A stretch of DNA of 56,105 nt from SAR86 cluster bacterium AG-422-E19 (lineage in GTDB: Bacteria; Pseudomonadota; Gammaproteobacteria; Magnimaribacterales; AG-339-G14): the NCBI GenBank assembly GCA_003213595.1, contig QCMR01000004.1:1-56105 (forward strand), written 5' to 3'. Shown here in pieces: positions 1-56,105 of the stretch (its first letter is position 1; each line of letters starts with the position of its first letter). A program made the translations under genes and the position numbers. The notes under the pieces were generated by a model that ran no database searches, was not told the DNA's origin, and worked only from the letters and a program-made list of their open reading frames with translations.

Positions 1-1442
1 TTCCTGAAAACGAAATTATCGCTCTCTACTATCATGAAGAATACATTGATATGTGCAAGGGTCCTCATGTCACTTCAATGAGACATTTAAAAAGTTTTAA
101 ATTGCTAAACGTATCTGGGGCATATTGGCGTGGAGATTCAAAAGGAAAAATGCTCCAAAGAATATATGGAACTGCATGGAACACTGATAAGGAATTAAAG
201 CAATATATCTCTAATTTAGAAGAAGCTTCAAAAAGAGATCACAGAAAATTAGGTCAAAAATACGACTTGTTTCACTTTCAAGAAGAAGCTCCTGGAATGG
301 TTTTTTGGCATCCAAAAGGCTGGACTATTTTTAGGATATTAGAAGACTATATAAGAGAGAAGCTAAGAATATCAGGATACGAAGAAATAAAAACCCCAGA
401 GGTTGTAGATCGAAAACTCTGGGAAAAATCTGGCCATTGGGACAAATACCGAGAAAATATGTACATAACTGAAATCGATGAGGAGCATGCCAACGAAAAA
501 AGAGTGAATGCTTTGAAACCAATGAGCTGTCCTTGTCACGTTCAAGTTTACAATCAAGGCTTAAAATCTTACAGAGACTTACCTATAAGATATTCAGAAT
601 TTGGTTCTTGTCATAGGTATGAACCGTCAGGAACTCTTCATGGTTTGATGAGAGTAAGACAGATGACTCAGGATGATGGTCACATCTTTTGTTCTGAAGA
701 TCAAATTGAAGAAGAGGCTGGATCTTTCATTAACATTCTTTCAGAAATATACAAGGAATTAGGTTTTGATAAGTTGGATATAAAGTTATCAACCAGACCT
801 GCGCAGCGAGTAGGAACAGATGAAATTTGGGATAAAGCAGAAAAAGCATTAGAGGCTGCTATAAATAAGCAAGGCATATCTTATGAAATTGCAGAAGGAG
901 ATGGGGCTTTTTATGGTCCAAAAATAGATTTTGTTCTTACCGATTCTTTAAACAGAGAGTGGCAGTGCGGAACATTGCAAGCAGATTTTAATATGCCAGA
1001 GAGATTGGATGCATCTTATGTAGGAACAGATGGTGAGAGACATGTTCCGGTAATGTTGCATCGAGCTTTTTTGGGTTCTTTTGAAAGGTTCATTGGAATA
1101 TTAATAGAGCAATATGCCGGAGACTTTCCCTTGTGGTTAGCCCCAATTCAGGCTGTTGCAATAAATATTTCGGAAAAACATGCTGAAAAAACTAAAGAAA
1201 TCACTGATATTCTCAAAAATAAAGGATTTAGAGTAAATTCAGACTTGAGGAATGAGAAAATCGCTTATAAAATCCGCCACCACTCTATGCAAAAAGTTCC
1301 TTTCATCATTGTTTTGGGAGATAAGGAAATAGAATCATCTTCGTTGGCAATTAGAGACAGAAAAGGATCTGATTTAGGCTCAATGTCGATAGATGCATTT
1401 AGTGACATTTTAATCAATAAAATTGAATCTAAGGAGGTTTGA
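1..1442 (+). CDS. thrS: Threonine-tRNA ligase, 5'-truncated by the window edge
   Basis: ThrRS charges tRNA-Thr with threonine in the cytoplasm. The reading frame is open from base 3, so the first ATG at 51 is internal: the residues before it read ...YYHEEYID and continue into the conserved M-C-K-G-P-H segment. The N-terminal TGS and most of the editing domain lie outside the window. Class II motifs are visible: motif 1 around [10 protein letters not shown], motif 2 around [17 protein letters not shown], motif 3 around [11 protein letters not shown], followed by the anticodon-binding domain ([10 protein letters not shown] onward). The three zinc ligands are present: Cys of MSCPCH, His of QDDGHIF and His of MLHRAF. 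It is the first visible gene of the translation operon; AAGGAGG at 1431-1437 lies at its 3' end. Confidence 0.97.
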
Positions 1443-1483
1443 TTGATACATAAAAGATTTTTTTCTTTTTTAGCTAAATAGAT

Positions 1484-2026
1484 ATGGCTTTAGCAAAGAG
1501 AAATTATAAAAAAGAAAATAAGCAACCTATAAATAAGTTTATAAAAGCAGCTAAAGTTAGGTTAATTTCAAGCTCTGGAGAACAATTGGGTATTAAGAGT
1601 ATAGATGACGCCCTAAGCATCGCTTCTAAAGAGAATTTGGATTTAGTTCAACTTAACGATGATAAAGATACTCCAGTATGCAAACTTATGAATTATGGAA
1701 AACATTTATTTGATAAGAAAAAACAAAAATCTGCTTCTAAGAAGAAACAAAAGAAAACACAAGTAAAAGAAGTCAAATTTAGACCTGGAACTGAAGAAAA
1801 TGATTATCAAATTAAACTTAAAAAAATTATTAAATTTTTAGATGAAGGAGATAAAGCAAAAATAACTATGAGGTTTAGAGGAAGAGAAATGGCTCACAAA
1901 AACATTGGATTTGATCTTCTCAAAAGGGTAGAAGAAGATCTTGATAGTCGATGTTCAGTAGAGCAAGAACCCTTATCTGAAGGAAGACAATTAGTTATGT
2001 TATTATCCCCATCCAAAACTAAGTAG
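1484..2026 (+). CDS. infC: Translation initiation factor IF-3
   Basis: IF3 binds the 30S subunit, prevents premature 50S joining and proofreads start-codon/initiator-tRNA pairing. The 180 residues match family length: N-domain with [13 protein letters not shown] near residues 24-36, a Lys-rich linker around residues 75-92, and a C-domain with [10 protein letters not shown] and [13 protein letters not shown]. The ATG at 1484 places the N-terminus within two residues of E. coli IF3 by eye. Unlike the enterobacterial AUU start used for autoregulation, this start is ATG. There is no Shine-Dalgarno directly before it; the nearest strong one (AAGGAGG, 1431-1437) is 46 bases upstream. It is followed after 7 bases by rpmI. 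Confidence 0.97.
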
Positions 2027-2033
2027 AAAACTC

Positions 2034-2231
2034 ATGCCAAAGATTAAAGTTCACAGCGGTGCCGCAAAAAGGTTTAAAAAAACAGGATCAGGTTTGAAAA
2101 GAAAACAAGCTAACAAAAGACATATTCTTACTAAAATGTCGACAAAATCAAAAAGGCAACTGAGAGGAACAACTTCACTCGCTGATGGAGATGAAAAGTT
2201 AGTAAAAAGAATGTTTAGGGAGAGATCATAA
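2034..2231 (+). CDS. rpmI: 50S ribosomal protein L35
   Basis: L35 is a small basic protein of the large ribosomal subunit. The 65-residue length and the start [20 protein letters not shown] are typical, as is the central K-R-K-Q-A-N-K-R-H segment. It sits between infC and rplT as in most bacteria, 7 bases after infC. Its TAA stop shares one base with the rplT ATG (TAATG at 2229-2233), consistent with coupled translation of the two ribosomal proteins. Confidence 0.98.
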
Positions 2232-2587
2232 TGGCTAGAGTTAAAAGGGGAGTTGAATCTCGAAGAAAACATAAAAAAGTTTTAAAACTAGCTAAAGGCT
2301 ACAGAGGAGCTAGGAGCAGGACTTTTAAAGTCGCAAAGCAAGCAGTGACTAGAGCTGGTCAGTATGCTTACAGAGATAGAAGAGTTAAAAAAAGAGATTT
2401 CAGGTCTTTATGGATTATTAGAATTAATGCTGCAGTCAGAGAAAACGGTTTAACTTATAGCAAGTTCATGTCTGCTCTAAAAAAAATGAATATAGATTTA
2501 GACAGACGCGTCCTTGCTGAATTAGCTGCTGAAGATAGTGAAGCTTTTTCTAATTTAGTATCTCTTGCCAAGGAAAATGCAGCATAA
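2231..2587 (+). CDS. rplT: 50S ribosomal protein L20
   Basis: L20 binds 23S rRNA early in 50S assembly and in E. coli represses the infC-rpmI-rplT operon through mRNA mimicry. Length is 118 residues. The basic N-terminal extension [19 protein letters not shown] and the core segments [32 protein letters not shown] and [14 protein letters not shown] are diagnostic. The start overlaps the rpmI stop by one base. pheS begins 6 bases downstream, so the gene lies inside one transcription unit. Whether L20 autoregulation is retained cannot be judged by eye. Confidence 0.98.
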
Positions 2588-2593
2588 TGAAGC

Positions 2594-3571
2594 ATGGATT
2601 TAGATGCTTTAAAAGCAAATCTTAAAAAAGATTTTCAACAAATAGTCTCGCAAGAAGAGTTAAATCAACTCAAAGTTAAGTATCTTGGAAAAAAAGGGCA
2701 GATTACTGAGCTTTCAAAAAATATTAAAAACTTGCCTTCAAAAGAAAGACCTTCTTTTGGAAAAAAAATTGGTGAATTAAGAAGTCTTTATGAAGACCTT
2801 TTAAGTTCCGCTCAAGAAAAGATTGAATTACAAATTATCAACGAATCCCTTGAAAAAGAACGGATCGACGTAACCCTTCCAGGTTCTTTTAAATCTCAAG
2901 GGAAGCTTCATCCTTTGACTATAACCACCAAAAAGATAACAGATTTCTTTTCTTCCAAGGGATACTTGATTGAAGACGGTCCTGAGATTGAAAGCGATTA
3001 TTATAATTTTGATGCTTTGAATATTCCTAAAGATCATCCTGCTCGCGATATGCATGATACCTTTTATTTAGATAACGGAAATCTTTTAAGAACACATACT
3101 TCTCCTGTTCAAATAAGATCCATTGAAAAAAGAGGCGCACCCTTAAAAATTATTTGTCCTGGAAAAGTTTATCGAAGTGATGCAGACAAAACACATACGC
3201 CTATGTTTCATCAGATAGAAGGTCTAGTTATTGATGAAAATGTTAATTTTGGCCATCTTAAAAATGAAATTATGACCTTCATAGATTTCTTTTTTGGGCT
3301 AGATACTAAAGTTAGGTTTAGACCTTCTTATTTTCCCTTCACAGAACCTTCTGCTGAAGTCGATATTATGGATAATAAATCCAAAAATTGGCTAGAAATC
3401 ATGGGCTGCGGTTTAGTACATCCTAATGTGATAGATATGGCAGGATTGGATTCTAAGAAATTTTCTGGCTTTGCTTTTGGAATGGGGATCGAAAGAATGG
3501 CTAAGCTTTCTTATAAAATAGAAGATATGCGCTCTCTATTTTCAAACGACATAAAATTTCTATCTCAATAG
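2594..3571 (+). CDS. pheS: Phenylalanine-tRNA ligase alpha subunit
   Basis: PheS carries the class II catalytic core of the (alpha-beta)2 PheRS. Residues 1-90 form the Lys/Glu-rich coiled-coil arm that contacts tRNA. The catalytic domain follows, with the DGPEIESDYYNFDALN segment, motif 2 (KVYRSDADKTHTPMFHQIEG, about residues 193-212) and motif 3 (FGMGIERMAKL near residue 300). The length of 325 is normal. An ATG at 2587 is out of frame, so the start at 2594 is preferred. pheT follows after 2 bases. The partner subunit encoded there is unusual (see pheT), while PheS itself looks complete. Confidence 0.97.
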   Translation: MDLDALKANLKKDFQQIVSQEELNQLKVKYLGKKGQITELSKNIKNLPSKERPSFGKKIGELRSLYEDLLSSAQEKIELQIINESLEKERIDVTLPGSFKSQGKLHPLTITTKKITDFFSSKGYLIEDGPEIESDYYNFDALNIPKDHPARDMHDTFYLDNGNLLRTHTSPVQIRSIEKRGAPLKIICPGKVYRSDADKTHTPMFHQIEGLVIDENVNFGHLKNEIMTFIDFFFGLDTKVRFRPSYFPFTEPSAEVDIMDNKSKNWLEIMGCGLVHPNVIDMAGLDSKKFSGFAFGMGIERMAKLSYKIEDMRSLFSNDIKFLSQ

Positions 3572-3573
3572 CA

Positions 3574-5592
3574 ATGAAAGTTTTATATTCAAATATTACT
3601 AAGGCTATTAAGGCTAAACCTAAAATTGAAAGTCTGTGCTATGACCTTACATTGATCGGAATAGAAGTTGATGAAATAAAGTCTTTTCAAGGAGATAAGA
3701 TAATTGATTTTGATTTAACTCCAAATAGGGGAGATTGCTTTTCTGTAAAAGGTTTGGCGAGAGATTACTGCGCGTACAAAGATAAAAAATTTTCTTCAGT
3801 AACAAAAAGCTCTTTCAAAGGAAAAACCAAATTTAATAAAAAAATTAATTTATTTGCAAAAGATGCATGTCCAGCTTATTCAGCCGTTTCTATTACAAAT
3901 TTAAAATTAATAAAGAAGTTTCCGGATTACATAAAAAAGACTCTCAAAGCAGCTGGAATTCAATCCATCCACCCCTTAGTGGATATTGTGAATTTTGTCA
4001 TGCTAGAGAGCGGTCAGCCAATGCATGTCTTTGATCAAGATAAAATTGAGGGAGATATTGAAGTTAGGTTTGCAAAAACAAAAGAACAAATAAAAATTTT
4101 AGGCGAAAAGAATCTTAAACTTTCTAGAGACTGCCTTGTTATTGCTGATGAAAAAGAACCTATAGCTTTTGCCGGAATTTCAGGAGGTTTAAATCATTCA
4201 GTTTCCAAAAAAACACAAAATTTTCTGATCGAATCTGCTTTTTTTAGTCCCAGTATTATTAAAGGCAAAGCTAGAAGATATGGATTTCAAACTGATGCTT
4301 CTCAAAGATTTGAAAGGGGTGTTGATTTTAATCTTCATGAGGATGCTTTAAAGGAGGCACTCGCAATTATTCAAGAAATCTATCAGGCGGATATTTCTAA
4401 TGTAGAGACAATTAAAAATAAGCATTTTCCTAAGAAAAAAGTCATAAACATTTCTATAAAAGACGTAAATCTGAAACTTGGAACCGATCTTAAAGAAAAT
4501 ACAATCAAGTCTATTTTGAATAGACTTGAAATTAAATTGATCAAAAAAAATAAAAACAATTTAACTTTCGAAGTACCTAGCCATCGTTTTGATTTATCAA
4601 TTAAAGAGGACTTAATAGAAGAGGTTGCAAGAATTGTTGGCTATGACAATCTACCTCAAATTAAAAACGATTCAATAACTCAGCACTATGAAAAATCAGA
4701 TTACGATTTTATCAATCAGATCAAAACTTTTATGACAAACAAAGGGTTCAATGAAGTCATAAACTATTCTTTTCTTGATAGACAGGTCTTAGAAAATTTA
4801 GATATTGAAAACAAAAGTATTTCTATAAAAAATCCTCTTAATCATTCTTTAAGCACCTTAAGAACTTCTTTACTACCAAGCCTAGCAACAAATTTAGAAT
4901 TTAATATCAATAGAGGGCAAAATTTCTTAAGTATTTTTGAAATGGGTAAATCCTTCTCAAACGATACTCATATGGAATACTTAAATCTTGCTGGATTAAT
5001 TTACGATGATGAAAAGTTTAAAAATTGGAATACAAATCAAAATTATGATTTTTACTATTTAAAAGGAATCTTGGAAAACCTCTTTGCAGAATTCAGAATA
5101 GAGAAAATATTCTGGAAAAAATCTCAAAATGATTTATTACATCCCTACGCGTCTGCAGACATTTATCTAAAAAATAAGCTCATTGGGACTGTTGGGAGCA
5201 TCAATCCAAGGTTTATAAAATCACTTGGACTCAATAAAGCTTTCTTATATTTTGAAATAAAGGTTGAATCCTTACCAAGAAATGATCTTGGAAAATTAAT
5301 AGCGCCTTCAATTTATCCTATATCTCAAAGAGACTTTTCTTTTGAAATAGATAATAAAGTTTCTTATGAACAAATAGAAAATTGCATTCACATTTCATCA
5401 AAAAATTTTTTGATCGGCACAAAAATTTTTGACGTTTATGATGGTAAAAATATCTCTGATGGTAAAAAAAGTATTGCCTTTAGAATCTCATGGGGCTCAA
5501 GTAAAAAAACTTTATCTGAAGAAGAGATCAATAAAGAAGCAAATCTTATTATTTCCGGTATGCAAAAAAAACTTGGGGCAATTTTAAGATAA
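3574..5592 (+). CDS. pheT: Phenylalanine-tRNA ligase beta subunit lacking the N-terminal OB-fold tRNA-binding domain
   Basis: The beta subunit contributes editing, structural and anticodon-binding domains to PheRS. At 672 residues it is about 120 shorter than E. coli PheT (795). The N-terminus aligns (MKVLYSNITKAI...GIEVDEIKSF, residues 1-38), then jumps straight to IIDFDLTPNRGDC (residues 43-55), which in E. coli lies about 110 residues further on. The missing stretch is the B2 EMAPII-like OB-fold. The B3/B4 editing region (AGIQSIHPLVDIVNFV, GQPMHVFDQDKIEG), B5 (HRFDLSIKEDLIEEVARIVGYDN) and the C-terminal anticodon-binding FDX-ACB domain (from about SIYPISQRDFSF) are present and in frame. 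The gap is clean with no frameshift, so it reads as domain loss rather than a broken gene. ihfA starts at the next base. Confidence 0.96.
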   Translation: MKVLYSNITKAIKAKPKIESLCYDLTLIGIEVDEIKSFQGDKIIDFDLTPNRGDCFSVKGLARDYCAYKDKKFSSVTKSSFKGKTKFNKKINLFAKDACPAYSAVSITNLKLIKKFPDYIKKTLKAAGIQSIHPLVDIVNFVMLESGQPMHVFDQDKIEGDIEVRFAKTKEQIKILGEKNLKLSRDCLVIADEKEPIAFAGISGGLNHSVSKKTQNFLIESAFFSPSIIKGKARRYGFQTDASQRFERGVDFNLHEDALKEALAIIQEIYQADISNVETIKNKHFPKKKVINISIKDVNLKLGTDLKENTIKSILNRLEIKLIKKNKNNLTFEVPSHRFDLSIKEDLIEEVARIVGYDNLPQIKNDSITQHYEKSDYDFINQIKTFMTNKGFNEVINYSFLDRQVLENLDIENKSISIKNPLNHSLSTLRTSLLPSLATNLEFNINRGQNFLSIFEMGKSFSNDTHMEYLNLAGLIYDDEKFKNWNTNQNYDFYYLKGILENLFAEFRIEKIFWKKSQNDLLHPYASADIYLKNKLIGTVGSINPRFIKSLGLNKAFLYFEIKVESLPRNDLGKLIAPSIYPISQRDFSFEIDNKVSYEQIENCIHISSKNFLIGTKIFDVYDGKNISDGKKSIAFRISWGSSKKTLSEEEINKEANLIISGMQKKLGAILR

Positions 5593-5868
5593 ATGACCCT
5601 GACTAAGGCAAATATCGTAAATGTTTTAAGAGAGCAGTTAGGCCTTCCAAAAAAAGATTGTTTGAAAATAGTTAATGCCTATTTTGAGGAAATTAGCAAA
5701 GGCTTAGAAAGAGGAGAAGAAATAAAAATTCCAAAGCTTGGAAATTTTGTCGTCAAGCATAAAAAAAGTAGACCTGGAAGAAATCCAAAAACAGGCGAAC
5801 CACATAAAATCTCCGATAGAAATGTCGTTTCTTTTAGAGCGTCAAAAAAACTTAGAGAGTCTTTGTAA
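5593..5868 (+). CDS. ihfA: Integration host factor alpha subunit
   Basis: IHF is a DNA-bending nucleoid protein made of alpha and beta subunits. The 91-residue sequence has the HU/IHF fold: MTLTKANIVNVLREQLGL at the N-terminus, GNFVVKHKKSRPGRNPKTGE forming the beta arm with the intercalating Pro of RPGRNP, and a C-terminal helix. The downstream position after pheT with no intergenic base is the standard gammaproteobacterial arrangement for the alpha rather than the beta subunit. It is slightly shorter than E. coli IhfA (99) because the acidic C-terminal tail is absent. Confidence 0.95.
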   Translation: MTLTKANIVNVLREQLGLPKKDCLKIVNAYFEEISKGLERGEEIKIPKLGNFVVKHKKSRPGRNPKTGEPHKISDRNVVSFRASKKLRESL

Positions 5869-5870
5869 AA

Positions 5871-6191
5871 TTGGAAATTGACCTTGCCAGCTTGCCTGAT
5901 AAAAAATACTTTTCTATGGGAGAGGCAAGTAACTTATTAGGCGTAAAAGATCATATTTTAAGATATTGGGAAAAAGCTTTTAAAAATTATTTTCTTGTTA
6001 AAAGAATTTCTAACAGAAGAATGTTCCAAAAATCAGACTTGGTCATTTTCTTAAAAATAAAAGAACTCTCTGAAAGAGGTCTAAATATTAAGGCAATTAA
6101 AAAAGTCTTAGAAGAAGGAGATCTTTCTTTAGAGCTTGACGTAGAAATAATAGAATCTCTCAAAGAGGTTCTCAAAATATTGAAAACATAA
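5871..6191 (+). CDS. MerR-family transcriptional regulator
   Basis: This 106-residue protein has a MerR-type winged-helix DNA-binding domain: [23 protein letters not shown] (about residues 14-36) is the recognition HTH and [19 protein letters not shown] the wing and following helix. There is only a short C-terminal helix and no cysteine ligands, so it is unlikely to be a metal sensor. The proposed start is TTG at 5871, two bases after the ihfA stop; no ATG fits the N-terminus. A MerR-like gene after ihfA is conserved in gammaproteobacteria, but its target is unknown to me. The TAA stop (6189-6191) touches the first base of the tRNA gene. Confidence 0.9.
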
Positions 6192-6268
6192 CGGGGTGTA
6201 GCGCAGCCTGGTAGCGCACTTGACTGGGGGTCAAGTGGTCGTGGGTTCAAATCCCGCCACCCCGACCA
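6192..6268 (+). tRNA. tRNA-Pro, anticodon GGG, CCA encoded
   Basis: The 77-nt cloverleaf can be drawn by hand. The acceptor arms are CGGGGTG (6192-6198) and CACCCCG (6258-6264), a perfect 7-bp stem. The D stem is GCGC/GCGC. The anticodon stem is CTTGA/TCAAG with loop CTGGGGG, giving anticodon GGG at 6226-6228, which reads CCC and CCU. The T arm has loop TTCAAAT. The discriminator is A at 6265 and CCA is encoded at 6266-6268. The 5' end directly follows the merR stop codon, so maturation requires cleavage from the upstream mRNA. Confidence 0.97.
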
Positions 6269-6324
6269 AATTGATTTGTAAATTTTTGACTTTATAACTT
6301 TTATGTTCTTGGATTTATAACTTG

Positions 6325-6330
6325 TATAAT
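6325..6330 (+). promoter_or_regulatory. Candidate -10 box (TATAAT) 6 nt before an ATG; possible leaderless start
   Basis: A perfect TATAAT lies at 6325-6330, followed by GTTTTT and then ATG at 6337. Transcription starting about 7 bases after the box would begin at the A of the start codon. No Shine-Dalgarno is present. No convincing -35 was seen; TTATGT at 6301-6306 is a weak option at 18-bp spacing. Confidence 0.5.
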
Positions 6331-6336
6331 GTTTTT

Positions 6337-6801
6337 ATGGAAAATCCAAAAAACCTTTTTAAAGAGGAAGAATTTAGTTGGAAGCTCTATAAAGGGGGAG
6401 ATAGTTTTGATTACCATATCGACTACTCTGATGCTGTACTTGATGCGCGGGAAGATGGAAGGCTAGAGATTTTAGTTAAGTGGGAACCAAATTCATATTG
6501 TCATCTCCATAAACATACCGCTGAAACTTCTTCAGTGGTTTTAAAAGGTGAATTACATGTTTCTGATTTTGATATCAAAACAGGCGAAGAGACTAATAAA
6601 AGAATAAGAAAAGTAGGAGATTTTGTTCATAAAGAATCAGGAGATATCCACATGGAAAAGGGTGGGCCGGAAGGAGCTTTGGTATTATTCATGATTTATG
6701 ACTCTTCTGGAAAAGGAAACTTAGCTGAGTCAATTACGAAATCAGGAAAAGTTCTTTCCTCTTCAAATATAAAGAATATCTTAAAAAGAATTTCTCAATA
6801 A
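6337..6801 (+). CDS. Cupin-domain protein
   Basis: A 154-residue protein with a single cupin barrel. Cupin motif 1 is visible as W-E-P-N-S-Y-C-H-L-H-K-H-T-A-E-T-S-S-V-V-L-K-G-E, giving metal-binding His residues and a Glu. Motif 2 is around G-D-F-V-H-K-E-S-G-D-I-H-M. These residues suggest a mononuclear metal site, but the substrate cannot be read from sequence. ATG 6337 is preferred over the upstream in-frame TTG at 6322 because the latter would place TATAAT inside the coding region. It is followed after 8 bases by the saccharopine-dehydrogenase-like gene and probably shares its transcript. Confidence 0.8.
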   Translation: MENPKNLFKEEEFSWKLYKGGDSFDYHIDYSDAVLDAREDGRLEILVKWEPNSYCHLHKHTAETSSVVLKGELHVSDFDIKTGEETNKRIRKVGDFVHKESGDIHMEKGGPEGALVLFMIYDSSGKGNLAESITKSGKVLSSSNIKNILKRISQ

Positions 6802-6809
6802 AAAAAAAT

Positions 6810-7988
6810 ATGGAAAGACAGTACCAAATTATTTTATACGGAGCTACAGGATTTACAGGAAGATTATGTGCCGAATATTTTCAATCAAATTATCCGGATT
6901 TAAGTTGGGCTATATCAGGCAGAAATAAAGAAAAGTTAGAAGATTTAAAAAAGGAACTTAATTTGGCTTGCGATATCTTCGTTGCTGACTCTGATGACTA
7001 TGAGGCAATTCAAAATTTTGTAAAGCAAACTAAAGTTGTTCTTTCTGCTGCGGGACCTTTTGCAAGATACAGCACAAAAGTTGTAGAAGCTTGTGTTGAG
7101 AATAAAACTCATTACACAGACATCACAGGAGAAAATCATTGGGTTAAAGGTTTAATTGAAAGATTTCATGACAAGGCAGCCTTAGACGGAACTAGAATCA
7201 TTCCTTCTTGCGGCTATGATTCGATTCCTTCTGATATGGGCGTTTTCTTTTCAGTAACTAGATCAGAAAAACCGGTTTCTCATGTAACCGTTTATCATTC
7301 TGCAAAAGGGGGAGCTAGCGGAGGTACAACTGAAACAATGTTCACAATGGGTCCATTGCCAAAGGAAATGAGAGATCCTTTTTTATTGAATCCTCAAGAT
7401 ACTGTTTCAGAGAAACAAAAAAATAATAGTGCCGATGGTTTTACTATCGAACCTATTCCGGGAACCAATGAATTTTCAGGAATGGGATTAATGGCATTTG
7501 CTAATACAAGAGTCGTTAGAAGAAGTGCAGCCTTGTTTGATTTAAATCAAAAATCTTATGGTAAAGATTTCACTTTTAAAGAGCTTGGAAGTTATCCATC
7601 TAAAGCTGCAGCACGAATAACTACTTTTGTCTTGATGGCAGCTTTTCTTGTAATAGCTACTCCATTGAGACGTCTAGTGAGACCTTTTTTGTTAAAGCCT
7701 GGAGAAGGACCAGATAAAGAAACTAGAGATAATGGCTGGTTTAGAGGATTATTTGTAGCAAAACTTCAGAATGGTGATGAAAAACGTTTCGAAATAGTTG
7801 GCTCTGGAGATCCGGGTTATAAATCTACTTCAAAAATGGTATGTGAATCAGCCTTAACTTTAGCTTTTTCAAATGATTTACCATTTGGTAACGAATTTGG
7901 AGGAGTTTTAACTTCAGCCGTAGGACTAGGCAATCCTTTAATAAGCAGGTTAATGAAAGCAGGGATCACCTTCGAAGAGCTTTCTTGA
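6810..7988 (+). CDS. Saccharopine-dehydrogenase-like NAD(P)-binding protein (putative enoyl reductase type)
   Basis: This 392-residue protein opens with a Rossmann motif, IILYGATGFTGRLCAEYF (G-x-T-G-F-T-G, residues 7-22), followed by the SGRNKEKLEDLKKEL cofactor segment and AAGPFARY. These mark the family that includes mycobacterial trans-acting enoyl reductase and saccharopine-dehydrogenase-like oxidoreductases. A hydrophobic stretch near residues 272-290 (TFVLMAAFLVIATPL) suggests membrane association, as in that subgroup. The true substrate is unknown; lipid reduction is an inference from relatives. There is no SD before the ATG, which sits 8 bases after the cupin gene. A terminator lies downstream at 8097-8132. 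Confidence 0.8.
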   Translation: MERQYQIILYGATGFTGRLCAEYFQSNYPDLSWAISGRNKEKLEDLKKELNLACDIFVADSDDYEAIQNFVKQTKVVLSAAGPFARYSTKVVEACVENKTHYTDITGENHWVKGLIERFHDKAALDGTRIIPSCGYDSIPSDMGVFFSVTRSEKPVSHVTVYHSAKGGASGGTTETMFTMGPLPKEMRDPFLLNPQDTVSEKQKNNSADGFTIEPIPGTNEFSGMGLMAFANTRVVRRSAALFDLNQKSYGKDFTFKELGSYPSKAAARITTFVLMAAFLVIATPLRRLVRPFLLKPGEGPDKETRDNGWFRGLFVAKLQNGDEKRFEIVGSGDPGYKSTSKMVCESALTLAFSNDLPFGNEFGGVLTSAVGLGNPLISRLMKAGITFEELS

Positions 7989-8044
7989 TATAACTAAATT
8001 TAAGTATTTTATAACCCAATATAAGTTTTATTTATATATCATAC

Positions 8045-8132
8045 AAATATTCAGATTTTCATTTTCTCCCAAAGAAACTCTCCTAAATCTGGATTCAGCG
8101 AGTCTTTTCCCCATAAAAGGCTCGCTTTTTTT
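8045..8132 (+). ncRNA. Candidate small RNA ending in a rho-independent terminator
   Basis: The space between 7988 and phrB holds a -10-like TATCAT (8037-8042), then about 50 bases with two C/U-rich segments, TTCTCCC (8064-8070) and CTCTCCT (8078-8084), and then a strong intrinsic terminator. Unpaired anti-Shine-Dalgarno-like segments ahead of a terminator are a common layout of trans-acting bacterial sRNAs. This is inference only; the stretch could equally be the 3' untranslated end of the preceding gene. Confidence 0.3.
8097..8132 (+). terminator. Rho-independent terminator
   Basis: AGCGAGTCTTTT (8097-8108) pairs with AAAAGGCTCGCT (8115-8126) over 12 bp with one G-U pair, closing a 6-base loop CCCCAT. 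The stem runs into seven T's (8126-8132). It ends the transcript from 6337/6810, or a small RNA, and insulates phrB. Confidence 0.88.
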
Positions 8133-8137
8133 GGCGA

Positions 8138-8184
8138 GATGATGTGTGTTAAATTTTATGTTGGGCGCAACTATACACATCGTC
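8138..8184 (+). other. Inverted repeat upstream of phrB
   Basis: GATGATGTGTGT (8138-8149) can pair with ATACACATCGTC (8173-8184) over 12 bp including two G-U pairs, around a 23-base loop. It ends 13 bases before the phrB ATG. It lacks a T-run, so it is not a terminator. It may be a 5'-UTR structure or an operator. Confidence 0.5.
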
Positions 8185-8197
8185 TTGTCACCATAAT

Positions 8198-9589
8198 ATG
8201 ACTAATTTATTTATTTTTAATTCAGATTTTAGAATAAGAGACAATCCCGCTCTTTTTCATGCTGCTGAAAATGGTGAGTCTTTAGTAGCAATGTTTATTC
8301 ACAATCCTAAAAAATGGGAAAGTCATAACGAAAGTGATTTAAAAATTGCATTTCAAATTGATAATCTAAAAAATATTTCTAAAGGATTAGCCGAGCTCAA
8401 CATATCTTTAAAAGTCATTCATGCTGAGGGTATAGGCGATGAAAATAAAAAAATTGTTGAGTACGTAAAAAATAACAATATAAATGAAGTATTCATTAAT
8501 AAAGAATATGGAATCAATGAAATAAATAGAGACCAAAATCTAGAAAAAGAAATAGCAAATTTAAATAAGAAACTTAACTCATTTGATTCTTCTGTTTTTC
8601 TTCCCGAAAGTATTAAGACTCAAAGCGATACATTTTTTAAAGTTTTCACACCATACTCAAGAGCTTTTAGATCAAAACTTCTTACAAAAAAACTTGAAGT
8701 ATTAGGTTTGCCAAAAAAACAAAAGAAAAAAATTCAAGAAAGCGATGAAGTTGAAAATATCTCTATAAGTGCAGAAAGAAAGAAAATTTTAGAGCTTTAT
8801 TTAATAGGAGAAGAATACGCATTAGATAAATTAGATAAATTTATTGATCACAAAATACATTCTTACAAAGAGAAAAGGGATTATCCTGCAATCGATGGGA
8901 CAAGTTCGCTTTCACCTTATCTTTCTTCAGGAGTTTTATCTTCAAGGCAATGTCTTTTTAAGGTTTTTGAAAAACTCTCAGAAGAGGAGGAGGGAATCAA
9001 GACTTGGGTAAATGAAATCATTTGGCGAGAATTTTATAAATATATTCTTTTCCATAATCCAAGAGTAAGTAAAAATTTATCTTTTTCAGAAAAATATGAT
9101 GATTTTCTATGGTCAGACAATCAAGATCATTTTATTGCTTGGTCAAAAGGTAAGACCGGAGTTCCTATTATTGATGCTGCAATGAGGCAGCTAAATTCAA
9201 CTGGTTGGATGCACAACAGACTTAGAATGATAGTTGCGATGTATCTTTCAAAAAATTTACTTATAGATTGGCGAAAGGGTGAGAAATATTTCATGCAGAA
9301 TTTGATTGACGGTGATTTTGCTTCCAATAATGGTGGCTGGCAGTGGAGCGCATCAACTGGAGTAGACGCAGCACCATATTTCAGGATTTTTAATCCCATT
9401 ACCCAATCTGAGAAATTTGATAAAAAGGGAGATTTCATAAAAAATTGGATTCCTGAAATCTCATCTGTTAAAAATATCCACGACCCATCAACTGATGAAA
9501 GAAATGACCTAGGGTATAGTAATCATTTAGTAGACTTAAAAGAGTCTAGAAAAAAAGCCATTGAAGCATTTTCTAAATTTTCAAAATAA
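8198..9589 (+). CDS. phrB: Deoxyribodipyrimidine (CPD) photolyase
   Basis: Photolyase splits cyclobutane pyrimidine dimers using light and FADH-. This 463-residue protein has the N-terminal alpha/beta antenna domain (IFNSDFRIRDNPALFHAA) and the helical FAD domain. NEIIWREFYKYILFHNPR (about residue 270), MRQLNSTGWMHNRLRMI (about 327-343) and SNNGGWQWSASTGVDAAPYF (about 376-395) are near-identical to class I CPD photolyases. The conserved tryptophans used for electron transfer are visible in the AWSKGKTG, LLIDWRKG and GGWQW segments. No SD precedes the ATG. The thioesterase gene follows by 6 bases. The enzyme fits a sunlit habitat. Confidence 0.95.
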   Translation: MTNLFIFNSDFRIRDNPALFHAAENGESLVAMFIHNPKKWESHNESDLKIAFQIDNLKNISKGLAELNISLKVIHAEGIGDENKKIVEYVKNNNINEVFINKEYGINEINRDQNLEKEIANLNKKLNSFDSSVFLPESIKTQSDTFFKVFTPYSRAFRSKLLTKKLEVLGLPKKQKKKIQESDEVENISISAERKKILELYLIGEEYALDKLDKFIDHKIHSYKEKRDYPAIDGTSSLSPYLSSGVLSSRQCLFKVFEKLSEEEEGIKTWVNEIIWREFYKYILFHNPRVSKNLSFSEKYDDFLWSDNQDHFIAWSKGKTGVPIIDAAMRQLNSTGWMHNRLRMIVAMYLSKNLLIDWRKGEKYFMQNLIDGDFASNNGGWQWSASTGVDAAPYFRIFNPITQSEKFDKKGDFIKNWIPEISSVKNIHDPSTDERNDLGYSNHLVDLKESRKKAIEAFSKFSK

Positions 9590-9595
9590 AGACAA

Positions 9596-10048
9596 ATGAA
9601 AAAAGACAATACTCCTGAATATATGAAACAGTTATCCGGGAAGGTTTTGGAGATTAATTTCAAATCTCAGTCCTTGAAAATGTCATTCCTGGCTACTGAA
9701 GACATTTGTCATTCAAATGGGACAATTATTCAAGGCGGCTTTACTACGGTTATGATGGATTCATGTATGGCTTTTTTAGTAATGGAATTGACCGATTTTA
9801 TCTACACGCCAATGTCGATTGATATAAATGTTTCCTTTTTGGCTGCAGGAAGGCCTGGGCAATTAGACTGTAAATCTAAAATTATAAAATTAGGCAAATC
9901 GATTGGTTTTGCTAGTGCAGAACTTCATCAAGAAGGTGAAATAATTGCTACCGCATCTTCCAGTTTAAAACTGGTAAAAATTGAAGGTTCTCAGAAAGAT
10001 TTTCTTAAAGATAATATTGCTAAAGACGCAAAAATAATAAAAGCTTAA
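9596..10048 (+). CDS. PaaI-type hotdog thioesterase
   Basis: A 150-residue single hotdog-fold protein. The segment HSNGTIIQGGFTTVMMDSCM (about residues 41-60) matches the PaaI motif N-x-H-G-G...D/E, with the catalytic-loop Asp in MMDSC, but the His of HGG is replaced by Gln (QGG). The C-terminal strand GKSIGFASAELHQEGEIIATASS is typical. It probably hydrolyses an acyl-CoA, substrate unknown. It follows phrB by 6 bases, and its TAA overlaps the stop of the convergent acyl-CoA dehydrogenase gene. Confidence 0.78.
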   Translation: MKKDNTPEYMKQLSGKVLEINFKSQSLKMSFLATEDICHSNGTIIQGGFTTVMMDSCMAFLVMELTDFIYTPMSIDINVSFLAAGRPGQLDCKSKIIKLGKSIGFASAELHQEGEIIATASSSLKLVKIEGSQKDFLKDNIAKDAKIIKA

Positions 10049-11262
10049 ATTCCAAAATCCCAAGATAATCCTTGGTGATATTTTTTTAGGACTTGTTTAG
10101 CTATTAAAATCCTATGAACCTCATCTGGACCATCAGCTAGTCTTAAAGTCCTAGCTCCTTGATACATTCCAAATAAAGGCAGATCAGCAGAGACTCCTTT
10201 CCAGCCGTAAACTTGAATAGCTCGATCGACCACTCTATGCATCGCTTCAGGAACATAGATTTTAATTGCCGAAATATCTACCCTAGGGTCATTTTCACTA
10301 TCCATTACTTCAGCGCAATGAATGGTCATTAATCTTGCTGTTTGAATATCAATGTATGAATCGGCAATAAAGCCTTGAATCAATTGTTTTGTTTCTAGCT
10401 TTCCGCCGTGGACCTCTCGCGTAATGGTTCTTTGCAACATTAGATCAAAAGCTCTCCACATTTGACCAATACTATTCATGCAATGGAAGACTCTTCCAGC
10501 ACCCAATCTATCTTGAGCTGCAGCATGTCCAGTTCCTCTCGCACCCAGTTGGTTCTCTACTGGAACTCTGACATTTTCATATTTAATTTCAACGTGATCT
10601 CCTCCTGTATGTCCCCAAATAGGAACCGAACGAATGACATTAAATCCGGGTGTATCAGTAGGGACAATTATCTGAGTCATTTGAGAATTTACTTCGCCAT
10701 CTTCACCTTCTTCTTCTGTTCTGCACATTACGATTGCAAAGTCCGCTTTGATTCCATTTGAAGTCATGACTTTATGACCATTTATGACCCATTCGTCACC
10801 TTCCTTTTTTGCAGAAGTTTGAATAGATCTTGGATCAGAACCTGCATTATCGGGTTCCGTCATAGAAAATGCTGATTCCATTTCTCCAGCAATCAAAGGC
10901 TCAAGCCATTTCTTTTTTTGTTCTTCAGAACCATATTTAAGTAAGACCTTTTGATTACCTGAGTTAGGAGCAATTACTCCGAAAAGCTTATTAGAAAGTG
11001 GTGACCATGCAAGGATTTCATTCATATAAGCATGAGCCATAAAACCAATACCCATGCCGCCATATTCTTCTGGAAGATGAGGCGCCCATAACTTTTCTTT
11101 TTTTACTTGTTCTCTTATTTCTTTTCTGACCGAAGCAGAATTTTCACTTTTTGAATAAATTTCTCTTTCATTAGGAATAATTTTTTCTGCAACTATGTTT
11201 GCTGTTCTAGTTCTAATGTCATTAATATCATCAGATAAAGTAGGTATTGGTGAAATTTGCAT
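10045..11262 (-). CDS. Acyl-CoA dehydrogenase, ACAD10/ACAD11-like
   Basis: An FAD-dependent acyl-CoA dehydrogenase of 405 residues. Visible signatures are LPEEYGGMGIGF, AFSMTEPDNAGSDPRSIQTSA (FAD/acyl-CoA binding), GHKVMTSNGIKADFAIV and the C-terminal VYGWKGVSADLPLFGMYQGARTLRLADGPDEVH. The last segment resembles the long-chain and 4-hydroxyacyl-handling ACAD10/11 branch more than classic short-chain enzymes. AAGAGA upstream of the ATG is a usable ribosome site. It is transcribed divergently from the esterase lipoprotein gene across a 90-bp gap and ends tail-to-tail with the thioesterase gene. Confidence 0.9.
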   Translation of the reverse strand: MQISPIPTLSDDINDIRTRTANIVAEKIIPNEREIYSKSENSASVRKEIREQVKKEKLWAPHLPEEYGGMGIGFMAHAYMNEILAWSPLSNKLFGVIAPNSGNQKVLLKYGSEEQKKKWLEPLIAGEMESAFSMTEPDNAGSDPRSIQTSAKKEGDEWVINGHKVMTSNGIKADFAIVMCRTEEEGEDGEVNSQMTQIIVPTDTPGFNVIRSVPIWGHTGGDHVEIKYENVRVPVENQLGARGTGHAAAQDRLGAGRVFHCMNSIGQMWRAFDLMLQRTITREVHGGKLETKQLIQGFIADSYIDIQTARLMTIHCAEVMDSENDPRVDISAIKIYVPEAMHRVVDRAIQVYGWKGVSADLPLFGMYQGARTLRLADGPDEVHRILIAKQVLKKYHQGLSWDFGI

Positions 11263-11352
11263 TTTTTTCTCTTAGCTATTTTATTAAGTTAAATAATTAA
11301 GTTTTACTATATACTTTTATTCTAAATTCAAAAAATCCTTTTAATAATTCTT

Positions 11353-13137
11353 ATGAAAAAAATTTCTTTTTTATTTATAACAATTCTTATCTCGGCTTGT
11401 GCCATAGACGCAACAAAAAAAGAGAATCTTGTAGAAACTAAACTTGTTTCTTCAATCTCGGATAAATATGTTGGTATCGAACTAAAAAATAGCTATCAAT
11501 GGCTAGGCATTCCCTATGCAGAGCCTCCTCAAGGTAGTTTGCGTTGGAAAGCTCCGAGAGTTCTAAATAAACAAATGGAAAAAGTTAAGGCTTTTAAATA
11601 TAGCGATGCATGTCCTCAGGTTCCATCTATCTCTTTAGATAGGGGCGGTAATGGTGAATATACTGGATCGGAAGACTGTCTTTATTTAAGTATTTTTACT
11701 CCAAAAAAAATAAGTTTAGATAAAAAACTCCCGGTTATGTTTTGGATTCATGGAGGAGGTAACACTTCTGGAGAGGCTGCTTCATATGATTTCAGTAAGT
11801 TGGCTTCTGCTCATGAACTTGTAATTGTTTCAATAAATTACAGACTGGGCTTTTTAGGTTGGTTTTATCACCCAGCATTTGCTGCAACATCTAACAACTT
11901 GGAAGATAAATCAGGAAATTTTGGAACACTTGACCAAATTATGGCTTTGAAGTGGGTAAAACAAAATATTGAAGATTTTGGAGGGGATAAGAACAACGTC
12001 ACTATATTTGGAGAGTCAGCTGGTGGACATAATGTTTTTGCTCTGCTGAGTTCTCCTCTTGCAAAAGGTCTTTTTCACAAAGCAATTTCTCAAAGCGGGG
12101 CAACAAATACATTTGATTTAAAAGAAGCATCTAAGTTTTTTGATGACAAAGAATCTTCTTTGTTAACTTCTTCAAAAGAGGTTGTAAGCAAATTATTGGT
12201 CTCATCTGAGATTTCTAAAGATCTGTTTGAAGCAAATATTGCCCAAGATTCAATGAACGAATTTAAACTCTTAGAGCTAATGCAAGGATTAGATTTAGGT
12301 CAGGTCTTTAAAGTTTACAAAGCAATAGATAAATCCAAACAAGTTGGAAAAAAAATGATTCCGAGGGTTTTAAGCGACGGTCATGTAATTCCCAACAGAG
12401 GTATGCAATTTTCTAGAAAAAGTTTTTACAACGATGTGCCAGTAATCTTTGGCACCAATCGAGACGAAACAAAACTTTTTGCTGCTATGGAATCAGATTA
12501 CTCAACTAGTCTTTTCAACAGATTAATCGTTGTGCGTAATCAAGAGATGTATGACTTAACAGCCGAATATGCATCAAACAATTGGAAAATCTCTGCAGTT
12601 GATAATCCCGCAAGAGACATGATCGCTTCAGGCAAAAAAGATGTATTTGCCTACAGATTTGATTGGGATGAACAAGGAAAGTTGTTGTGGATGGATTTTT
12701 CAAAGATATTTGGAGCAGCCCATGCCATGGAAATACCTTTTGTCACTGGAACCATGAAGCTTCTTGGAATAGAGAGATTTATGTTTAATGATGAAAATCT
12801 TCCAGATGCCATTAGGTTATCTATTGCCATGCAATCTTATTGGGCTGAATTTGCCTACACTGGAGATCCTGGAAAAGGTAGAGATAATAACCTACCAAAA
12901 TGGAATTCTTGGTCGAGCTCAGGAGAAAAATTTTTGATCTTAGACTCTCAAAATGATCAAGGCATAGTCATGAGCGATTTTGAATTAAGAAGAATTGATG
13001 AATTCAAAAGATTATATGCAGACTCAAGAATCAAAAAAAATAAAACCAAATGTAAATTTCTAAACAATTTGGTTCAAAACGCCTATGAAAAAGATGCCAT
13101 TTCTTTTTATAATGACAAATGTTTACAAGGAGAGTAA
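11353..13137 (+). CDS. Type-B carboxylesterase, lipoprotein
   Basis: An alpha/beta-hydrolase of the cholinesterase/carboxylesterase family, 594 residues. The N-terminus MKKISFLFITILISAC is a lipoprotein signal with lipobox I-S-A-C (Cys16), so the mature enzyme should be anchored to a membrane facing the periplasm. GESAGGH near residues 220-226 carries the nucleophile Ser; Glu in GTNRDETKLF (about 372) and His in FGAAHAMEIPF (about 456) complete the triad. The oxyanion segment WIHGGGNTSG is present. It precedes a DsbA-fold isomerase gene by 3 bases, suggesting joint expression. Substrate unknown. Confidence 0.9.
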   Translation: MKKISFLFITILISACAIDATKKENLVETKLVSSISDKYVGIELKNSYQWLGIPYAEPPQGSLRWKAPRVLNKQMEKVKAFKYSDACPQVPSISLDRGGNGEYTGSEDCLYLSIFTPKKISLDKKLPVMFWIHGGGNTSGEAASYDFSKLASAHELVIVSINYRLGFLGWFYHPAFAATSNNLEDKSGNFGTLDQIMALKWVKQNIEDFGGDKNNVTIFGESAGGHNVFALLSSPLAKGLFHKAISQSGATNTFDLKEASKFFDDKESSLLTSSKEVVSKLLVSSEISKDLFEANIAQDSMNEFKLLELMQGLDLGQVFKVYKAIDKSKQVGKKMIPRVLSDGHVIPNRGMQFSRKSFYNDVPVIFGTNRDETKLFAAMESDYSTSLFNRLIVVRNQEMYDLTAEYASNNWKISAVDNPARDMIASGKKDVFAYRFDWDEQGKLLWMDFSKIFGAAHAMEIPFVTGTMKLLGIERFMFNDENLPDAIRLSIAMQSYWAEFAYTGDPGKGRDNNLPKWNSWSSSGEKFLILDSQNDQGIVMSDFELRRIDEFKRLYADSRIKKNKTKCKFLNNLVQNAYEKDAISFYNDKCLQGE

Positions 13138-13140
13138 GAA

Positions 13141-13740
13141 ATGAAAAAAATAGATTTTTATTTTGATTTTGCTAGCCCAAATGCTTATTTGAGCCACAAA
13201 GTAATTCGAAAAATTAAAAAAAACTTAGGCGTAGAAGTTAACTACATTCCTGTTTTGCTTGGAGGGATTTTTAAAGCAACCAACAACAAACCCCCAATGG
13301 AGCAATTCTTTGGCGTAAAAAACAAGAACGAGTATCAAAACTTAGAAATGCAGAGATTCATTGAAAGACATGAATTACATGATTTTAAAATGAATCCACA
13401 TTTTCCAGTAATAAGCCTTCAAATTATTCGTGGAGCTATTGCAGCAGAGATGGATGGCTATTTAGAAGACTATATTGATAAAGTTTTAGTCCACATGTGG
13501 GAAGAGCCAAAAAAAATGGATGATCCTGAAGTTATAAAAGCAGCTTATGAAGAATCAGGTTTTGATGGTGAAAAGTTAATGGCTCAAATGCAAGACCCAG
13601 AAGTAAAAGCCAAACTGATCTCAAATACCGAGGCTGCTGTGGAAAGAGGAGTATTTGGTATTCCTACCTTTTTTGTCAACGATGAGATGTTTTTTGGTAA
13701 AGATACTCTTTGGCAAATTGAAGAGCTTCTTTCGAAATAA
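13141..13740 (+). CDS. DsbA-fold 2-hydroxychromene-2-carboxylate isomerase-like (kappa GST-like) protein
   Basis: A 199-residue thioredoxin-fold protein of the HCCA isomerase / kappa-class GST family. The N-terminus KIDFYFDFASPNAYLSH contains the glutathione-contact Ser (residue 12) in place of a CxxC, and GVFGIPTFFVNDEMFFGKD near the C-terminus is the family cis-Pro segment. HCCA isomerase acts in naphthalene degradation with glutathione, but many marine homologues have unknown substrates. The ATG follows the esterase stop by 3 bases with GGAGAG upstream, indicating an operon. Confidence 0.85.
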   Translation: MKKIDFYFDFASPNAYLSHKVIRKIKKNLGVEVNYIPVLLGGIFKATNNKPPMEQFFGVKNKNEYQNLEMQRFIERHELHDFKMNPHFPVISLQIIRGAIAAEMDGYLEDYIDKVLVHMWEEPKKMDDPEVIKAAYEESGFDGEKLMAQMQDPEVKAKLISNTEAAVERGVFGIPTFFVNDEMFFGKDTLWQIEELLSK

Positions 13741-13744
13741 TTCT

Positions 13745-14848
13745 TTAATTTTCAAATCTTTTTTTCAAATTGGAACTCAAAAAACTCCAAATAATAAAAG
13801 CTGAGATAAAGAAATAAAATGAAACATACTCTGATACTTGATTAAGTTCGAATGTCATTCCCACAAAAGTTAAAAATATACTTATTAAGGTAACTATCAA
13901 AAGACTTTGAACTTTTGAATAGCCATTATCTAGAAAGAAATGATGAACATGCTCTCTGTCAGATCTATACAAAGAAACTCCAAGAAGCGCTCTTTTAAAC
14001 ATTACTCTTAAAGCATTTAAAAGCACCAAAGCTATGAGCCAAGGAGCGGTAATGGGGCTAATTACTTCAAATTCAGCTGCGCTAATCAAGAACCAAGCAG
14101 CAGTATAGCCAATCGCCATAGAACCATGATCTCCCATGAAAACTCTATTCTTTTTTCCAAAAAAACTTAAATTCATTAAAAAATAAGGCAGAAAAGCTAA
14201 TAAAAATATCGCAAAAAAAATACCGATACCTCCGCTGAAATAAAATATGGCAGATGCAGCAATTAAAACTTGAGTCGAAAAAAGACCGTCTAAGCCATCA
14301 ATCCAATTGAAGGCATTTGCTACTCCTACAACACAAAATATTGTAAAAATTGGACCAATAACTCTATTCAAAGTTATTTCTCCAAAGCCAAAAAGATTTC
14401 CAAGAGAAGTAAGACTTAAATCAGAAACTCCAATTACTATTCCAGAACATAAAATCAAAGTCATAAATCTAAACCAAACAGGAAGCTCTAAAATGTCATC
14501 AAAAAATGAAACCGCAGCAACAATTAATCCAGTTATTCCAAATAATAATCCAGTTTTAATATCCAGATTCCATGATGAAAGTTTTAAAGCCTCTGTTTCA
14601 AAAAAAATTTCTAAAAATTGCGAGTAGCTTAATAGTAAATAAAGACTCCCAATGACTACCAAAGACGACATGACTGATATTCCGCCTGAGATAGGAACCA
14701 ACATTCTATGTTTCTTTTTTTCACCATCAGGCACATCAACGATTTTTAATCTTCTTAAAATTATTCTAAATAAAAAATGAATAATCAGACTTATGAAAAA
14801 TAAGAAAGAAAAAGTAGCCAAATAAAAGGGCTGAAAAATTTCTGGCAT
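13745..14848 (-). CDS. WecA/MraY-family undecaprenyl-phosphate sugar-1-phosphate transferase
   Basis: A polytopic membrane protein (367 residues, about ten hydrophobic segments) of the glycosyltransferase-4 family, which transfers a sugar-1-phosphate from UDP-sugar to a polyprenyl phosphate. Visible family motifs are DGEKKKHRMLVPISGGI near the N-terminus, SFFDDILELP (Asp-Asp motif), ANAFNWIDGLDGL (NxxNxxDGLDGL type), FMGDHGSMAIGY and REHVHHFFLDNG (His motif of the WecA branch). O-antigen or surface polysaccharide initiation is the likely role. It stands apart from other polysaccharide genes here and lies 20 bases after the class II aldolase gene on the same strand. Confidence 0.88.
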   Translation of the reverse strand: MPEIFQPFYLATFSFLFFISLIIHFLFRIILRRLKIVDVPDGEKKKHRMLVPISGGISVMSSLVVIGSLYLLLSYSQFLEIFFETEALKLSSWNLDIKTGLLFGITGLIVAAVSFFDDILELPVWFRFMTLILCSGIVIGVSDLSLTSLGNLFGFGEITLNRVIGPIFTIFCVVGVANAFNWIDGLDGLFSTQVLIAASAIFYFSGGIGIFFAIFLLAFLPYFLMNLSFFGKKNRVFMGDHGSMAIGYTAAWFLISAAEFEVISPITAPWLIALVLLNALRVMFKRALLGVSLYRSDREHVHHFFLDNGYSKVQSLLIVTLISIFLTFVGMTFELNQVSEYVSFYFFISAFIIWSFLSSNLKKRFEN

Positions 14849-14868
14849 TTGGCAGGGATCTTAAGAGT

Positions 14869-15690
14869 TTAATTTAAAAAACTATCGTCTTTCTCAAGCA
14901 TTAAGTCATACAAAGGCTGAAAACTAGCCCACATTGCCATTTCTGTTCCTACTTGTGTTTTTGTTAACTTAGCAACGTCGTCAGAAATTCTTTCCATTTG
15001 ACCTGCGGCTTCAGCCAAAAGTTGAGATTGGCAGCATCTGTCCATTGATAAAAATGCCCATAATGCTGCATCTACAGATTCACCAGTCGTTAACAAGCCA
15101 TGATTTTTTAAAATAGCTGCTCTTTTGTCTCCAAGAGCTTCTGCAATTCTATCGCCTTCATCAGTTTCTAAAACAACTCCAGTATAATCATCGAATAAAA
15201 CGTGATCATCATAAAAGGCACAAGAATCTTGAGTAATAGGTTCTAAAAGTCTGCCTAAAGTTGAAAATGATTTTCCATACATCGAATGAGAATGAGCAGC
15301 AGCATTTACGTCTGATCTTGCTTCATGAAGTCTGGAATGAATAGCAAAAGCTGCAGTGTTTAACATTTTATCCTCGCCTTGGACAATATTTCCGTCTCTA
15401 TCTACTAAAATCAAATCAGATATACATATCTGACCAAAATGCATCCCAAAAGGATTTACCCAAAAATAGTGAGGATATTCTGGATCTCTAAGAGTGATAT
15501 GACCCGCAATTCCTTCGTCGTAACCAAAATGCGAGAACATCCTGAAACCTGCAGCAAGTCTTTCTAATTGATGTCTTCTAATTTCTTCCATTGTTTTACA
15601 CTCAACTGGAACAATAGAACCTTTAGTTTTCTGAGGAAGTTTCCCTAAAGAAGTGTCGATAGGTAATTTTATTTCTTTTTCATCTGACAT
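14869..15690 (-). CDS. Class II aldolase/adducin-family protein
   Basis: A 273-residue zinc-dependent aldolase-fold protein. AHSHSMYGKSF (His133 and His135) and LKNHGLLT (a third His) are the metal ligands of the FucA/adducin fold. GIAGHITLRDPEYPHYFWVNPFG is the substrate-phosphate region found in this subgroup. The subgroup often acts as a decarboxylase or has unknown function, so no specific substrate is claimed. AAGGAGAAG precedes the ATG, one of the stronger ribosome sites in the window. It is divergent from fumC (78 bp). Confidence 0.85.
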   Translation of the reverse strand: MSDEKEIKLPIDTSLGKLPQKTKGSIVPVECKTMEEIRRHQLERLAAGFRMFSHFGYDEGIAGHITLRDPEYPHYFWVNPFGMHFGQICISDLILVDRDGNIVQGEDKMLNTAAFAIHSRLHEARSDVNAAAHSHSMYGKSFSTLGRLLEPITQDSCAFYDDHVLFDDYTGVVLETDEGDRIAEALGDKRAAILKNHGLLTTGESVDAALWAFLSMDRCCQSQLLAEAAGQMERISDDVAKLTKTQVGTEMAMWASFQPLYDLMLEKDDSFLN

Positions 15691-15768
15691 TTCATCTTCT
15701 CCTTAAAATTCTTCGATATTCTAACTTAATATTTTGTACAATTTATATCTCATTTTAATAAAAAAATT

Positions 15769-17178
15769 ATGCCCAAGAAAAGAAAAGGTTTCAGAATAGA
15801 AAAAGATAGCTTGGGAGAAGTTTATGTTCCTAATTCCGCTATATATGGAGCACAAACTCAAAGAGCAATTGATAATTTCCCGATTAGCGGAATCAAAATG
15901 GATTTTCCCTTTACTAATTCATTTATCGATTCATTGGGTATTATTAAGGACGCCGCTGCTAGAGCAAACAAAACTCTTGGTCTTTTGTCTTCAAAGAAAG
16001 CCAATGCCATATCAAAAGCTGCAAAAGAGGTTTGGCAGAGCAAACACAATGATCAATTTCCAATAGATGTTTTTCAAACGGGTTCTGGTACAAGTTCAAA
16101 TATGAATGCCAATGAGGTCATAGCAAATTTAGCTAGTAAGTTTGCTAAAACACACATTGATCCTAATGACGACGTAAATATGAGTCAAAGCAGTAATGAT
16201 GTTATTCCTACCGCGATAAAGATAAGCGCTCACATAGATTTAACTAAAAAACTTCTTCCAGCATTGGACAAACTAATTGAAGTTACTGAAAAAAAAGGAA
16301 ATTCTTTAAAAGGTTTGGTAAAAACAGGAAGAACTCATTTGATGGATGCAATGCCATTAGATTTTCGTCAAGAACTTTCTGCTTGGGTAGCTCAATTAAA
16401 GAATTCAAAAAAAACTCTTTTGTTCTTAGAAACCAGAATGTTGGAGATGCCCTTAGGCGGGACAGCAGTTGGAACAGGTATAAATGCTCATCCCAGATTT
16501 GCCAAGTTATTTGCTCAAGAATTGAATAAGTTAAGTGGAGGTAAGTCTAAAAATGTTCCAAGCGATAATTTTTTTCATGAACTAAGCGCACAAGATACAG
16601 CTGTTCAAGTTTCTGGAGAACTCAAAAATTTAGCAACTATTTTATTAAAAATCTCAAATGATCTGCGTTGGATGAACAGTGGTCCTTTGGCAGGCTTATC
16701 AGAAATTGAACTTCAAGCTTTACAGCCTGGAAGCAGCATAATGCCAGGGAAAGTTAATCCAGTCATTCCAGAAGCAGTGGCAATGGTTGCTGCAGATGTT
16801 ATTGGAAATGATGTCGCCATAAGTATTGGCGCACAATCAGGAAACTTTCAGCTTAATGTAATGTTGCCTGTAATTGCTTATAACCTCCTAAAAAGCATTA
16901 ATATTTTAAGTGGCGGCATGAATGTTTTAGCGTCCAAAGCCATAAAAACTTTTAAGGTAAATCAAAAATCAATTCAAGCATCTTTAGATAAAAATCCTAT
17001 CTTGGTTACAGCTTTAAACCCTATCATCGGTTATGCAAAAGCAGCAGCTATAGCAAAAAAAGCTTACAAAGAAGATAGAGCAATAATCGACGTTGCTCTG
17101 GAAGAAACTGACTTATCAAAAGCTAAATTACAAAAATTATTAAATCCAGAAAAATTAACTAAAGGCGGAATAAACTGA
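15769..17178 (+). CDS. fumC: Class II fumarate hydratase
   Basis: FumC interconverts fumarate and malate in the TCA cycle as a homotetramer. The 469-residue protein shows QTGSGTSSNMNANEV, the SSNDVIPTA segment, KTGRTHLMDAMPL with the conserved Thr-His pair, and the fumarase/aspartase signature GSSIMPGKVNPV at about residues 321-332 with the catalytic Ser. This class is oxygen-stable and iron-free, which suits iron-poor water. The N-terminus RIEKDSLGEVYVPNSAIYGAQTQRA is canonical. The stop overlaps the start of the next gene (TGATG at 17176-17180). Confidence 0.96.
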   Translation: MPKKRKGFRIEKDSLGEVYVPNSAIYGAQTQRAIDNFPISGIKMDFPFTNSFIDSLGIIKDAAARANKTLGLLSSKKANAISKAAKEVWQSKHNDQFPIDVFQTGSGTSSNMNANEVIANLASKFAKTHIDPNDDVNMSQSSNDVIPTAIKISAHIDLTKKLLPALDKLIEVTEKKGNSLKGLVKTGRTHLMDAMPLDFRQELSAWVAQLKNSKKTLLFLETRMLEMPLGGTAVGTGINAHPRFAKLFAQELNKLSGGKSKNVPSDNFFHELSAQDTAVQVSGELKNLATILLKISNDLRWMNSGPLAGLSEIELQALQPGSSIMPGKVNPVIPEAVAMVAADVIGNDVAISIGAQSGNFQLNVMLPVIAYNLLKSINILSGGMNVLASKAIKTFKVNQKSIQASLDKNPILVTALNPIIGYAKAAAIAKKAYKEDRAIIDVALEETDLSKAKLQKLLNPEKLTKGGIN

Positions 17179-17519
17179 TGGAAAAACTGCTTGAGGGAAA
17201 ATGCGAAGCTTGCAAAGCTGATGCTCCTCTAGTGACCCATGAAGAGAAAAAAACATTGATGCCACAAATTCCTGGCTGGGATGTAATAGAGATTGATGGC
17301 ATAGAACAGCTTACTTGTGCTTTTGCTTTCAAAGATTATTTGTCGGGTTTAGATTTTGTAAACAGAGTAGCCGATCTTGCAGAAGAAGAAGATCACCATC
17401 CCGAAATAGTCTTGGAATGGGGAAAAGTCACTGTTAATTGGTGGTCTCACAAAATTAAAGGATTGCACAAAAATGATTTTATCGCTGCTGCTAAAACGGA
17501 TGCTTTGTTTAGCGAATAA
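17178..17519 (+). CDS. phhB: 4a-hydroxytetrahydrobiopterin dehydratase (pterin-4a-carbinolamine dehydratase)
   Basis: PCD dehydrates the 4a-hydroxy-pterin formed by aromatic amino acid hydroxylases. The 113-residue protein has the family core FKDYLSGLDFVNRVADLAEEEDHHPEIVLEWGKVTVNWWSHK with the catalytic His-His of DHHPEI and the later His of WWSHK. It overlaps fumC by one base and so is probably translated from the fumC mRNA. Its end overlaps the convergent MFS gene by 11 bases. No phenylalanine hydroxylase lies in the window. Confidence 0.92.
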   Translation: MEKLLEGKCEACKADAPLVTHEEKKTLMPQIPGWDVIEIDGIEQLTCAFAFKDYLSGLDFVNRVADLAEEEDHHPEIVLEWGKVTVNWWSHKIKGLHKNDFIAAAKTDALFSE

Positions 17520-18732
17520 TTATTCTAGAACCAATCGCAAAACCAATGAGTGTAATTGCTCCCATCAACAAGAAGGACTCAAGATAAAGGTTTAGATCAA
17601 AAGCTGTCCCTACCATCACCATACCTATGGGTTGGACCGGTACGATTAATAACGCCGATACTCCTCTAACAGAGCCAAGATTTTGTGAACCAAAAGCTTT
17701 AAGAAAACAGGCACTCATAAGAACCATAGCGCCACCAAATCCTAAACCAAAAACAAAACAAAAAATTGTGAAGACAAGATAATTATCAATCAAAGTCAAA
17801 CCAAAGATTCCAATAGATTGCATTGCCATCATAATCATCACAGGAATATTTGGGTTTAATCTATCCATGAGATAACCAAAGAATACTTTACCAACCACAC
17901 CACCAAAGGCTGCAAAAGAGTATGCAAAGACAGTCTGTTTTATAGGAAAACCTAAAATGGTCCAAGTCTCCATAAAGCCTAGATTTTCTGAATGCAAAGG
18001 CAAGTGAAGTAAAACTCCTCCCATTGCTAAAAACTGAAAAGCAAAAGCAAGAGAGATTATCCAAAAAATACCATGTTTGAAAAAATCTTTGATTTCCATC
18101 AAATCTTGAGAAGAATCTAAAGTAGGTTGATCAGGAAGATTATCTTTGTGTTGGCCAATCTCTTCAGGAGTATCGATTACGAAATATCTAACAGTTGGAA
18201 TCAATAAAAAAATTACTATCAAGCCAAAAACCATGTAAACGTTTCGCCAACCTATCATTTCAATAAGTGGATCAACTAAAATTGGCAAGACAACCCCAGA
18301 AAAAGATATACCAATGGCAGCTATTCCGAGAGCCATACCGGCATTACTTTCAAACCAATTAGCAACTAATTTTGTAACAGAAAGATTTCCTAAAGCAGGT
18401 CCACCAATAGCAAGCAACGTTGCATAAATTAAAAGCAGACTAAAGCTGCTTTGAACAAATGAAATGGAAAACAACCCAAGACTGAAAATTACCCCCCCAA
18501 TCATCATTATTTTTTTTATGGAAAACTTATCTAATAATCTTCCAAGAAAAATTGAAGCTACGGCAGAGCTTACGAACCAAAGAGACAAAGCACCTGAAAG
18601 TTGAGATTGTGTAGCACCTAAATCCCTCTCTAAAGCGTTGAACATCAAAGGAAAGCAGTAAAAAATAAAGCCAACGACGGAGAATTCCATCATCATCCCC
18701 GTATAAACCATTTGCCAGCCTTTGAACTTCAT
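17509..18732 (-). CDS. MFS transporter, monocarboxylate/oxalate-formate-like
   Basis: A 407-residue protein with about 12 hydrophobic segments in two halves separated by a polar loop near residues 185-215 ([17 protein letters not shown]). [19 protein letters not shown] in the loop between helices 2 and 3 and [19 protein letters not shown] in the second half are MFS loop motifs. The overall pattern resembles monocarboxylate (MCT/OFA) carriers. The substrate is unknown. The gene overlaps phhB at its 3' end and diverges from guaB, with 47 bases between the two start codons. Confidence 0.82.
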
Positions 18733-18767
18733 TTTTTAGGGTAACTTTGTTTTTTGTTTTCTTTCTG

Positions 18768-18773
18768 TATAAT
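18768..18773 (+). promoter_or_regulatory. guaB -10 box; possible leaderless start
   Basis: Perfect TATAAT at 18768-18773 followed by TTGAAA and the guaB ATG at 18780. The 6-nt spacing implies transcription starts at or within a base or two of the start codon. A TTGTTT at 18747-18752 could serve as -35 with a short 15-bp spacer. Confidence 0.55.
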
Positions 18774-18779
18774 TTGAAA

Positions 18780-20249
18780 ATGTTGCGTATTGAAGAGCAA
18801 GCTTTTACCTTCGACGATGTACTTTTAGTACCGAAATATTCTAGCGTCCTTCCTCAAGGAACCGATTTAAGCACAAAATTAACCAAACAGGTTAATTTAA
18901 AAATTCCAATAGTATCCGCAGCCATGGATACGGTTACCGAAAGTAGAATGTCAATTGCCTTAGCGGAATTGGGCGGAATTGGAATAATTCATAAAAATAT
19001 ATCCATTGCTGATCAAGCAAAAGAAGTTTCTTTGGTTAAAAAATTTGAAAGCGGAGTAGTAAGAGATCCAATTACCATTTCCTCTAAAAAAAGTGTTGGG
19101 GAATTAATCAAACTTACGCAAGACTTGAATATTTCAGGCATGCCTGTTGTAAATGATGGAGATCTAGTTGGCATTGTGACCTCCAGAGATTTTCGTAATG
19201 TCTCTGATTTATCAGCTCCGGTAGAATCCATCATGACGCCAAAAAAACGTTTGGTAACTGCAGAGGAAGACGAAAAATTAGATATTATTAAAAACCTCCT
19301 TTATAAAAATAGAATAGAAAAAATCTTATTGGTTGATAAAAGTTTTGCCTTAAAAGGTCTAGTAACCTTAAAAGACATCAATAAAAATAAGGATTTTCCT
19401 TTAGCCTCAAAAGACACCGAAGGTAGACTTCTCGTAGGAGCTGCCGTTGGTAATGGTGAAGAAACCGATGATCGAGTAGATGCTCTTGTTGAGGCAGGCG
19501 TTGATGTCCTTGTCGTTGATAGTGCTCATGGCCATTCCAAAGGCATCATTGATAGAGTTACAAGAATTAAGAAGCTGAAAAAAGGTATTCAAGTTATTGG
19601 AGGAAATGTTGCAACGGGCGATGGTGCTTTAGACTTAATCAAGGCAGGTGCCGATGCCATTAAAGTTGGAATAGGTCCTGGATCGATTTGTACGACCAGA
19701 ATAGTAACTGGAGTTGGCGTACCTCAGATTTCTGCTATTGCAAATGTAGTGAAAGCCATTGGTAAAAGGAATATTCCAGTTATTGCTGATGGGGGGATTA
19801 GATTCTCTGGTGATATTGCAAAAGCCATAGCTGCTGGAGCCAGTACCGTTATGCTTGGTAGTATTCTTGCCGGAACAGAGGAAGCCCCAGGACAGGTAGA
19901 ACTTTTTCAAGGGAGAAGTTATAAATCTTACAGAGGCATGGGTTCGGTTGGAGCTATGTCTGGAGAGACAAATTCTGGAGATCGATATTTTCAAGATGAT
20001 GTTTCAAGTTCTGACAAACTGGTACCGGAAGGAATTGAAGGTAGAGTCCCTTATAAAGGTTGGGTAGAAACTACCATCCATCAAATGCTTGGCGGTTTAA
20101 GACAAAGCATGGGTTATACGGGAAGCAAAGACATCAAAGCTATGAGAACCAAAACAAAATTTGTGCAGATTACATCGGCAGGAATTAACGAAAGTCATGT
20201 TCATGACGTGAGCGTCACAAAAGAAGCGCCAAATTACAGAATAAGTTAA
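18780..20249 (+). CDS. guaB: IMP dehydrogenase
   Basis: GuaB oxidises IMP to XMP with NAD+, the committed step of GMP synthesis. The start [18 protein letters not shown] matches E. coli GuaB exactly in register, fixing the start at ATG 18780 (489 residues) rather than an in-frame TTG at 18747. Two CBS domains occupy roughly residues 90-205. The catalytic loop [15 protein letters not shown] has its Cys at about 304, and [18 protein letters not shown] and [10 protein letters not shown] follow. guaA starts 2 bases after the stop. Confidence 0.97.
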
Positions 20250-20251
20250 AA

Positions 20252-21805
20252 GTGAATAGCGCTATTGATTCAGAAAAAATAATTATTCTGGATTTTGGTT
20301 CACAATATACTCAATTGATTGCTAGGCGTATCAGAGAACTTGGAGTTTATTCCGAAATTCTGTCTTGCAATACTTCTTATAGAAACATTCTTAAAGCTAA
20401 TCCCAAAGGCATTATCATCTCTGGAGGCCCAGAGTCAGTAAATGAAAAAAATACTCTTAAAGTTGATCCTAAAATTTTAGAAACTGAAATACCCATTTTA
20501 GGAATTTGTTATGGCATGCAACTCATGTCAAAACACTTTAAGGGGTTAGTAAATACTTCAAAGAAAAGAGAATTTGGCCATGCTGAAATTAAATTGAATA
20601 AAAGTAAGTTATTTCAAGATATCAAAATCTCTACACTAAATGTTTGGATGAGTCATGGTGACAAAGTAACTAAATTACCCAAAGGTTTTAAAAAAGTTGC
20701 TTCCTCTAAAAATAGTCCAATTGCAGCTTTTGAAAATAATTCAATTAAAAAATATGGCTTACAGTTTCATCCAGAGGTAACACATACCGAAAAGGGCGCT
20801 CGAATTTTAAAAACTTTTGTTAGGGAAATATGCAACTGTCAGACTAAATGGAGACCAAAAAACATAGTCGAAAAACTTGTTGATGATATAAAAAAACAAG
20901 TAGGTAAGAAAAAAGTATTATTGGGTATTTCCGGCGGAGTTGATTCTTCAGTGGTTGCTGCACTTTTATCAAAGGCAATAGGCAAGCAATTGGAATGTAT
21001 TTTTGTTGATAACGGTTTATTAAGAAAAGATGAAGCCAAACAAGTGCTTAGAGATTTAAAAAAGGCTTTAAAAATAAATATTCATTTTTCCGATTCTGAA
21101 AAATTTTTCCTTAAAAATTTAAAAGGTAAAGAAGATCCCGAAGAAAAGAGAAAGGTAATAGGAAAAAATTTTATAGACGTCTTTTTGAAGGAAGCAAAAA
21201 AAATTAAAGATGTCTCATTTCTAGCACAAGGTACAATTTATCCCGATGTGATTGAATCTTCAGGTATCAAAGGTGGAAAGGCGCATGTGATTAAATCTCA
21301 CCACAATGTTGGCGGTTTACCTTCTTATTTAAATTTACCTTTGGTAGAACCTTTAAATTCTTTATTCAAAGATGAGGTGAGAAAAATAGGTCTTTCTTTG
21401 GGCTTGCCAAAGTCTTTGATCGGTAGACATCCTTTTCCAGGCCCTGGCTTAGCTGTAAGAACAATCGGAGAAATTACGAAAGAAAAATTAGATATTTTAA
21501 GGGAAGCAGATCATATCTTTATGGAAGAGCTGTCTTCAGCAAATCTCTACAACAAGGTAAGCCAAGCTTTTGCAGTATTTTTACCAATCAAAAGTGTTGG
21601 AGTTGTGGGTGATGCAAGACGCTATGAATATGTGATTGCTCTCAGAGCTGCAGAGACGATTGATTTTATGACCGCTAAAGCTTCTCAACTCAACCACAAC
21701 TTATTGAATAAAGTCTCTGACAGGATAATTAATGAAATTCCAAAGGTTTCAAGAGTTGTTTACGATATTTCTAGCAAACCACCAGCTACTATCGAGTGGG
21801 AATAA
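20252..21805 (+). CDS. guaA: GMP synthase (glutamine-hydrolysing)
   Basis: GuaA aminates XMP to GMP. Its class I glutaminase domain shows GICYGMQLM (Cys at about residue 86) and FHPEVTHTEKG (His and Glu). The ATP-pyrophosphatase domain has LLGISGGVDSSVVAALLSKA, and the C-terminal dimerisation domain has IGRHPFPGPGLAVR and ends KPPATIEWE. Length 517 is close to the usual 525. The start is GTG at 20252, two bases after the guaB stop; no ATG fits. The guaBA operon is intact. Confidence 0.96.
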   Translation: MNSAIDSEKIIILDFGSQYTQLIARRIRELGVYSEILSCNTSYRNILKANPKGIIISGGPESVNEKNTLKVDPKILETEIPILGICYGMQLMSKHFKGLVNTSKKREFGHAEIKLNKSKLFQDIKISTLNVWMSHGDKVTKLPKGFKKVASSKNSPIAAFENNSIKKYGLQFHPEVTHTEKGARILKTFVREICNCQTKWRPKNIVEKLVDDIKKQVGKKKVLLGISGGVDSSVVAALLSKAIGKQLECIFVDNGLLRKDEAKQVLRDLKKALKINIHFSDSEKFFLKNLKGKEDPEEKRKVIGKNFIDVFLKEAKKIKDVSFLAQGTIYPDVIESSGIKGGKAHVIKSHHNVGGLPSYLNLPLVEPLNSLFKDEVRKIGLSLGLPKSLIGRHPFPGPGLAVRTIGEITKEKLDILREADHIFMEELSSANLYNKVSQAFAVFLPIKSVGVVGDARRYEYVIALRAAETIDFMTAKASQLNHNLLNKVSDRIINEIPKVSRVVYDISSKPPATIEWE

Positions 21806-21808
21806 ATT

Positions 21809-22159
21809 ATGATTGAAGGATCTTGTCATTGTAAGAAAGTTCGTTTTCAAATAGAGACTGAGAACGTATATGAGGATTTATATAGATGTAATTGCTCATT
21901 ATGCAGAAAAAAATCTATTGTAATGAAGCCGGTATCTCAGAAATTTTTTACTTTGTTAGACGGCCATGAAAATTTAGGTTTATATAAATGGAATAAAAAT
22001 ATTGCTGAACATTATTTTTGTAAACTTTGCGGCGTTTATACTCATCATAAGAGAAGAAGATATCCTGATCAAATAGCAGTAAATTTTGCTTGTCTAGATG
22101 ATTTAGATTTGCCTAAAGATGTCCACATAGGTTTAGTAGATGGGGCAAGTCATGATTAG
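21809..22159 (+). CDS. GFA-family (glutathione-dependent formaldehyde-activating-like) zinc protein
   Basis: A 116-residue zinc-binding protein. Cysteines C6 and C8 (SCHCKK), C27, C29 and C32 (CNCSLC), and C71 and C74 (CKLCG) are the GFA-fold ligands of two zinc sites. Founding members were linked to S-hydroxymethylglutathione formation, but that activity is disputed, and many members have other or unknown roles. It begins 3 bases after guaA and may be read through from it. An Old Yellow Enzyme gene with its own SD follows. Confidence 0.85.
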   Translation: MIEGSCHCKKVRFQIETENVYEDLYRCNCSLCRKKSIVMKPVSQKFFTLLDGHENLGLYKWNKNIAEHYFCKLCGVYTHHKRRRYPDQIAVNFACLDDLDLPKDVHIGLVDGASHD

Positions 22160-22211
22160 TGTTGATAAGGCATTTTTGCCTTAAAAGGAATTATTAAAAA
22201 GGAGTAAAACT

Positions 22212-23288
22212 ATGAAAAATTTAAACGATCAGATTAAATTTCCATGCGGCTTAACTATGAAAAATAGGTTTATGCTTGCTCCGTTAACAAACACTCAGAG
22301 TCATGAAAATGGAAAACTTTCAGATGAGGAATATAACTGGCTAACTATGAGAGCCAAAGGAAATTTTGGATTAACTATGTCTTGCGCTTCTCACGTGCAA
22401 GCAATTGGTAAAGGCTTTCCCGGGCAGTTGGGTATTTTTGGAGACGAACACATAGAAGGATTAAAAAGATTAACTGATGAAATCAAATCCCATGATAGTT
22501 TGGCTATAGCTCAACTTCATCATGCTGGAATGAGATCACCAGAAGATATTATAGGTGAACAGCCTGTCTGCCCATCAGATGATGAGGAGACAAACTCAAG
22601 AGCATTGTCGATAGATGAAGTTAAAAGACTAAGAGATGACTTCATTGAGGCAGGAGTTAGAGCAAAAAAAGCAGGGTATCAAGGAGTAGAAATCCATGGA
22701 GCTCATGGCTACATTCTTTGTCAATTTTTGAGTTCTGATATCAACAAAAGAGACGATGAATATGGAGGAAACTTAGAAAATAGGTCTAGAATAATTTTTG
22801 AGATAGTTGATGGAATTAGAGATAAATGCGGTTCTGAATTTCTATTAGGAGTTAGATTATCTGCGGAAAGATTTGGAATTAAATTGGGAGAATCAAAAGA
22901 AGTATGTAATAAACTTATTGACACTAACAAAATAGATTTTTTGGACATGTCACTTTGGGATTCCTTTAAAGAACCTGTAGAAGAAGAACATCAGGGAAAA
23001 AATTTGCTTGAACATTTTACGGAACTTGATTTTAAAGATGTTTTGTTAACAGTAGCTGGAAATATAAGAACAGGTGAAAATGTTCATAAGGTCCTCAGTA
23101 ATAAAGTTGATTTTGTGACTATAGGAAGAGCAGCTATTCTTCATCATGATTTTCCATTGAGAGTGATGGAAAATCCAAATTTTGAACCTATAAAACTTCC
23201 AGTTTCAATAGCTCATTTAAGTAAAGAGGGTCTAAGCGATAAGTTTATAGATTACATGGGAGCCTGGCCTGGTTTCGTAGGGAAGTGA
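22212..23288 (+). CDS. Old Yellow Enzyme-family NADH:flavin oxidoreductase
   Basis: A 358-residue FMN TIM-barrel ene-reductase. Visible are LKNRFMLAPLTNTQSHENG at the N-terminus, IAQLHHAGMRS, the GYQGVEIHGAHGYILCQFLS segment with the substrate-binding His pair, NKRDDEYGGNLENRSR, and the FMN-phosphate loop GRAAILHHDFP. The enzyme reduces activated C=C bonds, substrate unknown. AAAGGAG sits 7-9 bases before the ATG, a clear ribosome site. A 6-bp hairpin at 22167-22182 (AAGGCA-TTTT-TGCCTT) lies upstream but has no T-tract. Confidence 0.88.
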   Translation: MKNLNDQIKFPCGLTMKNRFMLAPLTNTQSHENGKLSDEEYNWLTMRAKGNFGLTMSCASHVQAIGKGFPGQLGIFGDEHIEGLKRLTDEIKSHDSLAIAQLHHAGMRSPEDIIGEQPVCPSDDEETNSRALSIDEVKRLRDDFIEAGVRAKKAGYQGVEIHGAHGYILCQFLSSDINKRDDEYGGNLENRSRIIFEIVDGIRDKCGSEFLLGVRLSAERFGIKLGESKEVCNKLIDTNKIDFLDMSLWDSFKEPVEEEHQGKNLLEHFTELDFKDVLLTVAGNIRTGENVHKVLSNKVDFVTIGRAAILHHDFPLRVMENPNFEPIKLPVSIAHLSKEGLSDKFIDYMGAWPGFVGK

Positions 23289-23347
23289 CTTATTAAAATT
23301 AGAAAGGTTTCATATTAATCAAAATTTTGTAAATTTGAGAACTTGCT

Positions 23348-24196
23348 TTATAAGATCTTTATTCTTTTTAAATATTTTTTAGCAACTTTTTTTCCTATTT
23401 CGTAGTCTCCTTTTAAAACCTCAATATTTTTTGAATCTCTTTTTGAATTTAGTTTTTCTGGAGGACACAACTGAATAATTTCACAATCTTCTGGAGGATT
23501 ATCAATAAAATCAAGAGCTCTGTTGTACGTCATATCATGATTTAGCAATGCTCTTCTCAATTTAGGATATTTTCGCGAAAGTAAGGCGCCTATGTAATTT
23601 TCAAGCTTGAGCTTCCTTCTAAATTTTTTTTCATATGTTCTTATTACAACTATTTTTTTAGCTCCCATTTCATATGCTTTTTCTACAGGCAAAGGATCTG
23701 CAATCCCTCCATCAAATTTCCTGCGACCATTTATTAAGCTTGGTGTTCTTACCAATATAGGAAGGGTTCCAGAGGCGATCATTTTCGGTATCCATTCACT
23801 TTCCCCAAAAGAGTAATATTCTGCATTCGCATTTATTGCATCTGTCACAACCGCAATGTAGTTTTTTTTATTTAGGTTATTTTTAATCTTCTCAATATTC
23901 GGTCGAAACTTTTTTTCACCATCTGTGTACATCTGATGAACCTTGAAAATATCCTTCCCAGTGAAAATATTTTTGTAACTGAAGTAATCACTAGAAGCGG
24001 CATAAAGCATTTTCTCAAGATTATTATCTGTTTCTCTTATCAGATACCAATAAAGAACAGCTACGCCATTTGATACGCCAATATAAATATCAAATGGATC
24101 GAAGTTCTTTTTTATAAAAGTATCAGTTATTCCAAAAGAAAATACACCTCTTTGACCGCCACCTTCCACGATAAGAGCTGTCTTATTATTTTCCAT
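23348..24196 (-). CDS. Patatin-like phospholipase, YjjU type
   Basis: A 282-residue patatin-fold lipid acyl hydrolase. The oxyanion loop EGGGQRG (residues 11-17), nucleophile elbow IGVSNG (Ser42) and the Asp in FDGGIADPLPV form the Ser-Asp dyad. The order and spacing match E. coli YjjU, including FDPFDIYIG and the C-terminal CEIIQLCPPEKL. There is no signal peptide, so it is likely cytoplasmic or loosely membrane-bound. No SD is seen. The convergent OYE gene ends 59 bases away, a gap with no clear terminator. Confidence 0.88.
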   Translation of the reverse strand: MENNKTALIVEGGGQRGVFSFGITDTFIKKNFDPFDIYIGVSNGVAVLYWYLIRETDNNLEKMLYAASSDYFSYKNIFTGKDIFKVHQMYTDGEKKFRPNIEKIKNNLNKKNYIAVVTDAINANAEYYSFGESEWIPKMIASGTLPILVRTPSLINGRRKFDGGIADPLPVEKAYEMGAKKIVVIRTYEKKFRRKLKLENYIGALLSRKYPKLRRALLNHDMTYNRALDFIDNPPEDCEIIQLCPPEKLNSKRDSKNIEVLKGDYEIGKKVAKKYLKRIKIL

Positions 24197-24266
24197 TATA
24201 TGGAGGATTGTTAAAGGTAGAAAACACTATCAGAATGAGCAACTTAATTACTTAAAGTAGATAAAG

Positions 24267-24989
24267 TTAGACTTCAAATTCTTTTGAATTCTTTAACATA
24301 TGTGCTGGCCCGTGGTTTAAATTTATAGCTGCATTTTCTCCGAAGAGCATTTCTTTTTGAGCTGCATAATGTTTTCTATCTTTAGCAAGAGGCGCCAATT
24401 CTTCTGCTTTTTTTATTGCTATCTCGGGTAATTCTTCAAACGAACCTTTGCCCTGAACAATTCCAGCTGCAAAAGCAGCTTCACCAGTCCATCGTTTGGA
24501 TAATTGAACGGTCTCAAAAAATGAATTCGCAGGAATTTTATGTCTAAATAAAGCCAATTCTGGTCTCGGAATTTTAAATCCAAGTTGCATTTCATTTGCG
24601 CAAAGGAATCCTCGATCCTCTCTCATTAATCTTATGTCATGCGAGAGAGCCAACATAAAACCTGCACCAAAAGCATGACCATTGACCACACAAATACTAG
24701 GAATTGGTAAAGTAATAATCCTTCCCATTAAGTACATGAATTCTTCACCAAAAACTTCTCTGTCTCCACTTTCAGGATAGTCCTCAGGCTTTTGCATCCA
24801 GTCAAGATCTAACCCATTTGAAAAGAATTTAGGATCTTTAGAAGATGTTACCAACGCTCCTGGACCCTCGTCTTTTTCAATTTCATCCAATGCTTCTGCA
24901 AACTGTCTCACGAATGTAGTGTTCCATCGGTTTTCACCTGCGTTCATACACAAATGATAAATGGATTCTTTTTTTTCTAGTTCAATCAC
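24267..24989 (-). CDS. Enoyl-CoA hydratase/isomerase family protein, probably a delta3-delta2-enoyl-CoA isomerase
   Basis: A 240-residue crotonase-fold protein. VNGHAFGAGFMLALSHDIRLM is the acyl-CoA/oxyanion region. CANEMQLGFKIP places a Glu where enoyl-CoA isomerases of the ECI1/plant ECI type have their catalytic acid, whereas the first hydratase Glu is missing. Isomerisation of unsaturated acyl-CoA during beta-oxidation is the best guess. The start is GTG at 24989 with AGGA upstream; no in-frame ATG fits. It is divergent from the GST-like gene at 25117. Confidence 0.82.
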   Translation of the reverse strand: MIELEKKESIYHLCMNAGENRWNTTFVRQFAEALDEIEKDEGPGALVTSSKDPKFFSNGLDLDWMQKPEDYPESGDREVFGEEFMYLMGRIITLPIPSICVVNGHAFGAGFMLALSHDIRLMREDRGFLCANEMQLGFKIPRPELALFRHKIPANSFFETVQLSKRWTGEAAFAAGIVQGKGSFEELPEIAIKKAEELAPLAKDRKHYAAQKEMLFGENAAINLNHGPAHMLKNSKEFEV

Positions 24990-25116
24990 AATATTTTCCT
25001 AAAATGTTAATTTTTAAAAATACTATACACAAAAAATAATGAGTAACTAAGAGACTTTGTCTTGTAAAAAATACCTAAATTGTTTAATTTAACTTTAGAC
25101 ATATCAGGGAGAGCAT

Positions 25117-25926
25117 ATGACTAAAAAAACTACATCACCAGAATTCATTTCACTTGATGAAGCCGCAAAAATGAAAGAAGGAACAAGAATTACATTTGTT
25201 CCGGGAATTCAGGCAATTTATGCGGAAGCATTAAAAAATATTTGTTATGTAAAAAAAATAAAAATCATAAGAGTTTTACACCCCTTCATGGGCATTGATA
25301 AAAATACTGGTAAAGATAGACAAGCTAGGCTTTACGTACTTACTAGTCAAACTTCTCTGCCTACGATGTTTCATGATGAAGAGCGTCCCAGAAACGTTTG
25401 GGTAGAACAACTTGCTTTGGCAGAAAAGATCGGCTCCTCTGATAGCATAAATTTGATTCCGGATAATTTCCAAGATAGATCAGATATGTTTGGACTGTGC
25501 GCCATAGTTTTGGGTGAAGATGGACTTGTTTGGAATATGAGAATCTTATCGGATGGTCCGCTTGCAAGAAAATACGGTTATAGTGATGACGCAAGTTCCA
25601 AAGCTCCAAGCAAAATGGCAGAAATTGTCAAAGTGATTGACCGTCAGCTAGAAAAACAGCAAGAAAGAGGCTCTAAATATTTAATTGGCGACAAAATTTC
25701 TGCAATAGATATTTACTGGTCAACTATCAGTATGACAATTCTTCCAGCTTCTTTGGAAATTATGCCTAAGACTAAACAAAATGAGGGAATGCTTTTTTTC
25801 TTTGAGGCAAATTCCAAGATTCCAGAGATCAAAGAGGTATTGACAGATAGAATTCTTTCTCATCGAGACTATATTTTGAAAACTTATTGCGAAACTCCTG
25901 CTGTACTTGGTGGAGATCCTATTTAA
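25117..25926 (+). CDS. Glutathione-transferase-fold protein, divergent
   Basis: A 269-residue protein that looks like a GST but with a degenerate N-terminal thioredoxin half: the segment RITFVPGIQAIYAEALKNICYVKKIKI lacks the usual Ser/Tyr/Cys catalytic start, and QTSLPTMFHDEERPRNVW stands where the cis-Pro and Glu-Ser would be. The C-terminal helical half (VKVIDRQLEKQQERGSKYLIGDKISAIDIYWSTI) contains the GST N-capping box/Asp motif. Glutathione binding is therefore uncertain. AGGGAGA lies 6 bases before the ATG. It starts a plus-strand run that continues to 30333. Confidence 0.7.
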   Translation: MTKKTTSPEFISLDEAAKMKEGTRITFVPGIQAIYAEALKNICYVKKIKIIRVLHPFMGIDKNTGKDRQARLYVLTSQTSLPTMFHDEERPRNVWVEQLALAEKIGSSDSINLIPDNFQDRSDMFGLCAIVLGEDGLVWNMRILSDGPLARKYGYSDDASSKAPSKMAEIVKVIDRQLEKQQERGSKYLIGDKISAIDIYWSTISMTILPASLEIMPKTKQNEGMLFFFEANSKIPEIKEVLTDRILSHRDYILKTYCETPAVLGGDPI

Positions 25927-25937
25927 AAAAATAAAAG

Positions 25938-26795
25938 ATGTCTATTTGGAACGACTTATCGTGGGTTGAGGGGATAAGAACTCCTTTTTTTAATTTCTTT
26001 TTTTACAATGTTTCGTTAACTGGATACCCAATCTTTTTATTTCTATTTATAGCCTTTGGATATTTTTTTTGGTCACCTCAAAGATTCTCAAGAGTCGCAA
26101 TGTTGCTATTTATTTCTGCTGTTATAAATAGCTTTTTAAAAGATTTGTTTCAGGATCCAAGACCTCCAGCAGACTTTATGTTGGATGAAGGAACCGGAAC
26201 TAGTTATGGTTGGCCCAGCGGACATGCTCAAATTGCTGTAACACTTTGGGGGCTTTTGGCGTACGAACTTAAAAATAAATTAATATCCATAGGAGCTATA
26301 TCTTTTATCTTCTTAGTAGCTTTTAGCAGAATGTATCTAGGCGTTCATGATTTAGGAGATGTACTTGCAGGCCTTTTAATAGGAAGCTTTATACTTTTTC
26401 TTTGGCATTGTGCAATTGTTTATAAGGTTTATGAAAAATTTGATAAGTTTTCATGGTTTTTTATTCTATTATCTTTTCAACTTTTTGTTCATTTGCTATA
26501 TCCAACTCACGAGGGACATGAAATATCAAATTGGTTACTCGGAGCTATGACAGGTTGGTTCGTTGGCGCATCAAACTTAGAAATATCTTCAAACAACATA
26601 GTTAAGTTCTTTTTATCGATAATGAGCACCTCTGCAGTTTTCTTCATGATGATATTTCTCTTTCAATTAGATGAGCTAGTAAAGTTATCTGGATTAATGT
26701 CTATTCTATATAGTTATTCCTTGGGTCTTTTCTTTTCAATTTTTGTTTCCTGGATTATTCCTAGATTTTGGAAATTTTTTAATCTTGCAAACTGA
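25938..26795 (+). CDS. PAP2-family membrane phosphatase
   Basis: A polytopic (about 7-8 helix) phosphatase of the PAP2 superfamily, 285 residues. The three motifs are complete: KDLFQDPRP (Lys68...Arg75-Pro76), PSGH (residues 93-96) and SRMYLGVHDLGD (Arg131, His137, Asp141). Such enzymes dephosphorylate lipid phosphates, including undecaprenyl pyrophosphate. The C-terminal third adds further hydrophobic helices of unknown role. It is 11 bases after the GST-like gene, and a second GST gene begins 4 bases after its stop. Confidence 0.87.
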   Translation: MSIWNDLSWVEGIRTPFFNFFFYNVSLTGYPIFLFLFIAFGYFFWSPQRFSRVAMLLFISAVINSFLKDLFQDPRPPADFMLDEGTGTSYGWPSGHAQIAVTLWGLLAYELKNKLISIGAISFIFLVAFSRMYLGVHDLGDVLAGLLIGSFILFLWHCAIVYKVYEKFDKFSWFFILLSFQLFVHLLYPTHEGHEISNWLLGAMTGWFVGASNLEISSNNIVKFFLSIMSTSAVFFMMIFLFQLDELVKLSGLMSILYSYSLGLFFSIFVSWIIPRFWKFFNLAN

Positions 26796-26799
26796 AAAG

Positions 26800-27429
26800 A
26801 TGAGCGCGTTATTAAAACTATGGGGAGCAGGGACAGCAAGGACCTTACGACCAATATGGATGGCAGAAGAGTTGGAAATAGATTATGAATTAATTCCAAT
26901 AGGGCCTCGAACTGGAGAAACTCAAACGAAAGAATTTACTTCTTTAAATCCTAAACAGAAAATTCCAACGATGCAGCACAAAGACTTAAACCTGTCAGAA
27001 AGTCTTGCAATATGTAAATATCTTCAAAGAAATTTTAAGTCAAAAAATATTTTTTTGCCTAATGATGAAGTTTCCATCGCAAAAGAAGAGGAATGGTGTA
27101 ACTTTATTTATGGTGAATTGGATGAAACTTCACTTTACGTGATGAGACGTCATTATGATTTGAAGAACATATACGGAGAATCTCCAGTAGTTGTAGAAGC
27201 TTGTAGACAATATTTTATAAAACAATTAAATGTCATTGAGGATCATCTAAAATCACAAGAGACAATTTTAAAAAATGGGTTTGGTTTAGCAGATATTTTT
27301 TTGATGACTTGTCTAGATTGGGCAATATTTTATGAATTTTCTCTCCCTAAAAATATTTCATCATATCGAGATAAAATATCCAAAAGAACTGCATATCAAA
27401 AGGCAATGAAGATAAACTATTCAAATTGA
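26800..27429 (+). CDS. Glutathione S-transferase-family protein
   Basis: A 209-residue cytosolic GST. The N-terminal domain KLWGAGTARTLRPIWMAEEL carries the Thr/Ser-type glutathione-activating position, followed by NPKQKIPTMQHKDLNLSESLAICKYL with the cis-Pro and Glu-Ser pair that binds glutathione. The C-terminal domain has NGFGLADIFLMTCLDWA (Asp N-cap). ATG 26800 is chosen over an in-frame TTG inside the PAP2 gene because SALLKLWGAG is the first beta strand. The CoA-transferase gene follows by 4 bases. Confidence 0.87.
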   Translation: MSALLKLWGAGTARTLRPIWMAEELEIDYELIPIGPRTGETQTKEFTSLNPKQKIPTMQHKDLNLSESLAICKYLQRNFKSKNIFLPNDEVSIAKEEEWCNFIYGELDETSLYVMRRHYDLKNIYGESPVVVEACRQYFIKQLNVIEDHLKSQETILKNGFGLADIFLMTCLDWAIFYEFSLPKNISSYRDKISKRTAYQKAMKINYSN

Positions 27430-27433
27430 AAAA

Positions 27434-28621
27434 ATGGGACCTTTAAAAGGAATTAAAGTTTTAGACCTGACAAGCATGGTTTCGGGTCCTGTGGGAGCAA
27501 TGATTTTGGCTGATCAAGGTGCAGATGTCATTAAAGTTGAACCAATAACAGGCGAATTGGTGAGGCATATGGCTGCTCCTCATAAAGGTGTAAACCCAGT
27601 ATTCTTTTCCTGTAATAGAGGAAAAAAATCTATAGCAATCGATTTGAAGTCGGAAGAGGGGAAAAAAATTCTCTTTCAATTAGCTAAAGATGCAGATGTG
27701 TTCATGCAAAATTTTAGACCCGGCGCCATCGATAGAATGGGTTTTGGTGAAAAGGAAATAAGAAAAATAAATCCTCAGATAATTTATACCTCTATTAGCG
27801 GGTTTGGAAATGATGGTCCTTACGCAAACTCAAGAGTTTACGATCCTGTTATCCAAGCTCTATCTGGAGCAACAGACATTCAAGCTGATAGAGACACCGG
27901 TAGACCTAAAATGTTTAGAATCATAATTGCAGATAAAGTAACTTCTTTAACTGCTGCTCAAGCAATTTCTTCTGCTTTATACGCAAGAGAAAAACACGGA
28001 ATTGGACAACACATTGAATTATCAATGCTTGATTCGATGATTTCTTTTTTTTGGCCCGAGGGAATGGCAGGAATAGTTTTTGCCGAAAATGAAATCGATG
28101 TTAGAAAACTGCAAGGCTCACAAGATTTAATTTATAAAGCAAAAGATAGATATATTACAGCTGGTGCGGTATCAGACGCTGAATGGAGAGGTATGTGTAA
28201 AGCCTTAAATCGAGAAGATTTGGTCGAGGATGAACGTTTTGCCTCACCTGCAGGACGGGTAAGTAATGCTCAGGAAAGAAAAGAAATCACTGGAGAGGAA
28301 ATTTCAAAATGGAATAGCAATGAAATTTTAGCTCGTTTTCAAGCTGAGGGAGTGCCCAGTGCACCCTTACTTGATCGCATGGAATTATTAGAAAATGAAC
28401 AAATAATTGCCAATGAATCTATTTTAAAATTGAATTATGAATCTTTTGGCGAAGTTCGTCAGGCAAGACCGGCAGCACGATTTGAGAAAACACCAAGTGA
28501 GATATCTAAGCCTGCACCAAAGCTTGGCGAACACACAGAGGAAATACTCTCAAAATTGGGATACTCAGAGGAAGAGATAACATCCCTCATTTCCGAAAAT
28601 AAAGTTTTTAAATTAAATTAG
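27434..28621 (+). CDS. Family III CoA-transferase (CaiB/BaiF)
   Basis: A 395-residue family III CoA-transferase. The N-terminus LKGIKVLDLTSMVSGPVGAMILADQGADVIKVE, the FFSCNRGKKSIAIDLKSEEG and QNFRPGAIDRMGFG segments, and SISGFGNDGPYANSRVYDPVIQA with its catalytic Asp (about residue 137) are diagnostic. It moves CoA between carboxylic acids without ATP; the acids cannot be told from sequence. The C-terminal PAPKLGEHTEEILSKLGYSEEEI is standard. It lies between GST genes, possibly feeding an acyl-CoA catabolic route. Confidence 0.9.
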   Translation: MGPLKGIKVLDLTSMVSGPVGAMILADQGADVIKVEPITGELVRHMAAPHKGVNPVFFSCNRGKKSIAIDLKSEEGKKILFQLAKDADVFMQNFRPGAIDRMGFGEKEIRKINPQIIYTSISGFGNDGPYANSRVYDPVIQALSGATDIQADRDTGRPKMFRIIIADKVTSLTAAQAISSALYAREKHGIGQHIELSMLDSMISFFWPEGMAGIVFAENEIDVRKLQGSQDLIYKAKDRYITAGAVSDAEWRGMCKALNREDLVEDERFASPAGRVSNAQERKEITGEEISKWNSNEILARFQAEGVPSAPLLDRMELLENEQIIANESILKLNYESFGEVRQARPAARFEKTPSEISKPAPKLGEHTEEILSKLGYSEEEITSLISENKVFKLN

Positions 28622-28723
28622 ATTTTATTCAGAACTTCTTTTTAAATTGATTTTATATTTTTTTATATTTACATTAATTTATTTACTTTGAGAGTATGAT
28701 TATTCAGTAAGTATTCAAAAAAT

Positions 28724-28728
28724 AGGAG
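28724..28728 (+). promoter_or_regulatory. Shine-Dalgarno site of yghU, with upstream -10 candidate
   Basis: AGGAG at 28724-28728 sits 7 bases before the ATG at 28736. TATGAT at 28695-28700 is a plausible -10, giving a 5' UTR of about 30 bases. This contrasts with several SD-less starts elsewhere in the window. Confidence 0.5.
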
Positions 28729-28735
28729 AAACTTC

Positions 28736-29578
28736 ATGTCAGACGAAAAATATTCACCTCCAAAAGTATGGACTTGGGATCAAGAAAGCGGTGGTAGATT
28801 TGCAAACATAAATAGGCCAATTTCTGGAGCAACGCATGACAAAGAACTGCCTGTGGGAAAACATCCCATGCAACTCTATTCACTTGGAACACCAAATGGA
28901 GTTAAGGTCACTGTCCTTCTTGAAGAACTTTTAGCTTTGGGACATGAAGGTGCCGAATATGATGCATATCTGATTAACATCGGAAATGGCGATCAATTTG
29001 GAAGCGGTTTTGTTGAAATAAATCCAAATTCTAAAATTCCCGCTCTTTTAGACAGAAGTTCAGAGCCTCACACCAGAGTCTTTGAATCTGGTGCAATATT
29101 GGTTTACCTTGCAGAGAAGTTTGGTGAGTTTATTCCAACCGATCCATCAGCAAGAGCCGAATGTATGTCTTGGCTTTTCTGGCAAATGGGTAGCGCTCCC
29201 TACTTGGGTGGGGGATTTGGACACTTTTATGCCTATGCTCCCGAAAAATTCGAATATCCTATTAATCGATTTGCTATGGAAGTTAAGCGTCAATTGGACG
29301 TCTTGGATAAGAATTTAGAAAACAGAAAGTTTATTTGTGGTGATGAATACAATATTGCCGATATGGCAATTCATCCTTGGTATGGTTATTTGGTGTTGAA
29401 AAATGCATATAACGCTGCCGAATTTTTAGATGTTAAATCCTATAAAAACGTTGTTCGTTGGGCTGAGGAAATTTCAGAGAGACCCGCCTTTAAAAGAGGA
29501 GCTAGAGTAGGGCGACCTCCCAGTGGACCAGAAGATAATGCAATTCCTGAAAGGCATGATGCCAGTGACCTTGATTAA
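28736..29578 (+). CDS. yghU: GST-like disulfide-bond oxidoreductase YghU
   Basis: The 280-residue sequence is close to E. coli YghU throughout: KVWTWDQESGGRFANINRPI, ELPVGKHPMQLYSLGTPNG, SGFVEINPNSKIPALLD, GAILVYLAEKFGEF, YLGGGFGHFYAYAPEK and the C-terminal ERHDASD. YghU (Nu-class GST) binds two glutathiones and has disulfide-bond reductase and peroxidase activity, which suggests a thiol redox or oxidative-stress role. It has a good SD and is followed after 2 bases by another GST. Confidence 0.94.
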   Translation: MSDEKYSPPKVWTWDQESGGRFANINRPISGATHDKELPVGKHPMQLYSLGTPNGVKVTVLLEELLALGHEGAEYDAYLINIGNGDQFGSGFVEINPNSKIPALLDRSSEPHTRVFESGAILVYLAEKFGEFIPTDPSARAECMSWLFWQMGSAPYLGGGFGHFYAYAPEKFEYPINRFAMEVKRQLDVLDKNLENRKFICGDEYNIADMAIHPWYGYLVLKNAYNAAEFLDVKSYKNVVRWAEEISERPAFKRGARVGRPPSGPEDNAIPERHDASDLD

Positions 29579-29580
29579 AA

Positions 29581-30333
29581 ATGACCAGTAAACTTAAGAT
29601 TTTCGGTGTTCCAATGTCTCAGGCAGTAAGGACTGTTCTATGGATGATGCTTTATAAAAAATTACCTTTTGAGTTGATCATCACTGCACCAGGTTCTCCA
29701 AAAGAAAACGGAACTCGTCATCCTTCTTATTTGGAAAAATATCCCAATGGCACTATTCCTGGCCTAGAAGATCCTGAAACTGGATATTTATTATCGGAGT
29801 CGATAGCAATCATGTGTTACTTATGTAACAAACACAAATGGGACGACTTATATCCAGAAGACCCTGAACTGAGAGGTAAAGTTGACCATTACCTTCACTA
29901 TCATCATCGAAGTATCAAAGAGGCATCTGCTGGATATTTTGCACCAATTTTAAGACCTGACTTAGGACTTTCAGAAGACCTAATCAATATGTCCCAAAGA
30001 ATATATAACAACGCTCTTAAAGCACTAGAAACTCAGTGGCTTAAAAAAAACAAATTTATTGCAGGAGACCATGTCACCATTGCAGACTTTTCAGCGTACG
30101 TTGAAATTGCTCAACTGAATACGCAATTTACTAATTTATTTGATTACAGCGAATTTGAAAATCTAAGCCGTTGGCTGAAGGATATGAGCGAACTCCCCTA
30201 TCATGATGATGTTCATATGGTTTTAACCAAAATGGGCGATATAAGTGAAACGATTCCCGAAATGGAAATTATCATGAAAGCCAATTTAGAGACTTTCAGT
30301 CATTTGAATGAAATTGCTTCGAAACTAGATTGA
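29581..30333 (+). CDS. Glutathione S-transferase, theta-like
   Basis: A 250-residue GST. The first strand KLKIFGVPMSQAVRTVLWMML carries the Ser typical of theta/Ser-type GSTs, and NGTIPGLEDPETGYLLSESIAIMCYL holds the cis-Pro and Glu-Ser glutathione-binding pair. The helical half includes KFIAGDHVTIADFSAYVEI. The gene begins 2 bases after yghU, so the two are co-transcribed. A small hairpin terminator overlaps the end of the convergent csoR-like gene. Confidence 0.87.
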   Translation: MTSKLKIFGVPMSQAVRTVLWMMLYKKLPFELIITAPGSPKENGTRHPSYLEKYPNGTIPGLEDPETGYLLSESIAIMCYLCNKHKWDDLYPEDPELRGKVDHYLHYHHRSIKEASAGYFAPILRPDLGLSEDLINMSQRIYNNALKALETQWLKKNKFIAGDHVTIADFSAYVEIAQLNTQFTNLFDYSEFENLSRWLKDMSELPYHDDVHMVLTKMGDISETIPEMEIIMKANLETFSHLNEIASKLD

Positions 30334-30336
30334 CGA

Positions 30337-30358
30337 TCCTTATCTTTTAAGGACTTTT
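30337..30358 (+). terminator. Probable intrinsic terminator after the GST pair
   Basis: TCCTTA (30337-30342) and TAAGGA (30348-30353) form a 6-bp stem with loop TCTTT, followed by CTTTT. It lies 4 bases after the GST stop and inside the 3' end of the convergent csoR-like gene. The stem is short and AT-rich, so it would be modest. Confidence 0.4.
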
Positions 30359-30600
30359 ATTATCTCTTCGACCTTTCTTTCGAACTCTTTTTCTCCTTTC
30401 AAAGAGTCCTTAACACATTCCTCTAGATGTGTTTTTAAGATTTTCCCTTCCACTGAAGCAATGGATTTTCTAACAGCTTTGATTTGATTGAGTATATCGA
30501 CACAGTATTTCTCTTCTTCAATCATTTTAGCGATACCTCTGAGTTGACCTTCAATCCGCCTTACACTTGATAATTCTTTTTTATGACTGGGATGACTCAT
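30340..30600 (-). CDS. CsoR/RcnR/FrmR-family metal-sensing repressor, CsoR (copper) type
   Basis: An 86-residue all-helical DUF156 repressor. The Cu(I)-site pattern Cys-His-Cys is visible as C33 (KYCVDIL), H58 and C62 (KTHLEECV), which is the CsoR arrangement rather than RcnR (Cys-His-His) or FrmR. The N-terminus SHPSHKKELSSVRRIEGQLRGI provides the basic DNA-binding face. It is the last gene of a four-gene minus-strand operon, 7 bases after the MerT-like gene. A CsoR-type palindrome lies in front of the operon at 31985-32003, so autoregulation is likely. Copper as the ligand is inferred from the residue pattern. Confidence 0.88.
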   Translation of the reverse strand: MSHPSHKKELSSVRRIEGQLRGIAKMIEEEKYCVDILNQIKAVRKSIASVEGKILKTHLEECVKDSLKGEKEFERKVEEIIKVLKR

Positions 30601-30607
30601 GATTTAT

Positions 30608-30973
30608 TTAAATGATATTGGGAATGAGGTAAGTGAATATTGTAGCAAACGTAAAGAGAATAACTGAAAAATAGTAAATTGACCTTGAACGTTTTCTGGT
30701 TTGAAGACAAATTCTCCCTAACTCGGGATCTGCAGGACAAGGAAGATAATAGGTTCTGTAATTTATGTAGCCAGCAAAAACCAATATAAGAAGAGATACC
30801 AAAGTTATAGAAACTTTGTATTTTGAAATCACTACCAAAAAAGGGAATATAGAAATGATGCTGGCAAAAGTTGCTCCTGCTCCAATAACAATAAATACCG
30901 CAGGTAGTGCACAACATATCAATGTAGATGAAGATGCAAACAAAGATATGAGATTAGCAGATCGGTCAAACAT
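30608..30973 (-). CDS. MerT-like membrane metal transporter
   Basis: A 121-residue protein with about four hydrophobic segments. TLICCALPAVFIVIGAGATFA has the vicinal Cys20-Cys21 in the first helix, as in mercuric transporter MerT. The loop after helix 3 carries Cys79 and Cys89 (PCPADPELGRIC), matching MerT's second, cytoplasmic Cys pair in position. The final helix ends YLIPNII, like MerT's last helix. It lies 1 base after the MerP-like gene. Mercury is not certain: the neighbouring regulator is CsoR-like rather than MerR and no merA is nearby, so Cu(I) or another soft metal is possible. Confidence 0.72.
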   Translation of the reverse strand: MFDRSANLISLFASSSTLICCALPAVFIVIGAGATFASIISIFPFLVVISKYKVSITLVSLLILVFAGYINYRTYYLPCPADPELGRICLQTRKRSRSIYYFSVILFTFATIFTYLIPNII

Positions 30974-30974
30974 G

Positions 30975-31382
30975 TTAAATTTTCATCAGCTTATAGTCTG
31001 TTGCGTTTTGACCATTCATTAATATTTTTTCTTTGATTTCCTTAAATTCAATTTTCTTATTTAAAGAATAGGCAATCACAACTTTTCCATTTTCAAGGTC
31101 AACATCTATTTTTTTTACCTTGGTATCTTTAAGAAAAGCCTTTTCGATACCTCGGGCACAAAAATCACACACCATGCCTTGAACATTAATTATTGCAACT
31201 TGAACATCTCTAAGATTTTTTTTAAATTCATCGAACCTTTCTTTATCTAATTTGAATTTTTTTCCGTCCACGTAAACATCATTTTGATGAACTGTATGAC
31301 CGTGGTGCTCATGGGAATCATGATTTTTTTCAGCAAAAATTATTGACGCCATGAACATTAAAATTAAACATATTAGTCTCAT
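30975..31382 (-). CDS. Exported His-rich HMA-domain (MerP-like) metal-binding protein
   Basis: A 135-residue protein with a signal peptide (MRLICLILMFMASIIFA, cleavage likely before Glu18). A His-rich stretch follows, with seven His between residues 21 and 32 (HDSHEHHGHTVH). A heavy-metal-associated domain has the metal motif GMVCDFC (Cys72, Cys75) in VQGMVCDFCARGIEKAFL. It would bind a soft metal in the periplasm and pass it to the MerT-like protein. AGGAG precedes the ATG. It lies 9 bases after the predicted outer-membrane protein gene. The His-rich linker before the HMA domain is an addition compared with MerP. Confidence 0.82.
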   Translation of the reverse strand: MRLICLILMFMASIIFAEKNHDSHEHHGHTVHQNDVYVDGKKFKLDKERFDEFKKNLRDVQVAIINVQGMVCDFCARGIEKAFLKDTKVKKIDVDLENGKVVIAYSLNKKIEFKEIKEKILMNGQNATDYKLMKI

Positions 31383-31391
31383 ATTTACTCC

Positions 31392-31961
31392 TTAAAATCT
31401 GTACATGAGATGAGCATCAGTTCTTGTTTTGTTGTTGTAACCAAGCTCGATTAAAAAATCACCTTTGAAAAATTTAATTACAGGATAAGTTGACCAGCTA
31501 TCTCCTAAAGAATTCTTCTTTGTTTTGAACATCAACCAGGTATGCAAGTCGCCATATTTTCCTAGGTAAGGCGCTATGCCAAATTGAAGATATTTTTCAG
31601 AAAAATCTTCAAAGTCATTGAAGCTTTCTTTATATCCAAAGCCAACAAACCATCTTCTTGTTTCCCAATCACCGTGGAGACCATAAAAATGACGATCAAA
31701 GTTTTCAGGATCAAGACCTGATTGAAAATATAAATTGCTTTGAGAATTTTGTGTATTTTTTCTGTTTAGTAAATAAGTAAATCTAAAAAAAGAATACTCA
31801 TCATCAAAATAATCATCTTTTGCTACTTCCAAGCCTACTGAATACTTAAAACTAGGAGAATAATGAAAATAGACCGAGTCTTTGTAAATATCAGAATGAG
31901 ACATGAGGGTGAATCCTTCTGGATAAGAAATTGATCTTGCTTGACTATACAGAGAAGCCAT
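31392..31961 (-). CDS. Predicted outer-membrane beta-barrel protein of unknown family, first gene of the metal operon
   Basis: A 189-residue protein I cannot assign to a named family. It is rich in alternating aromatic/polar segments (SVYFHYSPSFKYSVGLEVAK, RRWFVGFGYKESF, DFLIELGYNNKTRTDAHLMYRF) and ends in Phe, typical of outer-membrane beta-barrels. From the ATG at 31961 the N-terminus (MASLYSQARS) lacks a signal sequence. Just upstream, in another frame, lies MGIRIIFFF before a T9 run; one extra T would fuse it to CLMASLYSQA to give an ideal signal peptide. The gene may therefore be frameshifted at the homopolymer or expressed by slippage. Its place ahead of the MerP/MerT-like genes suggests passage of metal or organometal across the outer membrane (inference). 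Confidence 0.65.
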   Translation of the reverse strand: MASLYSQARSISYPEGFTLMSHSDIYKDSVYFHYSPSFKYSVGLEVAKDDYFDDEYSFFRFTYLLNRKNTQNSQSNLYFQSGLDPENFDRHFYGLHGDWETRRWFVGFGYKESFNDFEDFSEKYLQFGIAPYLGKYGDLHTWLMFKTKKNSLGDSWSTYPVIKFFKGDFLIELGYNNKTRTDAHLMYRF

Positions 31962-31993
31962 TAAGCAAAAAAAAATATTATTCTTATACCCAT
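31961..31993 (-). CDS. Short ORF (10 codons) overlapping the operon start: leader peptide or out-of-frame signal peptide
   Basis: On the minus strand an ATG at 31993 encodes M-G-I-R-I-I-F-F-F-A and stops at TAA, which shares one base with the ATG of the following gene (TAATG). Nine T's (plus-strand A's at 31967-31975) encode the Phe run. The ORF also lies inside the CsoR-type palindrome. It is either a coupled leader peptide or the true N-terminus displaced by a one-base homopolymer change. Confidence 0.3.
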   Translation of the reverse strand: MGIRIIFFFA

Positions 31994-32003
31994 GGGGGGT
32001 ATA
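31985..32003 (-). promoter_or_regulatory. CsoR-type operator palindrome
   Basis: The plus strand reads TATACCC-ATGGG-GGGTATA: 7-bp inverted arms with a 5-base G-rich centre. This G/C-run-flanked-by-TA pattern is that of CsoR-family operators (TACCCC...GGGGTA type). On the minus strand it lies between a possible -35 (TTGTAA) and -10 (TATAAG, 18-bp spacer), or overlaps an alternative -10 (TACTAT) just upstream. Either position would let a bound repressor block the four-gene operon. Confidence 0.7.
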
Positions 32004-32021
32004 GTATTACAATTTTGGAAT

Positions 32022-32846
32022 TTAGCCAGCTATTTTTTTAAACATTTTGCCGGTGAAATTAAGAACGGCTTTTCTAGTCATAAAACCAGTAACGAAATTT
32101 AAAACTCTATTGCTTCTGCCACAAATGACGAATTGTCTATTTTTTTCATAACCTTCAAGACATTCTAAAGCAACATCATGCGAAGTTTGCATAGTCATTC
32201 CAGAAGCTGAGTTATCTCGATTTTGATATCTTTCAGTTAGTTCCTCAGATTTTTCTGTAGCTACTCGGGCAAACTCCGATTCCGTCCCTCCAGGAAGAAG
32301 CGCCATAACTTTGATATTTTTATCTTGATATTCAAACCTAATTGCTTCAGAGAACATCAAAACATATGCTTTTGAAGAAGAATAAATACTTGCATAAGGT
32401 ATTGGCGCCAAAGAAGCCATAGAGCCAACATTTATGATGCCACCACCACCTTGTCGAACCATATCAGGTAAATACAAATGGCAAAGATCTGTCAGTGTTA
32501 CAACATTAAGCTGTAGCATCTCTGCATAATCATCCCTTTCAAAGCTAGTTAATTCTCCCCATCTGCCGTATCCAGCATTGTTAATTAAGATATCGACAGA
32601 TAAATTTTGAGATTTTATTTGGTTATATAAAGCTTCAGCAGAGCCTTGAATAGAAAGATCTTCTACAAAGACGTGTGCTTTCCCACCAGATGCTTTAATT
32701 TTTTCAGCAAGGGCATGCAATTTATCCTCTGATCTTGCAGTTAAAATAACTTCTGCATCTCGTTTATTTAATTCTTCAGCCAAGGCATAGCCTATTCCAG
32801 TTGACGCACCAGTGATTAGGACTTTTTTATCTTTATATATACTCAT
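32022..32846 (-). CDS. Short-chain dehydrogenase/reductase
   Basis: A 274-residue classical SDR. The cofactor motif TGASTGIGYALAEEL, ARSEDKLHAL (an Arg after the second strand, suggesting NADP), NNAGYGRWGE and the catalytic Ser plus YSSSK are all visible. The C-terminal extension (about residues 235-274) is hydrophobic/basic (RVLNFVTGFMTRKAVLNF), perhaps a membrane contact, as in the DltE-like subgroup. Substrate unknown. It is divergent from the 32899 gene with 52 bases between start codons and apparently no SD on either side. Confidence 0.87.
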   Translation of the reverse strand: MSIYKDKKVLITGASTGIGYALAEELNKRDAEVILTARSEDKLHALAEKIKASGGKAHVFVEDLSIQGSAEALYNQIKSQNLSVDILINNAGYGRWGELTSFERDDYAEMLQLNVVTLTDLCHLYLPDMVRQGGGGIINVGSMASLAPIPYASIYSSSKAYVLMFSEAIRFEYQDKNIKVMALLPGGTESEFARVATEKSEELTERYQNRDNSASGMTMQTSHDVALECLEGYEKNRQFVICGRSNRVLNFVTGFMTRKAVLNFTGKMFKKIAG

Positions 32847-32852
32847 GAATTC

Positions 32853-32858
32853 ATCTTA
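32853..32858 (-). promoter_or_regulatory. Candidate -10 box (TAAGAT) 6 nt before the SDR ATG
   Basis: On the minus strand TAAGAT is followed by GAATTC and then the ATG at 32846. It is a 4/6 match to TATAAT. Its value comes from sharing the exact 6-nt spacing seen at 6325, 18768, 32887 and 43385. Confidence 0.35.
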
Positions 32859-32886
32859 CTAAGTTTCAATACCTAAATAAATTAAT

Positions 32887-32892
32887 TATCAT
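32887..32892 (+). promoter_or_regulatory. Candidate -10 box (TATCAT) 6 nt before the ATG at 32899
   Basis: TATCAT (5/6 match) is followed by GATTTG and ATG at 32899. TTTCAA at 32864-32869 gives a weak -35 at 17-bp spacing. No SD is present, so a leaderless transcript is plausible. Confidence 0.4.
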
Positions 32893-32898
32893 GATTTG

Positions 32899-33345
32899 AT
32901 GAACGAATCTAAAATTAAAGAGTTTCTTGATTCATGGACCAAAGGAGTAATTGAGATTGGAAAAGCTTATTTAAAAAAAGGGGATTTTGAAAAAGAAGCT
33001 TTGAAATTTTTATCTAAGCATTATGCTTTTAAGACTCAACAGATACTTTTTAAACCGACCTTTACCAAAGAAAAAATATTTAGAAATAACTTAGAAGAAG
33101 CTCTATCTTATTTTGTTAAGGGAAAATTTGCAGAAGATAATGGTTTTGCTTTAAAGCCTTGGGAAGAAATAAATCTTCAAGAATTGAATATATTAAATGA
33201 GGAAAACTTATCAACTGCAATGGGTACGCTCTCATTTAAACCAGTCTCATCGAGTGAGACGACTTTGGTTGCTTTCACTTTTGTTTTTTGTCTTGAAGAT
33301 GGAGAAATTAAGATAAAAATTCATCATTCTTCTCCTGTTCTCTAA
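32899..33345 (+). CDS. NTF2/SnoaL-like small protein of uncertain function
   Basis: A 148-residue soluble protein. Segments such as EFLDSWTKGVIEIGKAYLKKGDFEKEALKFLSKHY, GFALKPWEEI, STAMGTLSFKP and the terminal IKIKIHHSSPVL match a conserved family of small proteins with an NTF2-like cone fold. These are sometimes mis-labelled phosphoribosyl-AMP cyclohydrolase in databases; none of that enzyme's Cys ligands are present here. ATG 32899 is preferred over the adjoining TTG at 32896. It is followed after 12 bases by a flavin monooxygenase gene. Confidence 0.6.
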   Translation: MNESKIKEFLDSWTKGVIEIGKAYLKKGDFEKEALKFLSKHYAFKTQQILFKPTFTKEKIFRNNLEEALSYFVKGKFAEDNGFALKPWEEINLQELNILNEENLSTAMGTLSFKPVSSSETTLVAFTFVFCLEDGEIKIKIHHSSPVL

Positions 33346-33357
33346 CTGTAGATTTTT

Positions 33358-34533
33358 ATGAAATCTAAACCCTTAGAAATTTCAATTGTTGGAGCTGGAA
33401 TTGGAGGATTGGTAGCTGCTTTAGCCTTAAAAAAAAGAGGTCATAAACCAACAATCTACGAAAAGACAGAATCTTTAAGTGAGCTTGGTGCAGGAATTCA
33501 GCTTTCTCCAAATGCTAATAAGGTACTTGAATATCTTGGTGTTATGGAAGAATTACAGTCAGATGTTTATGAACCGGAAGCGTTTCAATTTGTGCATTAT
33601 CGAACTGGAAAAGTTTTAGCTCAACGGGCTTTAAAAAATTCCTCAGTAAAGATATACGGTTCTCCAAACTACGATGTTCACCGAGCTGATTTACAAAATG
33701 CTCTTTTAAAAATTATTAATAAAGAAGAAATTCAGATTGAAAAAAATTCTGAAATCATAGACTTATATGAAGAAGCAAATGGTGCATTTATTAAAACCAG
33801 AGAAAGGGTGATTGAGTCGGATGCTGTGATCGGTGCAGATGGTATTCATTCAGTTGTACGCAAAAAGCTTTGGGGGGAAGATCAAGCGCGATACACAGGG
33901 AATGTAGCGTGGCGAATGCTAGTCCCAATAGAAGAAATATCTTCAAAATTCATAAAACAAAATACCAAAGTTTGGTTGGGACCCAAGAAGCACTTTGTAC
34001 AATATCTAGTTAAAGGTGGAAATTTTTTAAATTGCGTATGTCTTGTTGAACAAAATGACTGGACGAGTGAAGATTGGTCTGAAAAAGGAGATATCTCTGA
34101 ACTCAAGCATATTTTTTCCGACTGGCATCCTGAAATTCAAGAGATTTTAGAAAGTACAAAAGCCGGTAGTTTATTCAAGTGGGGATTGCACGATAGGGCG
34201 CCGATGAATAAATGGAGTAAAGGAAGATTTAGTTTGCTTGGCGATGCTGCTCATCCAATGTTACCGTTTGTTGCTCAAGGAGCTGCTATGGCTATTGAAG
34301 ATGGTATTGTTTTGGCCTCAAGCCTTTCTTCTTTCGATAATGTTGAATTAGGACTTAATGACTACGAGAATAAAAGAAAGTATAGAACAGCAAAGGCACA
34401 AAAAACTGCTACTAGGAATGCAACGATTTTTCATCTTTCGGATTTCTTTGCTATTTTTAGAAACTTAGTAATGAAATTTTTTATAAAAAAAATTATGGAT
34501 AGTTTTTATAAATACGATGCCATCTCAAAATAA
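33358..34533 (+). CDS. FAD-dependent aromatic-type monooxygenase
   Basis: A 391-residue class A flavoprotein monooxygenase of the salicylate hydroxylase branch. The FAD-binding SIVGAGIGGLVAALALKKRGH (G-x-G-x-x-G, residues 10-16), the AVIGADGIHSVVRKKL DG motif and LLGDAAHPMLPFVAQGAAMAIEDG (GD motif, about residues 295-318) are present in order. It should hydroxylate an activated ring using NAD(P)H and O2; the substrate is unknown. There is no SD. The aldo/keto reductase gene follows 21 bases later. Confidence 0.88.
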   Translation: MKSKPLEISIVGAGIGGLVAALALKKRGHKPTIYEKTESLSELGAGIQLSPNANKVLEYLGVMEELQSDVYEPEAFQFVHYRTGKVLAQRALKNSSVKIYGSPNYDVHRADLQNALLKIINKEEIQIEKNSEIIDLYEEANGAFIKTRERVIESDAVIGADGIHSVVRKKLWGEDQARYTGNVAWRMLVPIEEISSKFIKQNTKVWLGPKKHFVQYLVKGGNFLNCVCLVEQNDWTSEDWSEKGDISELKHIFSDWHPEIQEILESTKAGSLFKWGLHDRAPMNKWSKGRFSLLGDAAHPMLPFVAQGAAMAIEDGIVLASSLSSFDNVELGLNDYENKRKYRTAKAQKTATRNATIFHLSDFFAIFRNLVMKFFIKKIMDSFYKYDAISK

Positions 34534-34554
34534 AATTTAAACTAGGACACGTTT

Positions 34555-35532
34555 ATGAAATATAGAAACTTCACACCTTTTGGATCAATCAGTTCTTTAA
34601 CTTTAGGTGGAGGTGGGATAGGGAAAGTATGGGGTAAAACAACCAGAAAAGAAGCAGTTGATACTGTTCTATATTCTATTGATTCCGGTATCAATCATCT
34701 TGATATGGCTCCAATGTATGGCAGAGGAGAGGCTGAACTAGTCGTTGGAGAAGCTCTCAAAGATAGAGATCCTTCTAAATTGAAAATCACTACCAAATGT
34801 CAGTTGGGCACTCTTCCGCACGATAAGGTTTATGAAAAACTCAATGAATCTCTTATCGAAAGTTTTGAGAGAATGAATATAGAAAAGGTGAACTTATTTC
34901 TTTTGCACTCTCAATTGATCAAAGATGACTATCAATTACCCGTTTTAAATGATTTAAGAGATTCAATTACAACTTCTTTGTCTTGTTATTATGATTCAGT
35001 GATTCCAGCCTTCGAAAGATTGAAGTCTGAAGGAAAGATAGATTCTTGGGGAATAGGGTTGGGCGAAGAAGAAGCTTTAATTTCTGCAATTAATCATGAA
35101 AAACAACCCGAGGCAATGCAGTGCGCAGTGAACATGATGAATTCTATTGGAGCTATTGGCTACATAAGCAAAAAACCAAATCCAAATAGAATTCTCAAAG
35201 AGTGTCAAGACAAAGATATTCCCATTTTGGCCATTAGAGCTGTTCAAGCAGGAGCATTAACGTCAAAAATGGATCGCAAACCGCATCCATCAGGAAGAGA
35301 CAAACCCGACTTTGATGACTACGAGAGAGCAAAGCCTTTTAGAGAATTTGCAAAAAATTGGGGCGAATCTCCAGCCTCTTTAGCACATCGTTATGCTCTT
35401 TCGATAAAAAAAGTAAGTTCAGTGATTTTGGGGGTAAAAAATACTCAAGAGTTAAAAGAGTGCTTAGATACTGAAAATATGAGTGAGTTAAGCGAAGAAC
35501 AATTAAAAGAACTTAATAATTTATTTACTTAA
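34555..35532 (+). CDS. Aldo/keto reductase
   Basis: A 325-residue NADPH-dependent aldo/keto reductase. The catalytic tetrad is visible: Asp and Tyr in HLDMAPMYGRGEAE, Lys in KITTKCQLG, His in FLLHSQL. The C-terminal cofactor loop is VILGVKNTQELKECLD. The insert KMDRKPHPSGRDKPDFDDYERAKPF is found in YghZ/YccK-like groups. AGGA upstream of the ATG is a possible ribosome site. The 3' end overlaps the convergent methyltransferase gene by 12 bases. The substrate cannot be assigned. Confidence 0.88.
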   Translation: MKYRNFTPFGSISSLTLGGGGIGKVWGKTTRKEAVDTVLYSIDSGINHLDMAPMYGRGEAELVVGEALKDRDPSKLKITTKCQLGTLPHDKVYEKLNESLIESFERMNIEKVNLFLLHSQLIKDDYQLPVLNDLRDSITTSLSCYYDSVIPAFERLKSEGKIDSWGIGLGEEEALISAINHEKQPEAMQCAVNMMNSIGAIGYISKKPNPNRILKECQDKDIPILAIRAVQAGALTSKMDRKPHPSGRDKPDFDDYERAKPFREFAKNWGESPASLAHRYALSIKKVSSVILGVKNTQELKECLDTENMSELSEEQLKELNNLFT

Positions 35533-36183
35533 TTTATACATAGAAAATATCCAAAAATAGGTTCCATTTTTTTCTAAGTACATTTCATCTTTCAACAAAT
35601 CAATATTTGCTATCAAGCGTTTTGAGAAAGGGACTTCTTTTTCTAGAATCTTTTCCCATTTATCTGGAAAGGATTTCTGCATGGTATTTTCAATTTCTTG
35701 AATATTTGAAAAAGAAGTTGTGCAAATATTCAAACAGCCCCCATCTTTTAGATGTTCAGGACTACCTTCAACAACTCTTACTATTAAATTTGATCCGGTG
35801 TCGTCCGCTTTGGGAACTTCGGTCGGAAACCAGCCAGTTACTTCGGCAATATTTTTTGATACCCCTGAAACATCACAACATATTAAATCGTATTTATCAG
35901 TCACATTTTGAAATAAGTCAGACTCAATAACATTTATTGATACATCGTTTCGCTTTGCATTAAGTTTTGTAAGTTCTAAGTGCTTATCATAGATGTCACA
36001 TGCATCAACTTGAGTAGCTCCATTTTTTGCAAAATAAATTGCTAGAGGCCCAATGCCACATCCCATATCCAAGACTTTTTTGTTTTTAAAATCAGCCTTC
36101 AATGCACATTCCTCACTAATTAAGGTAGGACGAAAAGCATCCTCGGAGCTTTCTAGTTCTATATTGTGAAAATTTACAATCAT
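35521..36183 (-). CDS. Class I SAM-dependent methyltransferase
   Basis: A 220-residue Rossmann methyltransferase. Motif I is VLDMGCGIGPLAIYFAKNG (about residues 36-54), then DACDIYDKHLELTKLNAKRN (acidic loop) and YDLICCDVSG (post-II). The layout resembles PrmA/PrmC-type small-domain methyltransferases, but the NPPY motif is replaced by CDVSG, so a glutamine methylation role is not supported. No SD is visible. A single-gene unit, convergent with the aldo/keto reductase gene. Confidence 0.8.
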   Translation of the reverse strand: MIVNFHNIELESSEDAFRPTLISEECALKADFKNKKVLDMGCGIGPLAIYFAKNGATQVDACDIYDKHLELTKLNAKRNDVSINVIESDLFQNVTDKYDLICCDVSGVSKNIAEVTGWFPTEVPKADDTGSNLIVRVVEGSPEHLKDGGCLNICTTSFSNIQEIENTMQKSFPDKWEKILEKEVPFSKRLIANIDLLKDEMYLEKNGTYFWIFSMYKLSK

Positions 36184-36243
36184 TTTTATAAAGGGTTTAT
36201 TATATGGTAGATATTCTATTTTAATTCTTATAGGGAGATGAAA

Positions 36244-36669
36244 ATGAATGCTATAGAAAAATGGTACGAAGTAATTAAATCAGATAATCCTGACAAATAT
36301 GACGAAGTCCTTGCTGAGGATTGTGTTTTTTATTCTCCGGTGGTTTATACGCCTCAGAGAGGAAGAGAAATAACCAAAATGTATTTAATGGCAGCAGGCG
36401 GAGTTTTCGGAGGGGAAGATTCGCCTAAAAAAATATTAGACGAAAAAAGCCCTTCGAAATTTAAGTACATTAAAGAAATCATTGGTGAAAATTCTGCAGT
36501 TCTGGAATTTGAAACAGAGATCGATGGAATTTATGTCAATGGTATTGATTTAATCTCTTGGAACGAAGAAAACAAAATCACGGAGTTCAAAGTTATTGTA
36601 AGACCTCTTCAAGCAGTCAATAAGCTTCATCAGCAAATGCAAGACATGCTTGAAAGAATGAAGGCATAG
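36244..36669 (+). CDS. SnoaL/NTF2-like protein
   Basis: A 141-residue cone-fold protein: AIEKWYEVIKSDNPDKYDEVLAEDCVFYSPVVYTPQRGREI at the N-terminus and VLEFETEIDGIYVNGIDLISWNEENKITEFKVIVRPLQAV at the C-terminus are typical SnoaL-like features. Function unknown; relatives are isomerases, dehydratases or ligand carriers. ATG 36244 is preferred to ATG 36238 because the ribosome site AGGGAG (36231-36236) is then 7 bases away rather than 1. Confidence 0.75.
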   Translation: MNAIEKWYEVIKSDNPDKYDEVLAEDCVFYSPVVYTPQRGREITKMYLMAAGGVFGGEDSPKKILDEKSPSKFKYIKEIIGENSAVLEFETEIDGIYVNGIDLISWNEENKITEFKVIVRPLQAVNKLHQQMQDMLERMKA

Positions 36670-36674
36670 GTTAT

Positions 36675-37454
36675 TTACCTAGGACCTTGTCCATCATCAA
36701 TCTTAATACAAGTTCCTGTGACGCATTCTGAAGATGGAGAAACTAAAAATAATAAAGTTGAATCCATTTGCTCTGGAGTACAAATCCTTTTTCTTGGAAA
36801 TGCTTGGCTAAAGTCACCGACTCTTTCTATCATCCCATCAAGCATTTCAGACGAAAAAGCACCTGGGGCAATAGCATTCACATTTATATAACTTTTTGAC
36901 CATTCAACAGCTAAAGCCTCAGTCATTCTCACTACAGCTTTTTTAGTTATCGAATAAAGAGAAGCTGCTGATTGTGGCGTAGTATTGAAAGCCGCAACAG
37001 AGGCAATATTTACCATTCTGCCAGGTTTTTTGTCTTCAATTAATTTTCTCGCTACTTCACAAGAGAGAATGTATGGACCTGTAAGGTTGGTTTCCATAAC
37101 GTTATCGATCAATTCTTCCGATTGTTTAACAGCCCATTGTGCATCTGGGATGCCAGCATTATTTACTAAAGTATCAATAGTGCCCATTTCTTTGGAAACA
37201 GTATCAACTGCTGACTTGATGCTTTTTCTGTCAGTCATATCTATTGGCACAACCATGCATTCACCCCCATTGGCTTTTATTTCCTCAGCCAAAGATTCTA
37301 GTTTCTCTTTCCTACGAGCAGATATTGCGACCTTCGCACCACAAGAAGCTAATACTTTCGAAAAACGATATCCTAGTCCTGAAGATGCTCCAGTTACTAA
37401 GGCAATCTGACCTGACAAATCTATGGAAAAGTTTGGTGTTTTGTATTCTGACAT
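36675..37454 (-). CDS. SDR-family oxidoreductase (FabG-like)
   Basis: A 259-residue classical SDR: TGASSGLGYRFSKVLASCGA (cofactor loop), SARRKEKLESLAEEI, LVNNAGIPDAQWAV, the catalytic Ser of VNIASVAAFN and Tyr-Lys in YSITKKAV. The C-terminal FLVSPSSECVTGTCIKIDDGQ is close to 3-oxoacyl reductases. In this context a catabolic alcohol dehydrogenase is as likely as fatty-acid synthesis. AGAGGT precedes the ATG. It is convergent with the SnoaL-like gene (5 bp) and divergent from the hydroxyacid oxidase gene. Confidence 0.88.
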   Translation of the reverse strand: MSEYKTPNFSIDLSGQIALVTGASSGLGYRFSKVLASCGAKVAISARRKEKLESLAEEIKANGGECMVVPIDMTDRKSIKSAVDTVSKEMGTIDTLVNNAGIPDAQWAVKQSEELIDNVMETNLTGPYILSCEVARKLIEDKKPGRMVNIASVAAFNTTPQSAASLYSITKKAVVRMTEALAVEWSKSYINVNAIAPGAFSSEMLDGMIERVGDFSQAFPRKRICTPEQMDSTLLFLVSPSSECVTGTCIKIDDGQGPR

Positions 37455-37527
37455 TTTGACCTCTATTTTTTCTAATCATTACTATTACATAAGAAGATTG
37501 CCGTTTAAAATAGATTTTTAAAATATC

Positions 37528-38682
37528 ATGCCAAGATCACTTAAAAACTGTAACAATTTTCAAGATTTAAAAGACTTAGCCAGAAGAAGACTGCCAGGTC
37601 CAATTTTTCATTACATTGATGGTGCAGCAGAGGACGAAACTACTTATCAAAGAAATACCGAAGCATTCCAAGATATTGATTTAATTCCTAATGTACTTGC
37701 AGGAGTTGAAAATATTGATATGTCGGTAGAGGTAATGGGTTACAAGCTAGGATTGCCAATTTTTTGTTCTCCAACCGCTTTACAGAGATTGTTTCATCAT
37801 CAAGGTGAAAGGGCAGTTGCAAAAGCAGCTGAAAAGTTCAACACCTTATTTGGTGTGTCTTCTTTAGGGACAGTAAAACTTAAAGATATAGATGAATTGA
37901 TTAAGACTCCTAAAATGTTTCAGTTTTATTTTCATAAGGATAGAGGCTTGAATGATTCAATGATTTCTATGGCACAAGAGGCCAATTTTGAAATTTTAAC
38001 TCTAACTGTTGATACGATTACGGGAGGCAATCGAGAGAGAGACTTAAGAACAGGTTTTACGACTCCGCCAAAATTAACGCCAAAAAGTATTTTTCAATTT
38101 GGCATAAAACCTGCCTGGGCTTTAAATTATTTGTTTAGAGAAAAGTTTGAATTATCGCAATTATCCAGTCATGTTAATGAGGGAACAAATATCGCTATAT
38201 CTGTCGGAGACTATTTTACGACTATGTTGGACCAAAGCATGACTTGGGATGATGTCATAAAGCTCAAAGAAGATTGGGGAAGAAAATTTTGTCTCAAAGG
38301 TATTATGAGTCCAAGCGATGCTAGGAAAGCAGTAGAGATGAAAGCCGATGCAATCATGGTATCGAATCATGGTGGCAGACAACTTGATGGAGGAAGAAGT
38401 CCTTTTGATCAACTTGATGAAATTCTTCAAGAAGTAGGTGGTGAAATAGAAGTTATTTTAGATGGAGGCATACAAAGAGGTACGCATGTTCTCAAGGCAA
38501 TGGCGATGGGAGCTACAGCTTGCTCGGGGGGAAGAATGTATCTTTTTGGCTTAGCTGCTGCTGGCCAAGATGGAGTCGAAAAAGCTCTAGGCAATATGAA
38601 AAATGAAATCGAAAGAGATATGAAATTAATGGGCGTAAATCAGTTAAAAGATTTAAAACCACATATGCTTCGAAAGAGATAG
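37528..38682 (+). CDS. FMN-dependent alpha-hydroxy-acid oxidase/dehydrogenase (LldD-like)
   Basis: A 384-residue FMN TIM barrel. FHYIDGAAEDETTY near residue 30, GLPIFCSPTALQRLFH, TLTVDTITGGNRERDLRTGF, KLKEDWGRKFCLKGI (catalytic Lys) and SNHGGRQLDGGRSPFDQL (His and Arg of the active site) follow family order. It oxidises a 2-hydroxy acid to a 2-oxo acid; L-lactate is possible, but related enzymes use mandelate, glycolate or others. No SD. The CmcJ-type gene follows after 29 bases. Confidence 0.9.
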   Translation: MPRSLKNCNNFQDLKDLARRRLPGPIFHYIDGAAEDETTYQRNTEAFQDIDLIPNVLAGVENIDMSVEVMGYKLGLPIFCSPTALQRLFHHQGERAVAKAAEKFNTLFGVSSLGTVKLKDIDELIKTPKMFQFYFHKDRGLNDSMISMAQEANFEILTLTVDTITGGNRERDLRTGFTTPPKLTPKSIFQFGIKPAWALNYLFREKFELSQLSSHVNEGTNIAISVGDYFTTMLDQSMTWDDVIKLKEDWGRKFCLKGIMSPSDARKAVEMKADAIMVSNHGGRQLDGGRSPFDQLDEILQEVGGEIEVILDGGIQRGTHVLKAMAMGATACSGGRMYLFGLAAAGQDGVEKALGNMKNEIERDMKLMGVNQLKDLKPHMLRKR

Positions 38683-38711
38683 TTTTTAGCATAGAATATG
38701 CAAAATAAATC

Positions 38712-39524
38712 ATGAAAGCAGAATTTTTTTACAGAAATCCATTAAAAAAAGGCGAACCAAAGCCAGCTTTTGGAGTTAAGGAGCCTGATCCAGATAGGCC
38801 TGACCACAAGGGCTTCATAAAAGAAGTTTTCAATGCTAGAGAAGAAGATCACTCTTTAACCGAGTCCGGTTTTATTTTATTGAATCATAAATCGGCAATG
38901 ACTGATTTTTATGACGACAAAGAAGTAACAGAAACCTACTACGGCGAAATGGCAAATTTGGTTAAAAAGCAGACTGGGGCTGCTCAAGTTTTTATCGTAA
39001 GTCACATAACAAGAAACGAAGCTGAAGCTGCTGAAGGCAAAAGATTAGGCGCTCATAGATTGGTACACAACGACTTTACTCCGAATTTCAAACAAACCAT
39101 TCAACCCTTACTTGATGAGAATGGTTCCAACCCGAGTAGAATCACTGTCTATAATTTATGGAGGCGTTTTGATGACGATGGGATGGACGCACCCTTTGCT
39201 CTTTGCGATTCTAGAACAGTTTCTGAAAAAGAATTAATTCCTACTGATTTATTCAATTATGGAAAAGAAGAGGAAAAAACTGAAACTTTAGCCGATGAGA
39301 ATGGTTTTACCGTTGAAATATATCAATCAATGAACAGCGATAATCACAAATGGTACTTTTATCCAAAAATGAATAGAGATGAAGTGGTGATGTTTAAAAC
39401 TTATGATTCTAATGAAAATCCCTTTATGCCTACTTTACATAGCGCCTTTGATGATTTGAGTTGCGATTCAAAGGTTTCCCCTCGTGAGAGCATTGAAGTT
39501 AGAGCGATTTGTCTATTTGATTAG
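38712..39524 (+). CDS. CmcJ/NvfI-family oxygenase-like protein
   Basis: A 270-residue protein of the CmcJ/AsaB/NvfI family. HRLVHNDFTPNF supplies a His-x-Asp-like pair, SRITVYNLWRRF is the family core, and VMFKTYDSNENPFMPTLHSAFDD carries a second His. Members include the cephamycin 7-alpha-methoxylation protein CmcJ and fungal Fe/2-oxoglutarate-type isomerising oxygenases, so an iron-dependent oxidation is likely but unproven here. The gene sits between an FMN hydroxyacid oxidase and an MDR dehydrogenase gene, probably in one pathway. Confidence 0.82.
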   Translation: MKAEFFYRNPLKKGEPKPAFGVKEPDPDRPDHKGFIKEVFNAREEDHSLTESGFILLNHKSAMTDFYDDKEVTETYYGEMANLVKKQTGAAQVFIVSHITRNEAEAAEGKRLGAHRLVHNDFTPNFKQTIQPLLDENGSNPSRITVYNLWRRFDDDGMDAPFALCDSRTVSEKELIPTDLFNYGKEEEKTETLADENGFTVEIYQSMNSDNHKWYFYPKMNRDEVVMFKTYDSNENPFMPTLHSAFDDLSCDSKVSPRESIEVRAICLFD

Positions 39525-39563
39525 GCAAAAGATAAAAACTATCGAATTAACATAGGAGAAAAA

Positions 39564-40697
39564 ATGTCTAATACATCAAGAGAAATTCGTTCGGAAGTAA
39601 CGAGCGATGGTCAGTTAAAGCTATCTATTGAAAGTGTAGAAATGCCTACACCCAAAGATCACGAGGTTTTATTGAAAGTTGAAGCTTCTCCTATTAATCC
39701 ATCAGACTTGGGATTATTAATAAGCTTTGCAGCAGATCTTAGTTCTTTAACTACAGAAGGCTTTGGAGATGACAAAGTTACAACAATGAATATATTGCCC
39801 GCTTTGCATAAAACCATGGCTGCTAGATTTGATAAATCTATGAAAGTTGGAAACGAAGGAGGCGGAGTTGTTGTAGACGCCGGGGAAGCTGGAAAAGACC
39901 TTGTCGGCAAAACCGTAGGGGTAGCAGGCGGTGCGATGTATTCCGAATACAGATGTGTACCTGTAGATAGTTGCCTTGTCATGAACGATGGGACTAGTCC
40001 CAAAGAAGCTGCTTCTTCATTTGTAAACCCGCTCACTGCCCTTGGTTTTACAGAAACCATGAAAATGGAAAATCACACAGCTATCATCCACACTGCTGCA
40101 GCATCAAATTTGGGTCAGATGTTAGTAAAAATATGTAAGGCAGATGATATTCCTCTGGTAAATATCGTAAGAAAAGAAGAACACGTAAATCTTTTAAGAG
40201 ATCTTGGTGCTGAATATGTTTGTAATATGAGCGAAGATTCTTTCATGGCTGATTTAATAGCTGCAATTGATGCCACTGGTGCAACCTTAGGATTTGATGC
40301 TACCGGAGGAGGTAATGAAGGAAAATTAGCTGGACAGATTTTATCTGCAATGGAGATCTCAGCAAATAAGAAAGCCTCTGAATATAGTAGATATGGTTCG
40401 GATACCTATAAACAAGTTTATATTTATGGCGGCCTTGACCCAACACCTACTGTATTGAATAGATCTTATGGGTTGCAATGGGGTTTAGGAGGGTGGCTTT
40501 TAACACCCTTCATCGGAAAAGCAGGACCAGAAATTTTCTTAAAAATGAGAGAGAGAGTAGCCAATGAAATCACTACTACTTTTTCAAGCTCCTATACAGC
40601 TGAAATTTCTCTTGAAGAAATGCTTGATCCAGAGATTTTGAAAAACTACGCTAAGCAGGCTACCGGACAAAAGTATTTAGTTACCCCTCATAAGTAA
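39564..40697 (+). CDS. MDR-family zinc-type alcohol dehydrogenase/quinone-reductase-like protein
   Basis: A 377-residue medium-chain dehydrogenase/reductase. EVLLKVEASPINPSDLGLL is the substrate-domain start, MKVGNEGGGVVVDAGEAG the conserved core, TAAASNLGQMLVKICK the Rossmann segment (nonclassical GAAS-like rather than GxGxxG), and FDATGGGNEGKLAGQIL the cofactor domain. The zinc-ligand Cys/His set of classical alcohol dehydrogenases is absent, favouring a zinc-independent reductase. AGGAG lies 6-7 bases before the ATG. The 3' end abuts the convergent enoyl-CoA hydratase gene with no spacer. Confidence 0.85.
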   Translation: MSNTSREIRSEVTSDGQLKLSIESVEMPTPKDHEVLLKVEASPINPSDLGLLISFAADLSSLTTEGFGDDKVTTMNILPALHKTMAARFDKSMKVGNEGGGVVVDAGEAGKDLVGKTVGVAGGAMYSEYRCVPVDSCLVMNDGTSPKEAASSFVNPLTALGFTETMKMENHTAIIHTAAASNLGQMLVKICKADDIPLVNIVRKEEHVNLLRDLGAEYVCNMSEDSFMADLIAAIDATGATLGFDATGGGNEGKLAGQILSAMEISANKKASEYSRYGSDTYKQVYIYGGLDPTPTVLNRSYGLQWGLGGWLLTPFIGKAGPEIFLKMRERVANEITTTFSSSYTAEISLEEMLDPEILKNYAKQATGQKYLVTPHK

Positions 40698-41513
40698 TTA
40701 TCGACCTTTGAATACTGGCTGTTTTTTTTCAACAAAAGCTTTTGTAGCATTTTTGTGATCTTCTGTTTGGCCGCAGTGAACATGATGCGTGACTTCTAAA
40801 TCAAGACAATCATCTACTTCTCCACTTACGGCTCTGTTTAGATTCTCTTTCATGTATCGAAAAGCAACTGCTGGACCTTCAGCAAGTTGCTTAGCTATTT
40901 CTAGAGTTTTCTGCTCAAGCTCCTCGTGTTTTACAACCCAATTAGTAAGCCCAAGTTTTAAAGCTTCTTCAGCAGGAATTTTGTCTGATAAAAAATAAAG
41001 TTCTTTTGCCTTTGATAAACCCACTAACTGAGTCATAAAGTAAGAGCCTCCATAGTCACCAGAAAAGCCTACTTTTGCAAAAGCAGTAGTGAAAAAAGCA
41101 CTATCAGACATTATTCTAAGGTCACAAGAAAGAGCATAAGACATTCCTGCCCCAGCTGCAGGTCCATTCACTGCAGCAATTGTGGGTTTGGGCATTTTAA
41201 ATAATTTACCTGAGGTGCCTCTTTGATGCATTCTTTGCTCATGGATAGCTATATCAATTGTTCGTTTAGGATCATCTTTTTTATTGGCCATACCTTTTAC
41301 ATCTCCGCCCGCACAAAAAGCACCTTCAGAACCTGTAAGAATAACCGCTCTTACTTCAGAATCATTTTCAAAATCCTCTAAAGTTGCCATCATCGCTGCA
41401 TTCATTTCATCTGACATGGCATTTCTAGCTTCAGGTCTGTTCATTATGATTTTTCCCAAACCATCCCCTTTCAGAGCTTTTAGGTGATCTGTTCCCATAT
41501 CTATTTCTTTCAT
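40698..41513 (-). CDS. Enoyl-CoA hydratase-family protein with altered catalytic residues
   Basis: A 271-residue crotonase. The CoA/oxyanion segments GAFCAGGDVKGM and VNGPAAGAGMSYALSCDLRIM are normal. The two hydratase Glu positions are not Glu: the region after the glycines reads GMSYALSCD, and the second reads FAKVGFSGDYGGSYF, offering an Asp (SGDYGG) instead. Such sequences occur among isomerases, dehalogenases and other crotonases, so plain hydratase activity should not be assumed. AAAGGAGAG gives a strong SD. It is divergent from the VOC gene at 41560. Confidence 0.85.
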   Translation of the reverse strand: MKEIDMGTDHLKALKGDGLGKIIMNRPEARNAMSDEMNAAMMATLEDFENDSEVRAVILTGSEGAFCAGGDVKGMANKKDDPKRTIDIAIHEQRMHQRGTSGKLFKMPKPTIAAVNGPAAGAGMSYALSCDLRIMSDSAFFTTAFAKVGFSGDYGGSYFMTQLVGLSKAKELYFLSDKIPAEEALKLGLTNWVVKHEELEQKTLEIAKQLAEGPAVAFRYMKENLNRAVSGEVDDCLDLEVTHHVHCGQTEDHKNATKAFVEKKQPVFKGR

Positions 41514-41559
41514 TTTTCTCTCCTTTTATTTATCCTTAAAGTATTATTTTACAAATATT

Positions 41560-42306
41560 ATGAGATTAAGACAGTTAGTTATCGTTGCTAAAGAAAGGGA
41601 TTCTATTGCGAATCAAATTTGTGATGTGTTTGATTTAAAAGTAGCTTTTCATGATGATGGTCTCATTCACTTTGGACTTATAAACTCATTAATTCCTTTG
41701 GGGGATACTTTTATAGAGATTGTTACTCCTGTAAAAGAAAACACCACTGCAGAAAGATTTTTAAATCGTAGAGGTGGAAATGGTGGTTACATGGTAATTG
41801 TAGATTGCGATGATGTTGCGAAAGAAAAAGAGCGAGTAACCAATGAAAATATTGGCATTGTTTATGAAGTTGAGAGAAGCGAAGGCCACGTAACTGGAAA
41901 AACCATTCACTTGCATCCCAAACATATTGGTGGAGCAATAGTTTCAATTGATAAAATGGAACCTGAGTCAGCATGGCTTTGGGCAGGCCTTGATTGGGAA
42001 AAGTGCGTCTCCAAAAATGATAATGCTGAGAGATTGTGCGGCGTTGTGATGCAATCGGATGATAAATCCGCTCTTTGTAAAAAATGGGAAAAAGCTTTTG
42101 GGTTTAAAGCAGATGAAAATCTTCAAATTAATTTCTCAGACTCCAGAATCAGGTTTGTTGATGATCTCGATCAGAGGGGCGAGGGAATTAACGCCTTTGA
42201 GTTGTCAGTAAAGAATAAAGAAATAGTCTATGAAAAAGCAAAAGAACTCGGTTTGATAAAGAATGATTTAATTCATATCGGCGGAGTTAATTTCTTACTT
42301 CAATAG
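41560..42306 (+). CDS. VOC-superfamily (glyoxalase-like) protein
   Basis: A 248-residue protein with two beta-alpha-beta-beta-beta VOC modules: MRLRQLVIVAKERDSIANQICDVFDLKVAFHDDG opens the first and LCGVVMQSDDKSALCKKWEKAFGFKA the second. It resembles glyoxalase-like domain proteins of unknown function in catabolic clusters. Possible metal ligands include Glu in LIPLGDTFIEIV and several His, but no site is certain. No SD. The outer-membrane protein gene follows 16 bases later. Confidence 0.72.
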   Translation: MRLRQLVIVAKERDSIANQICDVFDLKVAFHDDGLIHFGLINSLIPLGDTFIEIVTPVKENTTAERFLNRRGGNGGYMVIVDCDDVAKEKERVTNENIGIVYEVERSEGHVTGKTIHLHPKHIGGAIVSIDKMEPESAWLWAGLDWEKCVSKNDNAERLCGVVMQSDDKSALCKKWEKAFGFKADENLQINFSDSRIRFVDDLDQRGEGINAFELSVKNKEIVYEKAKELGLIKNDLIHIGGVNFLLQ

Positions 42307-42322
42307 CTTTCAATAAGATAGA

Positions 42323-43366
42323 ATGCGCATGCTCATGCGTTCCATTCAAATAATTTTTCTTTTAGTTTCCTCGATTTCGGCATTTGGCTCTCAGGCAATT
42401 GGTCATGCACCTATTGGAGTTATGGCGGATCATATGCACAAAAAGGGCGAATCAATGATTTCTTTAAGAGCCTCTTACATGAAAATGAGAGGTAATTCTT
42501 TAGATGGAAATTCGATCTCAGATGGCGAAATTTTAGTTATAGACAACCCACATTCAAATTCACCAGCAAAACTTAGTGTTGTTCCAATCGAAATGAGTAT
42601 GAAAATGTTAATGCTTGGTGGTATGTATGCTCCATCGGATGAAGTTACTTTGATGTTCATGACAATGTTTATGGATAAATCCATGAATTTAAATACTTAT
42701 CACGCAATGATGAGAAACAATATTGGTTCATTCAATTCATCTTCTTCGGATCTTTCTGATTTATCTTTTTCTGCATTAGTAAATATTAACGAGCAAGTCA
42801 AAAGCAAGTGGCATGCAGAAATTGGCTTGAAATTTTCCGTTGGAGATAAAAACGAAAAAAGTAAAGTACTAACACCCATGAATACCAATATGGAAATGGT
42901 TTTGCCTTATGGTATGCAATCAGGAGACGATTCTGTTGCTTTAGTTGTTGGCTTTACCAACCTTTATACATTATCTGATAAACATATTTTTGGAAATCAA
43001 ATGAGGTTCTTTAGAAATATTTCATCTGAGGAATGGCATTATGGAGATAAAACTTATTTTGACTCCTGGTATCAATATTCAATCAGCAGAAACTTTTCTA
43101 TTTCATCGAGATTGAAACTTAATCATCAGCAAGAAATTTCAGGCTTTGATTACAATATCAAAACACCAATTCAGACCTCTATCACGTCGAATTACGGCGG
43201 TTTTACGGCTGAAGTAGGTTTGGGTTTTAATTTTCTCACCCAAATCTTTCCTGGATCTGAAGACAGACTTGCCTTGGAGATTATCAACCCAATAATCAAT
43301 GAAAAAAATGGTCTCCAGATGAAAGATAAAACCCAAATAGTATTTGGCTTTCAAAAATCTTTTTAA
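42323..43366 (+). CDS. Met-rich outer-membrane beta-barrel protein
   Basis: A 347-residue exported protein: after three closely spaced Met codons (42323, 42329, 42335) comes RSIQIIFLLVSSISAFGSQA, a signal peptide. The mature part begins HAPIGVMADHMHKKGESMISLRASYMKMRG and continues with many Met (VPIEMSMKMLMLGGMYAP, LMFMTMFMDKSM). The C-terminus ends KSF after alternating beta segments. It resembles a family of about 350-residue barrel proteins, related to the phenol-degradation MetA group, that often occur near copper genes. The Met/His-rich segments would suit Cu(I), but this is inference. The choice among the three start codons is open. Confidence 0.75.
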   Translation: MRMLMRSIQIIFLLVSSISAFGSQAIGHAPIGVMADHMHKKGESMISLRASYMKMRGNSLDGNSISDGEILVIDNPHSNSPAKLSVVPIEMSMKMLMLGGMYAPSDEVTLMFMTMFMDKSMNLNTYHAMMRNNIGSFNSSSSDLSDLSFSALVNINEQVKSKWHAEIGLKFSVGDKNEKSKVLTPMNTNMEMVLPYGMQSGDDSVALVVGFTNLYTLSDKHIFGNQMRFFRNISSEEWHYGDKTYFDSWYQYSISRNFSISSRLKLNHQQEISGFDYNIKTPIQTSITSNYGGFTAEVGLGFNFLTQIFPGSEDRLALEIINPIINEKNGLQMKDKTQIVFGFQKSF

Positions 43367-43384
43367 GTTTCTCGCTTTTAATAG

Positions 43385-43390
43385 TATATT
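43385..43390 (+). promoter_or_regulatory. Candidate -10 box (TATATT) 6 nt before an ATG
   Basis: TATATT (5/6 match) is followed by TCTCGA and ATG at 43397. No SD precedes the ATG. It has the same 6-nt spacing as the boxes at 6325 and 18768. Confidence 0.4.
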
Positions 43391-43396
43391 TCTCGA

Positions 43397-44290
43397 ATGG
43401 CTGATTTAGTTCATCTCTCAAGCTCAGCTTCTTCGGAAGAGATTATCGATGTTCTTAACAAGGATGCTGGAGTGATAATTGATAACCTCTTACACTCAGA
43501 TAATATTTCTAGAATCAATCAAGATCTTAAACCGTACTTAAAAAATGATGTTTTTGGTAGAGATGAATTTACTGGATTCAAAACGAAAAGAGTTGGGGCA
43601 TTAATTGCAAGGTCAGAAGCCTGTAGAGAATTGGCATTAAACCCTTTAATCAATGAAGTTTCTGAAAAGTATTTATCTCCTTTCTGCGACGGTTATCAAC
43701 TGCATTTCACTTCTGCAGTAAGTATTGGTCCAGGAGAAAGTAAACAAATTCTCCATAGAGATAGGGGAATTTGGGGCGGTTATCTACCTAGGAAAGTTGA
43801 ACCACTTATGAGTACCATTTGGGCAGTAACAGATTTTACAAAGGAAAATGGAGCCACGCAGATTGTCCCTGGATCTCATCTCTGGGAAAAAGACCGAACT
43901 CCTAATGACGATGAGATAGCTTATGCTGAAATGAAAGCAGGATCAGTACTTCTTTATACTGGAACTGTACTGCATGGCGGAGGAGAAAATACTTCAAAAA
44001 ATGATATTCGAACTGGAGTATTTCTGCATTATGCTCTTAATTGGCTTCGTCAGGAAGAAAATCAATATCTATCCTGTCCTCCTGAGATTGCAAAAGATAT
44101 TTCGCCTGAAATAAGATCTTTAATAGGATATTCGAAGGGAGGCTACGTACTGGGTTTCTATTCTGATCCATTAGACAAAAATGCAGAATATGAATCTGTT
44201 TCACCAGAAAACATGTTTAAGGATAAAGCTTTTGACGAATTCTCTGCTATACCAGATCCTAAGGAACTGGTTCAAAAATCTACAAAATAA
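43397..44290 (+). CDS. Phytanoyl-CoA dioxygenase-family Fe(II)/2-oxoglutarate oxygenase
   Basis: A 297-residue PhyH-type oxygenase. The facial triad is visible: His120 and Asp122 in ILHRDRGIWGG and His193 in TVLHGGGENTS, with Arg205 (NDIRTGVF) for 2-oxoglutarate. IWAVTDFTKENGATQIVPGSHLW is the family core. It should hydroxylate a small organic or acyl-CoA substrate. The stop is directly adjacent to the stop of a small convergent ORF at 44291. Confidence 0.9.
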   Translation: MADLVHLSSSASSEEIIDVLNKDAGVIIDNLLHSDNISRINQDLKPYLKNDVFGRDEFTGFKTKRVGALIARSEACRELALNPLINEVSEKYLSPFCDGYQLHFTSAVSIGPGESKQILHRDRGIWGGYLPRKVEPLMSTIWAVTDFTKENGATQIVPGSHLWEKDRTPNDDEIAYAEMKAGSVLLYTGTVLHGGGENTSKNDIRTGVFLHYALNWLRQEENQYLSCPPEIAKDISPEIRSLIGYSKGGYVLGFYSDPLDKNAEYESVSPENMFKDKAFDEFSAIPDPKELVQKSTK

Positions 44291-44398
44291 TTAAAAGTAG
44301 ACTACGCCTATTAAGTAGCCGCCATAGAAAAAGGCAACTGCATAAAAAGGATATTCTCTACAAAAATTCCAAACTGATTTTAAATATTCACTAATCAT
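44291..44398 (-). CDS. Small single-pass membrane protein (35 aa), hypothetical
   Basis: A minus-strand ORF from ATG (44398-44396) to TAA (44293-44291) encodes a 35-residue peptide. The N-terminal part M-I-S-E-Y-L-K-S-V-W-N-F-C-R-E-Y is amphipathic and charged, and the rest (PFYAVAFFYGGYLIGVVYF) is a hydrophobic span. AAGAGA lies 5 bases before the ATG as a possible SD, and TATTAT lies further upstream. The stop touches that of the convergent PhyH-like gene, in keeping with local packing. The remaining 44399-44576 holds only AT-rich upstream sequence. No family is recognised. Confidence 0.42.
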   Translation of the reverse strand: MISEYLKSVWNFCREYPFYAVAFFYGGYLIGVVYF

Positions 44399-44576
44399 TT
44401 CATCTCTTAGGGAAATTTTATAATAGACAATCTTCAGGTAATTTTTACTTATACCTTTATATAAAATTTATTAAAAAAATTTTTTTTATTACAAATTAAT
44501 ACATCTCTAAATCATTGCATCCAAAATTTATTTGAAGCATAGTAAAACGACTGATTTTCATAAATGTAGATAAATA

Positions 44577-46109
44577 ATGACTGTAAAGTACTACGACTGG
44601 GTAGAGTATCAATCTAACTTTAGGCCAAAAAAAATTGCTATCAAAGAGATCTCAAGTGGTCGAGAAACCTCTTATTATGAGTTGAATCAAAGATCTAAAT
44701 CTTTGGCGGGATGGTTGCAAAAAAAAGGTTTAAAAAAGGGGGATCGAGTTGCGATCTTATCCCATAACTGCGCCGAAGTTTTTGAACTTGAATTTGCCTG
44801 TGGAAAAATTGGCGGTGTTGAATTACCTCTTAACTGGAGGCTAACAAAGCCAGAACTAGAATACATTTTGAATGATAGTAAGCCAATGTGTTTAATTTAT
44901 TCTGTTGAGTTTAAGGATATTGCTCTAGAACTAATAAAAGATTGCGGAATAAAAAACTCTTTGATGTTAGAAGAGAACAACTTTGGCAGTGAATATGAAC
45001 AAGCTATTTTAGAAAATAATAAATTTGAAACCGTAGAAACCAATCACGATGACTTAATTATGTTGATGTATACCTCCGGTACGACTGGTCACCCTAAAGG
45101 CGCCATGATCAACCATCAAATGCAATTTTTCAATACTGTGAATTTAGGAGCGACTGCAAGAATTACTGATAAAACAATTCAACTTGTTGTTTTGCCATTA
45201 TTTCACACAGGCGGCATGAACTGTTACGCAAATCCAATTTTGCACAATGGCGGACAAATAGTTTTGATGAAAGAGTTTGATCCAGGAAAAGCTTTGGAAA
45301 TTATTAACAACCCTGATTTTGGAATTACACATTTTTTTGCTGTGCCTGCACCTTTCCAGTTTATGATGCAACATCCAAATTTTGCGACAACAGATTTTTC
45401 AAGAATTGAGGGTGCCGGTGTAGGTGGAGCACCATGCGCTGAAGTCATCATAGAGACTTGGCAAAATAAGGGCGTAGAACTATGGCAAGGTTGGGGAATG
45501 ACAGAAACCAGCCCTGGCGGAATTGGATTATCTGGTGATGATGCTGCGAGAAAAATTGGTTCAGCAGGAAAACCTTTGTTACATACAGAGGTAAAAATAG
45601 TCGATGAAAAGGGTAATGAAGTAAAGCAAGGTGAAGTAGGAGAAATACTTATCAAAGGTCCCAATATCACACCAGGATATTGGAATAATGAGGAAGCAAC
45701 AAAAAATTCTTTTGTGGATGGCTGGTTAAAGACAGGAGATGCTGCACAAATGGATGACGAAGGTTTCATCTACATTGTTGACCGTCAAAAGGATATGTAC
45801 ATCTCTGGTGGAGAAAATGTATATCCAGCAGAAGTAGAAAATGTGCTTTATCAATTACCTCAAATTGCTGAAGCTGCAATCATAGGTATACCTGATGAAA
45901 AGTGGGGAGAAGTTGGCCTTGCTTTTATTGCACTAAAGCCTAGTGAAAATTTATCTGGCGAGGATATCATTAATCATTGTCTAAAGAACTTAGCAAAATT
46001 CAAAATACCAAAGAGTGTAGAGTTCATAGATGCTTTACCAAGAAACGCTACAGGGAAAGTTTTAAAAAGAACTTTAAGAGAAAATAAACTTGGGAAATCT
46101 GCCCTTTAA
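44577..46109 (+). CDS. Acyl-CoA synthetase (AMP-binding, fatty-acid/aryl-CoA ligase type)
   Basis: A 510-residue ANL-superfamily enzyme that activates a carboxylic acid to its CoA thioester through an acyl-adenylate. P-loop-like LMYTSGTTGHPKGAM (about residues 162-176), WQGWGMTETSPGG (A5), DGWLKTGDAAQMDDEGFIYIVDRQKDMYISGGENVYPAEVE (A7-A8 hinge) and the catalytic Lys of PRNATGKVLKR (A10) are intact. Chain-length preference cannot be read. No SD is seen. It probably feeds acyl-CoA to the nearby beta-oxidation-type enzymes. Confidence 0.92.
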   Translation: MTVKYYDWVEYQSNFRPKKIAIKEISSGRETSYYELNQRSKSLAGWLQKKGLKKGDRVAILSHNCAEVFELEFACGKIGGVELPLNWRLTKPELEYILNDSKPMCLIYSVEFKDIALELIKDCGIKNSLMLEENNFGSEYEQAILENNKFETVETNHDDLIMLMYTSGTTGHPKGAMINHQMQFFNTVNLGATARITDKTIQLVVLPLFHTGGMNCYANPILHNGGQIVLMKEFDPGKALEIINNPDFGITHFFAVPAPFQFMMQHPNFATTDFSRIEGAGVGGAPCAEVIIETWQNKGVELWQGWGMTETSPGGIGLSGDDAARKIGSAGKPLLHTEVKIVDEKGNEVKQGEVGEILIKGPNITPGYWNNEEATKNSFVDGWLKTGDAAQMDDEGFIYIVDRQKDMYISGGENVYPAEVENVLYQLPQIAEAAIIGIPDEKWGEVGLAFIALKPSENLSGEDIINHCLKNLAKFKIPKSVEFIDALPRNATGKVLKRTLRENKLGKSAL

Positions 46110-46182
46110 TTTCCTAAATTCTAATAATATGTCTTTTACAAACCTGAGGATTTATATTCAAACTCAAGATGTTAATTTTTAA

Positions 46183-47178
46183 ATGGGACGCTGGATAAAA
46201 AATAAATTAATTCCTTTTTTACAGATATTAGGCAAGCCTATTTCATTTCTTCTAGATTTAATCTTAATTCCTATAATTTTTTTCTCAGGGATATTTCTTA
46301 AGTTCTACAGAAAAGTAGGTTCTAAGAGATTTCCGATAAATACAAATCTTTTAAAAAAAATCGGTGTATTTCCTATAATAGATCATTTTTATGAGCCCTT
46401 TTTTAATCATAAAACTCTTACCGAGGATTTTTCAAAAATTAGAAATCTACCCTCAATTAATTTTCGAGAACAAGAACAACTAGATCTTTTAAAAAGTTTT
46501 AAATTCCAAAAAGATTTTCAGTCTTTTTTAGATAGCGAAGCCGACTTAAAAACACTAAGAAGTTTTTCTATTACCAATGGTTCATATGGAGCTGGAGATG
46601 CCGAGATTTTATTTAACTTTTTAAGATTAAAAAAACCTTCAAAGATTATAGAAATAGGCAGTGGAAACTCTACAAAAGTAATCGAAGCTGCTTTAAAACT
46701 CAATATAAAGGAAGGTTCTAATCCAAAATTTACTTGTATTGAACCTTACAAACCCTGGCTCAAAAGCACCGAACATATAAAAATTTTAAGGTCAAAATTA
46801 GAACAAACTTCATTAGATTGGACAAAAGAATTATCTGATGGAGACTTTCTATTCATTGATTCTTCTCATATGATCAGACCGCAAGGAGATGTTCTTTATG
46901 AATACCTTGAGGTAATACCTATGCTGAATCCCGGTGTATTTGTTCATGTTCATGATATTTTTTCTCCAAGAGACTATCCGGAAACTTGGCTAAAAACAGA
47001 TGTAAAGTTTTGGAATGAACAATATTTATTGGAAACTCTGCTTTCTAACTCAAATAGATATAAAGTGATTGCTTCTTTAAATTATCTTGCAAAAGATTAT
47101 TTTGAGGAACTTAAGAAAGTATGCCCTCATTTAAATGCAAAACATGAACCGGCAGCCTTTTATTTTGAGGTAATTTAA
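46183..47178 (+). CDS. Membrane-anchored class I methyltransferase-like protein (Methyltransf_24 type)
   Basis: A 331-residue protein. Residues 15-40 (LQILGKPISFLLDLILIPIIFFSGIF) form a hydrophobic anchor. The soluble part has a Rossmann methyltransferase core: KIIEIGSGNSTKVIEAAL (motif I, about residue 150), FTCIEPYKPWL (acidic loop) and DGDFLFIDSSHM (motif IV-like, Asp-Ser-Ser-His). GVFVHVHDIFSPRDYPETWL follows. This pattern is seen in methyltransferases of polysaccharide or small-molecule pathways; the substrate is unknown. The next gene starts 1 base after the stop. Confidence 0.72.
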   Translation: MGRWIKNKLIPFLQILGKPISFLLDLILIPIIFFSGIFLKFYRKVGSKRFPINTNLLKKIGVFPIIDHFYEPFFNHKTLTEDFSKIRNLPSINFREQEQLDLLKSFKFQKDFQSFLDSEADLKTLRSFSITNGSYGAGDAEILFNFLRLKKPSKIIEIGSGNSTKVIEAALKLNIKEGSNPKFTCIEPYKPWLKSTEHIKILRSKLEQTSLDWTKELSDGDFLFIDSSHMIRPQGDVLYEYLEVIPMLNPGVFVHVHDIFSPRDYPETWLKTDVKFWNEQYLLETLLSNSNRYKVIASLNYLAKDYFEELKKVCPHLNAKHEPAAFYFEVI

Positions 47179-47179
47179 G

Positions 47180-48694
47180 TTGAAAACTAGATCAGAGCTC
47201 ATAGAACTCCACAATAGATTATCTAAAACTCTGGATGAAGAAAGAGTAGCTGCTAGGGAGAAGAGATACGAAAAAGGCTACAGAACAGCTAGAGAAAATC
47301 TTGATGATTTAGTGGATAAAGATTCTTTTGTGGAATATGGCCAGCTTGCTATTGCAGCGCAAAAAAGTAGAAGGGAACTCGAAGAGTTAAGAACCGAAAC
47401 GGCTGCTGATGGAATAATTACTGGATTTGGTAAAATAAATAGTGAAATCTTAGATGATAAAAAAGCTCTTTCGGCAATAATCATCAATGACTATTCAGTC
47501 CTAGCAGGAACTCAAGGTTATTATCACCACAAAAAATTAGATAGGATTTGTGAGACAGCCGAAAAACAAAATTTACCCGTCGTAATGTATACAGAAGGAG
47601 GCGGAGGAAGACCAGGCGATACGGATGTGCATGTTCAATTTGCAGGATTACAAATCCCTTCTTTTAGTAATTGGGCTAAATTAAAAGGAAAAAGTCTTAG
47701 AATTGCTGTCAATAATGGATATTGCTTCGCTGGTAATGCTGCATTATTTGGAACTGCTGATTTTTGCATTTCTACAAAAAATTCTTGGTTAGGAATGGCA
47801 GGTCCCGCAATGATAGAAGGTGGAGGACTTGGCAAGGTAAATCCAAAAGATATTGGCCCAGCTGAAGAACAAGAAAAATTAGGTGTAATCGATTACCTTG
47901 CAGAAGACGAAGGAGATGCAACAAGCTTTGCGAAGAAATTACTCTCTTACTTTCAAGGAAGTCTAAATAAATGGGAAACTAAGGACCAGTCGATTTTAAG
48001 AAACCTCATTCCAGAAAATAGAAGAATGGCATACTCAGTAAGAGATATTATAGAAACCATCGCTGATAAAGATTCTTTTTTGGAAGTAAGAAAAATCTAT
48101 GGTCGAAGTGTAATTACTGGATTCATGAGATTAGAGGGGAAGCCAGTTGCTCTTATTGCAAATGATTGTCAGCATTTGGGCGGAGCTGTGGATGCAACTT
48201 CAGCTGAAAAAGCTGGACAGTTTATTTCAATTTGTAATGAACATAATCTTCCAATAGTTTCTTTAGCAGATACTCCTGGCTTTATGGTTGGCGTTGATAG
48301 CGAAAGAGAAGGAGCTGTAAGGAAAATGGGTAGCCTTTTTAATGCAGGAGCAAATATCTCAGTTCCTCTTGTAGCAATCTTTTTAAGAAAAGGCTATGGA
48401 TTGGGCGCAATGGCTATGGTTGGAGGAAGTTTTTATATACCTATTTTCACCGCTTCTTGGCCAACTGGAGAATTTGGTGGAATGGGTTTAGAAGGAGCAG
48501 TAAAACTAGGGTATAAAAAAGAGCTAGAAGCTGTTGAAGATGAAAATGAAAGAGAAGAATTATTCAATAAGCTTGTTCAAAAAATGTACGATGCTGGAAA
48601 AGCGTTAGAGGCGGCCACTCAATTAGAGATAGATGCAGTTATCGACCCAGCAGATACTAGGTCGATAATTTTAAAAGCTTTGGAAACTGGTTAA
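47180..48694 (+). CDS. Acyl-CoA carboxylase carboxyltransferase subunit
   Basis: A 504-residue carboxyltransferase with N- and C-terminal crotonase-like halves. VVMYTEGGGGRPGDTDVH and NNGYCFAGNAALFGTADFCI belong to the first half; VIANDCQHLGGAVDATSAEKAGQFISICNEHNLPIVSLADTPGFMVG and YGLGAMAMVGGSFYIPIFTASWPTGEFGGMGLEGAV to the second. It transfers CO2 from carboxybiotin to an acyl-CoA (propionyl-, methylcrotonyl- or similar). No biotin carboxylase or carrier protein is encoded in the window. The start is TTG at 47180, 1 base after the methyltransferase stop; the N-terminal residues fit the family from there. Confidence 0.9.
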   Translation: MKTRSELIELHNRLSKTLDEERVAAREKRYEKGYRTARENLDDLVDKDSFVEYGQLAIAAQKSRRELEELRTETAADGIITGFGKINSEILDDKKALSAIIINDYSVLAGTQGYYHHKKLDRICETAEKQNLPVVMYTEGGGGRPGDTDVHVQFAGLQIPSFSNWAKLKGKSLRIAVNNGYCFAGNAALFGTADFCISTKNSWLGMAGPAMIEGGGLGKVNPKDIGPAEEQEKLGVIDYLAEDEGDATSFAKKLLSYFQGSLNKWETKDQSILRNLIPENRRMAYSVRDIIETIADKDSFLEVRKIYGRSVITGFMRLEGKPVALIANDCQHLGGAVDATSAEKAGQFISICNEHNLPIVSLADTPGFMVGVDSEREGAVRKMGSLFNAGANISVPLVAIFLRKGYGLGAMAMVGGSFYIPIFTASWPTGEFGGMGLEGAVKLGYKKELEAVEDENEREELFNKLVQKMYDAGKALEAATQLEIDAVIDPADTRSIILKALETG

Positions 48695-48707
48695 ATTTTT
48701 CCCTGAA

Positions 48708-49199
48708 TTAAGGGGTTCTCATTACTTCAGCAGAAGTACATTTATCAATTGAAGCGGATTTTAATTTTTCTACAGCTAATTTTAATTTTCTGTACTCCGC
48801 TACTTCAGGATTTAAACCTGTAGACTTAACACCAATGAAACTTGTTCCAGCAGTAGGATCATGCATTTCAAGGCCATAAGATGCATAACTAGTTGATCTT
48901 GAAGAATTTTCAATTACTTTTTCTGCAACACTATCAATTAAAGCAGAATGCCTGATTCTTTCAGCCTGAAGTTCAGCACAGCCTAATGTTGTCGCATCAA
49001 CTTCCCAATGATAAGTTTCAGCATTTACTTGTCCTTTTCCACCTGCATCTTCAACAAAATTATCCAAAAGATACTTTGTTGCAACAATGTTGTTTTGCAT
49101 AAAAGGAGTGCTTGAGCAACCAACTAAAACTAATAGAGCCACTGAAGCAAATAGTTTTGAAAATTGACCAAATAAGTTCTTTAAATTAGTTAAAATCAT
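48708..49199 (-). CDS. Predicted lipoprotein of unknown function
   Basis: A 163-residue exported protein. The N-terminus has a long n-region, then LFASVALLVLVGC with lipobox L-V-G-C, so it is a probable outer- or inner-membrane lipoprotein. The mature part is mixed alpha/beta with two further Cys (TLGCAEL, IDKCTSAEV) that could form a disulfide. No family is recognised. TAGGAG upstream of the ATG is a good ribosome site. It is divergent from def with 113 bases between start codons. Confidence 0.7.
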   Translation of the reverse strand: MILTNLKNLFGQFSKLFASVALLVLVGCSSTPFMQNNIVATKYLLDNFVEDAGGKGQVNAETYHWEVDATTLGCAELQAERIRHSALIDSVAEKVIENSSRSTSYASYGLEMHDPTAGTSFIGVKSTGLNPEVAEYRKLKLAVEKLKSASIDKCTSAEVMRTP

Positions 49200-49312
49200 T
49201 GATAATTCTCCTAAGACACTTAATATGCCTTTACGACGGCAAGTTTAAGACCTTTAAAAACTTAAGTCAATTTTAGTGAAAGCTAAATTAAACAATAAAA
49301 ATTGGTATTTTT

Positions 49313-49873
49313 ATGACAAAAATCACTGAAAATGAGTTTGAAATCTTAAAATTAGGCAATCCTATTTTAAGGCAAACTGCTAGAGAACTTACCAAAGAAG
49401 AAATTTTATCTTCGGAAATACAAGGATTAATCCCTAAAATGTGGGATGTTATGAAAAACGCTGGTGGAGTTGGCTTGGCTGCTCCCCAAATAGGAATTTC
49501 TATCCAGTTAGCGGTTATAAAATTGGAAAGTGACTCAGAGAGATACGATAATTTAGAAAGTTCTGAAGAATTTGTCATATTTAATCCAAAACTAGAAGTA
49601 ATTGACGAACAAAAACAAGGCTTTTGGGAGGGCTGTTTAAGTGTTCCTGGCTTAAGAGGTTATGTTGAAAGGCCACGAAAGCTTAAAATTGAATTTCTCA
49701 ACGAAAATGCGGATGAAAAAGAAGTGGTAGTTGAAGATTTCTTAGCAACAGTATTCCAGCATGAACTTGATCATTTGTTTGGATTTCTTTACGTGGATAG
49801 ACTTAATTCTACAAAGGACTTAGTTTTTGAAGAAGAATTAACAAATATAGCGTCAGAAAAACTTTTAGACTAA
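49313..49873 (+). CDS. def: Peptide deformylase
   Basis: Removes the formyl group from nascent N-termini. All three motifs are present: GVGLAAPQIG (residues 52-61), EGCLSVPG (Cys108) and QHELDHLFG (His150, Glu151, His154), which bind Fe/Zn. The 186 residues are slightly longer than E. coli Def, with an insert after VIKLESDSERYDNLESSEE. It is not next to fmt, unlike in many gammaproteobacteria, and the motif-2 region FWEGCLSVPGLRGYVERP resembles the class of accessory deformylases. A CIA30-like gene follows by 3 bases. Confidence 0.94.
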   Translation: MTKITENEFEILKLGNPILRQTARELTKEEILSSEIQGLIPKMWDVMKNAGGVGLAAPQIGISIQLAVIKLESDSERYDNLESSEEFVIFNPKLEVIDEQKQGFWEGCLSVPGLRGYVERPRKLKIEFLNENADEKEVVVEDFLATVFQHELDHLFGFLYVDRLNSTKDLVFEEELTNIASEKLLD

Positions 49874-49876
49874 ATT

Positions 49877-50419
49877 ATGCTGAAATATTTTTTATCAATC
49901 TTTTTGTCTTTTAATATGCTTTCTTTTGAAATTCTGCCTAAAAAAAATATCGATTTAGATGCCTGGCGGTTTGTAAAAGATCAGGTCATGGGAGGCAAAT
50001 CCGATGGTTCTATGGCATTGAAGGAATCTACCAATGAAAATTTTGATTTTATCTCTGCACAAGGAAATGTTTCTACCGATGGCGGAGGGTTCTTAATGTT
50101 TAGGAAAGAAATTGATGCAAATAACTTAAGTGATTTTTCTAGAGTGAAATTCAAGGCAAGAGGAAATAACGAAAAATATTTTATCCATATTAAAACCAAA
50201 GGCTCGATCTTTCCTTGGGTGAGATTTCTCGGCGAATTTGAAGTTACTAATGAATGGCAAGATTTTGAAATTGAATTCACTGAATTCATTCGTTACAGTA
50301 ATAAAAGTCCAAAAAAAAGGAATCTTAACCCTAATAAAATAAAACTTATTGGTGTTGAAGCTTCTGGAAGGGATTTTGATATGGACATTGATATTGCTTC
50401 GATGAGTTTTTCCAAATAA
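49877..50419 (+). CDS. CIA30-family protein
   Basis: A 180-residue protein with the CIA30 (complex I intermediate-associated protein 30) jelly-roll domain: AWRFVKDQVMGGKSDGSM (the conserved D-x-V-M-G-G-x-S segment, about residues 31-48), FRKEIDANNLSDFSRVKFKARGN and WVRFLGEFEVTNEWQDFEIEF. The hydrophobic start LKYFLSIFLSFNMLSFE looks like a signal peptide, suggesting a periplasmic carbohydrate-binding-like role rather than complex I assembly. It is 3 bases after def and 13 before the next gene. Confidence 0.82.
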   Translation: MLKYFLSIFLSFNMLSFEILPKKNIDLDAWRFVKDQVMGGKSDGSMALKESTNENFDFISAQGNVSTDGGGFLMFRKEIDANNLSDFSRVKFKARGNNEKYFIHIKTKGSIFPWVRFLGEFEVTNEWQDFEIEFTEFIRYSNKSPKKRNLNPNKIKLIGVEASGRDFDMDIDIASMSFSK

Positions 50420-50432
50420 TTTAATCAAAAAG

Positions 50433-51530
50433 ATGATTACTAAAGCAGACGACTATCCAATACACCAACTACCTCATCCTGTTTCAGAAGTCGGTACAGA
50501 AAGAAATTTTTATGATCGTTATTTCTTTAATGGATATTCCAAAAAAGAAGATTTTTATTTTGCTGCTGTACTTTGTTTGTATCCTAATTTGAATATCATG
50601 GATGCTTCTTTCACTTTAGCAGTTGACGGAAAGCAACATAATATAAGAACTTCTAGAATTCTAGGTCTTGAAAGACTAAATACAAAAGTGGGCCCTATTG
50701 AAGTTAAAGTTCTTGAGCCTTTAGAAAAGCTTTCAGTTGAACTAACAAATAATGATTCAGACATTACAGCAAAGCTAGAATTCACCAAAAGATTTGAACC
50801 CATGCAGGAGCCAAACATGACTCTTTTTAATGGTCCTAGAAAAATAATGGATACCTGCAGATTAACCCAGCATGGAAATTGGTCTGGGGAAATTAAAATA
50901 AAAGGTGAAGTTATTAAAATATCGCCAAAAGAGTTTGTAGGAACTAGAGACAGATCTTGGGGAGTTAGACCTGTTGGCGCAGGAGATAGTCAACCTATGG
51001 TGCCTTTTGAAATGCCCCAATTTTTTTGGCTTTGGGCTCCTGTTCATTTTGATGATTTGGCGACACACATTTATTACGTTGATAACGAAAAAGGAGAAGC
51101 TGATAATGCTTTCGCAAAAATTCAATTCGATGATGGAAAAGAACAATCCAATTTTGTCTCTCATCAAAAGTCTATTTCATATAAACCCAAAACAAGAAGA
51201 GTTGAATCTTTATCTTTGAACTTAAAAACTTCGCAAGAGGATTTATTTGAATTTCAAATTACGCCTAAAGTAAATATGTTTATGTGTGGTTTAGGGTACA
51301 TGCATCCTGATTGGGGTCATGGCCAATTCAAAGGAGAATTAGAAACTCACTATGACACCTATGATTTAAATGACGATCCACAAGATCCACCATTTCTTCA
51401 TATTCAATCATTGTGTGAAGTTAAGCTTAAGACTCCAGAAAAAGAGCTTCAAGGTCGAGGTGTTTTAGAACAATTATTTTTGGGACCTCACGAGCCTAGT
51501 CGGTTTAAAGATCTTTTCGATAAACCCTAA
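50433..51530 (+). CDS. Conserved lipocalin/AttH-like protein of unknown function
   Basis: A 365-residue, mostly beta protein without a signal peptide. The segment KEFVGTRDRSWGVRPVG, followed by an aromatic stretch (FFWLWAPVHF) and GYMHPDWGHGQFKGELETHYDTYDL, recalls the AttH/lipocalin-like group (DUF7064/7065 type) found in actinobacteria and sphingomonads. I give no function. It is followed after 2 bases by an APH-type kinase and then an SRPBCC protein, a set that looks like one operon. Confidence 0.6.
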   Translation: MITKADDYPIHQLPHPVSEVGTERNFYDRYFFNGYSKKEDFYFAAVLCLYPNLNIMDASFTLAVDGKQHNIRTSRILGLERLNTKVGPIEVKVLEPLEKLSVELTNNDSDITAKLEFTKRFEPMQEPNMTLFNGPRKIMDTCRLTQHGNWSGEIKIKGEVIKISPKEFVGTRDRSWGVRPVGAGDSQPMVPFEMPQFFWLWAPVHFDDLATHIYYVDNEKGEADNAFAKIQFDDGKEQSNFVSHQKSISYKPKTRRVESLSLNLKTSQEDLFEFQITPKVNMFMCGLGYMHPDWGHGQFKGELETHYDTYDLNDDPQDPPFLHIQSLCEVKLKTPEKELQGRGVLEQLFLGPHEPSRFKDLFDKP

Positions 51531-51532
51531 TA

Positions 51533-52603
51533 ATGCCTGTTTCTTCAGAAAAAAATTTTCTAAAAAAATTATCGATTTTTAAAAACTGGCTCGAAAAGAA
51601 AGAGCGTTATAAGAAACAAAATATTTCTATCCAGCCGCACGAATCATCTGAGGCAAGCGGTTTTTCAAATGAAACTTTCTCTTGCAAAATTTTAGGGAAG
51701 AATATTGATGAGGATATAGTCTTGAGAATAAAGCCAACCGGCTTTCAAGTATTTCCTGAATATGATCTTGGATTGCAAGTCGAAATCATGAAGCAATTAA
51801 AACAACTTAAATTTCCTGTTCCGGAAATTTTATTTTTTGAACAAAATGAAGAAATCATTGGATCAGAATTTTATGTAATGAAATATGTTAGCGGAGAGGC
51901 GCCTTCTGACAATCCACCATATCATATGGATCCTGAAGGTATGATGGGGAGAGCTTCTCCAGATCAAATTAGATTAGTTTGGTTTGGCTGGTTAGAAAAC
52001 TTAGTATCTTTTCATAAAATAAGTTATGAGGATTTAGAATTGAGCATGATCAATAAGAGAAGCAATGAAAGCTCTCATTTACAGTCTGATCTTCAATACT
52101 ACAAATCGTTCATGGAATGGGGTCTGGATGGAGAAGCAAATGCATTTTTAGAAGAAGTCTTTCTTTGGCTATCTGAAAATCTTCCTCTAAATCCAAATCC
52201 AAAAAAACTTTGTTGGGGAGACTCAAGACTAGGAAATGTACTCTTTGAAAATTTTCAGGTAAAGAGTTTACTTGACTGGGAAATGGCAACCATTGGAGAT
52301 CCTCTATGCGATTTAGCTTGGGGACTTACAACCGACGATGTGAGTAGCTACGGGCTAAATATTGCAAAGCTTCCAGGTTCGATTGCAAATGAAGAAGCGA
52401 TAAAATTTTGGGAAAAAAATACCGGTTATTCGGCTGAGAATTTCTTTTATTACCGAATATTATGCCTATTTAAATTTTCTGTGATAATGATTAGAGTTGC
52501 AAAAAAATTAATTCATAATGAAATAATGCCTTTAGATAGTGATTTTCACGTCAATAATCACGTATCAAATTACTTAAGACAGGAATTTAATGAAAAAAAT
52601 TAG
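51533..52603 (+). CDS. Aminoglycoside-phosphotransferase-fold small-molecule kinase, ACAD10/11-like
   Basis: A 356-residue APH/choline-kinase-fold protein. ISIQPHESSEASGFSNETFSC is the nucleotide loop, IVLRIKPTGFQVFPEYDL holds the ATP-binding Lys, and LCWGDSRLGNVLF is the Brenner-type catalytic loop with Asp-Ser-Arg (Trp replaces the His of HGD, as in many of this branch). LLDWEMATIGDPLCDLAWGL is the metal-binding segment. This subgroup resembles the kinase part of ACAD10/11, which phosphorylates 4-hydroxyacyl-CoA. Antibiotic resistance is not implied. It overlaps the SRPBCC gene by 14 bases. Confidence 0.82.
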   Translation: MPVSSEKNFLKKLSIFKNWLEKKERYKKQNISIQPHESSEASGFSNETFSCKILGKNIDEDIVLRIKPTGFQVFPEYDLGLQVEIMKQLKQLKFPVPEILFFEQNEEIIGSEFYVMKYVSGEAPSDNPPYHMDPEGMMGRASPDQIRLVWFGWLENLVSFHKISYEDLELSMINKRSNESSHLQSDLQYYKSFMEWGLDGEANAFLEEVFLWLSENLPLNPNPKKLCWGDSRLGNVLFENFQVKSLLDWEMATIGDPLCDLAWGLTTDDVSSYGLNIAKLPGSIANEEAIKFWEKNTGYSAENFFYYRILCLFKFSVIMIRVAKKLIHNEIMPLDSDFHVNNHVSNYLRQEFNEKN

Positions 52604-52973
52604 AATAGAAAAACAGATTAAATGTTCATCCGATTCACTTTGGGAACTATTTGCAGACGTTACGAGATCTGATTGGGTGCCTTTTGCAAACGAAATTGTT
52701 CTTGAAAACGACGTAAGGACTTTCAAAATGGATGGCGTTGGAGAGATTAAGGAAAAGATTATTGAAAAGGATCAAGCAAATAAATCTTTGACTTATAGCG
52801 TGATTAAATCTCCCGCACCTTTGAATCACCATTTAGCCAAAGTTACAGTGCTTGAAGATAATAATTTCTCTAAATTAGTTTGGACCTCTGAAGTTGAACC
52901 AGATGAGTTTGAAAAATTAATTTCAGACGGCATGAAATCATCCATCGAAATGATTAAAAAGATCCTTGAATAA
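52590..52973 (+). CDS. SRPBCC/START-like ligand-binding protein
   Basis: A 127-residue helix-grip protein: IRIEKQIKCSSDSLWELFADVTRSDWVPFANEIVLEND at the N-terminus, two-layer beta sheet and a C-terminal amphipathic helix (ISDGMKSSIEMIKKILE) typical of polyketide-cyclase-like SRPBCC folds. It probably binds a hydrophobic ligand, as a carrier or catalyst. Its start lies inside the kinase gene and its stop inside the tadA start region, so translation of the three genes is coupled. Confidence 0.8.
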   Translation: MKKIRIEKQIKCSSDSLWELFADVTRSDWVPFANEIVLENDVRTFKMDGVGEIKEKIIEKDQANKSLTYSVIKSPAPLNHHLAKVTVLEDNNFSKLVWTSEVEPDEFEKLISDGMKSSIEMIKKILE

Positions 52974-53433
52974 CTCCCAAACCAAAAAGGATTTTTTTTA
53001 TATGAAATTGGCTTTAGAAGAAGCTAAATTAGCTTATTCAAAAAAAGAAGTCCCGGTTGGTGCAGTTTTAGTCAAAGAAGAAGAAGTAATTTCTCGTTCG
53101 TATAACCAATCAATAAGTAAAAACGATCCTTCTGCGCATGCAGAAATGAACGTGCTGAGAGATGCAGCAAAAAAACTAGATAACTATAGACTCAATGGAG
53201 CTAGTCTTTATGTTACTTTAGAACCTTGTTTGATGTGTTTTGGGGCATGCATTCATGCTCGAATAGATAGATTAATCTTTGCTACAGAGGATCAAAAATC
53301 AGGAGTAGTGATAAATAATTTGAATTTACAAGAGGAAAGTTTCTTCAACCATAAAATTTCAGTTTCAAGCGGAATCCTTGGAACCGAAAGTTCTGAGTTA
53401 TTAAAGAAATTTTTTCAAGAAAGGAGAAATTAG
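52966..53433 (+). CDS. tadA: tRNA-specific adenosine deaminase
   Basis: TadA converts A34 to inosine in tRNA-Arg(ACG). The zinc site is complete: His58 and Glu60 in DPSAHAEMNVL, Cys88 and Cys91 in LEPCLMCFGAC. VPVGAVLV and YRLNGASLYVTLEPC are typical. The start is TTG at 52966 (155 residues), overlapping the SRPBCC stop by 8 bases; ATG 53002 would remove the first helix conserved in TadA. The usual AGAMIH segment reads FGACIH here. It is convergent with xthA (4-base overlap). Confidence 0.92.
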   Translation: MNNSQTKKDFFYMKLALEEAKLAYSKKEVPVGAVLVKEEEVISRSYNQSISKNDPSAHAEMNVLRDAAKKLDNYRLNGASLYVTLEPCLMCFGACIHARIDRLIFATEDQKSGVVINNLNLQEESFFNHKISVSSGILGTESSELLKKFFQERRN

Positions 53434-54242
53434 ATTTTAAATTCAGTCCAAACTGGAGCATGATCAGAAGGCTTTTCCATACCTCTTATTTCATAATCTA
53501 TTTCAGATTCAATTGCCATTTCTAAAAGAGGTTTTGTTACCCATAGATGGTCAATTCTTAAGCCTCTTTTGGGATTATCATCAAACCCTCTACTACGGTA
53601 ATCAAACCAGCTGAACTTATCATTAGAATCTGGGAAAAATTTTCTATAAGAATCAAAAAATCCCCAAGTTTTTATATTTTCTAACCATTCTCTTTCTTCA
53701 GGTAAGAAACTACATTTTCCCGTCGCAAGCCATCTTTTTCTATTGTTTTCTCCAATACCTATATCAATATCTTCTGGGGAAATATTTAGGTCTCCCAAGA
53801 TAATAATATTGTCTTCTGGAGAAAAGTTCTCATTTAAATAGATCATCAGATCCTTAAAAAACTTTTCTTTATAAGGAAATTTTTTTGGATGATCTCTGCT
53901 TTCTCCTTGAGGGAAATACCCATTGATAATGGTTACTTCTTGAGAAGAAAACTTGTGTCTTGAAGAAATTAGCCTACATTGGGCATCTTCTTCATCAGTC
54001 GGGAAGCCCAATTGAAAATCCAAAGGTTCAGATTTATAGAGAGTTGACACACCATAATGTCCTTTTTGCCCATTAATTATAGCTTTGTAACCTAATTCAT
54101 TTATGCTCTCCATGGGATAGTTTTCATTGTCTACTTTTGTTTCTTGTAGACAAATAATGTCTGGCGAGTGCTTATCAATTAAAGCACTCATCTGGTGCAG
54201 CCTAGCTCTTAAGCCATTTACATTAAAAGAAAAAATTTTCAT
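53430..54242 (-). CDS. xthA: Exodeoxyribonuclease III
   Basis: XthA is the major AP endonuclease and 3'-repair exonuclease of base-excision repair. The 270-residue EEP-fold protein has FSFNVNGLRARL (Asn), CLQETKV (Glu, metal), YFPQGESRDHPKKFPYKEKFF, ILGDLNISPEDIDIG (Asp-x-Asn), FSWFDYRSRGFDDNPKRGLRIDHLWV and DHAPVW (Asp-His). The start ATG overlaps the prc stop (ATGA), so it is translated from the prc mRNA. It is convergent with tadA. Confidence 0.95.
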   Translation of the reverse strand: MKIFSFNVNGLRARLHQMSALIDKHSPDIICLQETKVDNENYPMESINELGYKAIINGQKGHYGVSTLYKSEPLDFQLGFPTDEEDAQCRLISSRHKFSSQEVTIINGYFPQGESRDHPKKFPYKEKFFKDLMIYLNENFSPEDNIIILGDLNISPEDIDIGIGENNRKRWLATGKCSFLPEEREWLENIKTWGFFDSYRKFFPDSNDKFSWFDYRSRGFDDNPKRGLRIDHLWVTKPLLEMAIESEIDYEIRGMEKPSDHAPVWTEFKI

Positions 54243-56105
54243 CTAAAGTCCGAGCTAGATAGTCTTTTGGGTTTATTAAAATTAATTTGATCAATTAAAA
54301 TTCTCGCTGCTTCTTCAAGAACCATCTTCTCCGAAAACTCATTTAATTCCTCAGGATCAGCATCTAAAAACTCTTGAAAATTTAAATAGGGCTTTAAACC
54401 TACAGAAACTCTAAATCTATTTTCAATGAATAGTCTTTTTTCTTCTTGCGCTTTTTTTTCAGATTTTCTTACTAAATAATTTACGGGAATCAATTTTTTA
54501 TCTAATTCGTTTTTGTTGTGAATTTTTTGATCTTTAATGTACTCATTCAAGTTTGAATCGGATACTCTTTTTTTTGAGAAACTTTGAATCATCTCTATAT
54601 TTGAAGTTGAATTAAAAGGTTCATACTCTAAAGATGAAATATCATCATAAGGAAGAGAGTTTTCAAGAGCCATTTCTCCAACTTCTTTACTATCAAAAAC
54701 ATAGGGCAGGTTAATATCAGGGATAACTCCTAAATTTTGTGTGCTTTTCCCAGAGACTCTATAAAACTTCTGTTCTGTAAATTTTAGTTGTCCATAAGAA
54801 AGATTTTCCAGCCTTTGAACAGTCCCTTTACCGAAAGTGTTTGAGCCCACAATTAATCCCCTTTTGTAATCTTGAAAAGCTCCTGCAAGAATTTCCGAAG
54901 CCGAGGCACTCAATTTATCAACCAAAATCATTACTGGCCCATCATAGTTTTGAATTCCTCTTGTGTGACCCAGAGGCTGAATCGAGCCATTCGACTCCAT
55001 TACTTGAACAATACTTCCTTTTCCTATGAAAAGCTTGGCAAGCGAGTAAGCTTCATATAAAGAACCTCCAGAATTTCCTCTCAAATCAAGAATGACTCCA
55101 TCTACTTGTTCTTCTTTTAATTCCCTTAGAAGGTTCCTGACGTCTTTTGAACTGCTTTTGTAGTTAAATTGATTTCTGCTAAATGCATCAAAGTCCATAT
55201 AAAAAGCAGGTAAATCTATTACCCCAATATTGTAAGATTTATTCGGTTTATATATCTCTACCTTCTTTTTCTTTGCAGCCTGATCTTCCAGTTTTACCAA
55301 CCCCCTGGTGATTTCTATGACTCTACCTAAAATGTCATCCGAAGAAGAATTAGGAATAACTTCAAGTCTGACTTTAGTATTTTTTGGACCTCTTATTAGT
55401 CGAACCACCTCATCGATTCTCCAATCTCGTACATCTTCTATATCATTTTCTGGCAGAGAGGCTACCCCCACAATTTTGTCATTTACTTTTAGGAGACCTG
55501 ATTTATCAGCTGGCCCTCCTGGAATTAATCTCACTATTTTAGTAATTCCATCCTCTGTAGATAAAATTGCTCCAATTCCTTCTAGAGACAGACTCATATT
55601 TATCTCAAAGTCTTCCTGAGATTTTGGAGATAAATAATTTGTATGAGGATCGTAGAGAGAGGTAATCGAATTTATGTATAAAGAAAAGATATCGTCTGAC
55701 TTAATTCTTTTTAAACTTTTAATTCTATTTTTGAGTCTTTTGAGAAGTTTTGACTTAGAGTTTCCAAAATTATCATTAGACAAAAGAATGTTTATAAATT
55801 CGTTTTTAATTAAAAGAGCATGATAGTTTTTGATTGAGCCTAAGGAATTAAATCTTTTTTCATCCTCTCTGCTTTTTTCAACAAATTCAGTCGTATTTAA
55901 GTCGGCAGAAGTATCAATCAAATCAACAACATCTTTTTGATAGTTAATCAATTCAAGCGTTCTGTCAGAATAATCTTGATAAATTTTAAAAATTTCTTCT
56001 AGGTTATAAATGTTCTTGAATCTTGCTTTATATGAGTTGAACTCAACAGAAGTAAATACAATTTTTTCTTTATCTATATTTACCAAAAAGTTATCAATAA
56101 CTTTT
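54239..56105 (-). CDS. prc: Carboxy-terminal (tail-specific) protease, 5' end outside the window
   Basis: Prc/Tsp is a periplasmic PDZ-containing serine protease that trims proteins such as penicillin-binding protein 3 and lipoproteins. The frame is open to the window edge (VIDNFLVNIDKEKIVFTS at the visible start), so a TTG at 56086 is probably not the real start. Visible parts are the N-terminal helical domain, SLYDPHTNYLSPKSQEDF, a PDZ domain (LEGIGAILSTEDGITKIVRLIPGGPADKSGLLKVND), GVILDLRGNSGG, the nucleophile Ser in LSASASEILAGAFQDY, the general-base Lys in NTFGKGTVQ, and a long C-terminal DUF3340-like tail. It ends in a 4-base overlap with xthA. Confidence 0.93.
   Translation of the reverse strand, partial: KVIDNFLVNIDKEKIVFTSVEFNSYKARFKNIYNLEEIFKIYQDYSDRTLELINYQKDVVDLIDTSADLNTTEFVEKSREDEKRFNSLGSIKNYHALLIKNEFINILLSNDNFGNSKSKLLKRLKNRIKSLKRIKSDDIFSLYINSITSLYDPHTNYLSPKSQEDFEINMSLSLEGIGAILSTEDGITKIVRLIPGGPADKSGLLKVNDKIVGVASLPENDIEDVRDWRIDEVVRLIRGPKNTKVRLEVIPNSSSDDILGRVIEITRGLVKLEDQAAKKKKVEIYKPNKSYNIGVIDLPAFYMDFDAFSRNQFNYKSSSKDVRNLLRELKEEQVDGVILDLRGNSGGSLYEAYSLAKLFIGKGSIVQVMESNGSIQPLGHTRGIQNYDGPVMILVDKLSASASEILAGAFQDYKRGLIVGSNTFGKGTVQRLENLSYGQLKFTEQKFYRVSGKSTQNLGVIPDINLPYVFDSKEVGEMALENSLPYDDISSLEYEPFNSTSNIEMIQSFSKKRVSDSNLNEYIKDQKIHNKNELDKKLIPVNYLVRKSEKKAQEEKRLFIENRFRVSVGLKPYLNFQEFLDADPEELNEFSEKMVLEEAARILIDQINFNKPKRLSSSDFR

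Follow-up and report, generated by a model that had tools for sequence, protein, structure and literature searches.

A CsoR-controlled operon of mer-like parts, conserved in marine proteobacteria and rarely found with heavy-metal P-type ATPases: a putative copper-detoxification system

Heavy-metal P-type ATPases are a common route by which copper is cleared from the cytosol. At the csoR-copZA and csoR-cueA loci, which are among the closest described systems, a leaderless csoR mRNA has been reported (PMC3902906, PMC5057107), and the type 2 operator recognised by CsoR is defined as TAC-X9-GTA with G/C tracts (PMC3902906). MerT, the other point of reference here, is known as an importer and not as an exporter.

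We have analysed a stretch of 56,105 nucleotides (the window, contig QCMR01000004.1) from the SAR86 cluster bacterium AG-422-E19. An initial annotation had described in it four tightly spaced minus-strand genes, and this held: the ORF check of the window returned four minus-strand ORFs at the same positions, separated by gaps of 9, 1 and 7 nt. The features are as follows.

31392..31961 (-): body of the first gene, a predicted outer-membrane protein (OMP) of 189 aa, from an unnamed family
30975..31382 (-): His-rich HMA protein, 135 aa, with a signal-peptide-like start, one HMA domain and the motif GMVCDFC
30608..30973 (-): MerT-like membrane protein, 121 aa, with CC at 20/21 in TM1 and C79, C89 in a positively charged loop
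30340..30600 (-): CsoR-type repressor, 86 aa, with C33, H58 and C62
31985..32003 (-): CsoR-type operator TATACCC-CCCAT-GGGTATA, 0 mismatches, spanning the conserved start codon
32001..32006 (-): putative -10 hexamer TACTAT, 7 nt before the ATG, without a good -35 in the window
31961..31993 (-): conserved start ATG and 10-codon leader frame MGIRIIFFFA-stop, with a T9 tract at 31967-31975 and a stop that overlaps the next ATG (TAATG)

On balance we lean towards the view that the four genes form a copper-detoxification operon induced by Cu(I) and standing in for a CopA-type ATPase in many marine proteobacteria. Sequence comparison supports the unity of the operon, the CsoR class of its repressor, the operator, the promoter geometry and the near-exclusion of P1B ATPases; the metal, the export direction, the Cys relay and both the fold and the role of the barrel are inferred.

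The four genes form a genuine and widely conserved operon. All four are present in 74 of the 80 related loci that were kept (from records titled marine Gamma- and Alphaproteobacteria), and the same four-gene order, OMP–HMA–MerT-like–CsoR, is found in other genomes without exception, in 74 of 74 complete loci, which rules out a chance operon. Within the window's own order, 26 of 61 genomes carry the operon or its first genes, and the CsoR and MerT-like genes occur together in exactly the same 24 genomes; the box stands without an adjacent csoR in two of the 80 loci (L091 and L092). Viral or plasmid cargo was likewise rejected, as no OMP relative was confirmed in viral contigs by profile search (19 pattern matches, 0 confirmed) or in plasmids, the latter searched with the window protein only. 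In a concatenated tree of 73 loci, SAR86 sequences are intermixed with those of SAR92/Porticoccaceae; this hints at transfer between lineages, but the support values were not examined and we do not count it as evidence. No published description of the four-gene operon was found in the literature searched, consistent with the initial annotation, whose reader did not know this combination as a described system.

By its domain, its triad and its type of operator the repressor belongs to the CsoR class and fits the Cu(I)-sensing branch, Cu(I) binding and Cu-dependent release of DNA being inferred. It reaches 95.5 bits against Pfam CsoR (PF02583, curated cut-off 22.8), and the Cys-His-Cys triad (C-x24-H-x3-C) is kept in all 73 intact copies and aligns with the structures 2hh7 and 4adz, whose triad residues are Cu(I) ligands. 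Its best NCBIfam match is RicR (NF052430), with 76.9 bits for a cut-off of 175; it also remains below the equivalog cut-offs of FrmR (48.5 bits, cut-off 133) and RcnR (41 bits, cut-off 138).

The operator TATACCC-N5-GGGTATA stands at the first gene in every one of the 78 loci for which upstream sequence is available, each time with the start codon within it. The type 2 pattern is exact in 75 of these boxes, the remaining 3 having X8 in place of X9; the Cu-responsive csoR box of Bradyrhizobium has identical half-sites and a 5-nt spacer (PMC5057107). Allowing up to 2 mismatches, the window contains 1 site for 0.03 expected, and 100 shuffles produced a site in 3 cases. The exact pattern occurs 29 times in the 61 genomes of the order, 26 times at an operon start and 3 times inside unrelated genes (once in G040, twice in G043), so that we found no extra members of the regulon; the reversed pattern, used as a control on the same genomes, gave 0 sites. 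Of four homologues that are more distant, three have neither the box nor a CsoR match; the box is kept in the fourth, whose CsoR match is partial.

Since a -10 element ends 7 nt before the start codon in 75 of the 78 loci (column counts at -13 to -8: T69 A75 A45 T45 A74 T75), we predict, in the absence of transcript data, that the operon mRNA is leaderless and transcribed from the A of the ATG. An SD-like motif is seen in only 2 of the 78 loci. In the window itself, the scan for consensus promoters found none at the operon start, its one site lying elsewhere (1.7 expected). Placing the start codon within the operator makes for a compact form of regulation, and one that is directly testable.

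The suggestion that the first protein is a possible beta-barrel is still plausible and still unproven, and requires a correction, namely that the 189-aa ORF lacks the conserved start and the N-terminal extension of its relatives. In most of these the product has about 200 aa and begins with an in-frame extension resembling a signal peptide. Homologues showing the protein to be unrelated and cytoplasmic, which would have spoken against the initial annotation, did not turn up: the gene is in frame from the conserved start in 74 of 78 loci, and 19 of these N-termini resemble signal peptides (by eye, no signal-peptide program being used). The OMP assignment rests on these N-termini, on the C-terminal Phe (the last residue in 78 of 80) and on a weak strand-like alternation, whose z averages 1.5 in 20 sequences; the 189-aa protein has no match in Pfam, and the barrel remains an inference in fold and role.

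In the window, the conserved ATG (31991-31993) falls within the operator, and the 10-codon frame that it opens, ending in TAATG, is shifted by one base relative to the 189-aa ORF. Throughout the window's clade (5 genomes) the first gene loses its frame at the T9 tract. A sequencing error is an unlikely cause, the same T9 being present in five genomes from different assemblies, and a pseudogene is unlikely too, given that ω for the OMP is 0.03–0.12 in the nine comparisons with dS above 0 among these five genomes. This range indicates that the frameshifted gene is under purifying selection; frameshifted and yet selected, it makes a streamlined genome a natural setting in which to test for slippage.

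The HMA protein passes the Pfam cut-off (PF00403, 39.9 bits for 24.8) and stays below the equivalog cut-off for MerP (TIGR02052, 20.7 bits for 92.55); among solved structures, its profile matches Cu-ATPase and CopZ domains ahead of MerP. A multi-His region precedes the domain. The 121-aa protein obtains 22.3 bits against Pfam MerT (PF02411), under the cut-off of 32.9, so that "MerT-like" is correct and "MerT" is not. Hydropathy and the positive loop put a vicinal Cys pair in TM1 and the other Cys pair in the loop joining TM2 and TM3, as in MerT, and CC20/21 and C79/C89 are invariant in 18 aligned rows. A merA elsewhere in the window's genome (91% complete) would have refuted the initial annotation; no MerA was found there over the family cut-off (two matches of 52.5 and 41.2 bits, for 454), a result that covers merA and not merR. 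With MerT and MerP below their cut-offs, a CsoR regulator and no MerA over cut-off, an ordinary mer operon is ruled out.

One could imagine a periplasmic copper buffer, in which the HMA protein and the OMP bind copper and the MerT-like protein retrieves or senses it, without any export. The multi-His region and the lack of an energy-coupled transporter in the operon are in its favour. However, the MerT-like protein is a conserved membrane protein whose two Cys pairs sit where MerT has them, which points to transmembrane transfer, and we consider the buffer very unlikely.

In the genomes sampled, the operon almost never occurs together with a heavy-metal P-type ATPase (CopA class, P1B, scored with TIGR01525), a near-exclusion obtained without full phylogenetic correction. 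No such ATPase was detected in the 61 genomes of the window's order, with controls detected in 14 of 14. In the class sample, where 296 of 369 genomes have one over the cut-off, the figures are 0 of 11 OMP-positive genomes versus 296 of 358 others (Fisher p 1e-8, or 2e-7 when the 9 families of OMP-positive genomes are counted once, against genomes). These tests are not corrected for phylogeny beyond this family counting, and the 11 genomes include four that are distant homologues, of which three lack a CsoR match, as well as one with only the OMP, at a contig end. Among 28 operon genomes not titled SAR86, one has an ATPase over the cut-off, adjoining CusCBA-like genes and an integrase-like ORF (by eye), and 14 others give weak partial matches of 19-31 bits; completeness is not given for this set, which overlaps the class sample since L035 and L099 are, by sequence, G105 and G063; for that reason a Fisher test run on the 28 is left out of the argument. 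Heavy-metal RND pumps were considered as an alternative: none is over the cut-off in the 61 genomes (only 3 of 14 controls are), and sub-cut-off RND proteins of unknown substrate remain in 57 of them. Neither operon nor ATPase is present in 35 of the 61, though 59 encode COX2, so that the operon is not obligatory. It is possible that the loss of CopA reflects streamlining and not replacement.

TIGR01525 also covers Zn/Cd ATPases, so the exclusion is not specific to copper. This favours a second rival, in which another soft metal is handled (Hg(II), Ag(I), Zn(II) or Cd(II)), as do the MerT-like parts, the fact that CsoR-like repressors and HMA proteins are not limited to copper, and the reported response of a Bradyrhizobium CsoR to Zn and Cd besides Cu (PMC5057107). 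Against it stand the absence of MerA over cut-off from the window's genome, the CsoR-type triad together with a Cu-type operator, and an HMA domain nearest, among solved structures, to Cu ATPases and Cu chaperones; we find it unlikely. The proposal of a copper or soft-metal system made of mer-like parts, under CsoR and not MerR and without merA, is supported by the 80 loci, the promoter comparison and the ATPase co-occurrence, the metal itself being inferred.

In the copper-detoxification reading that we prefer, apo-CsoR would sit on the operator as long as copper is not in excess, covering the stretch between the -10 box and the start codon, both included, and blocking transcription. Cytosolic Cu(I) would fill the Cys33-His58-Cys62 site, CsoR would release the DNA, and RNA polymerase would begin on the ATG or beside it; the resulting mRNA, leaderless, would cover all four genes, with negative feedback expected from the presence of csoR in its own transcript. 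The MerT-like protein may then bind Cu(I) at its cytoplasm-facing Cys79/Cys89 loop; from there the ion may move to Cys20-Cys21 in TM1 and next to the periplasmic His-rich HMA protein, that is, MerP/MerT in reverse; the small outer-membrane barrel may help to remove or bind copper at the outer membrane. The route through both membranes suggested by the initial annotation is plausible and not shown. Besides the limits of the ATPase comparison given above, it counts against this reading that metal data are lacking for every member in what was searched, that the window's own first gene is frameshifted, and that MerT, as said, is known to work in the import direction.

This last point leads to the third rival, copper import or delivery in the mer direction (OMP to HMA to MerT to cytosol), feeding cuproenzymes and tuned by CsoR. 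It can draw on MerT and MerP being importers, on the COX2-type oxidase of 59 of the 61 genomes, and on the MerC-family and TonB-receptor genes seen near the operon in some loci. However, a CsoR repressor activates its genes when cytosolic Cu(I) is in excess, which is the wrong sense for import, and 34 of the 59 COX2-bearing genomes lack the operon; we find import unlikely.

A bolder version of the detoxification reading, which we hold to be somewhat less likely than not, would make the set a copper exporter of a new class. It would be a relay that needs no ATPase, built from a MerT-like protein run in reverse, an HMA carrier in the periplasm and a small outer-membrane barrel, and would have replaced CopA across unrelated ocean oligotrophs, with a CsoR operator fused to a leaderless start codon; the repressor site would therefore dictate the first three codons (Met-Gly-Ile/Met). 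If detoxification is confirmed, the operon would account for the way in which some abundant bacteria of the surface ocean withstand copper though they have no P-type pump, would show that MerT-type proteins work outside mercury reduction, and could serve as a marker of copper stress in ocean metagenomes.

The mer transport genes (merT, merP) resemble the window operon in their vicinal Cys in TM1, their Cys pair in a probably cytoplasmic loop and the adjoining HMA protein, whereas the operon has CsoR instead of MerR, no merA, a His-rich extension on its HMA protein and an outer-membrane candidate as first gene. MerTP and CopZ-type HMA proteins (NF033556, NF033795) are related through the HMA domain, but ours is far under their curated NCBIfam cut-offs (29.9 versus 180 and 44.6 versus 91). 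Mesorhizobium nreAXY (PMC12724321) shares a CsoR/RcnR-family repressor and a leaderless operon mRNA (the latter predicted in our case), and differs in being Ni-responsive, in having its operator between -35 and -10 and not over the start codon, and in its other transport genes. Finally, the csoR-copZA and csoR-cueA loci of Streptomyces and Bradyrhizobium (PMC3902906, PMC5057107) have the same CsoR class and type 2 operator, but there the controlled exporter is CopA or CueA, whereas here it is a MerT-like set without an ATPase, and only in the window-type operon does the start codon lie inside the operator.

The initial annotation had placed four minus-strand genes in the window and had noted the absence of merA; both claims held, the genes lying at the positions claimed and the genome (1.11 Mb, 18 contigs, completeness 91%) giving no MerA match at cut-off. 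The operon and its operator are as follows; no second operator site exists in the window when up to 2 mismatches are allowed (0.03 expected).

31985-32003, operator TATACCC-CCCAT-GGGTATA
31392-31961, minus strand, gene for the 189-aa predicted outer-membrane protein (OMP)
30975-31382, minus strand, gene for the HMA protein
30608-30973, minus strand, MerT-like gene
30340-30600, minus strand, csoR-type gene

The genes are separated by 9, 1 and 7 nt. In family scans the window proteins scored far above cut-off for CsoR (PF02583) and HMA (PF00403), whereas the MerT-like protein reached only 22.3 bits against MerT PF02411, below the cut-off of 32.9. The OMP matched no family, and its relatives gave no consistent match (one of 21 members, a single match at E 0.15).

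This operon is conserved as a unit. Among 61 genomes of the SAR86 order (that of the window and 60 relatives from the same genus, family or order), the MerT-like query found a match in 24, with all four genes present at all 24 loci, and an independent PF02583 search returned the identical 24 genomes with a single copy in each; two others (G019, G055) carry the first two operon genes only, at a contig end. A screen of 84,980 named species genomes with two peptide patterns yielded 251 stretches, 234 of them encoding an OMP relative, and the best 80 of these form our locus set. They are labelled SAR86, SAR92/Porticoccaceae, OM182, K189A and other Gammaproteobacteria, and include alphaproteobacterial entries, among them IMCC14465 and MAGs of the PS1 clade and of Rhodobiaceae. 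The four-gene set is complete in 74 of the 80 (one csoR copy being truncated by the contig end), and in these the genes share one strand and never change order; loci L049, L060, L064 and L099 break off at or near a contig end, and L091 and L092 lack csoR within the available sequence. In a class sample of 369 genomes the OMP was found in 11: six have all four genes, G063 has the OMP by itself near a contig end, and four encode distant OMPs (E ~1e-38 versus 1e-74 or better in the others).

Leaving out L085 and L103, which have no upstream sequence, TACCC-N4/5-GGGTA stands at the first gene in 78/78 loci, in a 15-nt form in 75 and a 14-nt form in three (L073, L091, L092), and in every case the start codon (77 ATG, one GTG) lies within the box. 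The commonest variant is TACCCCCCATGGGTA (39/78), followed by TACCCCCTATGGGTA (27/78). Exact ATACCCN5GGGTAT occurs at 29 sites in 27 of the 61 SAR86-order genomes, 26 at the operon and three within unrelated genes (one in G040, two in G043); the reversed-pattern control gave no site in these genomes. The distant homologue loci L113, L114 and L116 have neither a CsoR match nor the box (L113 and L116 show AGGAG or GGAG in its place), whereas L115, with a partial CsoR match at the stretch end, retains it. Box and csoR thus travel together, the exceptions being L091 and L092, where the box is present without an adjacent csoR.

The base counts at upstream columns -13 to -8 are T69 A75 A45 T45 A74 T75 (n = 78), and in 75 loci a -10 hexamer ends 7 nt upstream of the ATG, so that transcription would be expected, from sequence alone, to begin at the ATG itself. 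A perfect TTGACA at suitable spacing occurs in 16/78 loci, while 33/78 have at most three matching bases there; the window's own copy has no good -35. Only 2/78 loci carry an SD-like motif.

In the window's clade the first gene is frameshifted. In five genomes (G000, which holds the window, G001, G003, G004 and G008) the reading frame begun at the conserved ATG is MGIRIIFFFA-stop (window 31961-31993), and downstream of a T9 tract the OMP resumes in a frame displaced by one base; in G007 and the remaining relatives it is in frame. For the OMP body, ω is 0.03-0.12 in the nine pairs among the five with dS > 0 (in the remaining pair, G004-G000, with four differences, dS is 0), and 0.07-0.08 against G007. 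These low values show purifying selection on the downstream frame and lead us to infer that the frameshifted OMP is probably still in use. T9 slippage, -1 frameshifting on T-TTT-TTT and re-initiation at TAATG are all conceivable ways past the frameshift; the last would yield an OMP without signal peptide. The N-terminus is signal-peptide-like in the 19 relatives read, the last residue is Phe in 78/80, and the mature part lacks Cys in 76/80. Strand-like alternation is weakly elevated (mean z 1.5, the remaining operon proteins giving -0.9, -0.1 and 0.2; every fourth sequence taken, 19-20 per protein).

As to the metal, the repressor keeps C-x24-H-x3-C in 73/73 intact copies. Its four closest solved relatives are CsoRs (4adz first), followed by M. 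tuberculosis CsoR (2hh7) and InrS, with FrmR last. It falls below every NCBIfam subfamily cut-off (RicR, 76.9 versus 175). The HMA protein has GMVCDFC in 79/79 copies, preceded by 1-10 His, and its profile matched Cu-ATPase domains and CopZ ahead of MerP. Under CsoR-type control the operon would be switched on by excess cytosolic Cu(I), which is an argument for export. R/K residues flank the C79/C89 loop of the MerT-like protein, so that this loop probably faces the cytoplasm, like its counterpart in MerT.

Heavy-metal P-type ATPases (TIGR01525, which covers the CopA class and also Zn/Cd ATPases) were found in none of the 61 SAR86-order genomes, the same search being positive in 14/14 control genomes. 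In the class sample 326/369 genomes have some match and 296/369 one above cut-off, versus none in eight of the 11 OMP-positive genomes (five shown directly; G201, G313 and G344 missing from the match list) and weak matches only in the other three (G103, E 3e-4; G189, 1e-18; G302, 1e-5). The exclusion gives Fisher p 1e-8, 1e-6 without the SAR86 order, and 2e-7 with the nine OMP-positive families each counted once against single genomes. In family f134 the ATPase is present in G190, which gave no OMP match; G302 has a distant OMP and no strong ATPase, and G397 (genus of G302, 71% complete) has neither. A further sample, the genomes of 28 of the 80 loci (none labelled SAR86, completeness not given), contained one genome above cut-off, 14 with weak partial matches (19-31 bits) and 13 with none; it overlaps the class sample, L035 and L099 being G105 and G063 by sequence. 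The one genome above cut-off is IMCC14465. Read by eye, its ATPase adjoins CusCBA-like genes and an integrase-like ORF (L160, 6348-14384), surroundings that might be those of an acquired metal-resistance island.

We nevertheless recognise that genome streamlining confounds this reading of the exclusion. Neither operon nor ATPase is present in 35/61 SAR86-order genomes; a genome can thus lack CopA without needing the operon. Heavy-metal RND proteins were above cut-off in 0/61 (weaker RND matches in 57), and COX2 is present in 59/61; the COX2 family also includes quinol oxidases without copper A.

A PepSY-TM-like gene lies directly 3' of csoR in 14/80 loci (L056, L059, L061, L062, L068, L080, L081, L083, L088, L089, L096, L098, L101, L102), where it is likely a fifth operon gene, and upstream on the opposite strand in five; the assignment rests on one scanned member at 28.2 bits, slightly under the cut-off of 28.8. 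MerC-like membrane protein genes (one scanned member, 89 bits, cut-off 27.6) are close to the operon in six loci (L031, L039, L056, L059, L062, L081), and TonB-receptor-like genes at others. At L113 and L116 a small Cys/His-rich protein, unnamed by Pfam, precedes the distant OMP-HMA-MerT set. Beside the operon in the window, at 26743-30333, we saw, by eye only, three glutathione S-transferase-like ORFs and a CoA-transferase-like ORF (27434-28621).

We found no description of this operon in the open-licence PMC full text searched, nor anything on it in passages of PMC4771312, where SAR11 and Roseobacter are compared for their metal uptake genes and CopA is mentioned as background. A narrow search of the same kind revealed no case in which the operator of a CsoR encloses the start codon. 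Repressors of the CsoR family are already known to control leaderless mRNAs (PMC5057107; nreA, PMC12724321). The operator itself has counterparts. In Streptomyces, where the CsoR consensus is ATATACCCCTNAGGGGTATAT and the TAC-X9-GTA repeat is required, the core of the copZA1 constructs, TACCCCCTAGGGGTA, is one base off the operon box form TACCCCCTATGGGTA (PMC3902906). The Bradyrhizobium csoR box TATACCCCTACCGGGTATA, which controls a Cu-induced divergon (PMC5057107), is identical to the operon box in half-sites and spacing.
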